Of a stretch of 64,000 nt of DNA, positions 1 through 64,000 are shown piece by piece. This DNA is from Natrinema salaciae (GTDB lineage: Archaea > Halobacteriota > Halobacteria > Halobacteriales > Natrialbaceae): the NCBI RefSeq assembly GCF_900110865.1, contig NZ_FOFD01000008.1, forward strand, positions 124,001 through 188,000, given 5' to 3'. The stretch's first letter is position 1, and the number at the start of each line of letters is the position of its first letter. Made by a program: the position numbers and the translations under genes. The notes under the pieces were generated by a model, which saw only the letters and a list, made by a program, of their open reading frames with translations, did not search any database and was not told the DNA's origin.

Positions 1-485
1 CGGTTTATCATCCGGTTGCCGAAGCCGTTCAGCGCGCGCATCGCGTCGTCGTCCATGTCGGCGAAGCGATTCCCGATCACGTGCTCGTACCCCCGCGAGA
101 GGGGCTCGACCATCTTGTCGGCGTCGGCCGGATCGTAGGTGCCGTCGCCGTCGACCATCAACACGTACGGCACCGTCACGTACTCGAGCGCTTCGCGGAC
201 AGCCTGTCCCTTCCCGGAACCGGACTGGACCAGTACCTCGGCACCGTGATCGCGGGCGATGTCGCGGGTCTCGTCGGTGGAGTCGCCGTCGACGACGACG
301 ACGTTCGTGTACCCCTGCTCGTAGAAGCCCTCGATCACGTCGCCGATCGTGGCCGCCTCGTCGAGCGTCGGGATGAGCACGCAGACGTCGTCGGCCGAGA
401 TCTCGGCGGTTTCCTCGGTCACGGCGATGGTCTCGCCGCCGTCCGAGCGGGGACTCGAGCCCGTCCGAACCGCGTCGTCTTCCAT
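1..485 (-). CDS. aglJ: AglJ-like dolichyl-phosphate family 2 glycosyltransferase (partial, C-terminus outside window)
   Basis: The first 161 or so residues of a GT2-fold glycosyltransferase are visible; the rest runs off the left edge. The start is the ATG read leftward from 485. After a short acidic leader comes the typical opening VCVLIPTLDEAATIGDVIEGF, then VVVVDGDSTDETR, SGSGKGQAVREALE and the metal-binding LMVDGDGTYDP segment. The pattern closely matches haloarchaeal AglJ, which in Haloferax adds the first hexose to dolichol phosphate on the cytosolic face of the membrane. An oligosaccharyltransferase gene (aglB) 21 kb away in the same island supports a role in N-glycosylation. The sugar it transfers is not readable from the sequence, and DPG/DPM synthases share the motifs. 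Confidence 0.82.
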   Translation of the reverse strand, partial: MEDDAVRTGSSPRSDGGETIAVTEETAEISADDVCVLIPTLDEAATIGDVIEGFYEQGYTNVVVVDGDSTDETRDIARDHGAEVLVQSGSGKGQAVREALEYVTVPYVLMVDGDGTYDPADADKMVEPLSRGYEHVIGNRFADMDDDAMRALNGFGNRMIN

Positions 486-665
486 TGGGCAATACTCCCC
501 CACCGAACTGCAAAAGGTTACTGATTGACCAGTCGACGGGGTCCGTCGTGACCGCGCCGAACCGAGCGATCGAGTCGCGGCGCGCGTACCGCCGCCGCCG
601 ATCGCGGGTGTGGCGAACTCGAAAGATATTCTTTCAAGGGAGACCACCGATCGGAGAAGAGTGGT

Positions 666-1223
666 ATGCAGGACCCCCTCGGCAGACACGGCCGTCTCGT
701 CGCCGGAATCGTTCTCCTCACCGTCCTGGCGGGACTCGTGCTGTGGGCGGGCGCGACGACCGACGACCTGATGGAGAGCGATTACCCGGACCAACTCGAC
801 GTCAACCAAGACCGCGAGGCGTACGTCGGCGAGCGAGTCGTCCTCGGCGGCCGCATCGTCGACACGGACCCCGTCGTCGTCGCAACTCGCGCCAACGGAT
901 ACGGCAGATACACCCTCGTGAACGCGGACGACAGACTGCAGAACGCGGACGGTCCCCTCGAGCGGGGAGACCGCGCGACCGCCTTCGGGACGCTTGAGGA
1001 CGAGTCCACGCTCGTCGTCGAGCGCACGACGATCGGCGATGTGGCCGGGACGGTGTACATGCTCGTCGCGTCGTTCGTCGCCGGACTCTGGGCCTTCGGC
1101 CGGTTCGCCCGCGACTGGCGGTTCGACCGCGACCGACTCGCGTTCGTCCCGCGGGCCGCTCCGCTCTCGCTCCGGGACGTCCTCCCCACTGGGGACGCGA
1201 GCGACGGTGATCGCGGTGCCTGA
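666..1223 (+). CDS. Two-segment membrane protein with OB-like central domain, function unknown
   Basis: A 185-residue protein. One transmembrane segment lies near residues 10-28 and a second near 122-140. Between them is a soluble stretch of about 90 residues reading AYVGERVVLGGRIVDTDPVVV...RGDRATAFGTLEDESTLVVERT, which looks like a small beta-barrel (OB or NfeD-like) fold. The last 40 residues are basic and probably cytosolic. Its end overlaps the start of the next gene, so the two are probably co-translated. A six-base-arm palindrome containing an AT-rich core (621-635) lies 31 bases before the start and may be the promoter. I do not recognise a named family and assign no function. Confidence 0.7.
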   Translation: MQDPLGRHGRLVAGIVLLTVLAGLVLWAGATTDDLMESDYPDQLDVNQDREAYVGERVVLGGRIVDTDPVVVATRANGYGRYTLVNADDRLQNADGPLERGDRATAFGTLEDESTLVVERTTIGDVAGTVYMLVASFVAGLWAFGRFARDWRFDRDRLAFVPRAAPLSLRDVLPTGDASDGDRGA

Positions 1224-1719
1224 CGTCCTCACCCACGTCCTCGTCGGCTACGTCGTCGGGACGCTCCTGTCGATCCGGTACGAGCGGATTCGGCGGGCAC
1301 ACGTCGGGCTCGTCATGATCGGCGCGCTCTCGCCCGATTTCGTGAAGATCGATCTCGTGTTCCCGTCGGAGTTCGTCGGCTACGTGCTCGGCGTTCCGTT
1401 CGCCTGGGGGCCGCTGCACACGCTCGGCGGGACGCTCGTCGTGGCGGGGCTCGGATCGCTCCTGTTCGCACCCGAGTACCGGCGGGACGCGATCGCGCTG
1501 GTCCTGCTCGGTGCCGTGTCACACCACGTTCTCGATCTGGGGCTGATGACGCCGACGGGGTACTCCTACGCCGCCTTCTGGCCGTTCACGGAGTTCCGTC
1601 CGCCGGCGGGCAGTCTCTACATGAGCACCGACCGCTGGCCGTCGCTCGTCGCCGGGCTGTGTGCGGTTGTCGTCCGGGCGGCCAAACGCCGATTCGAGTC
1701 GGCGTCCGCCGCGCCGTGA
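1216..1719 (+). CDS. DUF457/YdjM-type membrane-bound metal-dependent hydrolase family protein
   Basis: A 167-residue integral membrane protein with about four hydrophobic segments. It starts MPDVLTHVLVGYVVG, and contains GALSPDFVKID and LGAVSHHVLDL, the His and Asp clusters typical of the DUF457 (LexA-binding, inner-membrane metal-dependent hydrolase) family. The start chosen is GTG at 1216, because the motif-bearing N-terminus of homologues begins there; GTG at 1207 is possible. It overlaps the preceding gene by 8 bases. The family is inferred to bind metal, but no substrate is established. A second member of the family lies at 47365-47856. Confidence 0.72.
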   Translation: MPDVLTHVLVGYVVGTLLSIRYERIRRAHVGLVMIGALSPDFVKIDLVFPSEFVGYVLGVPFAWGPLHTLGGTLVVAGLGSLLFAPEYRRDAIALVLLGAVSHHVLDLGLMTPTGYSYAAFWPFTEFRPPAGSLYMSTDRWPSLVAGLCAVVVRAAKRRFESASAAP

Positions 1720-1732
1720 CCTGCCGGCTCGG

Positions 1733-3742
1733 TCAGTCCGGAGCCGTGTACTCGAGCGCGAAGCGTTCCGCTTCGTCGGGCTGCTCGTCGAGGAGGGCAG
1801 CCGCGCGAGTCGGGGCGCGGAAGGTGGTGGAGCCCGCGTACGGCATCGCGTAGACCGCGTCGACGGCCGCCGCCGCGTCGTCCGCTACCTCGAGCCCGTC
1901 CTCGCCGAGAAACCGGTCGCGCTCGAGCCCGTACCAGATCGCCAGCGAGTCCGTCGACGCGACGAAGCCGACGTCGTCCGGCGTTCGCTCGGTGCCGTCG
2001 CCGTCGACGATCGATGGGAGTGCGGCCGGCTCCGCCAGCCCCGAGCCGCTCATCCAGCAGTCGAAGCGGGCCGCCGGATCGACGGATTCGCGCTCTTCGA
2101 ACGACGCGAGCCGACCGATCAGGTCGGCGTGATCGGGGTGCCGGAGTCGTTCGAGCGACTCGCCCGCCGCGTCGGTGATCGGGATCGTGACCCGTCGCCG
2201 CTCGCCGGGCACTAACGGCGTGCGATCGGTCCGTTGGCCGAGGCTGAACTCCTCGAGCGGCGCGTCCCCCCGGGCGAACCGGGCGGCGTCCCGCTCGCTC
2301 ACGTAGTCGTCCGGGTCGCACGGCATGACGAACGCCGCCTGCAGGTCGGTGCCGGAACCGTCCTCGACCGTCTCGAGCCGGCAGTCGAGCGCTCCCCCGT
2401 CGAGGAACCGGTCCCGATCCAGCCCGCGAAAGACGGTCGCTCGGTCGGTCGCCGCGCTCCCGTCCGGATATTCGCCGTCGGCGTAGCCGCCGACGTCGCC
2501 GACGTACTCCCAGCCCCCGTCGGCCGTTCGCAGCGACAGTCGATGGTCGTAGAAGCCGAGTTCGTCACCGACGAGCCAGAGATCGAACGCCTCGTCCGCC
2601 TCGAACCGATCGCCGGCCGCGAGCGTCGCCAGCGACGGGTAGAGGAACCGATCGCGAGCGACCGTCAGCGTGGTGATCGAGTCGCCGTCGACCTCGGCGC
2701 CGTCGACGTTCGGAACGAACGGGTCGAAGCCGCTCTCGGTCGGCACGTATCCGCCTCGAATGTACCATCCCAGGCCGGCCGCCCCGGACTCGAGCGAGGC
2801 GCGCAGGTTCATCCGCATGGCCTGCTTGCTCGGCGTGTGGTTCGGGTTGATCGTATGGCTCTGTCCGAGGTAGAACACGGGTCGGTCGTCGAGGGCGGCT
2901 CGCACGTTCGAAACGAGGCTGCGAACGGCGGCGTTGGCCGGTTGCGGGCCGACGTCCTTCTCGTACCAGCCGCGATAGAAGTCGACGAACCCGAAGTCCG
3001 GCATGGCGTTTCGCTGTCGGAGGCCGCGCGCCAGCGACTCGAACACCTCGGGCCGCTTCGAATCGACGATGTAGGGAAAGTGGACGAACAGCCCGACCTC
3101 GAGGGCGTCGTTTTCCGACTCGACGGCTCGTTTCTGGGCGTCGAAGATCTGCGGGCCGAACTCGACCAGGTTGCCGACCGCCGCCTGGTTCCACTCCCCG
3201 CCCTCGGCCCACTGCCCCATGACCGGTGCTTCCTGCCAGAGAACGACTCGCCCGGTATCGAACAGGTCGCCGTGGGCCGCCACCACCTCGCGGAGCCGAC
3301 CGAGGTACTCCTCGCGGGTGTCGTCCTCAGTGACGAACGCGGACGCGGAGATGGCGTTCAGTAGCCCGACGTTGAGCCAGACGTCGAGGTCGAACTCGCT
3401 CGCGGCGGTCAACACCGTCTCGAACGCCTCGTCGGCCGCCCCGTCGCTCAGGTCGCTCACGACGAGGATCACCGCGAGGTCGTGGCGGCGCGCGAACGCG
3501 AACAGGTTCTCCCGGATCGCCACGTCGTGCCACAGGCCGCCGCCGAGCCAGAGGAAGTCCTCGCCGGTCACGGGCGGGTCGCCGAGCGGCGGCGAGTCGT
3601 CCGTCGACCGCTGCTCGAGGAATCTGTCGAGACCGACGTAGCCGCCCACTAGCCCGGCGCTGAGGCCGCCCGCGACGAGATAGCCGCGGCGGGAGAAGCG
3701 AGCGCGGTCGGGCGTCGTCTCGGTCGAAGAGTTGTCAACCAT
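1733..3742 (-). CDS. Secreted (Tat) putative glycoside-hydrolase-like protein with two C-terminal repeats
   Basis: A 669-residue protein. The N-terminus has an SRRGYLVAGG twin-arginine motif (residues 17-26) followed by a hydrophobic stretch, so export of the folded protein by the Tat route is likely; no lipobox Cys is seen. Residues 50-340 alternate strand and helix in a way that suggests a TIM barrel (ILVVSDLSD, DVWLNVGLLNA, RVVLWQEAPVMGQW, FGFVDFYRGWYEK, PVFYLGQSHTINPNHT, GLGWYIRGGY). The C-terminal part contains two related modules (near 386-500 and 560-669), each with FDxW, a xGLxRDRFL segment and an xxxxMP strand. It sits between aglJ and glmU, so it may act on surface glycans, but no catalytic pair can be named with confidence. 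Confidence 0.6.
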   Translation of the reverse strand: MVDNSSTETTPDRARFSRRGYLVAGGLSAGLVGGYVGLDRFLEQRSTDDSPPLGDPPVTGEDFLWLGGGLWHDVAIRENLFAFARRHDLAVILVVSDLSDGAADEAFETVLTAASEFDLDVWLNVGLLNAISASAFVTEDDTREEYLGRLREVVAAHGDLFDTGRVVLWQEAPVMGQWAEGGEWNQAAVGNLVEFGPQIFDAQKRAVESENDALEVGLFVHFPYIVDSKRPEVFESLARGLRQRNAMPDFGFVDFYRGWYEKDVGPQPANAAVRSLVSNVRAALDDRPVFYLGQSHTINPNHTPSKQAMRMNLRASLESGAAGLGWYIRGGYVPTESGFDPFVPNVDGAEVDGDSITTLTVARDRFLYPSLATLAAGDRFEADEAFDLWLVGDELGFYDHRLSLRTADGGWEYVGDVGGYADGEYPDGSAATDRATVFRGLDRDRFLDGGALDCRLETVEDGSGTDLQAAFVMPCDPDDYVSERDAARFARGDAPLEEFSLGQRTDRTPLVPGERRRVTIPITDAAGESLERLRHPDHADLIGRLASFEERESVDPAARFDCWMSGSGLAEPAALPSIVDGDGTERTPDDVGFVASTDSLAIWYGLERDRFLGEDGLEVADDAAAAVDAVYAMPYAGSTTFRAPTRAAALLDEQPDEAERFALEYTAPD

Positions 3743-4071
3743 GGATTTCGTGGAATGTTTCCGCCGAAGACCGGACCCCCGGTCTCCGTGCCGGAATACG
3801 TGTGGTATCGATAGCCCCGCGTTTGATGGTTACCCTGGAAATGGCCACAACGGACGGCGGTGATCGGGATCGAGCCGACGGCGTGGACCGAGCGAGCCGT
3901 CGGCGGACGGACCGGTTCGCGACTGGCTGACCGGACGCCGGTCGATCGAGCGCACAATCCGTCGGGTGAACTGGGCAGAAATTCCGATCACCCGCGTTCG
4001 CGCGCTGATTTTCGACTCAAAGCTCTCATTTACCGGCACCTATTCAAACGGTCGGGTCGCACGCATGTGAT
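3743..4071. other. Divergent intergenic region between the Tat protein and glmU
   Basis: This 329-base stretch separates two genes that point away from each other and so must hold promoters for both. AT-rich patches are present (for example around 4010-4035), but I cannot point to one clear TATA box at the usual distance from either start. No convincing small gene was found on either strand. Confidence 0.5.
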
Positions 4072-5238
4072 ATGCAAGAGGAGAACGTGTCAGCCGTCGT
4101 CCTCGCGGCCGGCGAGGGACGCCGGCTCGAGCCGCTGACCAATCGGCGGCCCAAGCCGATGGTTCCCGTCTCGAACCGCCCGATACTCGAGTACGTCGTC
4201 TCGGCGATCGCGGATGCGGGTCTCGAGCGGATCGTCCTGGTCGTCGGCTATCAGCAAGAGCGGATTCGGAACTACTTCGGCGATGGCGACGACTGGGGGA
4301 TCGACATCGAGTACGTCGTCCAGGAGAACCAGCTCGGCACGGCGCACGCGATCGCGCAGGCCGAGTCGGCCGTCACGGGATCGTTCCTGGTTCTGAACGG
4401 CGACCGCCTCGTCGAGGCGTCGCTCGTCGAGCAGGTCCGGGACGAGGTCGGGACCAGCGACGGGCCGGTGATGGCGGTGACACGATCGGATCACGCAAGC
4501 GACTACGGGGTCGTTTCGATGGACGGCGAGCGCGTAACCGAAATCAGCGAGAAACCGCGGGAGCCGATCACGTCGGAAGTGATCAACGCCGGCGTCTACG
4601 GGTTCGACGAATCGGTCTTCGACGCGATCCGGGCGACGCCGACCGAGGGCGGCGAACTGGCGATCACGGCGACGCTCGAGCGGATCGCCGAGAAACGATC
4701 GATTCGAGCCGTCCGCTACCGCGGCCTCTGGCAGGACGTCTCGCACCTCTGGGACTTGCTCGAGATCAACGCGGCAGTGATCGACGAAGTCGACGAGGAC
4801 GACTCGACGCTCCATCACGATGCCGTCGCAAGCGATACCGCGATCGGGGACGACGTAACGCTCGGTCGGAACGCGACGATCGGCGGCGGAACGGCCATCG
4901 GCGACAACGTGACGATCGAAGCCAACGCCGTGCTCTCGAACGCGGTCGTCTTCTCGGACGCGGTCATCGAAGCCGGTGCCGTCGTTCGCGACGCGATCGT
5001 CGCCGGCAACGCGCGGATCGGCGCGAACGCGACGATCGCGGGCGGATCGACCACGGTCGTCGTCGAGGGTGAAGTCCACGAGGACGTCGATCTCGGCGGT
5101 GTCGTCGGCGACAACGCGACCGTCGGCAGCGGCGTCACCGCCGCGCCCGGGACCGTCGTCGGCGACGGCGCGACCGTCGATCACGGCGTGAGCGTCGACG
5201 GACGGATCGAACCCGACGCGATCGTCAGGAGGGGATAA
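4072..5238 (+). CDS. glmU: Bifunctional sugar-1-phosphate nucleotidylyltransferase/acetyltransferase (GlmU-type)
   Basis: A 388-residue protein of two parts. Residues 1-235 are a nucleotidyltransferase: LAAGEGRRLEPLTNRRPKPMVP is the signature with the PK lysine, and NGDRL and NAGVYGF segments follow. Residues 245-388 are a left-handed beta-helix made of hexapeptide repeats (IGDDVTLGRNATIGGGTAIGDN and so on), the acetyltransferase half. Known archaeal enzymes of this type acetylate glucosamine-1-phosphate and couple it to UTP, giving UDP-GlcNAc. The gene directly downstream is glmS, one base away, which supplies glucosamine-6-phosphate, so substrate identity is well supported by context. Product is cytosolic and would feed the N-glycan pathway. 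Confidence 0.88.
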   Translation: MQEENVSAVVLAAGEGRRLEPLTNRRPKPMVPVSNRPILEYVVSAIADAGLERIVLVVGYQQERIRNYFGDGDDWGIDIEYVVQENQLGTAHAIAQAESAVTGSFLVLNGDRLVEASLVEQVRDEVGTSDGPVMAVTRSDHASDYGVVSMDGERVTEISEKPREPITSEVINAGVYGFDESVFDAIRATPTEGGELAITATLERIAEKRSIRAVRYRGLWQDVSHLWDLLEINAAVIDEVDEDDSTLHHDAVASDTAIGDDVTLGRNATIGGGTAIGDNVTIEANAVLSNAVVFSDAVIEAGAVVRDAIVAGNARIGANATIAGGSTTVVVEGEVHEDVDLGGVVGDNATVGSGVTAAPGTVVGDGATVDHGVSVDGRIEPDAIVRRG

Positions 5239-5239
5239 C

Positions 5240-7045
5240 ATGTGTGGAATCGTCGGCTACGTCGGCGGCGAACCCGCCGGTCCGATCGTCTACAGCGGCC
5301 TCGAGAACCTCGACTATCGCGGCTACGACTCCGCCGGGGTCGCGCTCGTGGAACAGGATCTCACGATCGCGAAGCGCGCGGGCGAAGTGAGCGAACTGGA
5401 CGTTCCCGACGTCCCGGGAGCCACCTGCGGGATCGGTCACACCCGCTGGTCGACACACGGGCCGCCGACGGACGAAAACGCGCATCCGCACACCGGGCAA
5501 GCCGATGACGTCGCGGTGGTCCACAACGGCATCGTCGAGAACTACGACGCGATCAAAGCCGAGTTGACCGACGCGGGTCACGTGTTCTCGAGCGAGACGG
5601 ATACGGAAGTCATCCCACACCTCTTGGAGCGGGAACTCGAGAGCGGTCACGATCTGCTCTCCGGGCTCGAACGCGTCGTCGACAGGCTCGAGGGGAGCTA
5701 CGCGATCGCCGCGGTGCGTGCGGGAAGCGATCGGATCGTCGCGACGCGCCACGAGAGCCCGCTGGTCGTCGGCCACGGTGACGGCGAGTCGTTCCTCGCG
5801 AGCGACGTCACGGCGTTTCTCGACCGGACGCGCGACGTGACGTATCTCGAGGACGGCGACGTCGTCTCGCTCGAGGGCGGGTCCGCGACGGTCTACCGCG
5901 ACGGCGACGTCGTCGATCGCGACGTCGAGACCGTCGAGTGGGACGCCGACGCGGCGGAGAAGGGCGGCTACGAGCACTACATGCGCAAGGAGATCCACGA
6001 ACAGCCCACGTCCCTCCGGCAGACGCTCTCGGGACGGATCGACGTCGAACGCGGCGACGCCGACCTCGACGTGGCGTTCCCGCAGGGCTACCTCGAGTCG
6101 CTCCAGGAGATCCAGCTCGTCGCCTGCGGGACGTCCTACTACGCGAGTCAGTACGCGGCGCGATTGCTCGAGGAGTTCGCCGACGTTCGCGCGACGGTGG
6201 AGATCGCCAGCGAGTACTCCTTCGACGGCGGCCGGGATCCCTGGCGGACGCTCGTCATCGCCGTGACCCAGAGCGGCGAGACGGCGGACACCCTCGGTGC
6301 GATTCGTCGCGCTGGCGGGGCGGGGGCTCGAACGCTCGCGGTGACGAACACGCTCGGGAGTTCGGTAACGCGCGAGACCGAAGACTCGGTGTTCATCCGC
6401 GCCGGCCCGGAGATCGGGGTCGCGGCGACCAAGACGTTCGCCTCGCAGGTGACGACGCTCGCGCTGTTAGCGGTCGAAATCGGCCGACAGCGCGGTTCGC
6501 TCGCAGCCACCGACGCCCGAGCGGTGCTCGAGGACCTCCGGGGGTTGCCGGGGGCCGTCCAGCAAGTGCTCGACGAGGAGGATCGCGTGCTCGAGGGGGC
6601 CAAACGGTTCGCCGACGCCGATGCCTTCTTCTTCGTGGGTCGGCAGTTCGGCTATCCGGTCGCGCTCGAAGGCGCGCTGAAGCTCAAGGAGATCGCCTAC
6701 GATCACGCGGAGGGGTTCGCCGCGGGAGAGCTGAAACACGGTCCGCTGGCGCTGATCACCGGGGACACGCCGGTCCTGTCGGTGCTGACGGAGCGTTCGC
6801 GTCCGGACGAAACGCTGAACAACGTCACGGAAGCGCAGACGCGCGAGGCACCGGCGATCGGGGTCACGGACGGGACCGTCGAGACGGACTCGCTCGACCT
6901 CGAACTCGAGGTGCCCGACCTCGGATACGTGACGCCGCTCGTCGCGAACGTCTACTTCCAGCTGTTTGCCTATCACATCGCGGACCTGCAGGGGCGGTCG
7001 ATCGACAAGCCGCGAAACCTCGCGAAGAGCGTTACTGTCGAGTGA
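5240..7045 (+). CDS. glmS: Glutamine-fructose-6-phosphate aminotransferase (isomerizing)
   Basis: A 601-residue full-length GlmS. The protein begins MCGIVGYVG with the catalytic N-terminal Cys2 of class II glutamine amidotransferases; GHTRWSTHG and HNGIVENY follow. Two SIS domains come next (VACGTSYYASQYAARLLEE, TQSGETADTLGAI, then FFVGRQFGYPVALEGALKLKEIAYDHAEGF), and the end DKPRNLAKSVTVE is the conserved tail that closes the active site. It makes glucosamine-6-phosphate from fructose-6-phosphate and glutamine. A strong Shine-Dalgarno (AGGAGGGG, 5227-5234) lies inside the end of glmU, five bases before the ATG, so the two genes form one translation-coupled unit. Confidence 0.96.
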   Translation: MCGIVGYVGGEPAGPIVYSGLENLDYRGYDSAGVALVEQDLTIAKRAGEVSELDVPDVPGATCGIGHTRWSTHGPPTDENAHPHTGQADDVAVVHNGIVENYDAIKAELTDAGHVFSSETDTEVIPHLLERELESGHDLLSGLERVVDRLEGSYAIAAVRAGSDRIVATRHESPLVVGHGDGESFLASDVTAFLDRTRDVTYLEDGDVVSLEGGSATVYRDGDVVDRDVETVEWDADAAEKGGYEHYMRKEIHEQPTSLRQTLSGRIDVERGDADLDVAFPQGYLESLQEIQLVACGTSYYASQYAARLLEEFADVRATVEIASEYSFDGGRDPWRTLVIAVTQSGETADTLGAIRRAGGAGARTLAVTNTLGSSVTRETEDSVFIRAGPEIGVAATKTFASQVTTLALLAVEIGRQRGSLAATDARAVLEDLRGLPGAVQQVLDEEDRVLEGAKRFADADAFFFVGRQFGYPVALEGALKLKEIAYDHAEGFAAGELKHGPLALITGDTPVLSVLTERSRPDETLNNVTEAQTREAPAIGVTDGTVETDSLDLELEVPDLGYVTPLVANVYFQLFAYHIADLQGRSIDKPRNLAKSVTVE

Positions 7046-7064
7046 GCCGGTAACCAACTGTTCT

Positions 7065-7193
7065 CTAGTCGTCCGTTCGGTGGTCGGCGAGGTGCTCCCA
7101 GATTTCGGTACACCCGCAGCCGTCGTCGACGCTCGAGAGATGGTCTCGGTCCCGCTCTTCCTCGTCGTCCGGCGCGTCTCGCTCGTTTGTCAT
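7065..7193 (-). CDS. 42-residue acidic micro-protein with Cys-Gly-Cys motif
   Basis: A short reading frame on the minus strand, starting at the ATG read leftward from 7193 and ending with TAG at 7065-7067. It encodes an acidic, hydrophilic leader followed by DDGCGCTEIWEHLADHR. From memory, small haloarchaeal proteins ending in a GCGCTEIWEHL-like block recur in many genomes, so I treat this as a real conserved gene of unknown function. The two cysteines could bind metal. It has its own AT-rich promoter and shares an operator-like palindrome with the sulfoquinovose synthase-like gene on the other side of the intergenic region. Confidence 0.68.
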   Translation of the reverse strand: MTNERDAPDDEEERDRDHLSSVDDGCGCTEIWEHLADHRTDD

Positions 7194-7194
7194 G

Positions 7195-7213
7195 GTACTC
7201 ACTTTCTGAGTAA
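7195..7213 (-). promoter_or_regulatory. Operator-like palindrome before the 42-residue gene
   Basis: On the minus strand this reads TTACTCAG AAA GTGAGTAC, an imperfect inverted repeat with a three-base centre, ending one base before the ATG. A TATA-like CTTAATTAGG lies about 32-38 bases before the start (7225-7231). The same repeat occurs in perfect form before the gene starting at 7447, which argues for a shared DNA-binding regulator. Confidence 0.6.
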
Positions 7214-7412
7214 CTCCGACCACCTAATTAAGTCCTTCGGCAATTTGGTAGGATAGTTGACAAATACGGCCCCGCAAACAGGATATTACGCGGGTGTAAC
7301 GGACGGAACTCGTGGCCTTCTCGAACGGTTCGCGTGAGCGAGAGCGATTCGAACCGCTGGCCGTTCGACCGTCGTTCGCGTCGCGACGACCAATCAGCGA
7401 TCAACGATAACA

Positions 7413-7420
7413 CTTATATC
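7413..7420 (+). promoter_or_regulatory. TATA box of the sulfoquinovose synthase-like gene
   Basis: CTTATATC lies 27-34 bases before the ATG at 7447, the spacing expected for a leaderless haloarchaeal transcript starting at or next to the start codon. Confidence 0.65.
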
Positions 7421-7425
7421 TCTAC

Positions 7426-7444
7426 TTACTCAGTATCTGAGTAA
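7426..7444 (+). promoter_or_regulatory. Perfect operator-like palindrome before the sulfoquinovose synthase-like gene
   Basis: TTACTCAG TAT CTGAGTAA: eight-base arms are perfectly complementary around a three-base centre. It sits between the TATA box and the start codon, two bases before the ATG, a classical repressor position. An imperfect copy lies at the same relative place before the divergent 42-residue gene. Confidence 0.68.
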
Positions 7445-7446
7445 CT

Positions 7447-8622
7447 ATGACCGTACTCGTAACGGGAGCGGACGGCTACATCGGCTGGCCGACGGCACTT
7501 CGAATCGCGAACCGAACGACCGACCGAGTCGTCCTCGTGGACAACTTCGCCAGACGGGAGTGGGTCGAATCCGTCGGCTCGACGAGCGCCGTTCCAGTCA
7601 CCGACATCGACGACCGGATCGCCGCCGCCGAGTCGGTCCACGGCCTCACCAACCTGTCGTTCGTGCAGGGCGATCTCACGGACAAGGCGACCGTCGACCG
7701 CCTGCTGTCGATCCACGAACCGGAGACGATCGTCCACACGGCTGCACAGCCGTCGGCACCGTACTCCCAGATCAACGGCGAGCGGGCGAACTACACCCAG
7801 CACAACAACCTCCAGGCGACCCGCAACCTGCTGTGGGGGCTCGAGGAACAGGGCCTGACGGACACGCACTTCATCGAGACGACGACGACCGGCGTCTACG
7901 GCGCGCCCGAGTTCCCGATCCCGGAAGGGGGCGCGACGATGGAGAACCAGGGCGAGCGCGACGAGGTACCGTTCCCCGCGATGGCCGGCTCGTGGTACCA
8001 CCTCACCAAGAGCCACGACGCGGCGAACATGCGCCTGGCGCACAAACAGTTCGACATTCCGGTCTCGGACGTCCGGACCGCGATCACGTACGGGACCGAG
8101 ACCGAGGAGACGGCCGCGGACCCGCGGCTGGCGACTCGCTTCGACTTCGACTACTACTTCGGGGTCGTCGCTCACCGCTTCTGCGCACAGGCCGTCGCCG
8201 GCTACCCGATGACCGTCTACGGGCGGGGCGAACAGCGCAAACCATTCATCGCGCTCGAGGACGCCGTCGAGGGACTGGCGCAGCTAGCCGTCTCCGATCC
8301 CGACGCGAGACCCGACGACTACACCGTCTACAATCAGGTGACGCGAGCGATCAGCATCGTGGAAATCGCGGAGACGATCGCCGGCGTCTCCGACGAGTTC
8401 GATCTCGACGTCGACGTCGAACACTTCGAGAACCCGCGCGAGGAGGACGAAACCCACAAGATGGAGATCGAGAACGACCGCTACGCGGCCCTGATCGACG
8501 GCCAGTCGACCACGTTCGAACAGGGCGTCCGAGAGATCCTCGGGACGCTGGTCGACTACCGGGAGACGGTCGAATCGCACGAGGATCGGTTCCTCCCCGG
8601 CGTGCTGACGGAGGACGAGTAG
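7447..8622 (+). CDS. UDP-sulfoquinovose synthase-like NAD-dependent epimerase/dehydratase (SqdB/Agl3 type)
   Basis: A 391-residue short-chain dehydrogenase of the SQD1/SqdB subtype. The NAD-binding GADGYIG is at residues 7-13; DNFARREW, APYSQINGERANYTQHNN, ETTTTGVYGAPEFPIPEGG and SWYHLTKSHDAANM line up with the plant and bacterial enzymes, including the catalytic Thr and the YxxxK pair. In that family the enzyme joins sulfite to UDP-glucose to give UDP-sulfoquinovose; in Sulfolobus the homologue Agl3 supplies sulfoquinovose for N-glycans. Placement in a glycosylation island with two other epimerases suggests the same role here. It begins a plus-strand run whose next gene starts one base after its stop. 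Confidence 0.85.
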   Translation: MTVLVTGADGYIGWPTALRIANRTTDRVVLVDNFARREWVESVGSTSAVPVTDIDDRIAAAESVHGLTNLSFVQGDLTDKATVDRLLSIHEPETIVHTAAQPSAPYSQINGERANYTQHNNLQATRNLLWGLEEQGLTDTHFIETTTTGVYGAPEFPIPEGGATMENQGERDEVPFPAMAGSWYHLTKSHDAANMRLAHKQFDIPVSDVRTAITYGTETEETAADPRLATRFDFDYYFGVVAHRFCAQAVAGYPMTVYGRGEQRKPFIALEDAVEGLAQLAVSDPDARPDDYTVYNQVTRAISIVEIAETIAGVSDEFDLDVDVEHFENPREEDETHKMEIENDRYAALIDGQSTTFEQGVREILGTLVDYRETVESHEDRFLPGVLTEDE

Positions 8623-8623
8623 C

Positions 8624-9577
8624 ATGCGCGTCCTCGTGACCGGCGGATGCGGGTACATCGGTAGCGAACTCGTTCCGCTGTTGCTCGAGGACGACCGGGT
8701 CGACGACGTCGTCGTCCTCGATTCGCTCGCGTCCGGTTCCCCCGCGAACCTCCGCGGGTGTATCGACGACCGACTGGACTTCCGCCGCGGCGACGTCCGC
8801 GAGTACGGCGACGTCGAGAGCGCGATGCGCGGCGTCGACCGCGTCGTCCACCTGGCGGCGATTACGGGCGCGGCCTCGACGCACGACCGCCGCGAGGAGA
8901 CGTTCGCGGTCAATCGCCACGGGACGGAGAACGTGCTCACCGCCGCCGGGAAACTCGGTGTCGACTCCCTCGTGTTCGCGTCCTCGTGTAACAACTACGG
9001 GCGCGCCGCCAGTACGAACATCGACGAAGAGACCGAACAGGACCCGCTCAACCCCTACGCAGAATCGAAAGTCGAGTCCGAGCGGTTGCTCGCCGACGCG
9101 ATGGACGACTACGGCATCGACGGCACCGCGCTGCGGATGAGCACGAACTACGGCTGGGCACCGGGTATCCGGTTCAATCTGGTCGTGAACCACTTCGTCT
9201 TCCGCGGGCTGACCGATCGGCCGCTGACGGTCTACGGCGACGGCAACAACTGGCGGCCGTTCATCCACGTCGCGGATGCGGCGCGGGCGTACGCCCACGC
9301 CGCCCTCGAGCCCGAGTCGTGGCCGCAGCTGGTCTACAACGTCGGGTCGAACGACGGGAACTATCGGATCTCGGAGATCGCCGAAATCGTCCGCGACGAA
9401 CTCGAGCGCGACCTCGACATCACGTACCTCGAGGACGAACACCCCGGCCCGTCCTACCACGTGAACTTCGATCGACTGGCCGAGACCGGATTCGAACCCG
9501 AGTGGACGCTCCGCCGGGGCGTCCGCGAACTCGCGGATCAGTTGCGGCGAAATCGAACCGAGGTCGTCGAAGCATGA
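8624..9577 (+). CDS. NAD-dependent sugar-nucleotide epimerase/dehydratase
   Basis: A 317-residue extended short-chain dehydrogenase. The N-terminal Rossmann motif GGCGYIGS is at residues 7-14. SSCNNYG and the catalytic YAESK (YxxxK) follow, and the C-terminal substrate-binding half has RPFIHVADAARAYAHA. Length and motifs fit the GalE/UDP-glucose 4-epimerase group, but the exact sugar cannot be told from sequence. One base separates it from the SqdB-like gene and its stop overlaps the start of the next epimerase (ATGA), so the three enzymes are almost certainly co-expressed and probably act on nucleotide sugars for the same glycan. Confidence 0.83.
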   Translation: MRVLVTGGCGYIGSELVPLLLEDDRVDDVVVLDSLASGSPANLRGCIDDRLDFRRGDVREYGDVESAMRGVDRVVHLAAITGAASTHDRREETFAVNRHGTENVLTAAGKLGVDSLVFASSCNNYGRAASTNIDEETEQDPLNPYAESKVESERLLADAMDDYGIDGTALRMSTNYGWAPGIRFNLVVNHFVFRGLTDRPLTVYGDGNNWRPFIHVADAARAYAHAALEPESWPQLVYNVGSNDGNYRISEIAEIVRDELERDLDITYLEDEHPGPSYHVNFDRLAETGFEPEWTLRRGVRELADQLRRNRTEVVEA

Positions 9578-10563
9578 GCGACTCCGAGACTGCTCCCGAC
9601 GAGCCCACGATCGCGATCACCGGTGCGGCCGGCTACATCGGCAGCCGCGTCGTCCAGCAACTCGAGGCGGCCCACCCCGAGTGGAAGCTGACCGCGCTCG
9701 ACAACCAGTTCCTCGGGCAGGTCGACGCCGTCGGCGAGACGGAGATCGCCCACGTCGACGTCCGAAACCGACGGCGACTCGAGGACTGTCTCGAGGGCGC
9801 GGACGTCGTGCTCCACCTGGCGGCGGTCAGCGGCGTCGACGACTGCGACGAGAATCCGGATCTGACCTACGACGTCAACGTCACGGGGACGAACAACGTC
9901 GCCTGGTTCTGCCGAAAGACCGGCGCAGCGATGGCGTTTCCGTTCAGTATGGCCGTTCTCGGCGATCCCGAGACGTTCCCGATCACTGCGGACCTCCCGC
10001 GGGATCCGTTCAACTGGTACGGCCGGACGAAGTACATAAGCGAGCGGGCCATCGAGTCGTTCGCCGAGGGGGCGTTCCCCGCCCACCTGTTCCTGAAGTC
10101 GAACCTCTACGGCGACCACGTCGTCGGCGACACGGTCGTCTCGAAACCCACCGTCATCAATTTCTTCGTCGACCGTGCGACGGCCGGCGAGCCGCTGACG
10201 GTGTACGAACCGGGGACGCAGTCCCGAAACTTCGTTCACGTCAAAGACGTCGCCAGATCCTACGTCCGGAGCACGGAACGGCTGCTCGAGCAGCTGGCCG
10301 ACGGCGACACGGGCACCGAGACCTACGAGATCGCGGGCAACGAAGACCCGTCGGTGATGTCGGTCGCGGAGACGGTACAGGAACTCGCCCGCGACGAACT
10401 CGGCGTCTCGGTCGATGTCGAACTCGTCGAGAACCCCCGAAGCGCCGAAACGATGGTCGAGGACTTCACGGTCGATACCTCGAAAGCGAACGAGATACTC
10501 GGTTGGGAGGCGCGCCACACGGTCGACGAGTCGGTGCGGGAACTGCTCCGGCGGAACGCCTAA
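9574..10563 (+). CDS. Second NAD-dependent sugar-nucleotide epimerase/dehydratase
   Basis: A 329-residue protein; the start is the ATG that overlaps the preceding stop. It has GAAGYIGSRVV near residue 17, VLHLAAVSGVDDC, the catalytic segment NWYGRTKYISER (YxxxK) and RNFVHVKDVARSYV. The serine/threonine position usually reading SSxxVYG is FSMAVLGD, so it differs from classical UDP-glucose 4-epimerase and may catalyse a different epimerisation or dehydration. It is the third of three co-directional epimerase genes in the island. Closest described relatives would be UDP-glucuronate or GDP-mannose type enzymes; I cannot choose among them. Confidence 0.8.
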   Translation: MSDSETAPDEPTIAITGAAGYIGSRVVQQLEAAHPEWKLTALDNQFLGQVDAVGETEIAHVDVRNRRRLEDCLEGADVVLHLAAVSGVDDCDENPDLTYDVNVTGTNNVAWFCRKTGAAMAFPFSMAVLGDPETFPITADLPRDPFNWYGRTKYISERAIESFAEGAFPAHLFLKSNLYGDHVVGDTVVSKPTVINFFVDRATAGEPLTVYEPGTQSRNFVHVKDVARSYVRSTERLLEQLADGDTGTETYEIAGNEDPSVMSVAETVQELARDELGVSVDVELVENPRSAETMVEDFTVDTSKANEILGWEARHTVDESVRELLRRNA

Positions 10564-10650
10564 CTCCCGCCGGTCACTCGTTCGGGGCCCGTTCGCCCGC
10601 GGAACGTCGAACACTCGGGTTTACGGTCTTCCACTGCCAATCGGTCGCCA

Positions 10651-11508
10651 ATGGGTACGCGAACCGGTTCGACGGAACTGCTCCAGCGATTGGACCTGAA
10701 GGAGTACGAAGCCACGGCCCTCGCCCACCTGCTGAGCGCCGGCCGGACGACCGCGCCGAACGTCTCCGAGGCGACCGGTATCCCCAAAGCGCGGGTGTAC
10801 GGCGTTCTCGACTCGCTCTCCGAGTACGGCTTCATCAAGGTGATCCCCGGCCGTCCGAAACAGTACCAGCCGAAATCGCCCGCGGAAATCCTCGAGCGCG
10901 CGAAAGAGAACCGGCGACAGCAGTACGAGGACTACTGCAACGCGGTCGACGGCCTGGAAGAGGAGTTCATCGCGGAGTTCGGGCCGCGCTACGAGCAGGC
11001 CGACGAGGAAGTGTCACCGATGTCCGAACTGTTTTCGGTCGTCGACGTCGGCGAGCCGAGCGAGACGGAGACCAGACAGCTCTACCAGAACGCGTCGGAC
11101 CGGGTCTTCGTCATCACGAACAGCTTCGCGTACTTCGACGACGTCGAACCGGCCGTCGACGATGCGCTCGAGCGCGACCTCGAGATCTCGGTGCTGTTCC
11201 TCGATCCGCGGGCGCTTCCCGAGGAAAAGGCGACGGTACAGGCGGAGATCGTCGACCGAATCGCGAGCGAGTATCCCGCGATCGACTACCGATTCAGCGA
11301 AACGGTGCTACCCTGGCGTGGCACCTTCATCGACCCGAGCATGGAGTACGATTCGGGGAAGGCAATCTTCCTCGTCGAGGAGACCGACGTGCCCGATTAC
11401 CGGCGACAGGCCGCGATCACGGAGAACGGCTCGTTCGTCGCCGGCATGAAACGGTACTTCGACCTGATCTGGGAGTACGAGAGCCTCGAGACGCCGCAGT
11501 CGGCGTGA
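10651..11508 (+). CDS. TrmB-family transcriptional regulator
   Basis: A 285-residue protein. The N-terminal 80 residues are a TrmB winged helix-turn-helix: LQRLDLKEYEATALAHLLSAGRTTAPNVSEATGIPKARVYGVLDSL, followed by GRPKQYQPKSPAEILERAKE and a predicted coiled helix. The C-terminal part (residues 115-280) is a ligand-sensing domain with VFVITNSFAYFDDVEPAVDDALERDLEISVLFLDP. TrmB proteins sense sugars or metabolites and repress or activate sugar genes in archaea. It follows the three epimerase genes after 87 bases and could control this island, including through the palindromes near 7200 and 7435, but that link is inference. Confidence 0.85.
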   Translation: MGTRTGSTELLQRLDLKEYEATALAHLLSAGRTTAPNVSEATGIPKARVYGVLDSLSEYGFIKVIPGRPKQYQPKSPAEILERAKENRRQQYEDYCNAVDGLEEEFIAEFGPRYEQADEEVSPMSELFSVVDVGEPSETETRQLYQNASDRVFVITNSFAYFDDVEPAVDDALERDLEISVLFLDPRALPEEKATVQAEIVDRIASEYPAIDYRFSETVLPWRGTFIDPSMEYDSGKAIFLVEETDVPDYRRQAAITENGSFVAGMKRYFDLIWEYESLETPQSA

Positions 11509-11577
11509 GTGGTCGGGCCGACTACGTCGGCCTGTCGACCGCGGTCGCCGTTCGCCGGCCCTGGCGATCCGCCACGG

Positions 11578-12303
11578 TCACTCCCGTTCGGATTCCGTGA
11601 GCAGCCGGTCTTCGGCCTTGTCGCGATCCGCCGGATAGCCGACGTCGACGCGCCAGCCGTCCATACGGATCGCGTCGATGGTCCGCCCTGACTGGATGAG
11701 CAGATCGATCGCGTCCGGCAGTTCGTACTCGCCGCGGTCGCTCGGTTGCACGAGATGACAGGCGTGAAAGATCGCTGGCGTGAACGTGTAGAAGCCAGTC
11801 ATCACGAGGTTCGACGGCGGATCGTCCGGCTTTTCCACCACTTCGACGATCTCTCCGTACTCGTTCGTGTCGAGGACGCCGTAGCGAGAGGCCTCGTCGA
11901 ACGGGACTTCCTCGACGAGGAAGGCTGCGTCCGCGCGATCTTCCCGCTGTCGGTTGACGACGTCGCTGAGGTTGGCGCGAAAGATGTTGTCCCCGAGCAT
12001 GAGCATGAAGTCGTCGTCGATGTACGGCTCCGCTTGCAGGATCGCGTGAGCGAGTCCGAGTTGCTCGCGCTGGTGTGCGTACGTGATCGGAATGCCCCGG
12101 TACTCGTCGTCGTACCGCTCGATGATCTTCTCCTTGCGGTAGCCGACGACGACGATGAACTCCGTCGCCCCGATGTCGATCAGATTGTCGAAGACGTCCT
12201 CGATGAGTGGCGTTCCGTCGACCTCGACGAGCACTTTCGGTTTCTCTTCGGTGAGGGGACGGAGGCGGGTTCCTTCGCCTGCGGCGAGCACGACGGCTTG
12301 CAT
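11578..12303 (-). CDS. aglF: AglF-like sugar-1-phosphate nucleotidylyltransferase
   Basis: A 241-residue single-domain nucleotidyltransferase. The start MQAVVLAAGEGTRLRPLTEEKPKVLVEV carries the GxGxRxxPLT...KPK signature; MLGDNIFR holds the metal-binding Asp, and DGWRVDVGYPAD lies near the end. It lacks the beta-helix of the GlmU-type enzyme at 4072. Haloferax AglF is a glucose-1-phosphate uridylyltransferase in the N-glycan pathway and looks very similar at the N-terminus; dTTP-using RmlA homologues share the motifs, so the nucleotide is not certain. It lies 136 bases downstream of the flippase on the same strand. Confidence 0.8.
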   Translation of the reverse strand: MQAVVLAAGEGTRLRPLTEEKPKVLVEVDGTPLIEDVFDNLIDIGATEFIVVVGYRKEKIIERYDDEYRGIPITYAHQREQLGLAHAILQAEPYIDDDFMLMLGDNIFRANLSDVVNRQREDRADAAFLVEEVPFDEASRYGVLDTNEYGEIVEVVEKPDDPPSNLVMTGFYTFTPAIFHACHLVQPSDRGEYELPDAIDLLIQSGRTIDAIRMDGWRVDVGYPADRDKAEDRLLTESERE

Positions 12304-12439
12304 ATCCCCGTCTATTCGTCCGTCCGCTATGAATGACCGGGATCACAGTGACTCGATACGTCCCGTTCCGGAGCGCCACCGGTCGAGTAGGACGTTCGTA
12401 CACCGAATCGGGGGCACCGTTACGCCCGTCTCGAGCGAG

Positions 12440-13858
12440 CTACGAGCCGCCGTACCCCATCGGCAAGTTTCGAACCACGGTCGTCCGGAAGCGCCCGGAC
12501 AGGAGAAACAGTGCTGCGAAGTACGTGGTCGCACCGAGCGCGACCAGCACGACGGCCGCCATTTCGCTGGGATCGAGGAACAGCCGTCCGATCCCGACGA
12601 CGACGGCCATCGGCGCGGCGGCGAGAACCTGTATCGCGACTTCTCGGGCCGGAAACGAGACGGAAATGAAGCGAGTGAGAACCCGGTAGCCGACCACGAC
12701 CGTTACGAGCGCGGAAACGGCCGTTGCGACCGCCGCACCGATCCACCCGTACTCGGACACGAGCGCGAAGTTGAGCGAGATGTTCGTGACGAAAAAGATC
12801 CCGTTAATTCGAAACGCGAGATCGGGTCTGTCGAGCCCGTTGAGTGCGTTCAGGAACTGTTCGCCGTACGCGTACGCGAGCCGTGACGCGACGAGTATCA
12901 CGAGCACGGTGTGTCCGACGCTGAATTCGGCACCGTAGATCCGGAGGACGAAATCGCCGATGAGGAGGCTTCCGACCAAGCCGGGAATGAGAAACAGCCC
13001 GGCGTACGCGAACGCGTCGTCGAGCAGGTTCGCGATCCGCTCGCGGTTGTCGTCCGCTGCGACGCTACTAATTTCGGGGAACAACGTTTGCTGTATCGCG
13101 AGGCTGAAAATCGCGAGCAGTGATGCGAGATTCCAGGAAATCTCGTACACGCCGATGAGATCGGGAGCGACGAACACGCCGAGGACGAGCGTGTCCATCG
13201 AGGAAAACGTGCGCGAACTCAGTCGGCCGAGCCACGAGTATCGGGCGTAATCGAACAGGCTCCGAACGTGACGGCGGGTCGGGCGTTCCCACTTCCAGCC
13301 GACGAATACCGCACCGACGACCCCTGCGATAACGCTCGCGATCGCGTATCCGGTGAGGAGGCCGATCAATCCGGAGCCGAGCAACACGGCGGCGATCTGG
13401 AGCGCGCTCCGTGAGAACGTATCCACCGGCTGGAGCGCACCCGAAATATGAACGCGATGCTGTCCCTGCAGAACTCCCGAAACGAACAGAAGCAGTAACG
13501 TCGCGAAGAGAACGACGGCGATCGGTACCGTCACGGCTTGGCCGATGTAGTCGTTGACGAGATCGCGTGCGAGGAACAGTCCGACGAGAAGCACCGCGTA
13601 GATGCCGACAAACAACCCGATTCCAGCGGTAAGGTACGCGCCGGTCTCCTCGCCTTCGCTTAGACGCTTCGTAAGCGCCGACTGAACCCCACCGAACATG
13701 ATCACCTTTACCCAGATGACGATCGCTATGACGAGAAAATACGTCCCTAACACGCCCGCACCCAGCGTTCGAGCGAGATAAATCGTCGCGATGAAACCGA
13801 ATACCGATGACGCGATCTGGGAGGCGAAGTTGACGAACGATATTTGACCTAGCTTCAT
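12440..13858 (-). CDS. MOP-superfamily lipid-linked glycan flippase (AglR/Wzx-like)
   Basis: A 472-residue polytopic membrane protein with 12-14 hydrophobic helices throughout. The opening KLGQISFVNFASQIASSVFGFIATIYLARTLGAGVLGTYFL is the usual first helix pair of polysaccharide-biosynthesis flippases. I prefer the ATG at 13858 because the family pattern begins there; an upstream in-frame ATG at 13894 would add 12 residues. Its expected job is to move the dolichol-phosphate-linked glycan across the cytoplasmic membrane so that AglB can use it. Gene order on the minus strand (cysteine-synthase-like, asparagine-synthase-like, flippase, aglF) fits one transcription unit. Confidence 0.85.
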   Translation of the reverse strand: MKLGQISFVNFASQIASSVFGFIATIYLARTLGAGVLGTYFLVIAIVIWVKVIMFGGVQSALTKRLSEGEETGAYLTAGIGLFVGIYAVLLVGLFLARDLVNDYIGQAVTVPIAVVLFATLLLLFVSGVLQGQHRVHISGALQPVDTFSRSALQIAAVLLGSGLIGLLTGYAIASVIAGVVGAVFVGWKWERPTRRHVRSLFDYARYSWLGRLSSRTFSSMDTLVLGVFVAPDLIGVYEISWNLASLLAIFSLAIQQTLFPEISSVAADDNRERIANLLDDAFAYAGLFLIPGLVGSLLIGDFVLRIYGAEFSVGHTVLVILVASRLAYAYGEQFLNALNGLDRPDLAFRINGIFFVTNISLNFALVSEYGWIGAAVATAVSALVTVVVGYRVLTRFISVSFPAREVAIQVLAAAPMAVVVGIGRLFLDPSEMAAVVLVALGATTYFAALFLLSGRFRTTVVRNLPMGYGGS

Positions 13859-14018
13859 ACTACCATTTATCGTCGTACCCGTCGGTCGCACCAATGGACG
13901 CTCGCGAAAAAACGCTATCGAACGCGACCTCGATGCGTTCTCCTCGAGCGTGCCGGCCTACTGCCGGCCGGTCGTCGGATCGAACGACTGTGGGACGTGG
14001 TGTCATCGATAGTCGTGC

Positions 14019-15884
14019 CTACCGCGGAGCCACGAGATCGTTTTTCGCAGGATACGAATTGCAGAGAGAGAGCACCGCGTACAGGTCGAAGTAGTTGTTT
14101 TCCCCCTCGAGATGGCGTCGGTACAGCGCTTCGATTTCGTCCCAATCGATCATCGCCGGGCACCGTTCGGCGTGCTCCTCGTTCAACAGGTGCGACTCGG
14201 CGATATTCGTCTCCCTGAGTACCGCGGCGTTATCGCTCCACGAGCCGCCGCCGGAACCGGAATCGGGAACGATGTTCGTCTTGAAGCTCCGCCACAGCTC
14301 TGCGACGCTGTACACCGTTCGCGGGTACGTCAACGGAAGGCCGATCCCCGCTTTCGGAATCTCTGCGAGGGCACGGTTCCGTTCTGTGAGGGTGCGGTTG
14401 ACGATACTCCGTCGGACGTGATGGCGGTGCGGAACGGACAGCGAGAAGTCGATCACTCGGTTGTCCAGAAACGGATAGTGCGTCGGCAACATCTGATTCG
14501 CCGTGTAGTACGTGAAATACGCCTTATTATTGGTTATCGGATAGAATCCACCGGCGTGCGCTAACGCGTCGAGCGACGGATATGTAACGCCATGATGAAC
14601 GATGCCGTCGGCCGATTCGGTCATATACTCGCGCAACACCGCCACCGGCGATTTGTCGAGCGTCACGTAGGCCGGTTGCGTATTCGTCGACGACCCCCTG
14701 TGATACTGGTAGTCGTTGACGATGTACTCGGCGTACGAACTCACGCTCTCGACGGGTTCGAGGACCGGCAACGGAATCGTCCATCCCAGATGCGGGACGG
14801 GAACCTCTCGCGTCGGCAGATAAAACCCCTCCAGTATCGTGTCCGCTGTGTGGCCGGAAAACACGGCGTCGACCTCGTCGGTGAGTTCGTCTTCGAACCC
14901 CGCGAAGTGCGCCTGGTCGAAAAACGACTGGAAGAGCTGAAAGTCCGCGACTCGCTCGAGCACGTCCGTCAGATAGTCCGGTTCCCGCTGCAGGAATCTG
15001 AACGCCACTCCCGCCGTCTCACACGCTTCCCGTGCGATTTCGGCCTCGGTGTTCATCGAGTCGTTCAGATGATAGCCCGTGACGTCGTCGGCCAACAGGG
15101 ACAGGAGTAATCTCGAGTCGCTCCCGCCGCTGACGAAGAGGCCTTCGGTCGCCGACGGATCGCTGCGCTCTTCGACGCTCCGTTGGATGATCGAGGAGAA
15201 TTCCCGGACGTGCTCGTCGTACGGTCGATCTATGGGTCGATACCGCGGCACCCAGTATCGCTCGAGCGAGGTCGATCCGGTCTCGAGATCGACCGTGAGC
15301 GTCGAGCCCGGATGGAGTTGAGACACGCCCTCGAACGGCGTGTAGATGCCGAACGTTCGCTCGAGTGTGAGAAATTCCGACAGCAGTTCGTCGTCGACCG
15401 ACGGCTCGAAAGCAGGATGTGCCAGGATGCTATTCAGGTGGGTCGAAAAGAGGACGGAGTCGTCGAGTTCGTCGGTGAAATAGATCGGCCGCGCACCAAG
15501 TCGATCCGTGAACAGTGTTGCCTCCGTTCGGTCCCGTTCGAGGATCACTCCCGCAAATTCGCTGTTCAGGCCCTCGACGAACGACGGCCCGTGGGAGCGC
15601 AGTAAGTCAGCACAGTACGCTGCGTCCGAGACGTCGGTCCCTTCCCGCGGCGTATAGCCCGTCGAATCCTCGAATCCGATAACGTCTCCCCAGATCCACA
15701 GTCGCCGCTCTTCTCGCGTCGTTTCGGGTTGGTGTGCATCGGATTCCCGATGTACTGAGTGGGATATCTGGACGGTATCGTCCCTGTAAACGCCGCCTTC
15801 CTCGTGGTCAGCCCATTCGATGGTGTGGTCGATCGCATCGATGTCGTGTTGCGGATCGCCCAGAATCCCACAGATACCGACCAT
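14019..15884 (-). CDS. Asparagine synthase-like amidotransferase
   Basis: A 621-residue protein of two domains. Residues 1-210 resemble a class II glutamine amidotransferase: MVGICGILGD, with the candidate nucleophile Cys at residue 5 instead of residue 2, then ...GLNSEFAGVILERDRTEATLFTDRLGARPIYF. Residues 230-590 are an ATP-pyrophosphatase synthetase domain with SGGSDSRLLLSLLAD at 252 (usual form SGGLDS). The start at 15884 was chosen because homology begins at MVGICG. Relatives in polysaccharide clusters (WbpS) amidate uronic acids; classical AsnB makes asparagine. Location between a cysteine-synthase-like gene and a flippase points to glycan decoration. For glutaminase activity the residues before Cys5 would need removal, unless ammonia is used directly. 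Confidence 0.75.
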   Translation of the reverse strand: MVGICGILGDPQHDIDAIDHTIEWADHEEGGVYRDDTVQISHSVHRESDAHQPETTREERRLWIWGDVIGFEDSTGYTPREGTDVSDAAYCADLLRSHGPSFVEGLNSEFAGVILERDRTEATLFTDRLGARPIYFTDELDDSVLFSTHLNSILAHPAFEPSVDDELLSEFLTLERTFGIYTPFEGVSQLHPGSTLTVDLETGSTSLERYWVPRYRPIDRPYDEHVREFSSIIQRSVEERSDPSATEGLFVSGGSDSRLLLSLLADDVTGYHLNDSMNTEAEIAREACETAGVAFRFLQREPDYLTDVLERVADFQLFQSFFDQAHFAGFEDELTDEVDAVFSGHTADTILEGFYLPTREVPVPHLGWTIPLPVLEPVESVSSYAEYIVNDYQYHRGSSTNTQPAYVTLDKSPVAVLREYMTESADGIVHHGVTYPSLDALAHAGGFYPITNNKAYFTYYTANQMLPTHYPFLDNRVIDFSLSVPHRHHVRRSIVNRTLTERNRALAEIPKAGIGLPLTYPRTVYSVAELWRSFKTNIVPDSGSGGGSWSDNAAVLRETNIAESHLLNEEHAERCPAMIDWDEIEALYRRHLEGENNYFDLYAVLSLCNSYPAKNDLVAPR

Positions 15885-16029
15885 GGGTGCGAGGTTGGGG
15901 TGACGGAGAGAAAAGAATCCTCTGCCTACCGACCTGCTCTCGGATCGAGTCGTGGGGTCTCGGTAGGGGTTGGTCGCATCCGTTCGGCTCGCGTTTCCGC
16001 GCGGTAGTTTACTCGGACCGGAGTCGGTG

Positions 16030-17088
16030 CTACTCCGTTCGGTAGCCGCGCTCTTGCATCCACGAGTCGTCGAAAATCGTATCGAAGTACTGCTCGCCAC
16101 CGTCACAGCCGATCACGACGATCCGCGCGTCCGGCTGATCGCTCGCGACGTCGCGGGCGACAGCGAGTGCCGCTCCGGTGGACCCACCCACGAGAACCCC
16201 GTGGTCAGCGGCAGCGCGCCGGGTCTGAACGAAGGCCCGTTCATCATCGACGCTCCGGACCTCGTCGACGTACTGGAACCACATGGTCGGAAGTTCGTGC
16301 CCCTTCCCGAGCCCCTCGACATCGGTGTCGTAGGGTCCGGGGTCAGTACCGTAAAACGAAGCGGAGATGTTCGATTGCTGGGCGTCGACGCCGATGACGT
16401 GCACGTCCGAACTCTGCTCCGTCACGTATCTGGCAATACCGGAGACTGTACCACCGGTACCCATCGGACAGACGATGTGCGTCACGTCACCCCCCGCCTG
16501 TTCCCACAGTTCGGGTCCGGTCCACTTGTAATGAACTGTCGGATTCAACTGATTCGAATACTGGTCCAACCAGACACCGTTCCGTTCCGATGCGATCCGT
16601 TTCGCCGTCGTTCGATAGTGCCGTTCGTCGTCGGAATCGACGTTCGGGCACTCGACGATCTCGCTCCCCAGCGACCGAACGTAGCCGATTTTCTGTGCGC
16701 TCGTTCCAGCCGGAGTCGTCAGTACGCTATCGTAGCCGAGACGATTAGTCACCAGAGAGACAGCACCCGCGGTATTCCCCGACGACGCTTCGACGACGAC
16801 ATCGTCGGCCGCTAGTCGACCGTCGTCAGCTAACTCCCGGATGATTCCGAGCGCGATCCGATCCTTCATCGACCCGGTCGGATTCTCCATCTCCAATTTG
16901 AGCGCGATATCTCCACCGGTCCCCGATTCGGGATAGTCGACGAGCGGCGTTCCGCCGATACGGCTCAGTATCGGATCGTCGGTCGGATACGGGGAGGCGA
17001 CCCTCTCAGTCGGCCTCGCCTCGCCCGTACTGTAATCACTCGTGCTGGCAGCGTAACTGCCGGGAGCAGGACGTCCATCGTCGCTCAT
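16030..17088 (-). CDS. Cysteine synthase-family PLP enzyme
   Basis: A 352-residue fold-type II PLP enzyme. After an unusual 35-residue polar N-terminal extension, the family pattern starts: ILSRIGGTPLV, NPTGSMKDRIAL with the PLP lysine at K75, VVEASSGNTAGAVS, and the phosphate-binding loop MGTGGTVSG. Family members replace the beta-substituent of O-acetyl- or O-phosphoserine; products include cysteine, cystathionine-type adducts and diaminopropionate conjugates. The next gene downstream (145 bases) is asparagine-synthase-like and the rest of the run is glycan biosynthesis, so a specialised amino-acid product for glycan decoration, or sulfur supply for the sulfoquinovose enzyme, are both possible. 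Ordinary cysteine synthesis cannot be excluded. Confidence 0.8.
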   Translation of the reverse strand: MSDDGRPAPGSYAASTSDYSTGEARPTERVASPYPTDDPILSRIGGTPLVDYPESGTGGDIALKLEMENPTGSMKDRIALGIIRELADDGRLAADDVVVEASSGNTAGAVSLVTNRLGYDSVLTTPAGTSAQKIGYVRSLGSEIVECPNVDSDDERHYRTTAKRIASERNGVWLDQYSNQLNPTVHYKWTGPELWEQAGGDVTHIVCPMGTGGTVSGIARYVTEQSSDVHVIGVDAQQSNISASFYGTDPGPYDTDVEGLGKGHELPTMWFQYVDEVRSVDDERAFVQTRRAAADHGVLVGGSTGAALAVARDVASDQPDARIVVIGCDGGEQYFDTIFDDSWMQERGYRTE

Positions 17089-17406
17089 AGTTGTCGCTCT
17101 TCGGAAAGGCGACGCGAGGGCGTTTGTTTCGAACGTGACGGCGACACCGCCGTTGCGAGCGTCCCGTGTGATCTGATCGGCGGTATACAGCCGAATACGC
17201 GGGATGAAAACTGTGAGGGGGATGTCCCTGACTGTCGCATACGACCGATCTACGACCGCATGCGGTTTAGTCGAATCCGATGCATAGTCAACCTATATCA
17301 TCCGATACACGATTCGACCGGATGTCAGTGGGGTCCGTATCCGACTCCGAGAACAGTACCAACGGAGACCGCGGTTCGAGCCCGGATCACTTCCGTCCCG
17401 TAGCGA
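17089..17406. other. 318-base intergenic region upstream of the cysteine-synthase-like gene
   Basis: This gap separates two minus-strand genes and should hold the promoter of the cysteine-synthase-like gene (near 17110-17130) and the downstream end of the GT2 gene. An AT-richer patch near 17285-17310 is visible. I see no RNA gene, repeat or plausible small protein. Confidence 0.45.
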
Positions 17407-18342
17407 TCACCGCTTTGCCCACTCGAAGACTCGTGTCGCCGGTTCGCCGCCGACGGCGATCGCGGCGTAGAGGAAGAACTGCGGTTCGAGGGGATAGATC
17501 GTGATCGCGCGTCGGAGGAACCGGCGCGCCGTCTCGTACTGCCCGGACGGAAGCGCATACCACGCGCCGATCCGGAACGCGGCCCAGCCGAGCATTTTGC
17601 GTTCGAACAGCGCACCGTACGCCGCCGCTCGCGGGCGGTGTTTCCAGAGGAAGCGCGGATACGTCTCCTCGATCAGCGCCTCGAGGTCGTCGGTGATCCG
17701 GTCGTGCGTCCCCGCGGCGTTCGTGACGAGCGGGTCGGAAATCGGCTGGACGGTCCAGTTCTCGGAAATACGGATGTACCAGTCCAGATCCTGCCAGCTC
17801 GGAAACGCCTCGTCGAGGGGGCCGGCGTCGGCGGCCGCCGTGGACCGAACCATCACGCAGGAGAACGAGCCGATAGCGTTCCGACACAGGAGCTGTCGCG
17901 TCACGTCACCGGCGACCGACGCGTCGGTCGTCCGGAGGACCGTTCCGTCGTCGTCGACGAGTCGAAGCGCGGTGTATACCAATCCGAGGTCGTCGGACGC
18001 CCGCTGAAAGGCGTCTACCTGCCGGGTCACCTTCGACGGGTTCCACTCGTCATCGTCGTCGAGAAACGCGAGGAATTCGCCCGACGCTTCACGGATACCC
18101 GTATTGCGGGCCGCGTTCGCGCCGCGATTCTCGTCGTGTCTGATGACGGTGACTTCGTACGGGAGTTCATCGCGAACTGGCGCGACGACGTCCGTGGCTG
18201 GTGTCTCCGATCCGTCGTCGACGACGATGACCTCGAGGCGCTCGTAGGTCTGGTCGGCGACGCTCTCGAGGGATCGCACCAACCGTTCGGGTCTGTTGTA
18301 CGTCGGGACGATAACGCTCACTAGCGGCGTTCGATCGCTCAT
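17407..18342 (-). CDS. Family 2 glycosyltransferase
   Basis: A 311-residue GT-A fold enzyme. The chosen start MSDRTPLVSVIVPTYNRPERLVRSLESVADQTY is one base after the stop of the upstream sulfatase-like gene; a longer frame reaching 18405 would overlap that gene by 60 bases. Motifs are VIVVDDGSET, NAARNTGIREASGEFLAFLDDDDEWNPSKV (DxD metal site) and SWQDLDWYIRISENW, the usual acceptor-side region. The last 80 residues include a hydrophobic helix pattern and are likely membrane-associated. Donor and acceptor sugars are unknown. The position within the island makes a later step of N-glycan assembly likely. Confidence 0.85.
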   Translation of the reverse strand: MSDRTPLVSVIVPTYNRPERLVRSLESVADQTYERLEVIVVDDGSETPATDVVAPVRDELPYEVTVIRHDENRGANAARNTGIREASGEFLAFLDDDDEWNPSKVTRQVDAFQRASDDLGLVYTALRLVDDDGTVLRTTDASVAGDVTRQLLCRNAIGSFSCVMVRSTAAADAGPLDEAFPSWQDLDWYIRISENWTVQPISDPLVTNAAGTHDRITDDLEALIEETYPRFLWKHRPRAAAYGALFERKMLGWAAFRIGAWYALPSGQYETARRFLRRAITIYPLEPQFFLYAAIAVGGEPATRVFEWAKR

Positions 18343-18343
18343 C

Positions 18344-19702
18344 TTACTCCTTGTAGCCGAGGTCGCGTAGTCGGTCCTTGACCGCCTCTTCCATCTCCAC
18401 GTCACCGAGATCGGTCGCGGTTTCCTCGATGGCCCGTTCGTGATCGTCGATCACGTCTCGTGCGTGCTCGAGGATTTCCGGTTCGGTGTCGACGACGCTC
18501 TCCCGTTCACCGGGATCGGTCGTCAGATCGTAGAGTTCCTCGCCGTCGCCGGTCCGAATGTACTTCCACTCGTGGTCGCGGTAGGAGAAGCGACGCTCGC
18601 CCGTATTCGTGTTGGCCCAATCGCCGATGAGGTGGTCCCGGGACCACCCGTCGCCGTCGAACAGAGCGTGTAAACTCTCCCCGCGGAAGTTCGACGGCGG
18701 CTCGAGTCCCGCGCGCTCGACGAGCGTCGGCGCGACGTCGAGGAGGCCGACGAGTTCGTCGTGGCTGCCACCGGAGCCGGATTCGTCGTCGTACAACAGC
18801 GGAACGTGGAGCACCTCGTCGTAGAAGGTCGCATAGTGGCTGAACTGGCCGTGATCGAGGAACTCCTCGCCGTGGTCGGCCGTGACGAGCGTGGTCGCAC
18901 CGTCCCACGATTCTCGAACGGTTTCGACCAACCGCCCGATCTGTTCGTCAGTAAAGCGGATCTCCGCGTCGTAGAGGTCGATAATGTCGTCGAGCTCTCG
19001 CTGAGTGACCTCGTCGGGAGACTCGATCATCTTGCGCCGAAGTTTTATCGCCCGTCGATCGCCGATCGGTTCGTCCCGGAACGCTCGTTGATGGCGCTCC
19101 GGCGGGACGTACGGATGGTGAACGTCCATGTAGTGGACCCACAGGAATCGCGGACCGTCGTCGCGGACCGACTCCACCCACTCGAGCGCGTGATCGGTTA
19201 TCTCGTCGGCGTTCACGTACGCGGAGCCGACGTTCGCGCCCGCGGTCCGTTCGGCGGTCTCGAACGCTTGCGCGAGCGTCTGGTAGAGCAATCCGTCGGA
19301 ATCCAATCGGTCTTTCACGAACTGGCGAAGCCGTGCGGTCGCCGATGGATCCGTCTTCGAATCGTAGAACTCGTCGAACCCGCGGTCGTACCCGAAATCA
19401 GCGCTCAAGTAGAGGTTCGAGTGGAACCCAGCCGTCCGGTAGCCAGCACTGTCGAACACTTCCGAGAGCAGCGTTCGCTTCTCGGAAATCCGCTCGTAGC
19501 CGCCGTACATGAGTGCGTACGACGACGTGAGAATCGACGGAAACGAGGGCCGAGTGCTGCATGCATGTGCGAACGCGTTCGTGAAAGTCTCCCCACGCTC
19601 GGCAAGCGCATCGAGATTCGGGGTCGTCTCGCGCTCGTACTCGTGCCAGCCGACGTGATCCGCGCGGAGAGAATCGACTGTCACGAGGAGGATATCGTCC
19701 AT
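18344..19702 (-). CDS. Alkaline-phosphatase-superfamily sulfatase-like protein with Thr nucleophile position
   Basis: A 452-residue sulfatase-fold protein without signal peptide. Metal-binding elements are seen: DILLVTVDSLRADH (D10, D15), and TTLVTADHGEEFLDHGQFSH near the middle; HYMDVHHPYVPP is also typical. The nucleophile segment reads ACSTRPSFPSILTSSY; aligned on the family pattern CxPSRxxLLTG, the nucleophile falls on Thr50 and Cys48 is two residues off. Formylglycine sulfatases need Cys or Ser there, whereas phospho- and glycerophospho-transferases of this superfamily use Thr. The gene directly precedes a glycosyltransferase (one-base gap) in an island with a sulfosugar synthase. It may transfer or remove a sulfate or phosphate on the glycan; the direction is undecided. 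Confidence 0.82.
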   Translation of the reverse strand: MDDILLVTVDSLRADHVGWHEYERETTPNLDALAERGETFTNAFAHACSTRPSFPSILTSSYALMYGGYERISEKRTLLSEVFDSAGYRTAGFHSNLYLSADFGYDRGFDEFYDSKTDPSATARLRQFVKDRLDSDGLLYQTLAQAFETAERTAGANVGSAYVNADEITDHALEWVESVRDDGPRFLWVHYMDVHHPYVPPERHQRAFRDEPIGDRRAIKLRRKMIESPDEVTQRELDDIIDLYDAEIRFTDEQIGRLVETVRESWDGATTLVTADHGEEFLDHGQFSHYATFYDEVLHVPLLYDDESGSGGSHDELVGLLDVAPTLVERAGLEPPSNFRGESLHALFDGDGWSRDHLIGDWANTNTGERRFSYRDHEWKYIRTGDGEELYDLTTDPGERESVVDTEPEILEHARDVIDDHERAIEETATDLGDVEMEEAVKDRLRDLGYKE

Positions 19703-19723
19703 GCCGACAACTGCATTCTCCCG

Positions 19724-20716
19724 TTATTTTACGGTTGTGATGACCTGTTTATACGTTTCAGCGATTTTCGACCAGTCGAAGGCTCGAGCAAACGATTGCA
19801 GCGGCGTTGGGTCCGCCGTCGCGGCGCGCTCCACGGCGCGGGCGATACTGTCCGGCGTCGGATCGCAAAACTCGACGCGGCCGTCGAACCGGTTCTCGGC
19901 GCGACCGCGAACCTGCACGGTCGGTACTCCCGCTGCGCCGTACTCGAGGACCTTCAGCGTGTGCGGATCGTCGACGAGACAGATGCCGACGTCGGCGGCG
20001 TGAAGGTATCCCGGAACGAGGTGGTGATCGACCGTCCCCGGGAAAACGATGCACTCGTGTGCTGCTGCCGTTCGTTCGACGAGATCCGCGAGCGATCCCG
20101 TGCCCAGGACGACCAGCGTCCACCCGTCAATAGCCGTGAACGCGTCGAGTAGGTCACGGATATGATAAATCGGCTCGAGGCCGCCGACGTAGATCGCCAC
20201 GTTCTCCTCGTCGAACGGGCCGAGTGCCGATTTCGCGCTCGATACCGTCTCCTCGGGGGGGTTCGCGAACCGATCGAACTCGACGCCGAGATCCGTTTTC
20301 GTTGCGGACGCGAAGCGCTCGACGCGGTCTTCCTCCTCGGCGTAGACGTACAGTACGTGGTCGGCGATACGGAACGCCGCGTTCTCGAGTTGGCGGACGA
20401 TCGCCCCGAGCCAGCGTGGATGGGTCGCCTCGAACTGCCTGATCGGGTCGATGTGATCGACGACCAACGGCGTCCCGGTCGCGAGTTTCAGAACCAGTCC
20501 GGCGATAGCGCCCGCTCGCGTCGTTCCGACGACGACATCGTACCGATCGGCCTCGCGGAGCGATTGCAACACCGTCTTCGGCGTGGTTCCGCGAAGGGCC
20601 ACCGCGATCCCGTCGCTGGAGAGGTGATCGGCGATACGCTGTCGTCCGACGCTGATATCGGCCGGTTTGTCCGGTGTGAGCCAGAGTACCCTCGATGTGG
20701 CGGACGTGGTAGTCAT
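19724..20716 (-). CDS. Family 4/1-type (GT-B) glycosyltransferase
   Basis: A 330-residue protein. The start ATG at 20716 overlaps the stop of the upstream aglG-like gene (ATGA). The N-terminal half (RVLWLTPDKPADISVGRQRIADHLSSDG; YDVVVGTTRAGAIAGLVLKLATGTPLVVDHIDP) and the C-terminal half (ENVAIYVGGLEPIYHIRDLLDAF, VVLGTGSLADLVE, VPGYLHAADVGICLVDDPHTLKVLEYGAAGVPTV) are the two Rossmann lobes of a GT-B enzyme; LKVLEYGAAGVP is the donor-nucleotide-binding element. It is a little shorter than the usual 370-400 residues. Sugar specificity is unknown; it is part of the four-gene minus-strand glycosyltransferase block. Confidence 0.82.
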   Translation of the reverse strand: MTTTSATSRVLWLTPDKPADISVGRQRIADHLSSDGIAVALRGTTPKTVLQSLREADRYDVVVGTTRAGAIAGLVLKLATGTPLVVDHIDPIRQFEATHPRWLGAIVRQLENAAFRIADHVLYVYAEEEDRVERFASATKTDLGVEFDRFANPPEETVSSAKSALGPFDEENVAIYVGGLEPIYHIRDLLDAFTAIDGWTLVVLGTGSLADLVERTAAAHECIVFPGTVDHHLVPGYLHAADVGICLVDDPHTLKVLEYGAAGVPTVQVRGRAENRFDGRVEFCDPTPDSIARAVERAATADPTPLQSFARAFDWSKIAETYKQVITTVK

Positions 20717-21633
20717 CGGTACCGCGTGACACCGTACAGGTATCCGACCCCGACGACGACCGTGAAGACGACCAGTGCGAGTAGCTGGGTCGCTCGTCCG
20801 ATGGTCGGGTCCGTCGCGAGGCGGTGCGCTCGGTGGGGAACGAAATCGAGGAGGAGCGTTCCGAGGAACGCGCTCTCTTCGTCGCTCGAGTCCGGAACGA
20901 GGGTCTCCATCGCCCGCTTCGAGTACCCCTGCCAGAAGGCCCGTTCGAGTAGCCATTTCGGGTCCGTTCGATACTCGAAGACCTTGTGCTCGACTGCCGC
21001 ATCGGGGACGTACCAGACGCCGCGGCCGTACTCGCGTTGCATCCGTGCGCACAGTTCGGTCTCTCCGCCCTGCAGGTTTTTGTCCCCCTTCCGGCCGCCG
21101 ATGTCCGTATCGAAGCCGCCGAGGTTCAGGAACACGTCGCGACGAAAGGAGATGTTCGAGCCGAACGTGTTTCGAACCTCGCCCGCGCCGTCGGCGAACC
21201 CTCGATGGGTGACGCCGACGAGCCAGTAGAACTCTTCCGGGAGGAACTCCGGTCTGCCGGCGACCCACCGCGGCGTCATCTTCCCGCCGGCTGCGATCGC
21301 GTTCTCTCCCTCGTACGCCTCGAGCAGGAACTCGATCCACTCTTCGTCGGCGACGGCGTCGTCGTCGAGGAACGCGACCACGTCACCGCTCGCGAGTTCG
21401 ACGCCGCGGTTGCGACTCGCCAGCAGTCCGCGGTTCTCGTCGTTACAGTGGATCACGATATCGTCACGATCACCGAAGTCCTCGCGAACGCGTTCATAGA
21501 CGGCGTCGACGCCGTCGACGACGATCACGAGTTCGACGCTATCGTACGTCTGCTCGAGGACGCTCGTCGCGGCCTCACAGAAGTCATCGTACGTCCCGGG
21601 GTCGTAGGTACAGAGGATGACCGAAACGTCCAT
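20713..21633 (-). CDS. aglG: AglG/AglI-like dolichyl-phosphate glucuronosyltransferase
   Basis: A 306-residue GT2 enzyme with a C-terminal membrane anchor (ATQLLALVVFTVVVGVGYLYGV). The N-terminus MDVSVILCTYDPGTYDDFCEAATSVLEQTYDSVELVIVVDGVDAVYERVREDFGD...IVIHCNDENRGLLASRNRG closely follows Haloferax AglG and AglI, which add glucuronic acid to the dolichol-linked hexose; AFLDDDA is the metal site. It is the first gene of a tight minus-strand block (overlap of 4 bases with the next glycosyltransferase) that diverges from aglB. The glucuronate donor specificity is carried over from the characterised enzymes and is not proven here. Confidence 0.82.
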   Translation of the reverse strand: MDVSVILCTYDPGTYDDFCEAATSVLEQTYDSVELVIVVDGVDAVYERVREDFGDRDDIVIHCNDENRGLLASRNRGVELASGDVVAFLDDDAVADEEWIEFLLEAYEGENAIAAGGKMTPRWVAGRPEFLPEEFYWLVGVTHRGFADGAGEVRNTFGSNISFRRDVFLNLGGFDTDIGGRKGDKNLQGGETELCARMQREYGRGVWYVPDAAVEHKVFEYRTDPKWLLERAFWQGYSKRAMETLVPDSSDEESAFLGTLLLDFVPHRAHRLATDPTIGRATQLLALVVFTVVVGVGYLYGVTRYR

Positions 21634-21713
21634 CGGAGCTACGTTCTCGGCCGGGCTCCGTCAGTGTGTCGGACAGTTCTTCGTACCGAAAGACTCCGCA
21701 AGTATATGACAAG

Positions 21714-21721
21714 GCTTATTC
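21714..21721 (+). promoter_or_regulatory. Probable aglB TATA box
   Basis: GCTTATTC lies 25-32 bases before the aglB ATG, consistent with a leaderless transcript. A second AT-rich patch (AAGTATATGACAAG) lies just upstream, within the short divergent region shared with aglG. Confidence 0.5.
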
Positions 21722-21745
21722 TTGGCTTCGGTCTCGTGCAACCTA

Positions 21746-24697
21746 ATGAGCACCGACACCGAACGCGTCGAGGACGGGACCGAAACGTCGGTCCTGACGG
21801 CGTGGCGGAACTGGTATCACCTCCCCGTAATCGGGGCCGTGATGCTGTTCATGTTGTGGTTGCGGACCCAGTCGTACGATCGGTTCGTCACCGAGGACGG
21901 AACGCCCGCGCTCGCGGGGATCGACTCCTGGTACCACTGGCGATCGATCCAGTGGACCGCGGAAAACTATCCGCACACGATGCCGTACGAGGTCTGGACG
22001 GGGTTCCCGACCGGCCACTACGTCGGCCAGTTCGGGACGCTGTTCGATCAACTCATCGTCACCGCGGCGATGATCGTCGGCCTCGGCGATCCGTCGACCC
22101 AGACGCTGTACACGGTTTCACTGCTCGCGATCCCGACGATGGCCGCGCTCATCGCGATTCCGGTCTTCTACATGGGGCGGCGACTCGGTGGGACGCTGGG
22201 CGGTATCGTTTCGATCCTCATTCTCGCGCTCGCCCGCGGCCAGTTCCTCTCGCGGTCGACCGTCGGGCAGCTCGATCACCACATCGGGGAAGCGCTGTTC
22301 ATGGCGATCGCCGTGCTCGCGATGATGGTCGCGCTCTCCGTCGGCGAACGCGAGAAGCCGATCTACGAGTTGGTCGCCGACAGGGACTGGAAACCGCTCC
22401 GGACGCCCGCCATCTACAGCGCGCTCGCCGGGTTCGCGCTCGCACTGTACATCTGGGTCTGGCCGGCAGGCGTCGTCCTGATCGGTATCTTCGGGACCTT
22501 CTTCGCCGTCCAGCTCTGTCTGGACTACCTCCGCGGCGTCTCCCCCGATCACATCGCGTTCGTCGGTGCAGTGAGCCTCGGTGTGACCACCATCGTGACC
22601 GCACTGCTCATCGAACAGCCCGAGTTCGGCACGACGTCGTTCAGCTATCTCCAGCCGCTTCTCGCGGCGCTGGTCGCAGTCGGCTGCGTCTTCATGGCGT
22701 GGCTCGCTCGAGCGTGGAACGACCGCGGAATCGAGCGCCGGTACTACCCCGCTGCGATCGTCGGTATCGCGGGTGCCGGGCTGGTGGTCATGTGGCTCGT
22801 CCTGCCAGCCCTGTACAGTACGCTGATCGGGAACCTCACGGGACGGCTGCTTCCCCTGGGTGCGACCGATGCCGCGCTCACCGTCCAGGAGGTCCAACCG
22901 CCGGACAACTTCTTCGACCACGCCTTCACGGAAGTCGGGGCCGCGTTCTACACGATGCTCGCCGGGCTCGCCTTCCTCGCGATCCGCCCACTGTTCGGTC
23001 GCCGGTTCCGGGCCGAGCACGCCCTCGTCATCGTCTGGTCGCTGTTCCTGATCAGCATGGCGGCGACGCAGGTTCGCTTCTCCTACTACCTCGTGCTCGC
23101 GGTCGCGGTCGTCAACGCCGCGTTCGTCGCGGAGATCGCCCAGCTCTTCGATCTCGATCTCACGAGCAGTCTCGAGTCGCTCCGCGGGATCGAGACCTAT
23201 CAGGTTATCGTCGTCGTGCTGGTCGTCTTGCTCCTCTTCGCACCGCTGCTCCCGCCGTTAGCCGGCGGTGACCAGGACCAGTCGGTCGGCACTGCCTGGG
23301 ACAGAGCCGAGCAGACCGGCCCCCATTCCTCCGCGATGACGTGGGAGGGATCGAACGAGTGGCTCCAGGAGAACACGCCCGCGCCGGGCAACTACGGGAA
23401 CGCGACCAAAGCGGACGAACTCGACTATTACGGGAGCTATAACCCAGGAGACGGGGACTACGAGTATCCCGACGGCGCGTACGGGGTCATGTCGTGGTGG
23501 GACTACGGCCACCTGATAACGACCCAGGCCGAGCGGATCCCGCACTCGAACCCGTTCCAGCAGAACGCGAAGTCGTCGTCTGCCTTCCTGACCGCGGAAT
23601 CCGAACGCCGCGGTGAGCTGATCCTCGATGCGATCGCCGCGGGCGAACCCGTCGCCGATCGGTCCACTGAAGACCTCCAGCAGGCGGTTGCGGAGGGCGA
23701 GGGCGACGAACCGATCCGATACGTGATGATCGATTACCAGATGGCCGGCGGCAAGTTCGGGGCGATCACGCAGTTCTCCGGGCCGGATTACGGTCACTAC
23801 GTGACTCCCGAGGACTACAACGGCCAGCCGGTCAACGCCTCCGAGATCAGGCAGGTCTTCGGCGACATGCCGTACGACGACACGATGTTGTCACAGCTGT
23901 ACTTCGACGATACGCGGGGGATGGAGCATTACCGGCTCGTCAACGAGGACGCCGACGCCGGGACGGCAGTGTTCGTCAGCTACGCGCAGGTCGACAACAA
24001 CGGCCAACTCCTCTACGTCAACGGAAACGGACAGCCGGTCTCGCCCGGGCAGGGACGGCCCGCAGTGGTCGTGAACCAGCGCATGCCCCGGTCGCAGGTG
24101 GCCCAGCTCCAGAACCACCCGAACTACCAGCTCTTCGACGCCAAGAGCGCGGCGGCCGTGAAGACGTTCGAACGCGTCGAGGGCGCGACCATCACCGGGA
24201 ACCTCGACGACGCGAACGTCTCCGACACGGCCAACGCGACGGTCGCCGCATCGGTCGAACTCGAGACCAGTGACGGGCGGACGTTCAATTACACGCAGCG
24301 AACGGACGTCTCGGACGACGGGAGCTACGAGCTGACGGTGCCGTACGCGACCGACGACGAGCTCGGCGTCGACGACGGCTACACGAACAGTAGCGTCGAG
24401 GCCACGGGCGACTACAACGTCAGCGTCATCACGCCCGGCGAACAGGGCTTCCCCGTCGTCCAGTACAGAGGACAGACCGACGTCCCCGAGACGGCGGTCG
24501 TGCGGGGTGAGACGATCGACGACGTCACGCTCGAGGAACTCGAGTCCGAGGAGCCGGCGAACGAGACGACCGGGAACGAAAGCGAGACCGGGTCGGGCGA
24601 CGACGGATCGACGACCGACGGATCGAGCGACAACGAAACCGCGGAGAACGAAACCGCGGCGTCGTTCGAACCCGTCGCCGCCGAACCGGCGCACTGA
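21746..24697 (+). CDS. aglB: Dolichyl-phosphooligosaccharide-protein glycosyltransferase (oligosaccharyltransferase)
   Basis: A 983-residue AglB. Residues 30-510 form about 13 membrane helices, with GIDSWYHWRSIQWT (catalytic Asp loop) near residue 56. The extracellular catalytic domain carries the family hallmark WWDYG at residues 584-588 (SWWDYGHLITTQAERIPHSNPFQQN). The start MSTDTERVED was preferred over an upstream in-frame ATG at 21722 because a TATA box lies 25-32 bases before it. It transfers the lipid-linked glycan to Asn in N-x-S/T sequons on the outer face of the membrane. The last 60 residues are an acidic, low-complexity tail rich in its own sequons (NETT, NESE, NETA). It anchors the glycosylation island. 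Confidence 0.95.
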   Translation: MSTDTERVEDGTETSVLTAWRNWYHLPVIGAVMLFMLWLRTQSYDRFVTEDGTPALAGIDSWYHWRSIQWTAENYPHTMPYEVWTGFPTGHYVGQFGTLFDQLIVTAAMIVGLGDPSTQTLYTVSLLAIPTMAALIAIPVFYMGRRLGGTLGGIVSILILALARGQFLSRSTVGQLDHHIGEALFMAIAVLAMMVALSVGEREKPIYELVADRDWKPLRTPAIYSALAGFALALYIWVWPAGVVLIGIFGTFFAVQLCLDYLRGVSPDHIAFVGAVSLGVTTIVTALLIEQPEFGTTSFSYLQPLLAALVAVGCVFMAWLARAWNDRGIERRYYPAAIVGIAGAGLVVMWLVLPALYSTLIGNLTGRLLPLGATDAALTVQEVQPPDNFFDHAFTEVGAAFYTMLAGLAFLAIRPLFGRRFRAEHALVIVWSLFLISMAATQVRFSYYLVLAVAVVNAAFVAEIAQLFDLDLTSSLESLRGIETYQVIVVVLVVLLLFAPLLPPLAGGDQDQSVGTAWDRAEQTGPHSSAMTWEGSNEWLQENTPAPGNYGNATKADELDYYGSYNPGDGDYEYPDGAYGVMSWWDYGHLITTQAERIPHSNPFQQNAKSSSAFLTAESERRGELILDAIAAGEPVADRSTEDLQQAVAEGEGDEPIRYVMIDYQMAGGKFGAITQFSGPDYGHYVTPEDYNGQPVNASEIRQVFGDMPYDDTMLSQLYFDDTRGMEHYRLVNEDADAGTAVFVSYAQVDNNGQLLYVNGNGQPVSPGQGRPAVVVNQRMPRSQVAQLQNHPNYQLFDAKSAAAVKTFERVEGATITGNLDDANVSDTANATVAASVELETSDGRTFNYTQRTDVSDDGSYELTVPYATDDELGVDDGYTNSSVEATGDYNVSVITPGEQGFPVVQYRGQTDVPETAVVRGETIDDVTLEELESEEPANETTGNESETGSGDDGSTTDGSSDNETAENETAASFEPVAAEPAH

Positions 24698-25090
24698 GCC
24701 CGGCGAGAGCGGTCGTCACGAGTCGAGACCCGAACCACGTTTCGAACGACGAACGGTGCTGGAAGACGTGTTCTTTTGCTGCCGTCGGCGATACCGCTCG
24801 AGCCCCGACAGACGGCCCCGGTATCGACCGCGGTGCTGATACGGCGGGGCTCGAGGTGCCGGTAGCCCCGTGGACGGTCGCGCCGATCGACACGGCCGGC
24901 GCGATCGGTCGCGACGACTCGTACGTCGACCGAGATACCGATGACCTCTCTCACTGGGGCTCACCGAACGCGGCGGCCATGAGTTGCAGCCGATTCTGCA
25001 CACCGGCACAGATTTTCATTGGTTTATAATAAATACTATATGTAAACATAAGATAAATTTATTACCGATGGCAGCTACCATTGGAATGTA
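24698..25090. other. Intergenic region after aglB with AT-rich promoter block
   Basis: The first 320 bases are GC-rich and hold no gene I can support. From about 25018 to 25070 the sequence becomes strikingly AT-rich, ending in TTTATTAC (25058-25065), 26-33 bases before the ATG of the micro-protein gene at 25091. A 22-codon frame on the minus strand (24951-25019) exists but has no independent support. Confidence 0.5.
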
Positions 25091-25225
25091 ATGTCCGCAA
25101 AAGACAGCATGAAGGATTACCTCGCACAGCACCCCCGAATGATCGGCGCAATGTTCACCCTGTTCGTTCTGCTCAGCCAGGCGGGCACGGTCGTTGCGGG
25201 AACGTCCTCGCAGGTCGGCCCCTAA
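25091..25225 (+). CDS. 44-residue single-pass membrane micro-protein (DUF7503-like)
   Basis: The frame begins ATG at 25091 and ends TAA at 25223-25225. It encodes a charged start (MSAKDSMKDYLAQHPRMIGAMF), one transmembrane segment and a small polar end (VVAGTSSQVGP). Very short proteins with the pattern KDY-A-x-PRMIGxLFTxxxLLSQAGTVxAG recur in haloarchaeal genomes; I recall them as DUF7503 but cannot check the number. A clear TATA element precedes it at leaderless spacing. The function is unknown. It could be a signal-anchor peptide or small membrane regulator. Confidence 0.75.
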   Translation: MSAKDSMKDYLAQHPRMIGAMFTLFVLLSQAGTVVAGTSSQVGP

Positions 25226-25436
25226 AATCCGAGTTCGAATTCGACGCTTCGGTACGCCGTATTTTCTCGCGATCCACTACACGCGCTTCCGCCCCGGTAG
25301 CGCCGGACGGAGTCGCATACCCCACCACCGTCGGAACCCGTCGCTCACGGTTCGATAGTGGCGGAAAACGACATGTATTCGGTCGGTCCGACCCGCGTGT
25401 CGAAGCGTCTCGCCCGCCGGGCGAACTGACGTGCTG

Positions 25437-27515
25437 TCAGTCGATCAGCGCGGGGCCGATCCCGTCGTTCCACTGCAGTTCGTCGTCGACAATGAGCGGC
25501 AGTTCGGTCCACGTGATATACTCGTGGAGGGAGTCCCGTGTGACGTTCGAAAACGGCGTTACGCCCGGGCTCAGATGCCGATCGGACACCGTATGAAGGG
25601 TCGACTCGGTCGCGGTGCCCAGCTTGAACTCCTTCGTCGAGTAGGATCGAATGGCGAAATCGAACCCGTCGGCGCTCCGCTCGAGTTCGATGACGGCGGG
25701 CGCGCCGCCGTCCGACTGGGCGATATCCGCCGATCCGTCACCGACGATGAGGTACTGATCGCCCAACAGCGAGTTCGCCCGGGCGATCTCGAGCGCACCC
25801 CGGAGCGAGAAGCCGCGGTTGAGCAGCCTCGCCATCGTTTCGCCGGCGTCGACGGCGTGGTCGTTGTTGACGTCGGCGTACGTACTGACGCCGCCGAACG
25901 CGCCGCGCCGCGTGAGCGCGAGTCCCTGTTCGTAGGAGCGACAGGCGTTCAGGAAGAACACGCCCACGTCGACCGACGGGAGGGTTCTGACGTCCAGTTC
26001 GCCGTCCGGACAGCGGAGTCCGTCCTCGGTCGCGTGGCCGATGTAGTGGAAGAAGTCGTAGCCGCCGTCGGTGAGTAACTCGGCGAGCTGATCGGTATCG
26101 ACGCCGAACGCCGAGCGGATCTCGAAGGGGAGCAGCTCCCGGTTCCCGTAGGCCCCGTCGAGGAGGTCGTGTTCGTCGATCATCCGGGCGTCGTTACAGA
26201 CGAGCAGGATCTCGATCGACTCGTTTCTCGCGTCGCGGGCCATCTGGTTTCGATACGCCTCGAGCGTCGCTTTCGAGGCGCGCTGCGGGATGCCGTCCCC
26301 GAACCAGGCGTGCTCGACGGACTCGTCGGTAACGGCGGGAACGACGAACGACGATCGATCGAGACCGGAAGACTCCGACGGGCCGCTGGCGCGGGTCGCG
26401 GATCGGACGAGCCCGGAGAGCTCTCCGGAGCCGGGTATCGTCTCGGGCTGTTCGCCCCGCGAGTCGCGGACGATCCCGAGCTCGTTGACGAGAAACGGTA
26501 GCAGTTCGACGGTGTCCGGATCGTCCGGCACGTGTGCGGTCAGCGGCCAGCGCGGGATGTACGGCTCGAGTCGCTCGGCCGGGACGTCGAGATACCGCTC
26601 GAGTCGCGCCGGAAGGTCGGCCTCGTAGATGTCGGCGAGGTCGTACGGGAGTTCGGGTTCCAGTTCCCGGCGTTCGTGGAGTTCGTACCGGAAGATCCCC
26701 TCCGTCCTCGTCAGACACTCGAGGAAGAAGAACCGTTTCAGCAGTCGAGCGATGGTGTTCTCGAACTCGGGCCCGTCCGTCGGGAGGGCTCGTTCGAACC
26801 GACCGGCTTCGAGCGCCGGCCGGGAGCCCGGCCGAACGGTCGCCCCGAGAAAAAACGCCAGCGGTGCGGCCCGGTACAGCGACAGTCGATCCGGCGGGAC
26901 GGTCAGCGTGACGTCGCCGTCGGGGGCGCTGACGGCGTCCGGTATCTCGAGGTCGTCGCCCAGTTCGATCAGCGGCGGGTGGCCGCGCAGCGTCGGCCAG
27001 GTTCGTTCCGCCGTGGTCGTCTTCAGGGCCGACGGCAGTGCGGAGACCGCCGCCATCATGGACTCGACATCGGGCGGCGTCGTAATGGTCGCGGCCGGCC
27101 GCTCGTGGAGGGAGCGCATGCCGAGTTCGATCGACACCTCCCGATCGAGAGTGATCCGGACGGACGTGACGCCGACGTCGATCGTGCCCGCCACGTCGAT
27201 CCGGCAGTAGAGTTTGATCGGGCCGCTCAGTCCGATGAACTGCAGTTCGTCGTCGAGTCGGATCGTTTCACCCGTGTCGAAACTCGCGTCGCTCTGTCCG
27301 GTCCGATCGTGGATCGTGACCGAGTAGGGCTGGTCGAACACGAGTTCGTCCGTTTCGATCACGCACGTCGTATCGACCGGAAAACAGAACCCGGCGGGTT
27401 CGATCTCCTCGGGTGAGACCGGACCCGACGTTTCGACCTGGAGGCGGCGTTGCTCGATCGAGTCGTGCACTTCGAGCCCGGGGGGAGCGGTCGTCTCCGA
27501 GAACGTGATCGTCAT
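25437..27515 (-). CDS. CHAT-domain (caspase-like) cysteine protease
   Basis: A 692-residue protein. Residues 1-170 are strand-rich (CVIETDELVFDQPYSVTIHD; LYCRIDVAGTIDVGVTSVRITLD), the middle (180-420) is a mixed region, and residues 430-600 are a CHAT domain: IEILLVCNDARMID, GGYDFFHYIGHATEDG with catalytic His494, and VGVFFLNACRSYEQGLALTRRGAFGGVSTY with catalytic Cys525; the final 70 residues are a small beta-rich tail. The His-Cys pair is intact, so an active protease is expected. The start has GGGTGAG three bases before the ATG. It lies 67 bases downstream of an Orc1/Cdc6-like gene on the same strand. CHAT proteases elsewhere cleave partner proteins in stress or defence; its target is unknown. 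Confidence 0.85.
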   Translation of the reverse strand: MTITFSETTAPPGLEVHDSIEQRRLQVETSGPVSPEEIEPAGFCFPVDTTCVIETDELVFDQPYSVTIHDRTGQSDASFDTGETIRLDDELQFIGLSGPIKLYCRIDVAGTIDVGVTSVRITLDREVSIELGMRSLHERPAATITTPPDVESMMAAVSALPSALKTTTAERTWPTLRGHPPLIELGDDLEIPDAVSAPDGDVTLTVPPDRLSLYRAAPLAFFLGATVRPGSRPALEAGRFERALPTDGPEFENTIARLLKRFFFLECLTRTEGIFRYELHERRELEPELPYDLADIYEADLPARLERYLDVPAERLEPYIPRWPLTAHVPDDPDTVELLPFLVNELGIVRDSRGEQPETIPGSGELSGLVRSATRASGPSESSGLDRSSFVVPAVTDESVEHAWFGDGIPQRASKATLEAYRNQMARDARNESIEILLVCNDARMIDEHDLLDGAYGNRELLPFEIRSAFGVDTDQLAELLTDGGYDFFHYIGHATEDGLRCPDGELDVRTLPSVDVGVFFLNACRSYEQGLALTRRGAFGGVSTYADVNNDHAVDAGETMARLLNRGFSLRGALEIARANSLLGDQYLIVGDGSADIAQSDGGAPAVIELERSADGFDFAIRSYSTKEFKLGTATESTLHTVSDRHLSPGVTPFSNVTRDSLHEYITWTELPLIVDDELQWNDGIGPALID

Positions 27516-27582
27516 ATCTCACCCGTTATTGAATGCACTCATTCCCCCCACGGTCAAAAAGGATTGTATCCACCGGTCCGGG

Positions 27583-28767
27583 TCAGGGATCGCCGCCGTC
27601 GTCGTTGCCCGGTGCCGCGGTCGTCGTGAGCGCTCTGAACGCGATCGTCGGAAACCGCGCCTCGACGGTGCTCGGCTGGCGGCCGCTCCCGCGTTCGTCG
27701 GTCGGCAGCGGCACCCGTTCGATGACGCCACGATCCGCGAGTTCGTACAGGAACCGCTTGACCGTGCCGGCGGTCAGCGACGACCGATCGGCGATCGCGG
27801 CCGCGATCTCGCGAATACGGCGACCGCTCGACTCGAGTTCCGCGAGCGCGAGTAACACCTGCTGGCGGGTCTCGGAGAGTGCGAGCGGGCGACCGACGTG
27901 GACGCCGGAGTCGGGGACGTCGCGTCGCGCCGCCTCGAGGTGAGCGGGGGCGATGTGGTCCGCGTCGTCCTCGCTCGCGAGCACGGTGGCTCCGAACAGG
28001 GCCGCGAGCGCGTCGTGGGCGTTACCGTTCGCCCAGCCGGCGAGCTCGCGAACGACGTCGTGGTCGAGTGCGCCCGCCGCGAGTCCCGTCGACGCGCGGT
28101 CGGTCACCACGTCGACGAGTTCGTGATCGCGATAGGCCGGGACGGTGACGGTCGCTCCCTGGTGGTCGTCGGGTTCGCGCTGGCCGACTGCGACGGGGGT
28201 GACGCGGTCCGCGACCGGAGCCAGTAGCTCGCGAACGCGGCCAGCGCCGAGCGTCTCGGGTTCGTCGTGGTGATCGATCGCGACGATCGCGCGTCGGTCG
28301 GGACGGGCGAGCCTGTCACACAGTCGTTCGCGTAGCTCGTCGGTGCCGACGCCGCTCTTGGGGACCGGATCGCTCGAGATCCCCGAGAGCACGGCCCGGT
28401 AGAAGGCGAACGGGCTCTCGACCCGCCGACCGTCGACGGTGACGAACCACGTCACCGGGTCGGTACTGCCGGCCCGCGTCGTCGTGCCGATCGCGCTGCT
28501 CGAGCCGCCGAACTGATCGTTCATCGCGCCGAAGACCGCGGTCACGATCGCCGACGTTCCCGAGCCCGCGGGGCCGACGACCGCGATCGGCGGCGGGAGC
28601 TCGCCGTCGAAGACCGGCTCGAGCGTGTCGAGTAGTTGTTCGAGGACGGGTCCACGGCCCACCGGCTCAGGTCTGTGAACGACCGGACTGAGGTGGTCGC
28701 GGTCCACGACGACGCGTCGCCCGTTCCGTGCCGATCGTCGCCGGGCGATTCGCTCCTGCAGGTCCAT
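27583..28767 (-). CDS. Orc1/Cdc6-like AAA+ protein with damaged Walker A and C-terminal winged helix
   Basis: A 394-residue protein. The overall plan is AAA+ followed by a winged helix, as in Orc1/Cdc6. EPVGRGPVLEQLLDTLEPV precedes IAVVGPAGSGTSAIVTAVF (residues 61-79), where the invariant Walker A lysine is Thr71. The Walker B strand reads RRAIVAIDHHDEPE rather than hhhhDE. LSETRQQVLLALAELESSGRRIREIAAAIADRSSLTAGTVKRFLYELADRGVIERV near the end is a helix-turn-helix. ATP hydrolysis is therefore doubtful, and a DNA-binding or sensor role is more likely than replication initiation. Its ATG shares one base with the glpC stop (TAATG), so it is translated with the glycerol-3-phosphate dehydrogenase operon, and the CHAT protease follows. 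Confidence 0.7.
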   Translation of the reverse strand: MDLQERIARRRSARNGRRVVVDRDHLSPVVHRPEPVGRGPVLEQLLDTLEPVFDGELPPPIAVVGPAGSGTSAIVTAVFGAMNDQFGGSSSAIGTTTRAGSTDPVTWFVTVDGRRVESPFAFYRAVLSGISSDPVPKSGVGTDELRERLCDRLARPDRRAIVAIDHHDEPETLGAGRVRELLAPVADRVTPVAVGQREPDDHQGATVTVPAYRDHELVDVVTDRASTGLAAGALDHDVVRELAGWANGNAHDALAALFGATVLASEDDADHIAPAHLEAARRDVPDSGVHVGRPLALSETRQQVLLALAELESSGRRIREIAAAIADRSSLTAGTVKRFLYELADRGVIERVPLPTDERGSGRQPSTVEARFPTIAFRALTTTAAPGNDDGGDP

Positions 28768-30101
28768 TACTGCGCGCCTGCCTCCGTCGCCGCGCCGACG
28801 AGCGCCGCCTCGAGCACCTCGAGCGTGTGGGTGATCTCGTAGCCGGTTCCGTGTTCCATCTGCATCGAGCAGGTCGGACACTCCGTGAGCCCCGCCGTCG
28901 CGTCCGCGTCTTCCATGTGGTCGAACATTTCTGCACCGATTTTCATTGACGTCTCGTAGTTCTCCGCCTTCCAGCCATACGTGCCGGAAATGCCCGAACA
29001 GGAGTCGCCGACGTCGTGGGCGTCGACCCCCTCGATCGCGGACAGCACCTCCGTCGTCTGCCCGTCGAGGCCCTGATTCCGGGCGTGACACGGCGCGTGG
29101 TAGGCGAAGTCCTCGAACTCGTCCCCGACCGACGTCCCCTCGAGTTCGCCCTCGAGGTCCTCGTGAACCCGGAGATACTCGACGGCGTCCCAGGTGTTCT
29201 CCGCGACGTCCTCGGTCCCGTCGAAGTCGAACAGTTCGGGGTACTCCTGGCGGAGCGACATCGAACAGGAACTACAGGAAGCGACGATGTCCGCACCCTC
29301 CTCGAGCGCCGCGGCGAGTTCGCGGACGTTCGTCTCGGCCGACCGGCGCGCGTCCTCGAGCATCCCGTTGGCGAACATCGGCGTCCCCGAACAGTGCTGC
29401 TCGGGGACCATGATCTCGTAGCCGAAGTGTTCGTAGACGCGGACCAGGGCCTTCGCCACCTCGGGCGTGTTGTAGTTCGCGTAGCAGCCGTGGAAGTACG
29501 CGATGCGCTTGTCCTCGTTTCGCACCTGCGCACCGCCTCGAGCCGTCCACCACTCCCGAAAGGTCTCCGTCGCGAACGCCGGGAACTCCCGCTCGCCCGT
29601 GATCCCGAGCACTTTCTCGCCCAGCCACTGGGTCACCGACAGCCCCATGACGAAGTTCGTCGTCCGCGGGAACGCGGCCCCGAGCGGGGCGAGTCGCCGG
29701 TAGTTGGCGAGAATCCGATTGCGGACGTACTCCCGCGAGAACGTGTCCATCTGTTCCTCGACGTACTCGCCCCGGGCGGTGTTGTGCATCTGCGAGAGCG
29801 GGACGTCGGAGGGGCAGGCGCTGTCACAGCGCATGCAGTTCGAACACTTCATCACCGAGTCGTCGATGTCCTGATCGTCCTGGCGCTTGAGCCGCCACTG
29901 TTCGGGGCCCTGGAACTTCGGCCCGGGGAACTCGTCGTCGACCTCGGCGACGGGACAGTTGGTGTCGCAGGTCGAACACTTGTAACAGTTGTCCGCGCCC
30001 GGCCGGAGGTCCATCTCCTCGGCCTCTGGAAAGACCTGAATCGGCTCGAACTCGTCGTCTCCCGGTGCGCCATCGTCGGTCGGTCGTTCTGCATCACTCA
30101 T
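28767..30101 (-). CDS. glpC: Anaerobic-type glycerol-3-phosphate dehydrogenase subunit C (iron-sulfur)
   Basis: A 444-residue protein. Two 4Fe-4S binding motifs occur near the N-terminus (CYKCSTCDTNCPV and CSNCMRCDSACPSDVP), followed by two CCG-type domains (GCYANYNTPEVAKALVRVYEHFGYE...CSGTPMF; YHAPCHARNQG...SCSGISGTYGWK). These link the flavin subunits to the membrane electron carriers. I chose MSDAERPTDDGAPG at 30101; the frame runs further upstream but that part is low-complexity Arg/Pro sequence. It lies 109 bases after glpB, and its stop overlaps the start of the Orc1-like gene. An acidic N-terminal linker of 25 residues is typical for a halophile. Confidence 0.92.
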   Translation of the reverse strand: MSDAERPTDDGAPGDDEFEPIQVFPEAEEMDLRPGADNCYKCSTCDTNCPVAEVDDEFPGPKFQGPEQWRLKRQDDQDIDDSVMKCSNCMRCDSACPSDVPLSQMHNTARGEYVEEQMDTFSREYVRNRILANYRRLAPLGAAFPRTTNFVMGLSVTQWLGEKVLGITGEREFPAFATETFREWWTARGGAQVRNEDKRIAYFHGCYANYNTPEVAKALVRVYEHFGYEIMVPEQHCSGTPMFANGMLEDARRSAETNVRELAAALEEGADIVASCSSCSMSLRQEYPELFDFDGTEDVAENTWDAVEYLRVHEDLEGELEGTSVGDEFEDFAYHAPCHARNQGLDGQTTEVLSAIEGVDAHDVGDSCSGISGTYGWKAENYETSMKIGAEMFDHMEDADATAGLTECPTCSMQMEHGTGYEITHTLEVLEAALVGAATEAGAQ

Positions 30102-30210
30102 CGAATCACCGTAGTCGGTCGGTCGCTGTCGGTCGCGTCGTGCGGTCGCCCTGTCTCCCGGTCGCTCGGCGGTCGCTCGAGTCGGACCCTCGGGAGGGGG
30201 CGGTCGCGGA

Positions 30211-31503
30211 TCATCGACCCCCCTCCGTCCCGGCGCGTCGGCCGGCGACGTAGCCCGTCGCGAGCGACACGCCGGCACCGGACTTCTCCGCCGCGAAGTC
30301 GTAGCCGCCCAGTACCGCGCCCGCGGCGCGCAGGTTCGAAAACTCGGGGTCGGCGGCGGCGTCGAGCGGGCGGAGGTCGCGGTCGACCGCCAGCCCGAAC
30401 CGCGCGTAGGGCTGGTCGCCGAAGGCGTCGTCGACGAACCAGTCGTAGCGGTCGGTCGGGTGCGGGACGTGGCAGTCGAAGATCGGTTCGAACACCCGTT
30501 CGCGTTCCGACCGCACGCCCTTCCCGACCAGTCCGCCCGTCGCGAGCACGTACTGGTCGGCCCGGTGGGGAATTTCGGTCCCGTTGCGGTCGACGATCAC
30601 GTGGTCGATCCGTTCGGGGTCGGTCGGGGTCGTCTCGTACTCGACCACCGGAACCCCGGTCGTCACTCGAACGCCCGCGTCCTCGAGCGCCCCGTAGAGC
30701 AGGTCCTCGAGTCGCAGTCCGGGGAGGCTCGGCGGTCCCATCGGGACTTCGAAGACGTCGACGCCGAGCCGGTCCGCGAGTTCGGCCCTGACCGCGTCGG
30801 TCCGTTCGTCGCCGAGGACGGCGGGGAAACCGACGCGAGACGCGTCCTCGAGATGCGGGCGGACGGTTTCGGCGAGGGCCTCGCGAGCGGTCGCGTCCCC
30901 CCCAGCAGTCCGGACGGTCTCCGGCTGATCGAGCAGGTGCGCGTACCGCGTGACCTTCGCGTCGTCCCGGGCGATGCCCGGGAACCGAACGGTCACGCCG
31001 CGGGCCGCGAAGGGCGCACCCGCCGCCTCGAGGTGTGCGGCCGCGAGCGGTGCCTCGAAGTCGGGGAGCGTCTCGAACCCGACGAGCAGGGTGTCGCGGT
31101 CGTCGCTCGCGAGGCCGGCGGCGGTCCCGGCCGGGTACCGCGCGGTCGGCTTGACGGTGCCGCCGTGGGTCGGGACGAGCGCGTTCGCGTCGGTGTGTGC
31201 CCCCGCGTACGCGTCGCCCGCGACGTCGTCGAAGAACGAGAGGGCGTCGTGGACCGCCTCGATACCCACCCGCTCGTAGGGGTGACCGTCGGGGAGGTCC
31301 GCGAGCGCCTCGAACGGATCGACGAGGGGGCCGTCGCCGGCCGGCGTGTAGCCCAGCACGTCGATCAGCCCGCTGGCGTGGCGGAGCGTGCTCTGCTTGG
31401 CGGACACGAGCCGAACCTGTACGTCCCGGTCGGCGGCGGCGAGCGCGGCGGTCGCGCCGGCGAGGCCACCGCCGACGATGAGGACGTCGTCTTCGATCGC
31501 CAT
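30211..31503 (-). CDS. glpB: Anaerobic-type glycerol-3-phosphate dehydrogenase subunit B
   Basis: A 430-residue flavoprotein subunit. The dinucleotide-binding start MAIEDDVLIVGGGLAGATAALAAAD is followed by VRLVSAKQSTLRHASGLIDVLGY, and near the end NLRAAGAVLGGYDFAAEKSGAGVSLATGYVAGR closes the FAD site. GlpB anchors the GlpA-C dehydrogenase complex and passes electrons from glycerol-3-phosphate oxidation towards menaquinone. The ATG follows the glpA stop without a gap (TGAATG), showing tight coupling. Length and motifs agree with haloarchaeal GlpB. Confidence 0.92.
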   Translation of the reverse strand: MAIEDDVLIVGGGLAGATAALAAADRDVQVRLVSAKQSTLRHASGLIDVLGYTPAGDGPLVDPFEALADLPDGHPYERVGIEAVHDALSFFDDVAGDAYAGAHTDANALVPTHGGTVKPTARYPAGTAAGLASDDRDTLLVGFETLPDFEAPLAAAHLEAAGAPFAARGVTVRFPGIARDDAKVTRYAHLLDQPETVRTAGGDATAREALAETVRPHLEDASRVGFPAVLGDERTDAVRAELADRLGVDVFEVPMGPPSLPGLRLEDLLYGALEDAGVRVTTGVPVVEYETTPTDPERIDHVIVDRNGTEIPHRADQYVLATGGLVGKGVRSERERVFEPIFDCHVPHPTDRYDWFVDDAFGDQPYARFGLAVDRDLRPLDAAADPEFSNLRAAGAVLGGYDFAAEKSGAGVSLATGYVAGRRAGTEGGR

Positions 31504-33177
31504 TCAGCGATCGCCTCCGTCGAACGACGCGAAATCGACGGCCGCCGGCGCGTTCGCCGGATCGCGATCGCGGTTCATCGTCGTCGCGTGCAGCGCGTAG
31601 TTCAGCATCGCCTGGGAGAGCTGCTCGCCCCACAGCGCGTGGCGCTCGCCCTTCCAGCGCTCCTGGTAGAGCTCGTCCAGCGCCTCGCGGACCGTCTCCT
31701 CGTCGTAGGCCGGGTGGAGCTCGTTCGCCATGTTCTGACAGCAAAAGCCGCCCTGACAGTTGCCCATCGAGGCGCGGGTGCGGATGCGAACCGCGTTCAG
31801 GTCCGAACCCGACTGGGTGATGGCGTCTCGAATCTCCGCGCGCGTTACGCCTTCACACTGGCAGATCACGGGGTTCGCGTCGTCCGTCTCGAGCACCTCG
31901 CTCGCGCGACTCCCCAGTCGCTGCTTGCTCCGGCGGGCCACCGGCGAGCGCAGTCCGAAATCGTCCATCCCCCGCTCGAGGGCCTCGAGGTTCTCGCTGC
32001 CGGGGAGTGGTTCCTCGGCGGTCGCACAGCCGGCGGTTGCGCCGAGCTTCTCGCAGACGTGGTCCGAGATCTCTTCGGCCATCGCCCGGTAGGTCGTGAA
32101 CTTCCCGCCGACGATGCTCGACATCCCCGAGACGCCGTCGCGATCGGCGTGGTCGAGCAGGAAGAAGTCCCGCGTGATGTCGGTCGGGTCCTGTGTCCCG
32201 GTCCCCGGGGGCTCGTACAGCGGCCGCACGCCCCAGAACGAGCGGATCGTCCGGGCCTCCTGGAGGATCGGGACGAGTTCCGAGAGGGTGTCGATCATCT
32301 GGTCGACTTCCCATCCCGCCTCGGGGTAGTCGTCCGGGTCCGAGACCTCCTCGTCGGTCGTGCCGAGGATGGCCGTCGTCTCGTGCGGGACGACGATGTC
32401 CGCGTCGCCTTTCGGTCGGCACCGGTTGATGACGGTGTCGACCTGCCGGACGTTCATGATCGTCATCACGCCCTTGGAGGGCCGAACCTCGATCTCGAGG
32501 TCGGCCATCGCACCGATCTGACCGGCCCACGCGCCGGTCGCGTTGACGACGTACTCGGCGGTGATCTCCTCGGTCGTCCCCGGCGTCTTGTGGGTGCGCT
32601 TTCCGGGACCGGAGTCGTGTCGGACCTCGACGCCGTAGATGTCGTCGCCGTCGCGCAGGAGATCGATCACCTCGGCGTGGGTCTCGACGCGCGCACCGTG
32701 GTTCTCGGCGTCGATCGCGTTCGCGACGCAGAGTCGGAACGGGTCGACCGCACCGTCGGGAACCTCGATCGCTCGCGTCACGTCGCTCGCGAGGTAGGGC
32801 TCGACCTCGCGGGCTTCCGCGCCCGACAGGACGCGGGCGGGGATTCCGCAGTCCCGACAGCCCTCGAGTTTCTCCCGGAAGTAGTCGTCCGAGTCCTCGG
32901 GCCGCTGGACGAACAGCCCGCCGGTGGGCTCGACGCAGTGGCCGGCGATCTCCCGAAGGATCTCGTTTTCCTCGATACACTCCGTCGCGCTGGCCTGGTC
33001 GGAGACGGCGTATCGCCCGCCGCTGTGCAGCAGGCCGTGCATTCGACCGGTCGTCCCGTCCGTGAGGTTGCCTCGCTCGACGAGCGTGACCTCGAGGCCG
33101 CGCATCGCCAGATCGCGGGCGATGCCACAGCCGGTCGAACCACCGCCGAGTACGAGAACCTCGGTATCGCGTGCCAT
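31504..33177 (-). CDS. glpA: Anaerobic-type glycerol-3-phosphate dehydrogenase subunit A (catalytic)
   Basis: A 557-residue FAD enzyme. The N-terminal FAD motif [21 protein letters not shown] is followed by [25 protein letters not shown], the signature of glycerol-3-phosphate dehydrogenases, and [14 protein letters not shown]. The C-terminal BFD-like 2Fe-2S region has [15 protein letters not shown] and [13 protein letters not shown]. The start at 33177 ([10 protein letters not shown]) was chosen because it has AAGGA adjacent and a TATA-like GATAAAGTAA 31-43 bases upstream. It oxidises glycerol-3-phosphate to dihydroxyacetone phosphate at the membrane. glpK diverges from it, so kinase and dehydrogenase expression are coupled by location. 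Confidence 0.95.
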
Positions 33178-33482
33178 TCCTTCGTTGGCCCCTACGGACA
33201 CCCGCGTCTTTACTTTATCGACGGTACGAGAACGCCCATAACAATTGACTGGTCTCGAGGAAACGCGGCATCGAACGAAGCCGCAATTCGCCGACGGGAT
33301 GGAGGCGAGCCGCGCTAAAGTGCTGAAAAAAATCGTGTTCGGCCCCACAGCCGTCGACCAGCTCGATTGCGTTATGATATTTGGATTATGGATTTAGCAA
33401 CATTTATAATGATCGTAGAAATTGTTTACCAGTAGCACGCTGCCGACAGTAAACGCGGCGCGTGGGAGTCTGGGTGACCACT
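33178..33482. promoter_or_regulatory. Divergent glpA/glpK promoter region
   Basis: The region is clearly AT-richer than its surroundings from 33360 to 33430. For glpA a TATA-like GATAAAGTAA lies near 33209-33221 on the minus strand. For glpK a TTTATAAT lies at 33404-33411, leaving a leader of roughly 45 bases before the ATG at 33483. No clear operator palindrome was found, and no small gene. Confidence 0.6.
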
Positions 33483-35024
33483 ATGACAGAGAATACCTAT
33501 GTCGGTGCGGTAGACCAGGGAACGACCGGGACGCGCTTCATCGTGTTCGATCACGAGGGGCAGGTCGTCGCGAACGCCTACGAGAAACACGAACAGATCT
33601 ACCCGGAACCGGGCTGGGTCGAGCACGACCCGATGGAGATCTGGGAGAACACCAAGGACGTCATCAGGCAGGCGCTCGGGCAAGCGGGGGTCAGTCCCGA
33701 CCAGCTCGAGGCCATCGGCGTGACCAACCAGCGGGAGACGACGCTCCTGTGGGACGCCGACTCCGGTCGGCCGGTGCACAACGCCATCGTCTGGCAGGAC
33801 CGCCGGACGACCGACCGCGTCGAGCAGCTCGAGGACGACGATCTGGTCGGGACGATCCGTGAGAAGACCGGACTGGAGGCCGACGCCTACTTCTCGGCGA
33901 CGAAGGCCGAGTGGCTGCTCGACAACGCCGATCCGATCAAACTCGAGCGCTCGCGGCCCGAGGACATCCGCGACCGCGCGGAGAAGGGTGATGTCCTGTT
34001 CGGCACCATCGACACGTGGCTGATCTACAACCTCACGGGCGAGCACATCACCGAGGTCACGAACGCCTCGCGGACGATGCTGTACAACATCCACGACCTC
34101 GAGTGGGACGACGACCTCCTCGCGGAGTTCGACGTTCCCGAGGCGATGCTCCCCGAGGTGCGGCCGTCGAGCGACGACGCGACGTACGGATCGACCGATC
34201 CGGACGGCTTCCTCGAGGCCGAGGTTCCGGTCGCGGGCGCGCTGGGCGACCAGCAGGCCGCCCTCTTCGGGCAGACCTGTTTCGACGCCGGCGACGCGAA
34301 GAACACCTACGGTACCGGGTCCTTCTTCCTGATGAACACCGGCGACGAGGCCGTCGAGAGCGACCACGGCCTGCTGACGACGATCGGCTTCCAGCGCTCG
34401 GGCGAGGACGTCCAGTACGCGCTCGAGGGCTCGATCTTCATCACCGGCGCGGCGATCGAGTGGCTCGAGGACATGACGCTGATCGACGACCCGGCCGAGA
34501 CGGCGGAGCTGGCCCGCAGCGTCGACTCGACGGACGGCGTCTACGTCGTCCCCGCCTTCACGGGACTGGGTGCGCCCCACTGGGATCAGCGCGCACGCGG
34601 GACCATCGTCGGCATGACCCGCGGCACGCGGAAAGAACACGTCGTCCGCGCGACCCTCGAGTCGATCGCCTACCAGACGCGCGACGTCGCGGAGGCGATG
34701 GAGGCCGACTCGGGGATCGAGATGCGGTCGCTGAAGGTCGACGGCGGCGCGGTCAAGAACAACTTCCTCTGCCAGCTCCAGTCGGACATCATCGGCTCCG
34801 AGATCGTTCGTCCGGTCGTCGACGAGACGACGGCGCTGGGCTCGGCCTACGCGGCCGGCCTCGCCGTCGGCTACTGGAGCGACCCCGACGAACTCCGGAG
34901 CAACTGGCAGGTCGACGCGGAGTTCACACCTGAGATGGATCCGGACGCCGCCGATCGGCGGTACGACCGCTGGTCGGACGCCGTCGACCGATCGCGTGAC
35001 TGGGCGCGGGACGGTGAGGAGTAA
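33483..35024 (+). CDS. glpK: Glycerol kinase
   Basis: A 513-residue FGGY-family kinase. TENTYVGAVDQGTTGTRFIVFD is the N-terminal ATP-binding motif, EQIYPEPGWVEHDPMEIW and TNQRETT follow, and the C-terminal FGGY signature reads KVDGGAVKNNFLCQLQSDIIG. YGTGSFFLMNTG and GDQQAALFGQ are also family blocks. It phosphorylates glycerol, the abundant compatible solute leaking from halophilic algae such as Dunaliella, giving the substrate of GlpABC. The start at 33483 was preferred over an upstream in-frame codon at 33462. A putative membrane facilitator follows three bases after its stop. Confidence 0.96.
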   Translation: MTENTYVGAVDQGTTGTRFIVFDHEGQVVANAYEKHEQIYPEPGWVEHDPMEIWENTKDVIRQALGQAGVSPDQLEAIGVTNQRETTLLWDADSGRPVHNAIVWQDRRTTDRVEQLEDDDLVGTIREKTGLEADAYFSATKAEWLLDNADPIKLERSRPEDIRDRAEKGDVLFGTIDTWLIYNLTGEHITEVTNASRTMLYNIHDLEWDDDLLAEFDVPEAMLPEVRPSSDDATYGSTDPDGFLEAEVPVAGALGDQQAALFGQTCFDAGDAKNTYGTGSFFLMNTGDEAVESDHGLLTTIGFQRSGEDVQYALEGSIFITGAAIEWLEDMTLIDDPAETAELARSVDSTDGVYVVPAFTGLGAPHWDQRARGTIVGMTRGTRKEHVVRATLESIAYQTRDVAEAMEADSGIEMRSLKVDGGAVKNNFLCQLQSDIIGSEIVRPVVDETTALGSAYAAGLAVGYWSDPDELRSNWQVDAEFTPEMDPDAADRRYDRWSDAVDRSRDWARDGEE

Positions 35025-35027
35025 TCC

Positions 35028-36080
35028 ATGTACGGGACGCTACTGCAGATTCCGGTCATCGGCCTGGAACTCGGCGAGTTCGCCGTCCTGCTCATCGCCG
35101 CCCTCGCCGGTGGTGCCTTCGGCGCCGCGATCGGCGCGCTGCCCGCGTTTATCTTCACGGGTTTCGTCGTCTTCCTCGGCGAAGGGATCAACATTCTCAA
35201 AGGCGAACTCGGCGGTGACATCGCGACCGATATCACCGCGGTCATCGGCTTCGGAATGGTTACCGGTCCGCACATCGCCTTCGCCGGCGGCGTCGCCGCG
35301 ACGGCCTACGCCGGGCGGCGGTACCCCGAGATGGAGCCCGACGACTGGGACTACCACTTCGGGAAGAACATCCTGTACGCGTTCGGGACCAAACCCGACA
35401 TCCTCGCGGTCGGTGCGATCTTCGGAGCCCTCGGGATGCTCATCACGCAGGTGATGACCGAGCTCGGCTTCCCGACGGACAACATCGCCCTTTCGGTCGT
35501 GGCGACGGCCTTCATTGCCCGACTCGTGTTCGGGTACCCGATCGTCGGCAAGGTCGGCGGCGCGAGCATTCTCGACATGACGCCGTTTGAGCGCGAGGAG
35601 AAACGCGTGGCCGCCGACGGCGGCACCGAGACCGCCCGGCTGGCGACCGAACCCTGGCTGCCCCACCAGTACAAGTGGTCCGGCGTGACGGCCATCGGTA
35701 TCGTGGGCGGTATCCTCGGCGGTTACATCTGGCTCGAGACCGGGAGCATCTTCATGGGCTACGCGATCTCAGCCATGAGCCTGCTCTTTCTCAACCTCGG
35801 CGTCGAGAAGATTCCCGTCACCCACCACATCACGCTCCTGGGTGCGGTCGGCGCGGTGATCGCGATGCCGGCCATCGGGAGCGAACCGGTCGCCCTGCTG
35901 GCCGCCGGCGCGTTCGGCGCGATCAGCGGTCTGATCGGTGAGCTGTCACAGCGGGTGTTCTACTCCCACTCCGGGACGCACGTCGACCCGCCGGCGATGG
36001 CCATCGCGGCGTTCATGTTCGTTCTCGGAATCCTCTACCTGGCCGGGCTCCTGCCCAACGCGGGCTACCTCGCTCTCTGA
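35028..36080 (+). CDS. Polytopic membrane protein downstream of glpK, putative glycerol facilitator
   Basis: A 350-residue protein with about nine hydrophobic helices (examples: FAVLLIAALAGGAFGAAIGALPAFIFTGFVVFLGEG; ILAVGAIFGALGMLIT; YKWSGVTAIGIVGGILGGYIW; ITLLGAVGAVIAMPAIG). It begins three bases after the glpK stop and is surely co-transcribed. I recall that the equivalent Haloferax gene next to glpK was suggested to be a glycerol facilitator (called GlpX there), but it lacks the NPA motifs of aquaglyceroporins, so transport is inferred from position only. Gly/Ala-rich helices would suit a channel or carrier. Confidence 0.7.
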   Translation: MYGTLLQIPVIGLELGEFAVLLIAALAGGAFGAAIGALPAFIFTGFVVFLGEGINILKGELGGDIATDITAVIGFGMVTGPHIAFAGGVAATAYAGRRYPEMEPDDWDYHFGKNILYAFGTKPDILAVGAIFGALGMLITQVMTELGFPTDNIALSVVATAFIARLVFGYPIVGKVGGASILDMTPFEREEKRVAADGGTETARLATEPWLPHQYKWSGVTAIGIVGGILGGYIWLETGSIFMGYAISAMSLLFLNLGVEKIPVTHHITLLGAVGAVIAMPAIGSEPVALLAAGAFGAISGLIGELSQRVFYSHSGTHVDPPAMAIAAFMFVLGILYLAGLLPNAGYLAL

Positions 36081-36433
36081 GGTGGACGCGGGGAGCGAAC
36101 GCGTCGGGGGCTTTTCCCTCGAAATTCTGTAACGGATACCAACAGCCGGTGAGACACCACGGCGGAGTGATTGATCCTCGGTGACGGTCCGTATCGAGAG
36201 CGCGTCGACGCACGGTCGGCGACACACACCAATCTCGCGGCGCTACTCCCTATTCGCAACCGATCGGCGGAGTGCTTCGATCGTGACACAATAGCTGGAC
36301 ACGATCACGGAAGCGACGGCGCCCGAACCGAAACGGACGTGAGAGCGGTCCGTCCCCGTCACCGCCTCGAGTGCGACCGCGGAGCCGATTACCGATCAGA
36401 TCGCTTTAGGTGCCGGACCGCTCATCTGCGGTC
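36081..36433. other. Intergenic region before the HAD phosphatase
   Basis: A 353-base gap between two plus-strand genes. A TATA-like CGCTTTAGG lies about 25-35 bases before the ATG at 36434. Frames on the minus strand here have atypical composition (Ser/Arg-rich) and look like chance. No RNA or repeat was recognised. Confidence 0.45.
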
Positions 36434-37123
36434 ATGGCAGCCGATCCGCCGCTCGTCCTCGACGTCGACGGCACCCTGACCCGCCCCGAAGGGTGGGGAA
36501 TCGATCCTCGCGTCTTCGATCCGCTCCGCGAGTGGGACGCACCCGTCGTGATCGCCACCGGGAAGGCCTTTCCGTACCCCGTCGCCCTCTGTCACTTTAT
36601 CGGCATCCCCGAACTCGTCGTCGCCGAGAACGGCGGCGTCGTCTACACCGGCGACGACGTCTTTTTTACCGCCGATCGGGCGGCCGCACAGGCCGTCGTC
36701 GAGGAGTACCGCGCCGCCGGCTACGACCCGGGCTGGGGGCCGGAGGACACCGTCAACCGCTGGCGCGAGACCGAGATCGCCGTCAACCGCGAGCAGCCGG
36801 TCGAACCGCTGCGCGAGATCGCCGCCGAGTACGGCCTCGAGGTGATCGATACCGGCTACGCCTACCACGTCAAGGACGCCGATCCGACCAAGGGCGAGGG
36901 GCTCGAGCGGATCGCCGATCACATCGGGATCGACCCCGCGGACTGCGTCGCCGTCGGCGACTCGATCAACGACGTCTCGACGTTCGAGACCGTGGGTCGG
37001 AGTTTCGCCGTCGCCAACGCCGACGAGGCAGCGACGGCGGCCGCCGACGAGGTGTTCGACGAGCGGCACGCGGACGGCACGCTCGCGGTACTCGAACGGG
37101 TTCGCGGCGCGAACAGCGCGTAG
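36434..37123 (+). CDS. pgp: Phosphoglycolate phosphatase, archaeal HAD type
   Basis: A 229-residue HAD-superfamily hydrolase with a Cof-type cap. The catalytic motif LVLDVDGTLTRPEG has nucleophile Asp10 and acid Asp12; VIATGKAF, DADPTKGEGLERIADHIGI (motif III Lys) and CVAVGDSINDVSTF (motif IV) follow. Size and the TGKAFPYPVALCHFIGIPELVVAENGGVV segment match the Thermoplasma TA0175-type phosphoglycolate phosphatases. The alternative, a sugar phosphatase or SPP-like enzyme, shares the same motifs. The gene has its own leaderless promoter and is not obviously in an operon. Confidence 0.85.
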   Translation: MAADPPLVLDVDGTLTRPEGWGIDPRVFDPLREWDAPVVIATGKAFPYPVALCHFIGIPELVVAENGGVVYTGDDVFFTADRAAAQAVVEEYRAAGYDPGWGPEDTVNRWRETEIAVNREQPVEPLREIAAEYGLEVIDTGYAYHVKDADPTKGEGLERIADHIGIDPADCVAVGDSINDVSTFETVGRSFAVANADEAATAAADEVFDERHADGTLAVLERVRGANSA

Positions 37124-37272
37124 GAACGCAGGTCGAGGGACCTCGAACTCCCGTGGACGCTCGAGAGGGGCGCTCGAACGGGCGACGCGGGCGGATTCAC
37201 CGGCCGACTCGAGCGCTGAGTCGCCCGGTACCCCTACAAGACGACGGTCTGTGGTCTCGGACACTGATCTCT

Positions 37273-37797
37273 ATGTCTGCGCAACCGACGATCCTCGTGG
37301 TCGACGACGAACGAGAGCTGGCCGACCTCTACGCGATGTGGGTCGGCGAGGATTACGAGGTCGTGACCGCCTACGACGGGACCACGGCACTCGAGCGGAT
37401 GAGCGACGCGATCGACGTCGTCCTGCTCGACAGGCACATGCCCGACATCACGGGGGATCGAGTGCTCGAGGAGATCCGCGCCGCGGGCTACGACTGCTGG
37501 GTGATCATGGTGACCGCCGTCGATCCCGGACTCGACATCGTCGAACTCGATATCGACGACTACGTCACGAAGCCCGTCACGCGAGCCCAGCTCACCCGGA
37601 TCATCGAGAACCTCCGTGTGCAATCGCGCTACGGCGGCGACGGCCGGCGCGAACTCGAGTCTCTCTCGAACAAGATGGAGAGCTTAGAGGACGAACACGC
37701 CGTCGAGGAGCTGACCGAGACCGAGTCCTATCAGCGCCTCGAGTCCGAACTGAAGGAGTTGAGCGGGTCGCTGGTCGGCGATCTCGACGACGACTGA
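37273..37797 (+). CDS. Response regulator with HalX domain
   Basis: A 174-residue protein. Residues 1-115 are a receiver domain: ILVVDDERELADLY (acidic pair D11/D12), phospho-acceptor D53 in VVLLDRHMPDITGDR, and DDYVTKPVTRAQLTRII with the conserved lysine. Residues 125-170 form a helical HalX domain (ELESLSNKMESLEDEHAVEELTETESYQRLESELKELSGSLV), a haloarchaeal output module of unknown action, probably a coiled-coil. No histidine kinase lies nearby, so its partner is elsewhere. The ATG used is the first at which receiver homology starts. Confidence 0.88.
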   Translation: MSAQPTILVVDDERELADLYAMWVGEDYEVVTAYDGTTALERMSDAIDVVLLDRHMPDITGDRVLEEIRAAGYDCWVIMVTAVDPGLDIVELDIDDYVTKPVTRAQLTRIIENLRVQSRYGGDGRRELESLSNKMESLEDEHAVEELTETESYQRLESELKELSGSLVGDLDDD

Positions 37798-37876
37798 GCC
37801 GCGACCGATCGTCGGGAGCTGTACCTCGTTCTCGTCGCTCGATTCTCGTTTCTCGACGACGCTCCCGCGTCGAGGC

Positions 37877-38641
37877 TTAGCTATCCGTCGACCGGCCGGT
37901 GCCGTCCGTCGCCTCCGTTTGCGTTCGCCGCCGGGTCCGGAGCGCGCGGTAGGCGGGGCCGGCGAGGAGGACGACCGCGGCGACGGCACAGCCGAGCGAT
38001 AGCGCCACGCCGAGTTCACCGAGCCCGCTCGAGGTGACCGTCGCCGCCGAGGCACCGACGACGACCGCCGCGACCGTCCACGGGAGTTCGCCGATCACGG
38101 TGCCGAGCACCAGGTGACGGAGTCGAACGCCGCTGACCGCCGCGGCACACGTCGCCACGTCCGACGGGATCGGTGCCAGCCGCGACGCGGTGACGCCGCG
38201 GAGCGGCCCCGTCGCGTCGTAATAGCGCGCGACGACGTCGCTCGCTCGTCCGAGGGCCCCTCCGCCGTTCGCTCCGTTCTCGTTCCGGGGACGACTCGCT
38301 CGAGCGTCGCGGACCGACTCCCCGTCGGCGGCAGTAAGCCACCGGACGGCCAGAAAGACGGGGAAGACGGTCGCGACGACCCCGACGAGCGCGATCGGGA
38401 CGCCGGCTGCGACGCCGAAGCCGTAGCCGACGACGACTGCGAGCGGCGTCGTCGGCCACGCGAGAAGCGGGCGAACGAGATAGAGCCCGGCGACGGCGAG
38501 CCCGAACAGGAGCGGCTCCCCGCTGAGTGAGTCGACGGCACCGATCACCGTCGACGGCGAGACGAGTACGCCCGCAGCGACGATTCCGCTGACGACGATC
38601 ACACCTGCCAGCACGCGCGTCCGAGCCACCGACAACCGCAT
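37877..38641 (-). CDS. TVP38/TMEM64 (VTT/DedA-like) membrane protein
   Basis: A 254-residue protein with about six hydrophobic segments. RPLLAWPTTPLAVVVGYGFGVAAGVPIALVGVVATVFPVFLAVRWL and LRGVTASRLAPIPSDVATCAAAVSGVRLRHLVLGTVIGELPWTVAAVVVG correspond to the two conserved re-entrant blocks of the VTT (SNARE-associated) family, with the RLxPxPxD motif. Such proteins are thought to scramble or transport lipids. The start MRLSVARTRV at 38641 is my preference; an in-frame ATG at 38755 would add 38 mostly polar residues and cannot be ruled out. The conserved central linker is short and acidic. Confidence 0.75.
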   Translation of the reverse strand: MRLSVARTRVLAGVIVVSGIVAAGVLVSPSTVIGAVDSLSGEPLLFGLAVAGLYLVRPLLAWPTTPLAVVVGYGFGVAAGVPIALVGVVATVFPVFLAVRWLTAADGESVRDARASRPRNENGANGGGALGRASDVVARYYDATGPLRGVTASRLAPIPSDVATCAAAVSGVRLRHLVLGTVIGELPWTVAAVVVGASAATVTSSGLGELGVALSLGCAVAAVVLLAGPAYRALRTRRRTQTEATDGTGRSTDS

Positions 38642-38830
38642 CGGTCGGAGATTTCGCTCGAGCGTTGAAACCTTTGTGTCTCCCGCGGCGCGACGGGCGC
38701 GTTCGCGGCGCGGAACGACGGCTCGCAGTGGCGACTCGAGTGTGCCGGTATCCATCGTCCCGTCGGTCGTCACGTGAGGCCCTCGGTGCCGTGTGACCCG
38801 ACCGCAGTCGCCGACCCAAAGGAAAGGGCT

Positions 38831-38838
38831 TTTATAAT
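38831..38838 (+). promoter_or_regulatory. tRNA-Leu promoter TATA box
   Basis: TTTATAAT lies about 38-45 bases before the mature 5' end of the tRNA, in an otherwise GC-rich stretch, as expected for a stable RNA promoter with a short leader. Confidence 0.6.
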
Positions 38839-38875
38839 CACACTGGATACGATTGAGTGCAGACAGAGACCGCGA

Positions 38876-38960
<85 letters not shown>

Positions 38961-38967
38961 TCGCACG

Positions 38968-38984
38968 GGTGGACGATGTCCACC
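38968..38984 (+). terminator. Hairpin just after tRNA-Leu
   Basis: GGTGGAC GAT GTCCACC: seven-base perfect arms around a three-base loop, starting eight bases after the tRNA. It could end or protect the tRNA transcript; archaeal termination normally needs a T run, which is absent, so the role is uncertain. Confidence 0.4.
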
Positions 38985-39211
38985 ACTATCGATGCAGGTG
39001 ATCTCCCTTCGAGGACATCACCCACGCATAATCCTTTCCGACGCTACTCCTCGAGCGATAGCCATCCATCTCGATTGGGTGGTCCGAATCGGTACACAGC
39101 GGAGCCGACGATCCGACGTCGGCTCCCCGGTGCCCACAGGCTGGATCTCGACCGAATGGACACACCGGTAGAGAAGGGAATCGCTTTCCCGCTCCGCTCG
39201 AACGATCACAC

Positions 39212-39775
39212 ATGGAGTACGTCCCTCGAGAGCGTGTGCGCCTTCTCACCGGGGTATTGAGCGTCGTGTCGCTGGCGGTCGTCTTCGCGGCCGCCGGTGG
39301 GCGGATTCCGTCCTCGAGCGTGCCGGCGGCTCCCGAGTGGGTTCTCGAGACGATTCCGCTCGTCAACGCCCTGATCAGCGCGGCGGCGATCGGGACGATT
39401 ACGGTCGGCTGGCGGGCGATCCGTCGCGGCGATATCGAGCGCCACCGCGTCGCGATGGTGACGTCCTTCGGGCTGTTCGTGAGTTTCCTCGCGCTCTATC
39501 TCTACCGGCTGACGGTGACCGGCGGTCCGCAGCCGTTCCCGGGCCCGGACTCGGTCTACCAGTTCGTCTACCTGCCGCTGCTGGCGATCCACATCCTCCT
39601 CGCGATCGTCTGTATCCCGCTGCTCTACTACGTCCTGTTGCTCGCGCTCTCCCGTCCGATCGCGGAGCTACGGAAGACGGCCCACGCTCGCGTCGGTCGA
39701 ATCGCGGCGGCGCTGTGGCTGATCTCGTTCTCGCTCGGTATCGTCGTGTTCGTCCTGTTGCACGTCGTGTACTGA
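39212..39775 (+). CDS. DUF420 family membrane protein
   Basis: A 187-residue protein with about five transmembrane helices. LETIPLVNALISAAAIGTITVGWRAIRRGDIERHRVAMVTSFGLFVSFLALYLYRL, VYLPLLAIHILLAIVCIPLLYYVLLLAL and HARVGRIAAALWLISFSLGIVVFVLLHVVY match the DUF420 family (COG2322), with conserved Arg-His pairs facing the membrane. Family members are often near heme-copper oxidase assembly genes, but none lie here. The gene starts 251 bases after the tRNA and stands alone. Confidence 0.85.
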   Translation: MEYVPRERVRLLTGVLSVVSLAVVFAAAGGRIPSSSVPAAPEWVLETIPLVNALISAAAIGTITVGWRAIRRGDIERHRVAMVTSFGLFVSFLALYLYRLTVTGGPQPFPGPDSVYQFVYLPLLAIHILLAIVCIPLLYYVLLLALSRPIAELRKTAHARVGRIAAALWLISFSLGIVVFVLLHVVY

Positions 39776-39808
39776 TCGGGCTCGGGTCGCGGTTCCGTTC
39801 GGCGCGAC

Positions 39809-40006
39809 TCAGTCCAGAATGTCGCCGATACGGCGGGGTTCGCCCTGCAGGTTCGGCTGTTCGGCGACGATCTGCAACACCTCGTGGTCGGTTACGTCGT
39901 AGTAGGATTTTTCGGTCGCGTCCTCGATGAGATCCTGCTCGAGTCGAAATTCGGTGCCTTCGTAGACGACGTCGACGCCGTCGTCGTCGAACGCGAGCGT
40001 AGTCAT
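39809..40006 (-). CDS. DUF5800-type small acidic protein
   Basis: A 65-residue acidic soluble protein: MTTLAFDDDGVDVVYEGTEFRLEQDLIEDATEKSYYDVTDHEVLQIVAEQPNLQGEPRRIGDILD. I recognise this as the haloarchaeal DUF5800 family, whose members are small and have no assigned function. The sequence predicts a short beta hairpin followed by a helix. It converges with the DUF420 gene (33 bases apart) and diverges from the bactofilin-like gene. Confidence 0.85.
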   Translation of the reverse strand: MTTLAFDDDGVDVVYEGTEFRLEQDLIEDATEKSYYDVTDHEVLQIVAEQPNLQGEPRRIGDILD

Positions 40007-40123
40007 GGCCGGACGTACGCAGCGGGAGAGTAAAAGCGAGGCGACTGCGGTCGATCGGGCCGCGACGGCGAGGACGCCGTCGACGGAGCGGACGAGCGTC
40101 AGACGAACGACTGACGACGCGCG

Positions 40124-40134
40124 AGGTTTATTAG
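40124..40134 (+). promoter_or_regulatory. TATA element deciding the bactofilin-like start
   Basis: GTTTATTAGG lies 25-35 bases before the GTG at 40159, supporting that codon as a leaderless start over the upstream GTG at 40138, which would fall only a few bases after the TATA box. Confidence 0.55.
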
Positions 40135-40158
40135 GCGGTGCTCCCTTTGGATGCGAGT

Positions 40159-41016
40159 GTGGCCTTCAGTAGGGACCCGCTCGACGAACTCGTCGTTCCC
40201 GACGGAACGGAAGCCCAGGAACGCGACCTCGTGACTGACGGGGACGTCCTCGTGGGTAGTCGCTCGACCGTCGAGTTCGGCGTCCGCGGCCGAAACGTGC
40301 TGGCCGGCGAAGGGGCCGAGTTCGGCGGCGCGATCGAGGCGGACGGCGACTGTCGGCTCGACATGTGGTGCGACGTCGCCGAGAACGTGCTGGTCGGGCA
40401 GGACGCATACATCGGCGAACGCGTCCACATCGGCGGCAAACTGAAAGTCGCGGGCGACCTCGATATCGGCGACGACGTCGAGATCGAGGAGGGGTTCGAG
40501 GCCAACGGGTGGATCGTCATCCGCAACCCGATGCCGACGATCGTCTTCCTCTTCGTGTACCTCAAACACCTCCTGCTGATCGGCGAGGAAGACACCGCCC
40601 AGCGGCTCATCTCCGAACTCGTCGACGAGGAGGACGGCGAACCCGAGGCCGACCCGCTCGTCATCCCCCGAAACGCGACCGTGGGCGACGACGCCTGGCG
40701 CGTCTCGACACCCGCGACGATCGGCAACGAGTGCCGACTCCACGGCAACGTCCGCGCGGAAACGGTCGACGTCGGGACGAACTGCAACGTCTTCGGCAGC
40801 CTTCGTGCTCGCGGCGACGTCACCGTCGGCGACGGCACCCGCATCCACGGCGACGTGACCACGCGCGACGGCGACGTCGTCATCGAGGGCGAGGCCCGCG
40901 TCCTCGGCGACGTCTCCTGTGGGGACCTCGCGCTCGGCCCCGACGCCGAGGTCGACGGCACGATCCGGGCCGACGGCGAAATCACGATGCGGACGACCGA
41001 ACGCGAGCGCGAGTAA
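40159..41016 (+). CDS. Bactofilin-like polymer-forming protein (beta-helix)
   Basis: A 285-residue protein. Two stretches (about residues 20-110 and 165-280) consist of short repeated strands rich in Gly, Asp and Val (ERDLVTDGDVLVGSRSTVEFGVRGRNVLAGEGAEFGGAIEADGDCRLDM; ECRLHGNVRAETVDVGTNCNVFGSLRARGDVTVGDGTRIHGDVTT), the pattern of a right-handed beta-helix as in bactofilins and polymer-forming cytoskeletal proteins. Between them is NPMPTIVFLFVYLKHLLLIGEED, a hydrophobic segment that could attach it to the membrane. It probably forms filaments at the membrane; the exact role is unknown. A TATA box supports the GTG start. Confidence 0.75.
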   Translation: MAFSRDPLDELVVPDGTEAQERDLVTDGDVLVGSRSTVEFGVRGRNVLAGEGAEFGGAIEADGDCRLDMWCDVAENVLVGQDAYIGERVHIGGKLKVAGDLDIGDDVEIEEGFEANGWIVIRNPMPTIVFLFVYLKHLLLIGEEDTAQRLISELVDEEDGEPEADPLVIPRNATVGDDAWRVSTPATIGNECRLHGNVRAETVDVGTNCNVFGSLRARGDVTVGDGTRIHGDVTTRDGDVVIEGEARVLGDVSCGDLALGPDAEVDGTIRADGEITMRTTERERE

Positions 41017-41280
41017 CCCGCTTCTCGCAGTGCGCTACTCGACCCTCGAGCGGCGGGTCGATCTCGGTGGGCGATTCGGCGGTCTCGGGACGTTCGTCGG
41101 CGGGGCGGGCGTCTCGGGTCGGTTCGTCCGTACTGGACGATATCGATCCGTCCGGCGAGTAGCACCGCTGCGAGCGGCGAATTCTCTCGGTGATCGCGAC
41201 CCCTATTCTTAATACTGATAATTACGATAGGGGGAGACAGGCATGCTATTGATAAGCACACAACGGCGACGGAGGGATCC

Positions 41281-42147
41281 ATGCGATCGATCGCGCTGAC
41301 GAAAGGCGTCCCGGACTTCTCGGAGGGGGCCGTCTCGTTCGACGAGGACGGACACCTGGAGCGAGGGAAGACGCCGACGGTGATGAATCCGAACGACGAG
41401 TCCGCGCTGCAGGCCGCGCTCCAGACCAGGGTACGCCACGGCGGCCACGTCAGCGGAATGAGCATGGGCCCGCCGGGATACGCCGACGTCCTGCAGGGGG
41501 CGATGGAATCGGTCTACACCGACGACAGCTATTTGCTCTCGGACCGGGAACTGGCCGCCTCCGACACGTGGGCGACGGCCATCACGTTGAGCGCCGGCCT
41601 CGAGACGTACCAGGAGAACGTCGCAGAGATCGACCTCGTCTTCGCGGGGTTCAAGACGGCCGACGGCGAGACCGGCCAGACCGGGCCGCAGACGTGCTGG
41701 GCGATGGACTGGCCGATCGTCACCCACGTGATCGCGCTCGATATCGACCCGGACGAGCGGACCCTTCGCGCGAAACGACTCGTCGAGGGCGACATCGACG
41801 AGGTCGAGACGGTCGAAGCGCCCCTGCCCTGTTTCGTCGTCACCGATCCCGAGTTCGAGCCGACCTATCGGACAGCGTCCCACCGGCTGACGCACAAGCG
41901 ACTCCGGGCCGAAACCGAGGAGCGCGCGGCGAATCACGACGACCACCTGACGACGTGGGATCACGCCGATCTGAACCTCGATCCCGACTACATCGGACTC
42001 GATGGCTCGCCGACGATCGTCTCGTCGGTCGATCCGATCCCGAAGGCCCCGTCCGAGCGCGAGGCGACGATGATCGATCCCGACGAGGACGACATGGGCG
42101 ACGTACTCGAGGAAATGCATCCCTTCGCCGCGGGGGCGGGTGATTGA
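41281..42147 (+). CDS. fixA: Electron transfer flavoprotein beta subunit (FixA)
   Basis: A 288-residue ETF beta subunit. The motifs DESALQAALQTRVRHGGHVSGMSMGPPGYADVLQGAMESVYTDDSYLLSDRELAASDTWATAITLSAGL correspond to the nucleotide-binding ETF fold, and FAGFKTADGETGQTGPQTCWAMDWP is the conserved subunit interface loop. A Shine-Dalgarno GGAGGG (41271-41276) lies four bases before the ATG. It forms the first gene of fixABCX. In related systems the complex takes electrons from NADH or acyl-CoA dehydrogenases and passes them to quinone or ferredoxin. C-terminal 40 residues are acidic. Confidence 0.92.
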   Translation: MRSIALTKGVPDFSEGAVSFDEDGHLERGKTPTVMNPNDESALQAALQTRVRHGGHVSGMSMGPPGYADVLQGAMESVYTDDSYLLSDRELAASDTWATAITLSAGLETYQENVAEIDLVFAGFKTADGETGQTGPQTCWAMDWPIVTHVIALDIDPDERTLRAKRLVEGDIDEVETVEAPLPCFVVTDPEFEPTYRTASHRLTHKRLRAETEERAANHDDHLTTWDHADLNLDPDYIGLDGSPTIVSSVDPIPKAPSEREATMIDPDEDDMGDVLEEMHPFAAGAGD

Positions 42148-42148
42148 A

Positions 42149-43759
42149 ATGACGTCGATCGATCCGGACGACCACACGGTCGACGAACTGACCGCGGAAC
42201 TCGAGACGGTCGACGACGAGGACGAACTGCAGGCGATTCTCGAGGCCGAGCGCGCCGGGCAAGACCGGTCGACCGCTCGCGAGGCGGTCCACCGGCGACT
42301 CAAGGAGCTCGGTGCCGACGCGGCGGGCGAGCGCGACGGCGTCGAGGAGGGGACCGAGACGGAAGGCGAGTACGAGGAACCGAAGGAGGCGGTGGGCGAC
42401 CAGGCGGCGGGCGAAGACCAGGCGGAAGCCGAGGGCGAGGGCGAAGACGAAGACGAAGGCACAGCGGCCGAGGAGACGGACTCGGCGACCGAGACCGACG
42501 AGGCGGACGACGACGGACTCTCCCACCCCACCCGCGACAAGAAGCACGTCCGGGCGCTCGAGGGCGGCGACTACGCCGACATGTGGGTCTTCTGTGAAAC
42601 CCAGGGCGGCGAGTTACTCGACGTCTCGCGGGAGATGCTCGGCAAGGCCCGCGAGCTGATGGACCAGTTCGAGGCGGACTACGGCGACGAGGAAGACGTC
42701 GTCGCCTTCCTGATGGGCGACGACTGCGAGTCGCTCGCCGAGGAGTGTATCGCCGCCGGTGCCGACGTCGCCGTCTATCACGAGGACGAGCGTCTCGAGC
42801 GGTTCCTCCACAAGCCCTACACCGAAATCGCGGCCCACATGGCCCGTGGCGAGGGAACCGTCGAGAGCACCGATTGGCGCGACTACGACGAGCCGCGCTA
42901 TATCCTGTTCCCGGCGACGAACAACGGCCGCGACCTCTCGGCGAAGGTCCAGGCCGAACTCGACTCGGGGCTGGCCTCCGACTGTTCCGACCTCTTCATC
43001 GAGGAAAACGAGGTGTCGAACCCGGTCAAGACCGGCGAACCCGGCGTCAAGAAGACCTTCGAGAAGGTCCTGCACATGAAGCGGCCTGACTTCTCCGGGT
43101 TCGAGTACTCGACGATTCTCTGTCTCGACAACCCGGGTCGGGACTTCCATCCGCAGGGCTGTTCGGTCATTCCCGGGAGCTTCGACCCGCTCGAGCCGGA
43201 CGAGGACCGGGAGGGACTGGTCGTCGAACACGACATGGAACTCGAGGACGACTGGTTCCGCGTCGCGGTCACCGAGCACGATCGACTCGAGGCCGGCATC
43301 GACCTCACCGGCCACGACGTGATCGTCTGTCTCGGTCGCGGGATCGGCGACGACCCGACCGAGGGGGTGGAGCTGGGACTCGACCTCGTGGACGCGTTCG
43401 AGAACGCCGAACTCGGGATCACGCGGGGGATCGTCACGTCATCCTACCAGTTCGAGGGCCACGTCGAGGAGTACTCGAAGGAGGAGCGCCAGATCGGTGA
43501 AACGGGGCAGGTCGTCGCCCCCGACCTCTACATCGCGGCGGGCGTCTCCGGCGCGGTCCAGCACAAGGTCGGGATGGACGAGTCCGACACGATCGTCGCG
43601 ATCAACACCGATCCCGACGCGCGGATCAGGGACTTCAGCGACTACTTCGTCGAGGGCGATCTCTTCGAGGTGTTGCCGCGGCTCATCGACGCCGTCGAAT
43701 CGGGGAAGACAGACATCGAGGCGGAGGCCGTCGCCGACGGAGGTGAGGACGATGACTGA
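42149..43759 (+). CDS. fixB: Electron transfer flavoprotein alpha subunit (FixB) with acidic N-terminal extension
   Basis: A 536-residue protein, much longer than the usual 310-330. Residues 1-125 form an added region: a short helical domain (TVDELTAELETVDDEDELQAILEAERAG) followed by about 60 very acidic residues. From HVRALEGGDYADMWVFCETQGGELLDVSREMLGKARELMDQF the ETF alpha fold begins, and the FAD-binding C-terminal half contains CLGRGIGDDPTEGVELGLDLVDAF and VAPDLYIAAGVSGAVQHKVGMDESDTIVAINTDPDARI. ATG 42149 follows the fixA stop by one base; GTG 42140 is possible. Its stop overlaps fixC by 8 bases. Confidence 0.9.
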   Translation: MTSIDPDDHTVDELTAELETVDDEDELQAILEAERAGQDRSTAREAVHRRLKELGADAAGERDGVEEGTETEGEYEEPKEAVGDQAAGEDQAEAEGEGEDEDEGTAAEETDSATETDEADDDGLSHPTRDKKHVRALEGGDYADMWVFCETQGGELLDVSREMLGKARELMDQFEADYGDEEDVVAFLMGDDCESLAEECIAAGADVAVYHEDERLERFLHKPYTEIAAHMARGEGTVESTDWRDYDEPRYILFPATNNGRDLSAKVQAELDSGLASDCSDLFIEENEVSNPVKTGEPGVKKTFEKVLHMKRPDFSGFEYSTILCLDNPGRDFHPQGCSVIPGSFDPLEPDEDREGLVVEHDMELEDDWFRVAVTEHDRLEAGIDLTGHDVIVCLGRGIGDDPTEGVELGLDLVDAFENAELGITRGIVTSSYQFEGHVEEYSKEERQIGETGQVVAPDLYIAAGVSGAVQHKVGMDESDTIVAINTDPDARIRDFSDYFVEGDLFEVLPRLIDAVESGKTDIEAEAVADGGEDDD

Positions 43760-45425
43760 CGATTACGAACACTACGAGGCGGTCGTCGTGGGCTGTGGCC
43801 CCGGCGGCGCCGCGGCGGCCGCGCGGTTGGCCGACCACGGCGTCGAGACGCTCGTCCTCGAGCGCGGGGCGGAAGCGGGCTCGAAGAACGTCTCCGGCGG
43901 GCTGATCTACGCCGAGGAGTCCGCGCCGTACGCGCTCGACGATCTCTTCGACGGCTTCCGCGAGGAGGCGACCGAGCGGCCGGTCACGGACTACTACATC
44001 CACAACATGGCCGGGAACTCGGTCAAGACCTACGATCTGGTCGATCTTCACGAGCACGATACCGACTGGTGTGACGCCGTGCTCCGCCGGGAGATGGACT
44101 CGTGGCTCGAGAAGCGGGTACACGAGAAGACCAGCGAGACGGGCGGCGGGGTCCTGACGAACGTTCGGGTGAACGGCCTGCTCAGGGACGAGGGAGAGAT
44201 CGTCGGCGTCACCTGCGACGAGCTCGACCCGATCGAAGCCGACCTGATCGTCGCAGCCGACGGCGTCAACTCCGAGCTCGCCCGCGACGCCGGATTGATG
44301 GACTGGGAGGAGCCCGACGAGTGGTTTCAGGGCATCAAGGCCGTCGTGGACATGGACCCCGACGCGATCGACGACCGATTCGACGTGGACCCGGACGAAG
44401 GGGCCGCACACCTGTTCTCGGGCGACCTCTTCGAGGACGTCCGGGGCGGCGGCTTCCTGTATACCAACGAGGACTCGCTCTCGATCGGGACCGTCTTCCA
44501 CCTCGATAGCCTCGTCGAGCAAGAGGCCGAGCCCCACGAACTGCTCGACGCCCTGCTGACCCATCCGGTGCTCGCGGGCTGGTTCAAAAACGAGTACCGC
44601 GAACGGGAGTACGCGGCGAAGCTCGTCCCGGACTCGAAGAAGGTCGCCCACCGCGAACCGTACCGCGATCGGCTCGTGCTCGTCGGCGACGCCGCCGGAC
44701 AGATGCAGGCGCAAGGGCCGATTATCAAGGGGATGAATCACGCCGTCACCGCCGGCGCGCTCGCGGCCGACGCCTTCGCCGTCACCCGCGGCAACGGCGA
44801 CCCCGAGGCCGCCGGCCGCCGCTACACGAAGCTGCTCGAGGACTCCGGCACGATGGCCAAACTCCGGCCCCGACGGTACGAGCTCTCTCGGACCGTCGGC
44901 GAGCGCGACGCCGTGACGAACGCGGTCGAGCGAGTACTCGAGTCGCCGATCGGTTCGCTCGCGGTCGGGAACCCGATCGCCGATCGCCTCCTGCAGCGGG
45001 CGTACAACTCGCCGTTCCTGGTGTCGATGCTGCCCGACACGAAGACCGGCTACGTCTCGCTGCCGACGCTGATCGCCGAGGAACACGGCAAGACGATCCA
45101 CTGGGAGAACGAGATCGAGCCGCCGACCCTCGAGGAACGCATCGGCGATCTCACCTACGATACCGACGTCGGCAATCCCCACATCGAGCTCAGAGACGAG
45201 TCGCTCGCGGCCAGCGGTGCGGCGGTCACCGCCTGTCCGGTCAGCGCGGCGGACTTCGGCGGCGGGTGCTACCGCGCCGAGACCGTCAAGACCAACGGGA
45301 CCGAGGAGACACTGGTCAGTCTCGACACCCAGCCCTGCGTCGAGTGTGGTACCTGTGCGATCGTCGCCGACACGGAGTGGGAACACCCCCGCGGCGGCAA
45401 GGGCGTCGAGTACCGCGAGGGGTAG
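43752..45425 (+). CDS. fixC: ETF-quinone oxidoreductase fused to ferredoxin (FixC-FixX)
   Basis: A 557-residue protein. Residues 8-450 are FixC: VVVGCGPGGAAAAARLADHG (FAD-binding), GSKNVSGGLIYAEESAPY, and VGDAAGQMQAQGPIIKGMNHAVTAGALAADAF. The last 80 residues are a FixX-type ferredoxin domain, ACPVSAADF and QPCVECGTCAIVADTEWEHPRGGKGVEY, with the Cys cluster for one 4Fe-4S. In bacteria FixC and FixX are separate proteins, so here they are fused. It would take electrons from FixAB and reduce quinone in the membrane or, by bifurcation, ferredoxin. The ATG overlaps the fixB stop by 8 bases. Confidence 0.92.
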   Translation: MTDDYEHYEAVVVGCGPGGAAAAARLADHGVETLVLERGAEAGSKNVSGGLIYAEESAPYALDDLFDGFREEATERPVTDYYIHNMAGNSVKTYDLVDLHEHDTDWCDAVLRREMDSWLEKRVHEKTSETGGGVLTNVRVNGLLRDEGEIVGVTCDELDPIEADLIVAADGVNSELARDAGLMDWEEPDEWFQGIKAVVDMDPDAIDDRFDVDPDEGAAHLFSGDLFEDVRGGGFLYTNEDSLSIGTVFHLDSLVEQEAEPHELLDALLTHPVLAGWFKNEYREREYAAKLVPDSKKVAHREPYRDRLVLVGDAAGQMQAQGPIIKGMNHAVTAGALAADAFAVTRGNGDPEAAGRRYTKLLEDSGTMAKLRPRRYELSRTVGERDAVTNAVERVLESPIGSLAVGNPIADRLLQRAYNSPFLVSMLPDTKTGYVSLPTLIAEEHGKTIHWENEIEPPTLEERIGDLTYDTDVGNPHIELRDESLAASGAAVTACPVSAADFGGGCYRAETVKTNGTEETLVSLDTQPCVECGTCAIVADTEWEHPRGGKGVEYREG

Positions 45426-45426
45426 C

Positions 45427-45834
45427 GTGAGTCGCTACGGCCCCCGGATCGCCGCACTCGCCCGCCGCGCCGAGCGCGAGCGAGCGGCGCTCGAGACCGC
45501 CGGTCTGTCGGGCGACGACACCGGGACGGCCGTCGCCCCGGACGAGGCCGACGCGTACCTCCGGAACGGGGCGGGGCAGGCCGTCTGGCTCTACGTCGAA
45601 GCCCGAACCGGCGGTCGCATGGTTCCGTTCACCGACGCCGAGTTCGCCGCCCTCGAGGACGCGATGAACCGCTGGCTCGAGTGCTACGCGCGCTGTCACG
45701 GCGTCGAGATCGAGGCCGAGTTCACGGTCCGCGAAGCGGCGGCGCTCCTGCTCGAGACGCGGAATATCGTCGACACGGCGCAGTTGTTGACCCGTGTGCC
45801 TCGACGGAGAGCCGGCTCGCGACCGACGCAGTGA
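45427..45834 (+). CDS. Small protein of the fix operon, function unknown
   Basis: A 135-residue soluble protein, starting with GTG one base after the fixC stop, so very probably translated from the same message. Sequence: a basic start (SRYGPRIAALARRAERERAALE), a central segment EADAYLRNGAGQAVWLYVEARTGGRMVPFTDAEFAALEDAMNRWLECYARCHGVEIEAEFTVREAAALLLETRNIVDTAQLLTRVP. It is mostly helical; a Cys-x3-Cys pair is present. I do not recognise the family. Its position suggests a chaperone, accessory or regulator for the ETF complex. Confidence 0.7.
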   Translation: MSRYGPRIAALARRAERERAALETAGLSGDDTGTAVAPDEADAYLRNGAGQAVWLYVEARTGGRMVPFTDAEFAALEDAMNRWLECYARCHGVEIEAEFTVREAAALLLETRNIVDTAQLLTRVPRRRAGSRPTQ

Positions 45835-45982
45835 GCGACCCGGTTCGGAGCCGTCTCGCGTGGGGACGGTCGACGACCTCGATTCGAGAATCGCACGGCA
45901 CACCGTCTCAGACCGTCCCGTACTTGACTCCCACGCAGTAGACGGGTATTCGACTATTCCCGTTGAGCACAAAGTCAGCCCG

Positions 45983-46582
45983 ATGGCACGAGACGATCGG
46001 TTATCCCGACGGCAGATGCTTCAGTTGACAGGTGCCGCGGCTTCGACGGCGATCATCGCAGGCTGCGGTGGCGGTGGTGGCGGTAACGGTGGTAACGGCG
46101 GCAACGGTGGCAACGGCAACGGCGGCGGCGGTGGCGGTATCGAGATCGAGCCCGACACACAGATCGAGTTCGACGGGCAGACGGCCGGCTGGCTCGGTAT
46201 CGCGCCCGACGCGATCGCTGACGAGGAGAACCCGACGCTCATCCTCCAGGAGGGAGCAACCTACGAGATGGGCTGGACGACCGGCGACGGCGCCGAGCAC
46301 AACATCGCAATCTACGACGAAAACGACGAGGTCGTCGACGATCTCGTGACCGAGCGGGTCACCGAACCCGAAGACCAGTGGCTCGAGTTCGAGGCCAGCA
46401 GCGAGATGGTCACCTACATCTGCGAGGTCCACCCGAATACGATGGTCGCCGACATTCAGGTCGAAAGTGGCGGCGGTGGTGGTGGCGGCAACGAAACCGG
46501 CAACGAGACCGGCGGCAACGAGACCGGTAACGAAACCGGTAACGAGACCGGTAACGAAACCGGCAACGAAACCGACATGTAG
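45983..46582 (+). CDS. Halocyanin-like blue-copper lipoprotein with C-terminal sequon array
   Basis: A 199-residue protein. SRRQMLQLTG (residues 8-17) is a twin-arginine signal and AIIAGC ends in the lipobox Cys28, so it is a Tat-exported lipoprotein. A Gly/Asn linker (30-55) leads to a cupredoxin domain: ligands are His in AEHNIAIYDE, and Cys, His and Met in YICEVHPNTM. It carries electrons at the outer face of the membrane, as halocyanin does. The last 30 residues repeat NETG (seven Asn-Glu-Thr sequons, 46490-46573), potential AglB targets. The ATG at 45983 is where the Tat signal begins; the longer upstream frame is not needed. Confidence 0.88.
   Translation: MARDDRLSRRQMLQLTGAAASTAIIAGCGGGGGGNGGNGGNGGNGNGGGGGGIEIEPDTQIEFDGQTAGWLGIAPDAIADEENPTLILQEGATYEMGWTTGDGAEHNIAIYDENDEVVDDLVTERVTEPEDQWLEFEASSEMVTYICEVHPNTMVADIQVESGGGGGGGNETGNETGGNETGNETGNETGNETGNETDM
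46490..46573 (+). repeat. Tandem 12-base repeat encoding NETG units
   Basis: Seven copies of an AAC-GA(A/G)-ACC unit, mostly followed by GGT or GGC, sit at the 3' end of the halocyanin-like gene. Codon variation between copies shows it is not a very recent slippage product. Each unit encodes one N-x-T sequon. Confidence 0.85.
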
Positions 46583-46633
46583 CACCGCCCGACGTCCGAG
46601 AATCGATAGCGTTCCGTTTTCGAGCCGAACTCG

Positions 46634-47305
46634 TCAGTAGATGAGCTCGTCGTCGTTTTCGACCATGTACAGCGTCCGTGCGGCAATGTTGACCGCGTGG
46701 TCGCCGACGCGCTCGAGGTCGCGGATCGTCAACAGGAGCCGCGAGACGTCCTGGAGAAGCCGTTCGACCTCGTCCGGGGACTCGAGTTCGCGCTCGATGA
46801 GGTCGCGGACGACGATCTCGCTGGCCCGCTCGGCGAACGTGTCGAGTTCGTCGTCGCGAGCGGCGAGTTCCCGACAGGTGTCGGTATCCTCGGCATCGTA
46901 GGCGATCATCGCGTCCTCGAGCATGTCGAGCGTGAGATCGCCCATCTCCTGAACGTCGACGTCGGGGAACAGGTCCTGTTCGGCGTCGAGCGTGTACTCG
47001 CCGAGGTTGGTCGCGAGGTCCGCGATCCGTTCGAGGTCGGTGATGATCTTGAACGACGCGGCGATGAATCGCAGGTCGCTCGCGACCGGCTGCTGGAGCG
47101 CGAGCAGGTCGATACAGTCCTGCTCGAGGTCGAGGTACATCCGGTTGATCTCGCCGTCGCCCTCGATGACCTCCCGGGCGAGGGGCACGTCTTTCTGCTC
47201 GAGCGCGTCCAGTCCCATCCGAAGCCGTTCCATGACGACTTCGCTCATGTAGAGGACGTCTTCACGGAGTTCCGTGAGCTTATCCTGATACGATTGTCTG
47301 GCCAT
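46634..47305 (-). CDS. phoU: PhoU-family phosphate regulator
   Basis: A 223-residue two-repeat PhoU. RQSYQDKLTELREDVLYMSEVVMERLRMGLDALE opens the first three-helix bundle and YDAEDTDTCRELAARDDELDTFAERASEIVVRDLIERELESPDE is the second; RFIAASFKIITDLERIADLATNLGEYTL and LLLTIRDLERVGDHAVNIAARTLYMVEND carry the ExxxDxxxD-type metal sites of both halves. PhoU restrains phosphate uptake through the Pst transporter. It lies downstream of the two pst operons in the same direction, separated from pstB1 by a DUF457 gene. The start is the ATG at 47305. Confidence 0.9.
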   Translation of the reverse strand: MARQSYQDKLTELREDVLYMSEVVMERLRMGLDALEQKDVPLAREVIEGDGEINRMYLDLEQDCIDLLALQQPVASDLRFIAASFKIITDLERIADLATNLGEYTLDAEQDLFPDVDVQEMGDLTLDMLEDAMIAYDAEDTDTCRELAARDDELDTFAERASEIVVRDLIERELESPDEVERLLQDVSRLLLTIRDLERVGDHAVNIAARTLYMVENDDELIY

Positions 47306-47364
47306 ACGTGTGAAGCCTCGCTCGTCCCTGATAAAGACTGCGTGCGTTCCTCGCGGCGCGGCGG

Positions 47365-47856
47365 TCACCGAAGCCACTCGACGACCGATCCCCCGGGGGG
47401 CAATGGGGATCGGTCTCGGGAATCGGCTTTCATGCCGATCAGACCGCCGAGGATCACCGTTACTGCGAAGGCCGACACGAGCATATTCAGCATCAGCCAG
47501 TCGAGCGACAGCCCGTACATCGTGCCGTCAATGGGGGCGAACAGCCGAACGCCGCCGCTCAGGAGGTCCATCGCGACGTGGGAGCCGAACCCGACGGCGG
47601 CGGCCCACCAGGGACCGACGTAGGCACAGAGCGCGATGACGACGAGCCCGGCGAACAGCGAGTGCGTGAGTGCTCGATGACTCCAGAGGACGCCCCCGAC
47701 GTATCCGAATTCGACCAGCGGCCGAAAGACGAACGTATCGATATCGGGGACGGTGGCGGCGAGCGCTGCGACCAGGTACGGTGCGGCCCGTCCGGTCCGC
47801 CCGACGATCGCGACCAGGGCCAGCCCGAGCAGAATGTGTACTCCGGTGGCGACCAT
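47365..47856 (-). CDS. DUF457/YdjM-type membrane protein
   Basis: A 163-residue protein with four or five hydrophobic helices. MVATGVHILLGLALVAIVGR, ATVPDIDTFVFRP, LWSHRALTHSLFAGLVVIAL and GFGSHVAMDLLSGG contain the His/Asp clusters of the metal-dependent hydrolase DUF457 family. The ATG at 47856 fits the family start. It sits between pstB1 (167 bases upstream) and phoU. No role in phosphate uptake is known for the family, so the placement may be coincidental. Confidence 0.75.
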   Translation of the reverse strand: MVATGVHILLGLALVAIVGRTGRAAPYLVAALAATVPDIDTFVFRPLVEFGYVGGVLWSHRALTHSLFAGLVVIALCAYVGPWWAAAVGFGSHVAMDLLSGGVRLFAPIDGTMYGLSLDWLMLNMLVSAFAVTVILGGLIGMKADSRDRSPLPPGGSVVEWLR

Positions 47857-48022
47857 GTCTCTCGACTCACGGCACGTCGGATAATAAGCAACGTGGTCAG
47901 TAACCGATAGTTGCACACGCTTTAGAAGGTCTCTCGAGCGCCACTTGGAGGAGAACGAGAATCACACGCGACCCGACTGATTCGATCGGGGCCGCGTGAT
48001 CGAAGCGCCCGCGAGGGCGGCC

Positions 48023-48895
48023 CTATCCGAACTTACCGGTGATGTAGTCTTCGACGCGGTCGTGTTCGGGGTTCTCGAAGATCTTGTTCGTGTCGTCGAA
48101 CTCGACGAGTTCGCCGCCGGTCAGGAAGACTGCGGTCTTGTCGGAGATGCGGGCGGCCTGTTGCATGTTGTGGGTGACGATGACGACCGTGTACTCCTCG
48201 GCCAGATCCTCGATCAGGTCCTCGATCTTCGAGGTCGCGACCGGGTCCAGCGCCGAGGCCGGCTCGTCCATCAGGATCACGTCCGGGTCGGGCGCGATCG
48301 CTCGCGCGATACAGAGCCGCTGTTGCTGGCCGCCCGAGAGGTCGAGCCCGCTCGAGTCCAGTTGGTCCTCGACCTCCTCGAGCAGCGCCGCCCGCTCGAG
48401 CGCTCGGTGAACTTTCTCGTCGACGTTGTCGTCGTCTTTCCCCTGAACTTTCAGGCCGTATGCGACGTTGTCGCGGATGCTCTTGGGGAAGGGGTTCGGC
48501 GACTGGAAGACCATGCCGATCTTCCGGCGCAAGGCGACGGGGTCGACGTCGTCGTCGTAGACGTTCTTCCCGTCGAACAGCAGTTCGCCCTCGACGTGGG
48601 CCGCGTCGACGAGGTCGTTCATCCGGTTGATACACCGGAGGAACGTCGACTTCCCGCAGCCGGACGGGCCGATGACGGCCGTAACCTGCTTTTCGGGAAT
48701 TTCGATGTCGACGTCGGTGAGGGCTCGATCGTCGCCGTAGTAGACGTTCAGGTCCCGGGTCTCGAGCAGCGTTCGATCGGTGGTGGTCTCCGCACCGGCG
48801 TCGGCGCGGTCGGCGAGGCCGTCGGTTCCCGGCGTCGGGGCAGTCTGGTCGTCGGTCGGTTCCGTTTCCGAGGAAGTCATCTGTTCGTTAGTCAT
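48023..48895 (-). CDS. pstB: Phosphate ABC transporter ATP-binding protein (copy 1)
   Basis: A 290-residue ABC ATPase. After a 43-residue acidic leader come [46 protein letters not shown] (Walker A), the Pst-type [22 protein letters not shown], the signature [16 protein letters not shown] and Walker [16 protein letters not shown]. It powers PstCA at the cytosolic face. It follows pstA1 after two bases. Over the region 48462-48551 the DNA is identical to copy 2. Confidence 0.95.
48462..48551 (-). repeat. 90-base direct repeat shared by pstB1 and pstB2
   Basis: These bases are identical to 53381-53470. Beyond this block the two pstB genes stay highly similar for most of the ABC domain, with further identical runs, while their N-terminal leaders differ. 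Such pattern suggests duplication kept uniform by gene conversion. Confidence 0.85.
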
Positions 48896-48897
48896 TG

Positions 48898-49788
48898 TCA
48901 GGTGCGCTGTTGATACCGGTTGCGGATGATGATCGCGATCGAGTTGATCGTGAGCAGGACGACGAGCAGCGTGACGACGCCGGCGGCGACGACGCCGTAC
49001 TGGAACTCCGTCTGGGGGTAGGAGGCCCAGTTGTAGATCTGCAGGGGCATGGCGCTGACCTTGCTGAAGATGCTGGTCGGGGCCCCGAAGACGGTCGTCG
49101 GCGCGGCGATCATGATCAGCGGTGCCGTCTCGCCGATCGCGCGGCCGAGCGCGAGGATCGTCCCGGTCATGATACCGGGCATCGCCCGCGGCAGAACGAC
49201 GTCGCGGATCGTCTGCCACTTCGTCGCGCCCATTCCGTAGGCCGCCTGGCGCTGCGAGTCGGGTACGGCTCGAATCGCCTCCTGAGCCGAGATGATCACG
49301 ATCGGCAGGATGAGCAGGGCGACGGTGAACGCCGCGGCCAGCACCGACCCGTAACCGATGCGAAAGAGGCCCACGAACAGGCCCAGTCCCAGTAGCCCGT
49401 AGACGACCGAGGGGACGCCGGCGAGATTGGCGATATTGAGTTGGATGAATCGCGTGAGGTAGCCGTCGTCGGCGTACTCCTCGAGGTAGATCGCGGCCCC
49501 GACGCCGAGCGGGAACGTGATGAGCGCGATCAGGAGCATGATCGCGACGGAGCCGATCAGTGCGGGCAGGAACCCGGCTTCGTACGGGTTCGGATGCGGC
49601 GGGCTCGTGAGGAACTGCCAGTCGAGCCAGCCGACGGCGTCGAGGGTGACGTTCAGGAGCAACGCCGCGAGCGAGACGATGCCGATCAGGGTCGCCGCCA
49701 GCGCGAGCAGGCGGAAGGCCACGTCTTTCGTCCGGCTGACCCGTCCGAACTCGGAGTCGGCGGGCGCCTCGTGCGTGTCGGCTGCCAT
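48898..49788 (-). CDS. pstA: Phosphate ABC transporter permease PstA (copy 1)
   Basis: A 296-residue permease with six membrane helices. [73 protein letters not shown] is the typical PstA start, and the ABC-coupling EAA loop reads [37 protein letters not shown]. Its ATG overlaps the pstC1 stop (TGATG), and pstB1 follows. It forms the translocation channel with PstC. Confidence 0.94.
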
Positions 49789-50711
49789 CAGCGATACACC
49801 TCCCGGTAGCGCGATGCGACGAGTTCACTGACGAGATTCATGACGAACGTGATGACGAACAGGGTGAGTCCGACCGCGAAGAGGCTCTTGTACGCTTCGC
49901 CCTGACCGACGATGTCGCCGGTCCCGATCTGGACCATCGCCGAGGTCATCGGCTGGATCGAGTTCAGGAACATTCCGGCGGGATCGGTCAGGTCGGCCAT
50001 CCGCGGGGTCTGTCCCGCCGCGATGGCGACGATCATCGTCTCGCCGATCGCTCGCGAGAGCGCGAGGATGAACGACGAGAAGATGCCCGACAGCGCCGCC
50101 GGCACGACGACGGAGGTCGAGACGGTGAACTTCGTCGCGCCGAGCCCGTAACTGGCCTGTCGGAGCGAGTCCGGGACCGCGCTCATCGCGTCCTCGCTGA
50201 TCGAGGAGACCATCGGAATGATCATGATGCCGACCATGATCGAGGCCGACAGCGCGTTGAACGTCGACAGCGGCAGGAACGTGTCCAGCGCCGGCGTGAC
50301 GTAGACGAGCGCGAAGTAGCCGTAGACGACCGTCGGCACGCCTGCCAGCACCTCGAGCGCCGGCTTCAGATAGGCACGCCGGCGCTCGGAGGCGTACTCG
50401 CTCAGGTAGATCGCGGTGAGCAGTCCGATCGGGAGCGCGACCATCGCCGAGCCGATGGTGATGACCAGCGTCCCCGAAATCAGCGGCAGGACGCCGAACG
50501 CGACCGGGTCGTTCGTCGGACTCCAGCGCGTTCCGGTGAGAAACTCGACGAACGAGACCTGCGCGAAGAAATCGACCGCGTCGACGAGCAGCGTCAGGAT
50601 GATCGCGACGGTCGTCAGAATCGACAGGAGCGCACAGAGCATAAAGAAGTAGCGGAACACGGTACCCCGGGCCGTGCGACTCGTGTCGTGCGAGAAGTCG
50701 GGTGCGCTCAT
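49788..50711 (-). CDS. pstC: Phosphate ABC transporter permease PstC (copy 1)
   Basis: A 307-residue permease with six helices. [47 protein letters not shown] and [47 protein letters not shown] are diagnostic; the EAA loop is [38 protein letters not shown]. Start overlaps the stop of pstS1 (ATGA) and its end overlaps pstA1, so the four genes are one coupled operon. Confidence 0.94.
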
Positions 50712-51682
50712 TCGGTCACCTCCTCGATCGCGGTCTCGAGTTGCTTGAGGTTCTCGTCTCGTTGGTCCTCCGTGGTCGGGACGTAGCCGACCTCGGAAAC
50801 GAGGTCCGTCGCGGCTCGGTTCATGTAGAAGCGGACGAAGTTGCGGACCGACGGCTTCGTGAGCGACTCCTTCGCGACGTAGATGAACAGGGGTCGCGAG
50901 AGGGGCGTATACTCACCGGACATGGCCGTCTCGATCGACGGTTCGACGCAGCCGTCGCCGTCGTCGATCGCGACCGCCTTGATCGAGTCCGGATTTTCGC
51001 TGTAGTACGAGAAGCCGAAGTACCCCATCGCGAACTCCGATCCCTGGACGCCCTGGACGATCGTTCGATCGCGCTCGGTCGCGTGGTAGTCGCTTCGGTG
51101 GTTCTCCTCCTCCCCGATAATCGCCTCGTTGAAGTAGTCGAACGTGCCGGAGGTGGTCGCAGCGCCGTACAGTTCGAACTCCTCGTCGGGCCACTCATCG
51201 TCGATGTCGCTCCAGCGCTGGGCGCCGTCGGCGCGCCAGATCTCGCGGAGTTGCTCGACGGTGAGGCAGTCGACCCAGTCGGCGTTCGGATTGACGACGA
51301 CCGTCAGCGCGTCCGTCGCGACCGTTAACTCGAGCGGCGTGACGTCACTGTTTCCGCACTGTTCGATCTCGGCGTCGGCGATCGCCCGACTCGCGTTGTT
51401 AATGTCGGTCCGTCCCGCACAGAAGAAGTTCCCGAATCCGCCGCCAGTCCCGGTCTTACTCAACGCGATGTTGACGGTGGGGTTCTCCTCGGAGAACGCG
51501 GAAGCGATCGCTTCGGTCACGGGAAAGACGGTACTGCTTCCCGCGATGTTTATCTGGTTGCCCTCCGAGGCGAAGATACCGGTACAACCGGCGAGTCCGC
51601 CAGACAGGGCAACGCTTGCCGCGGCGAGAAAATCACGTCGGCCGAGTCCGGCCGACAAAGACGCCGTGGTATCTCTCGACAT
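50708..51682 (-). CDS. pstS: Phosphate-binding lipoprotein PstS (copy 1)
   Basis: A 324-residue exported binding protein. GRRDFLAAASVALSGGLAGCTG gives a twin-arginine signal and lipobox Cys, so it is a Tat lipoprotein on the outer face. The mature protein has INIAGSSTVFPVTEAIASAFSEENPTVNIALSKTGTGGGFGNFFCAGRTDINNASRAI, the phosphate-binding loops of PstS, and GAATTSGTFDYFNEAI. The ATG at 51682 is used; a GTG directly before it is also in frame. A TATA-like GTATACTTAT about 27-36 bases upstream suggests a leaderless message. Confidence 0.93.
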   Translation of the reverse strand: MSRDTTASLSAGLGRRDFLAAASVALSGGLAGCTGIFASEGNQINIAGSSTVFPVTEAIASAFSEENPTVNIALSKTGTGGGFGNFFCAGRTDINNASRAIADAEIEQCGNSDVTPLELTVATDALTVVVNPNADWVDCLTVEQLREIWRADGAQRWSDIDDEWPDEEFELYGAATTSGTFDYFNEAIIGEEENHRSDYHATERDRTIVQGVQGSEFAMGYFGFSYYSENPDSIKAVAIDDGDGCVEPSIETAMSGEYTPLSRPLFIYVAKESLTKPSVRNFVRFYMNRAATDLVSEVGYVPTTEDQRDENLKQLETAIEEVTE

Positions 51683-52234
51683 CACCGTATCGAAGCCACA
51701 GAGTAGATAAGTATACTACTATGATGTCTATATAGTGCTATGTAGCAACAGGGGCGACTGAGCACACGGCAATCAGGGCCGATAGTAGCCCGGCGAACGC
51801 TTATGTATGGGAAAAGTTGCCACTGGCCGAAATCGTCACGAGACCCCATACGCCCCGTCCGGATTTTCACGGGTCGTCGCAGCCGGGGATATATAGACGG
51901 GATGCGATCGTCGCCTCCGAACATCGATCGGTGATCGCGCACGCCGGCAGGCGAATCCGTACCGGCCCCGATCTCGATCGAACGGATACGGTGACGACAG
52001 CACCGTCACTGACGAGTCACTGAAAAAGCGGGGTCTCGAGGGTGGCGATTACGTCGCGGAACTGAACTCGTCGAGATGGCGACGTGGGGCCGTTCGTATC
52101 TATACCGTGGATTACAGCGGATCGCCGGTTGCTGAAAATCTAAACTATCGTTCGGCTCCCACCCGCTGCTCGACTCGTGTCCACTCGGCCCGCCGCCCCC
52201 TCGAGTGACACCACCGGTCCGCGGCGCAGGACCA
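51683..52234. promoter_or_regulatory. Intergenic region with pst1 promoter
   Basis: This 552-base gap follows phoU2 and precedes pstS1 on the minus strand. Near 51709-51718 a TATA-like element serves pstS1, and CTATATAG at 51728-51735 (eight-base palindrome) also occurs upstream of pstS2 at 57581-57588. The remainder, up to phoU2, holds no gene I can support; a frame of 86 codons on the minus strand (51682-51942) overlaps the promoter and is rejected. Confidence 0.55.
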
Positions 52235-52945
52235 TCACCGGAGCAGTTCCTCGGAGTTCTCGAGGGCGTACAGGGTCCGAGCGGCCACGTTCACCGCGTG
52301 GTCGCCGACGCGCTCTACGTCGCGAACGATCACGAGCGTTCGTGAGACGTCGGCGATCACGTCCGCGACCGGCGGCTCCCCGGTGTCGTGTCGGGCTCGC
52401 TGCCCGTTCCGAGCCTCGACGTGTAACTCGATGAGCGTCCGCACGACTCGCTCGGCGACCCTGGCACAGCGGGCGTCCAGTTCGTCGTCGCGCTCGGCGA
52501 CGACGAAACAGGCCTCGGCATCGTCGGTGACGAACGCCTCGAGCGCACGCTCGACTTGTGTGCGCGCGAGCGCGGCAATTCGCTCGAAATCGACGTCGGG
52601 AAGCGGCGAGGAAGATTCGGTCGATTCCAGCGTGTACGCGGCCAGATCCGTCGCGAGGTCGCCCACTCGCTCGAGGTCGGTGACGATCTTGAACGCGGCG
52701 ACGACGAACCGGAGGTCGCCCGCGAGGGGCTGGTGCAACGCCAGCAACTGGAGACACTCGCGCTCGACGGCGAGATACCGATCGTTGACGCTGTCGTCGC
52801 CCGCGACTACCTCGCGTGCGAGCGCTCGATCGTCGGTAAACAGCGCCGTCACGGCATCGCCGAGCCGCTCGACGACCAGGTCGCCCATCGCGACGACCGC
52901 GTCGCGAAGTCGCTCGAGGCGCTGTCGGTAGTCCTCGCGAGCCAT
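52235..52945 (-). CDS. phoU: PhoU-family phosphate regulator (copy in pst2 operon)
   Basis: A 236-residue PhoU. REDYRQRLERLRDAVVAMGDLVVERLGDAVTALFTDDRALAREVVAGDDSVNDRYLAVERECLQLLALHQPLAGDLRFVVAAFKIVTDLERVGDLATDLAAYTLES is the first bundle; VSRTLVIVRDVERVGDHAVNVAARTLYALENSEELLR ends the second. Metal-site motifs are intact in both. Its ATG overlaps the pstB2 stop (TGATG), so it is the last gene of the pst2 operon, whereas the pst1 operon has no attached phoU. Compared with the gene at 46634 it has a ~12-residue insertion (RNGQRARHDTGEP). Confidence 0.92.
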   Translation of the reverse strand: MAREDYRQRLERLRDAVVAMGDLVVERLGDAVTALFTDDRALAREVVAGDDSVNDRYLAVERECLQLLALHQPLAGDLRFVVAAFKIVTDLERVGDLATDLAAYTLESTESSSPLPDVDFERIAALARTQVERALEAFVTDDAEACFVVAERDDELDARCARVAERVVRTLIELHVEARNGQRARHDTGEPPVADVIADVSRTLVIVRDVERVGDHAVNVAARTLYALENSEELLR

Positions 52946-53856
52946 CACCCGAACTTGCCGGTGATGTAGTCCTCGACGCGGTCGTGCTCGGGGTTCTCGA
53001 AGATCTTGTCGGTGTCGCCGAACTCGACGAGCTCGCCGCCGGTCAGGAAGACCGCCGTCTTGTCCGAAATTCGCGCGGCCTGTTGCATGTTGTGCGTGAC
53101 GATGATCACCGTGTACTCCTCGGCCAGATCCTCGATCAGGTCCTCGATCTTCGAGGTCGCGATCGGATCGAGCGCCGAGGCCGGCTCGTCCATCAGGAGC
53201 ACGTCCGGGTCCGGTGCGATCGCTCGCGCGATACAGAGCCGCTGTTGCTGGCCACCCGAGAGATCCAGCCCGCTCGAGTCCAGTTGGTCCTCGACCTCCT
53301 CGAGCAGCGCCGCCCGCTCGAGCGCCCGGTGGACTGTCTCGTCGACATCGACCGCTTTGTCCTGCACCTGGAGTCCGAACGCGACGTTGTCGCGGATGCT
53401 CTTGGGGAAGGGGTTCGGCGACTGGAAGACCATGCCGATCTTCCGGCGCAAGGCGACGGGGTCGACGTCGCCGTCGTAGACGTTCTTCCCCTCGAACCGG
53501 AGCTCCCCCTCGACGCGCGCGGCGTCGATGAGGTCGTTCATCCGATTGATACACCGGAGAAACGTCGATTTCCCGCAACCCGACGGACCGATGAGCGCCG
53601 TGACGCCGTTCTCCGGAATCTGGATGTCGACGTTCTGTAGGGCCTGGACGTCGTCGTAGAAGACGTCGAGCCCCCGCGTCTCGATCACCGCGTCGGCGTC
53701 CGCGGGCAGGGACCCGCTGTTGACGTCGAACGAGTCGCCGAGCAGCGAGTCGCTCGTCGCGTCGGATCGTGCGGTGGGTTCGGAGACGGTCGTTCCGCTG
53801 CCGTCCGTTCGCTGTTCGTCGCCGTCGTCGCTTTTCCGTGTGTCGTTTCGGGTCAT
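52945..53856 (-). CDS. pstB: Phosphate ABC transporter ATP-binding protein (copy 2)
   Basis: A 303-residue ABC ATPase with a 57-residue acidic, low-complexity leader ([22 protein letters not shown]...). [59 protein letters not shown] and [14 protein letters not shown] are the nucleotide-binding motifs. The ATG at 53856, one base after the pstA2 stop, was preferred over an overlapping GTG at 53865. DNA identity to copy 1 is very high in the core domain. Confidence 0.94.
53381..53470 (-). repeat. 90-base direct repeat shared by pstB2 and pstB1
   Basis: Identical to 48462-48551 in the same orientation, 4.9 kb apart. See the pstB1 entry for the wider similarity. Confidence 0.85.
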
Positions 53857-53857
53857 T

Positions 53858-55495
53858 TTAGTCACGTCTCTGGTACTTATTGCGAAGCAGGATCGCGGTG
53901 CCGTTCATCATCAGCAGGACGACGAGCAGGGCGAGGACGCCGGCTGCGAGGACGCCGTGGTAGAAGTCCGGCTTGGCCAACTGTGCCCACGAGTAGAGCT
54001 GTCGCGGCATCGCACTGAACAGCCCGAAGAACGACCTCGGCGAGATCCGGACGGCCGCCGCGACGCCGACCATCAACAGCGGTGCCGTTTCACCGATCGC
54101 GCGACCGAGTGCGAGGATCGTCCCCGTAAGAATGCCGGGCATCGCTCGTGGCAGAACGACGGTCCGAACCGTCTGCCATCGCGTCGCTCCGATGCCGTAA
54201 GCTGCCTGCCGCTGCGAGTCGGGAACCGCCCGGATCGCCTCCTGTGCGGAGACGATGACGATCGGCAGAATGAGCAGTGAGACCGTCAGCCCGCCGACGA
54301 TCACGATTCCGGGACGCAGCCCGCCCGCCTTGACGAACAGCGCCAGGCCGAGCAGTCCGTAGACCACCGACGGGACGCCGGCGAGATTCGCGATGTTGAT
54401 CTCGATGAGTTCGACGACCGACCCGATCAGTCCGTCTTTCGGCGCGTACTCCTCGAGGTAGATCGCGGCACCGACGCCCACCGGAAACGCTGCGAGTGCG
54501 ACGACGATGATCATCATCACCGACCCGACGAGCGCAGGATAGATGCCGGCTTCCCGCGGCGTCCGATTGTGAGCGCTGGTCAGGAACTCCCAGTCGAGCC
54601 AGACGTTCGGTCCGGTGAACCCGGCCGTTTCGACGACGACGGCACAGACGACTGCGCCAGCCGCGAATGCGACCGGTAACGCGAGTCCGGAGACGCCCTC
54701 ACCGCCACTGAGAACCCGCTCGACGTACAGCCCGACGGGAACGCCAACGACCGTCGTCAGAATGAGCCACGTCGTCCAGGAGACGCCCGCGACCGGTCCG
54801 GCGACGACACCGAGGGTGGCCGCGGCGACCGTCGCCCCACCGGCGATCAGCCCCGCACGCTCGCTCTCGCGGGCGCGACGAACGTACCAGCCGACCGCCA
54901 ACCCGATCGGCGCCACGAACGTTCCCAGAAGCGACAGCGCCGCAATTGGAAGGACCGGCAGCGACAGTATCATCCCTCGAAGGCTCGGAACGAGTCCCGG
55001 GATTCCGACGATGGTGAGCACGAGCACGACCGCGGCAACCGCGGTTCGCTCGAACGCTCCGCCCTCCCGAGCGCGATCGTGGAGCTCGAGCGCGCCGTAC
55101 GCCACGATCGCGGCGACGACGAGCGCGAGCCACTCGTGTGGGGTGATTATGTGTCTGAAAACGATGCCAACGCCGCCGGCGAGCAGCGTCGCGGCGACGG
55201 GCAGTCCGAGCGCCGTGTACGCGACTTCACCCGCCCGTGGATCGAAGCGGTAGTAGTAGATCGAGAGGGCGACCGCCGGAACCACGACGGTCGCGACGAC
55301 CGTCGCCCACCAGGCCGGATCGGCCGTTCCTGGTTCGATCGCGTCGACCGCCACGTAGACGAGAAAGACGAATACGAGGAACAGCGTGAGCAGCGTCGCG
55401 CCGAGGCAGCCGGCTTTGAACAGCAGACCGCGGAGCTGGCTCACCTGTCCGTCCGCGCCGAACCAGGCACCCGTCGACTCGTCGGTCGTCGCCAT
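53858..55495 (-). CDS. pstA: Enlarged PstA permease with inserted membrane domain (copy 2)
   Basis: A 545-residue protein, about 250 residues longer than PstA1. The first helix ([25 protein letters not shown]) matches PstA1 helix 1, but then about 230 residues with roughly eight further hydrophobic helices intervene ([78 protein letters not shown] and others) before the PstA core resumes at [29 protein letters not shown]. The EAA loop [37 protein letters not shown] is intact. The core should work with PstC2; the insert's job is unknown. GGAGGTG lies nine bases before the ATG. Confidence 0.9.
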
Positions 55496-55548
55496 CAGCG
55501 ACCCACCTCCGTTGCGAACGTGACGTTCGCGGTGGTCGCTCGGTTCAT
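55495..55548 (-). CDS. 17-residue bridging frame between pstC2 and pstA2
   Basis: On the minus strand the frame MNRATTANVTFATEVGR starts at an ATG that overlaps the pstC2 stop (AATGA) and its own TGA overlaps the pstA2 ATG (TGATG). GGGAGGAG lies seven bases before its ATG, inside the conserved RYREEY codons of pstC2. In the pst1 operon the same GGGAGG serves pstA1 directly. It could be a translation-coupling leader. Whether a peptide is made is unknown. Confidence 0.4.
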   Translation of the reverse strand: MNRATTANVTFATEVGR

Positions 55549-56486
55549 TGGTACTCCTCCCGGTAGCGTGCGGCGATACGGTTGCTGAGCAGGTTCATAC
55601 TGAAGGTGATGGCGAACAGCGTCAGTCCGATCGCGAACATCGAGTAGTACCCGGCGGTTCCGCCGGACAGGTCCGTCGTCACCGCCTGCACCATTGCGGC
55701 GGTCATCGTCTGCCCGGAGTTGAGGAGATTCGCGAACGGCTGGGACGGGTCGAACATTCGGGCCCGGCTGCCGCCGGCCACCACGACGATCATCGTCTCG
55801 CCGATCGCCCGCGAGAGCGCCAGAATGTACGAGGAGAAGATCCCCGAGACCGACGCGGGGATGACGATCTTCGTCGAGACCTCGAACTTCGTGGCACCGA
55901 GGCCGTACCCCGCCTGTCGCAGCGAATCCGGCACGGCGCTCATCGCGTCCTCGCTGATCGAGGAGACCATCGGGATGATCATGATCCCGACCATGATCGA
56001 CGCGGAAAGCAGGTTAAACAGGCTCACCTCGAGTCCCAACCCCTGAAGCCAGGGCGTCAGGTACACGAGCGCGAAGAACCCGTACACGACGGTCGGAATC
56101 CCTGCGAGGATCTCGAGCGCCGGTTTCAGCACCGACCGCATCCGATCGCTCGCATACTCGCTCAGATAGACCGCGGCCGCCGTGCCGATCGGGATCGCGA
56201 CGAGCGCCGAGACGACCGTCACGATGAGCGTGGCGGTCAACAGCGGTAGGATACCGAGAATCGGGTTATCGCTCCGCAGAACCCACTCCGTTCCGGTAAA
56301 GAACGCGTACGGGTCGACGCGGCCAAAGAACTCCAAGGCGTCGACCGCCAGCGTGGCGACGATGCTGATCGTCACGAAGACTGTCAGTGCCGCACAGCAG
56401 AACAGCAATCCGTGGTACACCCGTTCCTTTACGATTCGTCCGTTCGCCGATCGCGTGAGATCGGCTTCTATTGATGTGTCACTCAT
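55545..56486 (-). CDS. pstC: Phosphate ABC transporter permease PstC (copy 2)
   Basis: A 313-residue permease. VYHGLLFCCAALTVFVTISIVATLAVDALEFFGRVDPYAFFTGTEWV and PIGTAAAVYLSEYASDRMRSVLKPALEILAGIPTVVYGFFALVYLTP match PstC1, and the EAA loop [38 protein letters not shown] is intact. It is 43 bases downstream of pstS2, and its end is followed by the bridging frame and pstA2. It pairs with PstA2 in the membrane. Confidence 0.94.
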   Translation of the reverse strand: MSDTSIEADLTRSANGRIVKERVYHGLLFCCAALTVFVTISIVATLAVDALEFFGRVDPYAFFTGTEWVLRSDNPILGILPLLTATLIVTVVSALVAIPIGTAAAVYLSEYASDRMRSVLKPALEILAGIPTVVYGFFALVYLTPWLQGLGLEVSLFNLLSASIMVGIMIIPMVSSISEDAMSAVPDSLRQAGYGLGATKFEVSTKIVIPASVSGIFSSYILALSRAIGETMIVVVAGGSRARMFDPSQPFANLLNSGQTMTAAMVQAVTTDLSGGTAGYYSMFAIGLTLFAITFSMNLLSNRIAARYREEYQ

Positions 56487-56529
56487 TTTCTATTCGGTTT
56501 CCTCCAGAAAATCGAATCTGTCGCCCCCG

Positions 56530-57507
56530 TTACTCGCCCGCTGCGCTCTCGAGTTTGCTCATGTTCTCGTCGACCATATCCTGGCTCGCGGGGACGTAGC
56601 CGACCTCGTCCGCGATCCAATCGGCGCTGGATTTCTCGAGGTAGAACTTGACGAACTCGTAGACCTCCTCGCTCTGGAGGGAGCCCTCGGCGGGGTAGAT
56701 GAACAGCGGTCGGGCCAGCGGATACGTTCCCTTGCTGGCCGCCTGCAGACTCGGAGCGGACGGTTCGTTGCTTTCGCTCTCTGCAATCTTGAGGGCCTTG
56801 ACGCGGTCTTCGTTTTCGGCGTAGTACGCGTAGCCGAAGTACCCCATCGCGTACGGGCTGTTCTCGAGGCCCTGAATGATGGTGTTGTCGTCCTCGGTGC
56901 CCTCGTACTCGGTCCGGTGGCTGCCGCCGTTGACGTTCTCGCTGAACCAGTCGTAGGTACCCGAGGTCGTGTCGGGGCCGTAGAGCTTGAGGTCTTCGTC
57001 GGGCCAGTCGGAATTGACGTCGGACCACGTGGTGGCGCTGTCGTCGCCCCAGATCTGTGCCAGTTCGTCGAAGGTCATGCTATCGACCCAGTCGTTCTCG
57101 GGGCTGACGGCTACCGTGAGCGCGTCGCCCGCGATGTGCATCTCGATCGGCGAGACGTCGTTCTCGGCGCAGTGGTCTTTCTCTTCCTGTTTGATCGGCC
57201 GCGATGCGCCGTTGATGTCAGCGTTCCCGGGGCAGAAGTGGTTCTCGAAGCCGCCACCGCTCCCGGTCGGGTCGGTCGTGACGTTGACGCTCGGATGGTC
57301 CTCCATGAACCGCTGGGCCATCTCGTCCGAGATGGGGAAGACGGTACTCGACCCCTTGACGATGACCTCTCCGGAGAGTTCGTCGTCGTCACCGTTCCCG
57401 CTGCTCGTCTCGCTGCAGCCTGCGAGAGCTGCCACACCGGCGGCACCCGTTCCGGCGATGAACTTCCGTCGCGATACTGCGTCGCGTCCGAACTGGTTGT
57501 CTGCCAT
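56530..57507 (-). CDS. pstS: Phosphate-binding lipoprotein PstS (copy 2)
   Basis: A 325-residue exported protein. SRRKFIAGTGAAGVAALAGC is a clean twin-arginine motif and lipobox. The mature part contains VIVKGSSTVFPISDEMAQRFMEDHPSVNVTTDPTGSGGGFENHFCPGNADINGASRPI and GPDTTSGTYDWFSENV, the phosphate-binding loops. A GTG directly upstream is in frame, but the ATG at 57507 starts the signal. CCTTTTTTATACCC (57526-57539) is the TATA region at leaderless distance. It heads the second pst operon, pstSCAB-phoU. Confidence 0.93.
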   Translation of the reverse strand: MADNQFGRDAVSRRKFIAGTGAAGVAALAGCSETSSGNGDDDELSGEVIVKGSSTVFPISDEMAQRFMEDHPSVNVTTDPTGSGGGFENHFCPGNADINGASRPIKQEEKDHCAENDVSPIEMHIAGDALTVAVSPENDWVDSMTFDELAQIWGDDSATTWSDVNSDWPDEDLKLYGPDTTSGTYDWFSENVNGGSHRTEYEGTEDDNTIIQGLENSPYAMGYFGYAYYAENEDRVKALKIAESESNEPSAPSLQAASKGTYPLARPLFIYPAEGSLQSEEVYEFVKFYLEKSSADWIADEVGYVPASQDMVDENMSKLESAAGE

Positions 57508-58054
57508 CACGTGGTTGATTCGAGAGGGTATAAAAAAGGGATGCTATGAATCATATATATCGATCAGTGACCACATATCTCTATATAGGCGCGTCGTGGC
57601 AGCGGCGGCGACGACCGAAAACGATGCCGTCGGCCGGAGTACCGGACGAACCCGGTCCAGCCGGATCTGGCTGTCATCGTTTCCTCGAGACTGCCGTCTG
57701 GGCATCGAGCGAAGTCGGTACCTTTCGATCGTCCGACACCCGATCGCTCCGTCGGCCGCTCGAGACGAGCCGGCGAGATGGAGTCCGTCGCGGATCGGCG
57801 GTCGCGTTCCGACTGCGAACCGTCACGCTACTCCGCCCGGTGTCACTGGAATACCTCCGGATTCTCGGACGAAAACGGAGTGGTGCCTATAACTATATAT
57901 AACTATGTTTTGCACATCTTTCGACGGTATCGCTATGCACGCCTTCCTTCTTATATCGGCTGGTAGCAAGTCGCTACGGTCGATTATACCGACCTACCGA
58001 CATCGCTCTATAGATCCACGTATATTTATATTCGAGCAGTCGAAACCGCGACCC
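57508..58054. promoter_or_regulatory. Divergent control region between pstS2 and the AbrB-PhoU gene
   Basis: A 547-base region with unusually AT-rich patches at both ends: 57527-57590 (TATA of pstS2, and CTATATAG at 57581-57588) and 57885-58030 (TATATTTATATTC at 58021-58033, 22-34 bases before the AbrB-PhoU ATG). The GC-rich centre (57600-57850) shows no gene I can defend. Repeated CTATA words here and before pstS1 may be binding sites for a phosphate regulator. Confidence 0.6.
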
Positions 58055-59050
58055 ATGGAGACGCGAAAGGTCCAGGTGACGGGCGGGTCGACGTACACCG
58101 TCTCGTTGCCGAAGACGTGGGCGACGGAGAACGACGTCAGCGCCGGGACGACCGTCGAGTTCTATCCGGAAGACGACGCGCTCTTGCTGACGCCACGCAG
58201 CGAAACCGATCGCCAGGAGGGAACGCTCGACATCTCGAACCTCGAGGGCGAGCGGCTGACCCGGGCCGTGATGACGATGTACGTCAGCGGCTTCGACATC
58301 ATCAGGCTCGAGGCGGGCCGGATCACGACCGACCAGCGCCGAGCGATCCGCGACGCGACCCAGGGGCTGGTCGGCGTCGAGGTACTCGAGGAGACGACCG
58401 ACAGCGTGGTCATCCAGGACCTGCTGGATTCCTCGGAGCTGTCGATCGTCAACGCCGTCACGCGCATGCGCCTGATCGCGCAGTCGATGCTCGAGGACGG
58501 GGTGCGGGCGCTGGTCGAGAACGACGACGACATCGCACACGACGTGATCGAGCGCGACGACGACGTCGACCGGCTCTGGCTCGTCGTCTCGCGGATCTTC
58601 CGCGCGACGCTTCGCTCTCCGCGCGCCGCCGAAGAACTGGGCGTTCCCCGGGAGGACTGCTTCGACTTCCACTCGAGCGCACGGCAGCTCGAGCGGGTCG
58701 CCGACCACGCCACCAAGATCAGCAACCTCGCGCTCAAACTCGACGAGATCCCGGAGCCCGTCGCGGCGGCGCTCGAGGAGCTCCACGGCGACGCCGCCAC
58801 GGTCCTCGAGAAGTCGATGGATGCCCTGTTCGCCGAAGAGACGGGCAACGCAAACCGGCTCGGCCACGACGCCCGCGAGACCGTCCTCGAGATCGACGAG
58901 CACACGCGGACGCTCGACGATATGCTCCGCGATCTGGATCCGGTCCAGGCGCAGTCGCTGGGGCTGATCGTCGACTCGCTGTCCAGGAGCGCCGACTACG
59001 GCGGGAACATCGCGGAGACGGCGCTCCAGAAAGCCGCGCCCCGTCCCTGA
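58055..59050 (+). CDS. AbrB-PhoU phosphate-uptake regulator
   Basis: A 331-residue protein of two parts. Residues 1-50 are an AbrB/SpoVT-type swapped-hairpin DNA-binding domain: METRKVQVTGGSTYTVSLPKTWATENDVSAGTTVEFYPEDDALLLTP. Residues 90-330 are a PhoU domain with FHSSARQLERVADHATKISNLALKL and IVDSLSRSADYGGNIAETAL metal-site helices. The start METRKVQ fits a TATA box 22-34 bases upstream. It diverges from the pst2 operon and is the best candidate for controlling both phosphate operons by binding DNA directly. Confidence 0.9.
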   Translation: METRKVQVTGGSTYTVSLPKTWATENDVSAGTTVEFYPEDDALLLTPRSETDRQEGTLDISNLEGERLTRAVMTMYVSGFDIIRLEAGRITTDQRRAIRDATQGLVGVEVLEETTDSVVIQDLLDSSELSIVNAVTRMRLIAQSMLEDGVRALVENDDDIAHDVIERDDDVDRLWLVVSRIFRATLRSPRAAEELGVPREDCFDFHSSARQLERVADHATKISNLALKLDEIPEPVAAALEELHGDAATVLEKSMDALFAEETGNANRLGHDARETVLEIDEHTRTLDDMLRDLDPVQAQSLGLIVDSLSRSADYGGNIAETALQKAAPRP

Positions 59051-59131
59051 TCGATCCGTCGATCGCTCGTCGCCGTTCACTTTCACCGCCCTGCGGGAAC
59101 GCTTTTTAAGCCCCAACTCGAAAGGCAAACG

Positions 59132-60406
59132 ATGGAACTCGACGATCATGCCGAGGATCTCGCCTCCGACCTCGGTGTTGACAAAGAGGAGGTCAAATCC
59201 GACCTGCAGAACCTCGTAGAGTACAGCGTCCCGGTCGACGAGGCCAAACAGAGCCTCCGACGGAAGTACGGCGACGACTCCGGCGGCGGTGGCGCCGCGC
59301 CGTCCGCAAAGGACGTCGCCGAGATCGCGCCCGAGGACGGCAACGTCACCGTAACCGGCGTCGTCCTGACGGCCGGTGAGCGATCGATCCGCTATCAGGG
59401 CTCCGACCACGTCATCGTCGAAGGCCGGCTGGCCGACGAGACCGGGACGATCGATTACACCGCCTGGGAGGACTTCGGCCTCGAGCCCGGCGACACGATC
59501 ACCGCGGGCAACGCCGGCGTCCGTGAGTGGGACGGCGAACCCGAACTCAACCTCGGCGAGAGCACCTCGCTGTCGTTCGACGAGGGATCGTTCGAGATCC
59601 CCTACGACGTCGGCGGTGAGGCGCAACTGGCCGACCTGCAGACCGGCGACCGCGCGGTCACCATCGAGGTCACCGTCCTCGAGTGCGAGCGCAAGACGAT
59701 CGACGGTCGCGACGGCGAGACGGACATCCTGAGCGGCGTCTTCGGCGACGAAAGCGGCCGCCTCCCCTTTACGAACTGGGATCCCGCCCCGGAAATCGAG
59801 GACGGCGGCTCGGTCCGCATCGAGAACGCGTACGTTCAGGAGTTCCGTGGCGTCCCCGAAGTCAACGTCTCGGAGTTCTCGACGGTCACCGCACTCGACC
59901 GGGGTATCGACGTCGGCAGCGACACGTCGACGATGGACGTCGGCGACGCTGTCCGAACCGGCGGCATCTACGACGTCGAAGTCGTGGGCAACCTGCTCGC
60001 GGTCCGAGACGGCTCGGGGCTGATCCAGCGTTGTCCGGAGTGTTACCGCGTCATCCAGAAGGGGCAGTGCCGAACGCACGGCGACGTCGACGGGATCGAC
60101 GACCTGCGCGTCAAGGCGATCCTCGACGACGGGACCGGCACCGTGACCGTCGTCCTCGACGACGACCTCACCGAACGGGTCTACGGCGGTACCCTGGACG
60201 ACGCTCTCGAGCAGGCCCGCGAAGCCATGGATCAGGAGGTCGTCGCGGATCGGATCCGCGAACACATCGTCGGCCGCGAGTACCGCGTGCGCGGTCACCT
60301 CTCCGTCGACGAGTACGGCGCGAACCTCGACGCCGAGACCTTCGATGAGAGCGACGACGATCCGGCCGCCCGTGCGACGGCCTTCCTCAAGGAGGTGGAC
60401 GCATGA
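59132..60406 (+). CDS. rpaA: Single-stranded-DNA-binding protein RpaA (RPA large subunit-like)
   Basis: A 424-residue protein. Residues 1-50 are a helical domain (LDDHAEDLASDLGVDKEEVKSDLQNLVEYSVPVDEAKQSLRRKYGD). Three OB folds follow, near 65-165 (VTVTGVVLTAGERSIRYQGSDHVIVEGRLADETGTIDYTAWEDF), 170-275 and 280-400; the last contains a zinc finger (CPECYRVIQKGQCRTHGDVDG, with C-x2-C and C-x2-H). This matches haloarchaeal RpaA1. It coats single-stranded DNA in replication and repair. Its stop overlaps the start of rpaB (ATGA). Confidence 0.92.
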   Translation: MELDDHAEDLASDLGVDKEEVKSDLQNLVEYSVPVDEAKQSLRRKYGDDSGGGGAAPSAKDVAEIAPEDGNVTVTGVVLTAGERSIRYQGSDHVIVEGRLADETGTIDYTAWEDFGLEPGDTITAGNAGVREWDGEPELNLGESTSLSFDEGSFEIPYDVGGEAQLADLQTGDRAVTIEVTVLECERKTIDGRDGETDILSGVFGDESGRLPFTNWDPAPEIEDGGSVRIENAYVQEFRGVPEVNVSEFSTVTALDRGIDVGSDTSTMDVGDAVRTGGIYDVEVVGNLLAVRDGSGLIQRCPECYRVIQKGQCRTHGDVDGIDDLRVKAILDDGTGTVTVVLDDDLTERVYGGTLDDALEQAREAMDQEVVADRIREHIVGREYRVRGHLSVDEYGANLDAETFDESDDDPAARATAFLKEVDA

Positions 60407-62121
60407 GCGCGAACGGCAACGGCGACGGCGACGAGATTCCGGGGCGAGAACTCGCCTACCGCCTCTTCGCGGCCGAGTACGACGACGCCTCGCTGTCCTA
60501 CGCCGAGAGCGACGAGGAGCGGGCCCCGAACTACGTGATCACGCCGACCGGCGCGCGGGTCAATCGCGTCTTCGCCGTCGGGACGCTGACCGAGGTCACG
60601 TCCGTCAACGACGAGATGGTCCGCGCCCGCGTCGTCGACCCGACCGGCGCGTTCGTCGTCTACGCCGGCCAGTATCAGCCCGACGAGCTCGCTTTCCTCG
60701 AGCAGGCCGAGCCGCCGGCGTTCGTCGCGGTGACGGGGAAGGCCCGGACGTTCCAGCCAGACGACTCGGATCAGGTCTACACCTCGATCCGACCCGAAAG
60801 CATCGCGACGGTCGACGCCGACACGCGAGACCGCTGGGTCGTCAGCGCGGCCGAACGGACGCTCGACCGGATCGGTACCTACGCCGCGGCCGCCGACCGC
60901 GGGGCGAGCGGTGACGCGGCGACCGACGCGCTGCTCGAGGCCGGCGTCGAATCGGGCCTGGCGGCCGGAATCCCGCTCGCCCAGGAGCACTACGGAACGA
61001 CGCCGTCGTACCTCGCGGCGCTGCGCGAGTGCGCGGTCGAGGCGGTCGAAGTCGTCGCCGGCGACCGCGATCAGGTGCGGGGACTCGAGATCGCGCCAGA
61101 CGCGACGAGTCCCGAGCACGACGCGACGTTCGCCGCGCTCGCCGACCTCGACGGCGTCGACACCGACGCGCTCGCGGCGAGTACCGCCTCCGAGCCCGAA
61201 GCGGAGCCCGAACCGGTCGCGGCGACGGCGGGCGGGAGCGGTGCGGCCGCCGATCCCGACAACACGCATTCCGGCTCCGCGGCGGGAACGGCGACGAGCG
61301 AGGGAACGAGTACCGCTGACTCCACCACTATCGATGCCGAACCGGACGCGAGCGACGCGGCGGCCGACGCCGACGGAGACTCGAGCGATGTCGACGACCC
61401 GACTTCCGGGACCGCGACCGCAGCCGCCGCGTCGACCAGCGACGACGAACCGGGTGCGTCCGACACGGACTCCTCCGAGACCGAGCACGACGAGGCGACC
61501 GGTGGCGACGCCGACGAGACGGCTGACGCCGTCGACGACGACCCCGACGAGGCCGACGACAAGCTTGGGGAGTTCGACGCCGCTGACGCGGACGACGGCA
61601 TGTACGAGATGGACGAGGCGGAACGCGAACAGCTCGAGGAGGAGTTCGGCGCGGAGTTCACGACCGGTTCCGAAGTCGACGAGCCCGGCGAGGCTGGAAT
61701 CGACGTTCCCGAGCCCGAGGAATCCGCGGCCGAGGAACTCGAGGACGACCCGGAACCCGCCGATTCCGACGACGACCTCGGGAGCCCGCCCGAATCGGGC
61801 CTAGCGGCCGCCGACGAGGGAGAAGACGCCCTCGAGTCGGACGGCGAACCCGAATCGGAGCCGGCGGCCGGTGAGGACGAGCCGACCGCCGACGAGGAGC
61901 CCGAGAGCGACGAACCGGCTGCCGACGTCGACCTCGAGGACTACGTCGTCGAGACCATGGAAGCGCTCGACGACGGTGACGGTGCCGACCGGACGACGCT
62001 GATCGAGACGGTCGCCGACGACACCGGCGCGTCCGCGGACGAGGTCGAAGACGCCATTCAGGACGCCCTGATGGGCGGCCAGTGTTACGAGCCCGACGAC
62101 GAGACGCTGAAAGCGATCTGA
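60403..62121 (+). CDS. rpaB: RPA-associated protein RpaB with long disordered acidic region
   Basis: A 572-residue protein. Residues 1-160 are an OB-like domain (RLFAAEYDDASLSYAESDEERAPNYVITPTGARVNRVFAVGTLTEVTSVNDEMVRARVVDPTGAFVVYAGQYQPDEL), as in the COG3390 partners of haloarchaeal RPA. A helical part follows to about 260, then roughly 250 residues of low-complexity Asp/Glu/Ser/Ala, probably disordered. The last 65 residues (VDLEDYVVETMEALDDGDGADRTTLIETVADDTGASADEVEDAIQDALMGGQCYEPDDETLKAI) are a winged helix. Order and overlap agree with rpaA1-rpaB1 operons. Confidence 0.9.
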   Translation: MSANGNGDGDEIPGRELAYRLFAAEYDDASLSYAESDEERAPNYVITPTGARVNRVFAVGTLTEVTSVNDEMVRARVVDPTGAFVVYAGQYQPDELAFLEQAEPPAFVAVTGKARTFQPDDSDQVYTSIRPESIATVDADTRDRWVVSAAERTLDRIGTYAAAADRGASGDAATDALLEAGVESGLAAGIPLAQEHYGTTPSYLAALRECAVEAVEVVAGDRDQVRGLEIAPDATSPEHDATFAALADLDGVDTDALAASTASEPEAEPEPVAATAGGSGAAADPDNTHSGSAAGTATSEGTSTADSTTIDAEPDASDAAADADGDSSDVDDPTSGTATAAAASTSDDEPGASDTDSSETEHDEATGGDADETADAVDDDPDEADDKLGEFDAADADDGMYEMDEAEREQLEEEFGAEFTTGSEVDEPGEAGIDVPEPEESAAEELEDDPEPADSDDDLGSPPESGLAAADEGEDALESDGEPESEPAAGEDEPTADEEPESDEPAADVDLEDYVVETMEALDDGDGADRTTLIETVADDTGASADEVEDAIQDALMGGQCYEPDDETLKAI

Positions 62122-62131
62122 TCGGGCGACC

Positions 62132-62965
62132 ATGCCGGACGATCCCCGCCGTTCCGCGTCCGCGTCGACACCGGCCCGCGTCGAACCCGTTCCCGGCGAA
62201 CCGGCCGCGACGGCCACGGTCGGCGGCGAGCGCGCCGTACTCGTCGCCGACTACCACGCCGGCTACGAGGCCGGACTCCGATACGAGCGCGGCGTCGACG
62301 TGCCCAGCCGCGCGCCCGACCGTCGGGAGCGGCTACTGGCGCTGCTCGAGCGGACCCGTCCCGATCGCCTGCTCGTCCTCGGCGACCTCATGCACTCGAT
62401 CGGCGATCCGGGCGGCGCCGAACGCGGCGAGTTGGAGGTGCTGTTCGAGTCGTTCCCTGCCGAGCTCTCGGTCACCGTCGTCAAGGGCAACCACGACGGC
62501 CGAATCGAAACCTGGCTGGCGGACGGCGACGATATCCGAGCCGACGTCACCGTCGTTCCCGGTGACGGCGTCGTGCTCGACGACGTCGGTGTCTGTCACG
62601 GTCACACGTGGCCAGCGCCGGCGGTCCTCGAGAGCGACGTCCTCTGTCTGGGTCACGAACACCCCTGTGTGCGACTCGAGGACGAGGTGGGCGGGAGCCG
62701 CGTCGAGCGCGCGTGGCTCCGCGGCCGGCTGGACCCTGCCCCGTTTCGCGACCGCCCCGAGTACGAGGGGGTGTCGTGGCTCGAGCGGGTCGACGAATCG
62801 CCGCCCGAGATGGTCGTGTTCCCGGCGTTCAACGATCTCGTGGGCGGAACCTGGATCAACGTCGCCGGCCAGTCGTTTCTCTCACCGTTCGTCCCGGCCG
62901 GGCTGGCGGAGGGCGAAGCCTACCTGCTGGACGGGACGCGGCTCGGGCCGTACGAATCGGTGTGA
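62132..62965 (+). CDS. RPA-operon metallophosphoesterase
   Basis: A 277-residue calcineurin-like phosphoesterase. All motifs are present: ADYHAG (D-x-H), LGDLMH (GD), KGNHDG (GNHD), CHGHTW (GH) and LGHEHP (GHxH), giving a two-metal centre. It starts ten bases after rpaB. I recall that Haloferax carries a similar phosphoesterase (rpe) in the rpaA1-rpaB1 operon, so a role in nucleic-acid repair is plausible, but the substrate is not shown by sequence. An N-terminal 30-residue extension is Ala/Pro/Arg rich. Confidence 0.88.
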   Translation: MPDDPRRSASASTPARVEPVPGEPAATATVGGERAVLVADYHAGYEAGLRYERGVDVPSRAPDRRERLLALLERTRPDRLLVLGDLMHSIGDPGGAERGELEVLFESFPAELSVTVVKGNHDGRIETWLADGDDIRADVTVVPGDGVVLDDVGVCHGHTWPAPAVLESDVLCLGHEHPCVRLEDEVGGSRVERAWLRGRLDPAPFRDRPEYEGVSWLERVDESPPEMVVFPAFNDLVGGTWINVAGQSFLSPFVPAGLAEGEAYLLDGTRLGPYESV

Positions 62966-63150
62966 CGATCGAACGACGTGCCCGCCACTGGACCGTTTTC
63001 CGAACTGGAACCGGGGAGTTCGTCTCGAAACCGAATCGGTGGCGACGCTTCGACTATCGGGCCGGCAATCGGAGACCGCGTCGGAACGTAGTTCGGTTGC
63101 CCCCCTCATAATATCAACGTGTTTATCAAATTGGCGTTCGAACGAGGCGT

Positions 63151-63993
63151 ATGTCGTTCCGTCAACCATCTGCAACGTTCTTCGCCATCGTCGCAGGGGG
63201 GTACGTCGGTCTCGTGGCCACGGGCATGACGGGGTTCGCAATCGGGTCGGGATACGTCACGCAGTGGTCCGTGGCGATCGGCGCGTGTGTCGGGATCGTC
63301 ACGGCCGTCCGCAGCTATACCTGGGACGCGCCTGCGACGGTCCTCATCCGGACGCGAGTGTCTCATTTCCTGTTCGGAGTGCCCCTCGTCCCGTTTTTCG
63401 CGAGTCCGTTTCTCACGCTTTTCGGGCGTCGCGGCTACGAGACCGCCGTAACTGCCTGGCTCGGCGAACTGCTCGTCATCGCGAGCGCGGGGGTGCTCTT
63501 TTATCTCGTCACGGTGAACCGCCACGTCGCATCCCTCCGCGAGCGAGAGCGGGTTCTCGCCGAGTGGACTGCACGTCCGGATACCCGGTATCGTCGACTC
63601 CTTCGTGGCCTCGGTGTCAGTCTCGGTTGCGTCTCTATCGTCGGCAGTTTCGTTCTCAGTCTGTCGTTCGATATAGCGATAAATCCGTTCGCTGGGATCG
63701 GCGGCGCGATGATCGGCCAGGCCATCACTACAGGCCGATGTCAAACGTACACGCTCTTCGAAAGCGGGCTGTGCGTTCGCCGATCGAAGACGGTCAATTA
63801 CCAGTTCGTTCCCCGGGGTCAGTTGCGATCCGTCGACCTCACGGACGATCGACTCGAGATCCGCCGCGGACTCCCCTGGCCTCTTCCGATTCGGTGTGCG
63901 ACGACGACGATGGCACGGCCGACGCAGGTCGCGGACACGCTCACGGCGGTACTCGACCCGGTCCGTCGAACGTCTGGCACTCGAGATGCGTGA
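63151..63993 (+). CDS. Membrane protein with C-terminal PH-like domain, function unknown
   Basis: A 280-residue protein. Residues 8-50, 70-90, 105-125 and 150-185 hold hydrophobic helices (ATFFAIVAGGYVGLVATGMTGFAIGSG, FLFGVPLVPFFASPFLTLF, WLGELLVIASAGVLFYLVTV, LGVSLGCVSIVGSFVLSLSF). The last 90 residues are strand-rich (TYTLFESGLCVRRSKTVNYQFVPRGQLRSVDLTDDRLEIRRGLPWPLPIRCATTTM), a pattern seen in bacterial PH-like (YdbT/YcxB-type) membrane proteins. It stands alone, with no operon partner in the window. I do not assign a function. Confidence 0.75.
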   Translation: MSFRQPSATFFAIVAGGYVGLVATGMTGFAIGSGYVTQWSVAIGACVGIVTAVRSYTWDAPATVLIRTRVSHFLFGVPLVPFFASPFLTLFGRRGYETAVTAWLGELLVIASAGVLFYLVTVNRHVASLRERERVLAEWTARPDTRYRRLLRGLGVSLGCVSIVGSFVLSLSFDIAINPFAGIGGAMIGQAITTGRCQTYTLFESGLCVRRSKTVNYQFVPRGQLRSVDLTDDRLEIRRGLPWPLPIRCATTTMARPTQVADTLTAVLDPVRRTSGTRDA

Positions 63994-64000
63994 ACGGCCA

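Follow-up and report, generated by a model that had tools for sequence, protein, structure and literature searches.

A palindrome at haloarchaeal sqdB and micro-protein promoters as the probable operator of a local TrmB-family regulator

The sqdB locus and its two palindromes

The window, by which we mean the whole 64-kb stretch of DNA analysed here, carries a three-gene operon headed by an SqdB-like gene, a divergent gene for a micro-protein, a TrmB-family regulator gene, and glmU- and glmS-like genes at 4072-7045. The features used below are:

7065-7193, minus strand: 42-residue acidic micro-protein, family core HLxxxxDGxGCxEIWExLSExR
7195-7213: candidate operator O2 of the micro-protein gene, minus-strand sequence TTACTCAGAAAGTGAGTAC at 7213-7195, from the sequence and copies in relatives
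7223-7232, minus strand: putative TATA-like box CTTAATTAGG of the micro-protein promoter, from the sequence
7405-7419, plus strand: BRE/TATA region of the sqdB promoter, from the sequence and TATA-like columns in a 70-promoter profile
7426-7444, no strand assigned: candidate operator O1 of the sqdB operon, TTACTCAGTATCTGAGTAA, conserved in place in 70 of 81 promoters
7447-8622, plus strand: SqdB-like UDP-sulfoquinovose synthase (phmmer 1e-70 to SQD1)
8624-9577, plus strand: NAD-dependent sugar epimerase/dehydratase 1 (epi1), second gene of the conserved operon
9574-10563, plus strand: NAD-dependent sugar epimerase/dehydratase 2 (epi2), third gene of the operon
10651-11508, plus strand: TrmB-family regulator (PF01978, 3.8e-19), co-occurring with the element and predicted to bind O1 and O2

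An earlier note on this DNA had described one palindrome in each of the two diverging promoters, and on re-reading the sequence both lie exactly where it placed them. O1 is indeed a perfect palindrome, with two bases between its end and the sqdB ATG at 7447, while a single base separates O2 from the ATG of the 42-residue gene (7193-7065, minus strand). The full elements span 7425-7445, with the consensus GTTACTCA-N5-TGAGTAAC, and 7194-7214. Each palindrome has a TATA-like box on one side and the start codon on the other, as the note had said; the box of the sqdB promoter is CTTATAT (7413-7419, plus strand). From the usual TATA-to-start distance, transcription is predicted to start near 7440 for sqdB, within O1, and near 7202 for the micro-protein gene, within O2.

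The pattern is rare. Allowing up to 3 mismatches, the window holds 2 matches where 0.03 are expected by chance, a number reached in 0 of 100 shuffles. In the 4.86-Mb genome O1 and O2 are the sole copies with at most 2 mismatches, and only one additional match appears at 3 mismatches, so that a genome scan confines the motif to these two promoters rather than scattering it at random.

The SqdB-like protein aligns with plant SQD1 over 343 residues and keeps the positions of Thr145, Tyr182 and Lys186, given as the SQD1 catalytic residues in PMC4388408; it thus has both the SQD1 homology and the Thr/Tyr-xxx-Lys active site of a UDP-sulfoquinovose synthase. Its score against NF041015, the UDP-sulfoquinovose synthase model, is 352 bits, below the cut-off of 575; PMC4388408 describes the haloarchaeal enzymes as a distant cluster, separate from SQD1 and Agl3. 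The start of epi2 overlaps the stop codon of epi1.

The TrmB gene lies 3.2 kb from the palindromes, as the earlier note had it. Its product has the PF01978 winged-helix domain (68.7 bits, cut-off 25.6), and combines a wHTH, a coiled coil and a PLD-like C-terminal domain (structure model with pLDDT 80, pTM 0.50). The sugar-binding domain PF11495 gave no Pfam match at 1e-3, and against NF047392, the model of the haloarchaeal global TrmB, the protein scores 42 bits where the cut-off is 500. The orthologue of that global regulator (VNG1451C) is encoded separately in this genome (C2:15140, 606 bits); the window TrmB differs from the global sugar TrmB.

Conservation of the element before sqdB

Orthologues of sqdB are scattered across the order. 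In a promoter set made up of the window's sqdB and 80 loci from named haloarchaea, 70 of 81 promoters carry GTTACTCA-N5-TGAGTAAC downstream of the TATA box and over the predicted transcription start, the first base of the element falling 20-25 bp before the ATG. In the profile of these 70 promoters both arms are near-invariant and the centre is variable, and some 10-22 bases further upstream comes an A-rich and then TATA-like block. Across the order, the motif is retained ahead of orthologous genes, clearly unlike the random, non-conserved occurrence that the earlier note had named as counting against its claim. Among 392 genomes the exact motif core is found in 94, compared with about 1 for a reversed control pattern.

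A second set of 20 flanked loci, partly overlapping the first set, has the element in 12 (0-3 mismatches), its start falling 20-23 bp ahead of the ATG. Most of the loci without it come from a clade within the window's genus, where another box, TGCTATCGTTCGGATCACTATCTGGTAGCATC, is conserved just before the sqdB ATG (L068, L069, L072-L074; also L037 and L043). Most sqdB genes bearing this box are without TrmB, and another regulator may bind there. At two loci (L175 and L200), about 2.2 kb past the sqdB start, weak operator-like sites with 2-3 mismatches also overlap the epi2 start; these may be a chance product of Met-Ser-Asn/Asp codons.

Co-occurrence of element and regulator

Scoring TrmB orthologues at E <1e-50 and sqdB at E <1e-120 gives 134 and 159 positive genomes out of 392. 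In the 156 scorable sqdB-positive genomes, those with the TrmB orthologue have the operator in 131 cases and lack it in 0, while those without the orthologue have it in 2 and lack it in 23 (the operator was in part scored by genome rather than promoter by promoter). The association has a Fisher value of 1.5e-25, which overstates independence because lineages share history. Counted by genera, 42 have both TrmB and operator and 10 have neither; five genera hold both TrmB-positive and TrmB-negative genomes, and the operator tracks TrmB in nearly all of them. A genome's TrmB orthologue is thus an almost perfect predictor of the operator. The orthologue is present in 92 of the 94 exact-motif genomes, and wherever we read the promoters of TrmB-positive genomes that lack the exact motif, every one had a version with 1-3 mismatches in the right place. 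The association persists in Haloarcula, even though trmB there is far from sqdB.

The exceptions are few. Among TrmB-negative genomes whose promoters were read, only G178 and G359 have the operator. In G359 a stop-broken trmB remnant adjoins sqdB; in G178 the operator precedes sqdB yet no TrmB orthologue is detectable, making it the sole unexplained exception. One genome (G340) has one extra sqdB copy without operator, and another (G015) keeps trmB beside an epi2 fragment while the sqdB it has shows another promoter type and no operator, an arrangement that looks as it might after loss of the original operon. In G016 (contig C55, 53126-57253) both an additional sqdB and a trmB copy are broken, as if a complete second cluster were in decay.

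The earlier note had guessed at one regulator shared by both promoters, with the TrmB encoded at 10651 as the candidate, and the co-occurrence and the conservation together lend this guess strong comparative support.

Other operator copies and the micro-protein family

Nearly every second operator copy lies where a micro-protein gene begins, an arrangement seen in about 20 relatives. Many of these genes have their start codon inside the right arm of the operator (NNNNNATGAGTAAC); at several loci (L143, L157, L158, L161, L162, L170, L176, L177, L180) ATGAGTAAC is a half site and the codons for Met-Ser-Asn at once. In Haloarcula-type genomes an operator copy separates trmB from a micro-protein gene that diverges from it, and in Natribaculum a copy precedes glmU. 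These locations suggest a likely regulon of sqdB-epi1-epi2, the micro-protein gene, often trmB and sometimes glmU-glmS. Membership of the other genomic TACT-N7-8-GAGTA sites in the same regulon found no support, most of those inspected being intragenic or shorter-spaced. A TACT-N8-GAGTA site also lies upstream of a phosphoenolpyruvate carboxykinase (pckA)-like gene (L014, G000:C2:217407-217423), plausibly as a target of the global TrmB.

The micro-protein itself had been described by its Cys-Gly-Cys motif, which is present in the window protein but does not hold as a family trait: relatives have D-G-x-G-C, and only the second cysteine is invariant. Searches of Pfam and NCBIfam for known micro-protein and zinc-finger families gave no match, and the structure model is a low-confidence helix pair (pLDDT 70, pTM 0.36) that offers no functional clue. 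Specificity for sqdB is rejected, since the family occurs in 358 of 392 genomes and is near-universal in haloarchaea; what goes with sqdB is an extra copy, at least two copies being found in 131 of 159 sqdB-positive genomes versus 23 of 233 genomes without sqdB. In several genomes whose sqdB is without operator, the micro-protein remains beside it.

In 10 of the 11 genomes surveyed, a NirA-type nitrite/sulfite reductase gene is found some 0.7-1.2 kb away from the general copy; the present genome is the one without such a gene nearby. In one genome (G045) the general copy also adjoins PAPS-reductase-like and siroheme genes. The block around this copy is conserved (L313-L319, L321-L323) and comprises the NirA-type reductase, DUF6360, DUF7119 and a Cys-containing protein of some 100-120 residues that has no annotation. 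The NirA neighbourhood hints at sulfite handling, an attractive guess because UDP-sulfoquinovose synthase uses sulfite (PMC4388408), but the substrate of the neighbouring reductase could be nitrite instead. It is a tentative and rather doubtful idea that the micro-protein is a sulfite-handling factor, the near-universal copy serving the NirA-type reductase and the TrmB-controlled copy serving SqdB. In that case the single invariant cysteine might pass sulfite to SqdB, and the TrmB operator would turn the sulfosugar enzyme on and off along with its supply of sulfur.

Discussion

Genome comparison strongly supports the palindrome pair as real, conserved operators with a cognate TrmB-family regulator, and the TrmB-operator arrangement is kept in most haloarchaea that have sqdB genes. 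Very probably, O1 and O2 are operators of the local regulator encoded at 10651-11508, which would repress sqdB-epi1-epi2 and the micro-protein gene. A TrmB dimer would bind GTTACTCA-N5-TGAGTAAC downstream of the TATA box and over the transcription start, and so block recruitment or start of RNA polymerase, which would make it a repressor of the operon and of the divergent micro-protein gene, and possibly of trmB itself via the same gene run. A ligand of the C-terminal PLD-like domain would probably release it from DNA. The comparisons lead us to infer that TrmB binds the sites directly, acts as a repressor, may control its own gene, and has a sugar nucleotide or a sulfur-related compound as its ligand; repression is preferred to activation on the position of the sites; haloarchaeal TrmB sites downstream of the promoter repress (PMC4158304).

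Both sites, being TACT-N8-GAGTA, fit the published haloarchaeal TrmB motif TACT-N7-8-GAGTA (PMC4158304). This match, together with the clear VNG1451C orthologue in the genome, would also suit a reading in which the genome-wide sugar-sensing TrmB binds the operators and the operon is one more gluconeogenesis-linked target. We regard this as improbable: the operator tracks the local paralogue, sqdB in genomes lacking that paralogue is generally without operator, the 15 ChIP peaks of the Haloarcula hispanica global TrmB list no sqdB or sugar-epimerase gene (PMC10817205), and most other TACTC...GAGTA palindromes in this genome are spaced one base shorter. The likeness of the DNA-reading helices of the two paralogues (IPKARVYGVL in the window TrmB, IPQPRVYDTV in the global one) may explain why their half sites are similar.

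Co-occurrence differs from binding, and G178 has the element without trmB, so a different, unlinked regulator might recognise the element while TrmB merely travels with the cluster. That seems just as improbable, given that the operator follows TrmB in nearly all of the five genera of mixed state, that in genomes with trmB unlinked from sqdB the element is also found between the micro-protein gene and trmB, and that the motif is of the type bound by TrmB proteins. Action of the palindrome in RNA, as a leader hairpin or in translation control, or a role as a mere start-site element, we find hardly credible. The palindrome does abut or overlap start codons, and ATGAGTAAC encodes Met-Ser-Asn in many micro-protein genes, but the arms are conserved in sequence without covariation, the centre varies, and a transcript begun at the predicted start, within the element, would be missing one arm.

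Haloarchaeal sulfosugar synthesis thereby gains a well-defined candidate operator and a named candidate regulator; a TrmB paralogue without detectable sugar-binding domain becomes a probable local regulator, and a near-universal, unannotated haloarchaeal micro-protein is tied to possible sulfite chemistry. Our literature search found no paper linking a TrmB-type regulator to sqdB. The same three-gene operon, SqdB with two GalE homologues, was noted in Haloquadratum walsbyi in 2006, in a description whose available text mentions no operator, regulator or micro-protein (PMC1544339). Plant SQD1 and Sulfolobus Agl3 are UDP-sulfoquinovose synthases like the window SqdB, and the available text on them mentions no TrmB-like regulator of this kind (PMC4388408).

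The TrmB of Halobacterium salinarum and Haloarcula hispanica (VNG1451C, HAH_1548) shares its DNA-binding domain and motif with the window TrmB but is a global gluconeogenesis regulator with a sugar-binding domain. The best solved-structure match of the window TrmB, in sequence and in modelled fold, is TrmBL2 of Thermococcales. TrmBL2 is described as an abundant chromatin protein and global repressor, whereas a few specific operators are predicted for the window TrmB. The TrmB of Pyrococcus furiosus and Thermococcus litoralis is likewise a local repressor and binds a TACT...AGTA palindrome close to the core promoter (PMC4158304); it differs in the TACT-N3-AGTA spacing, in acting on maltose/trehalose transport genes and in having a sugar-binding domain.
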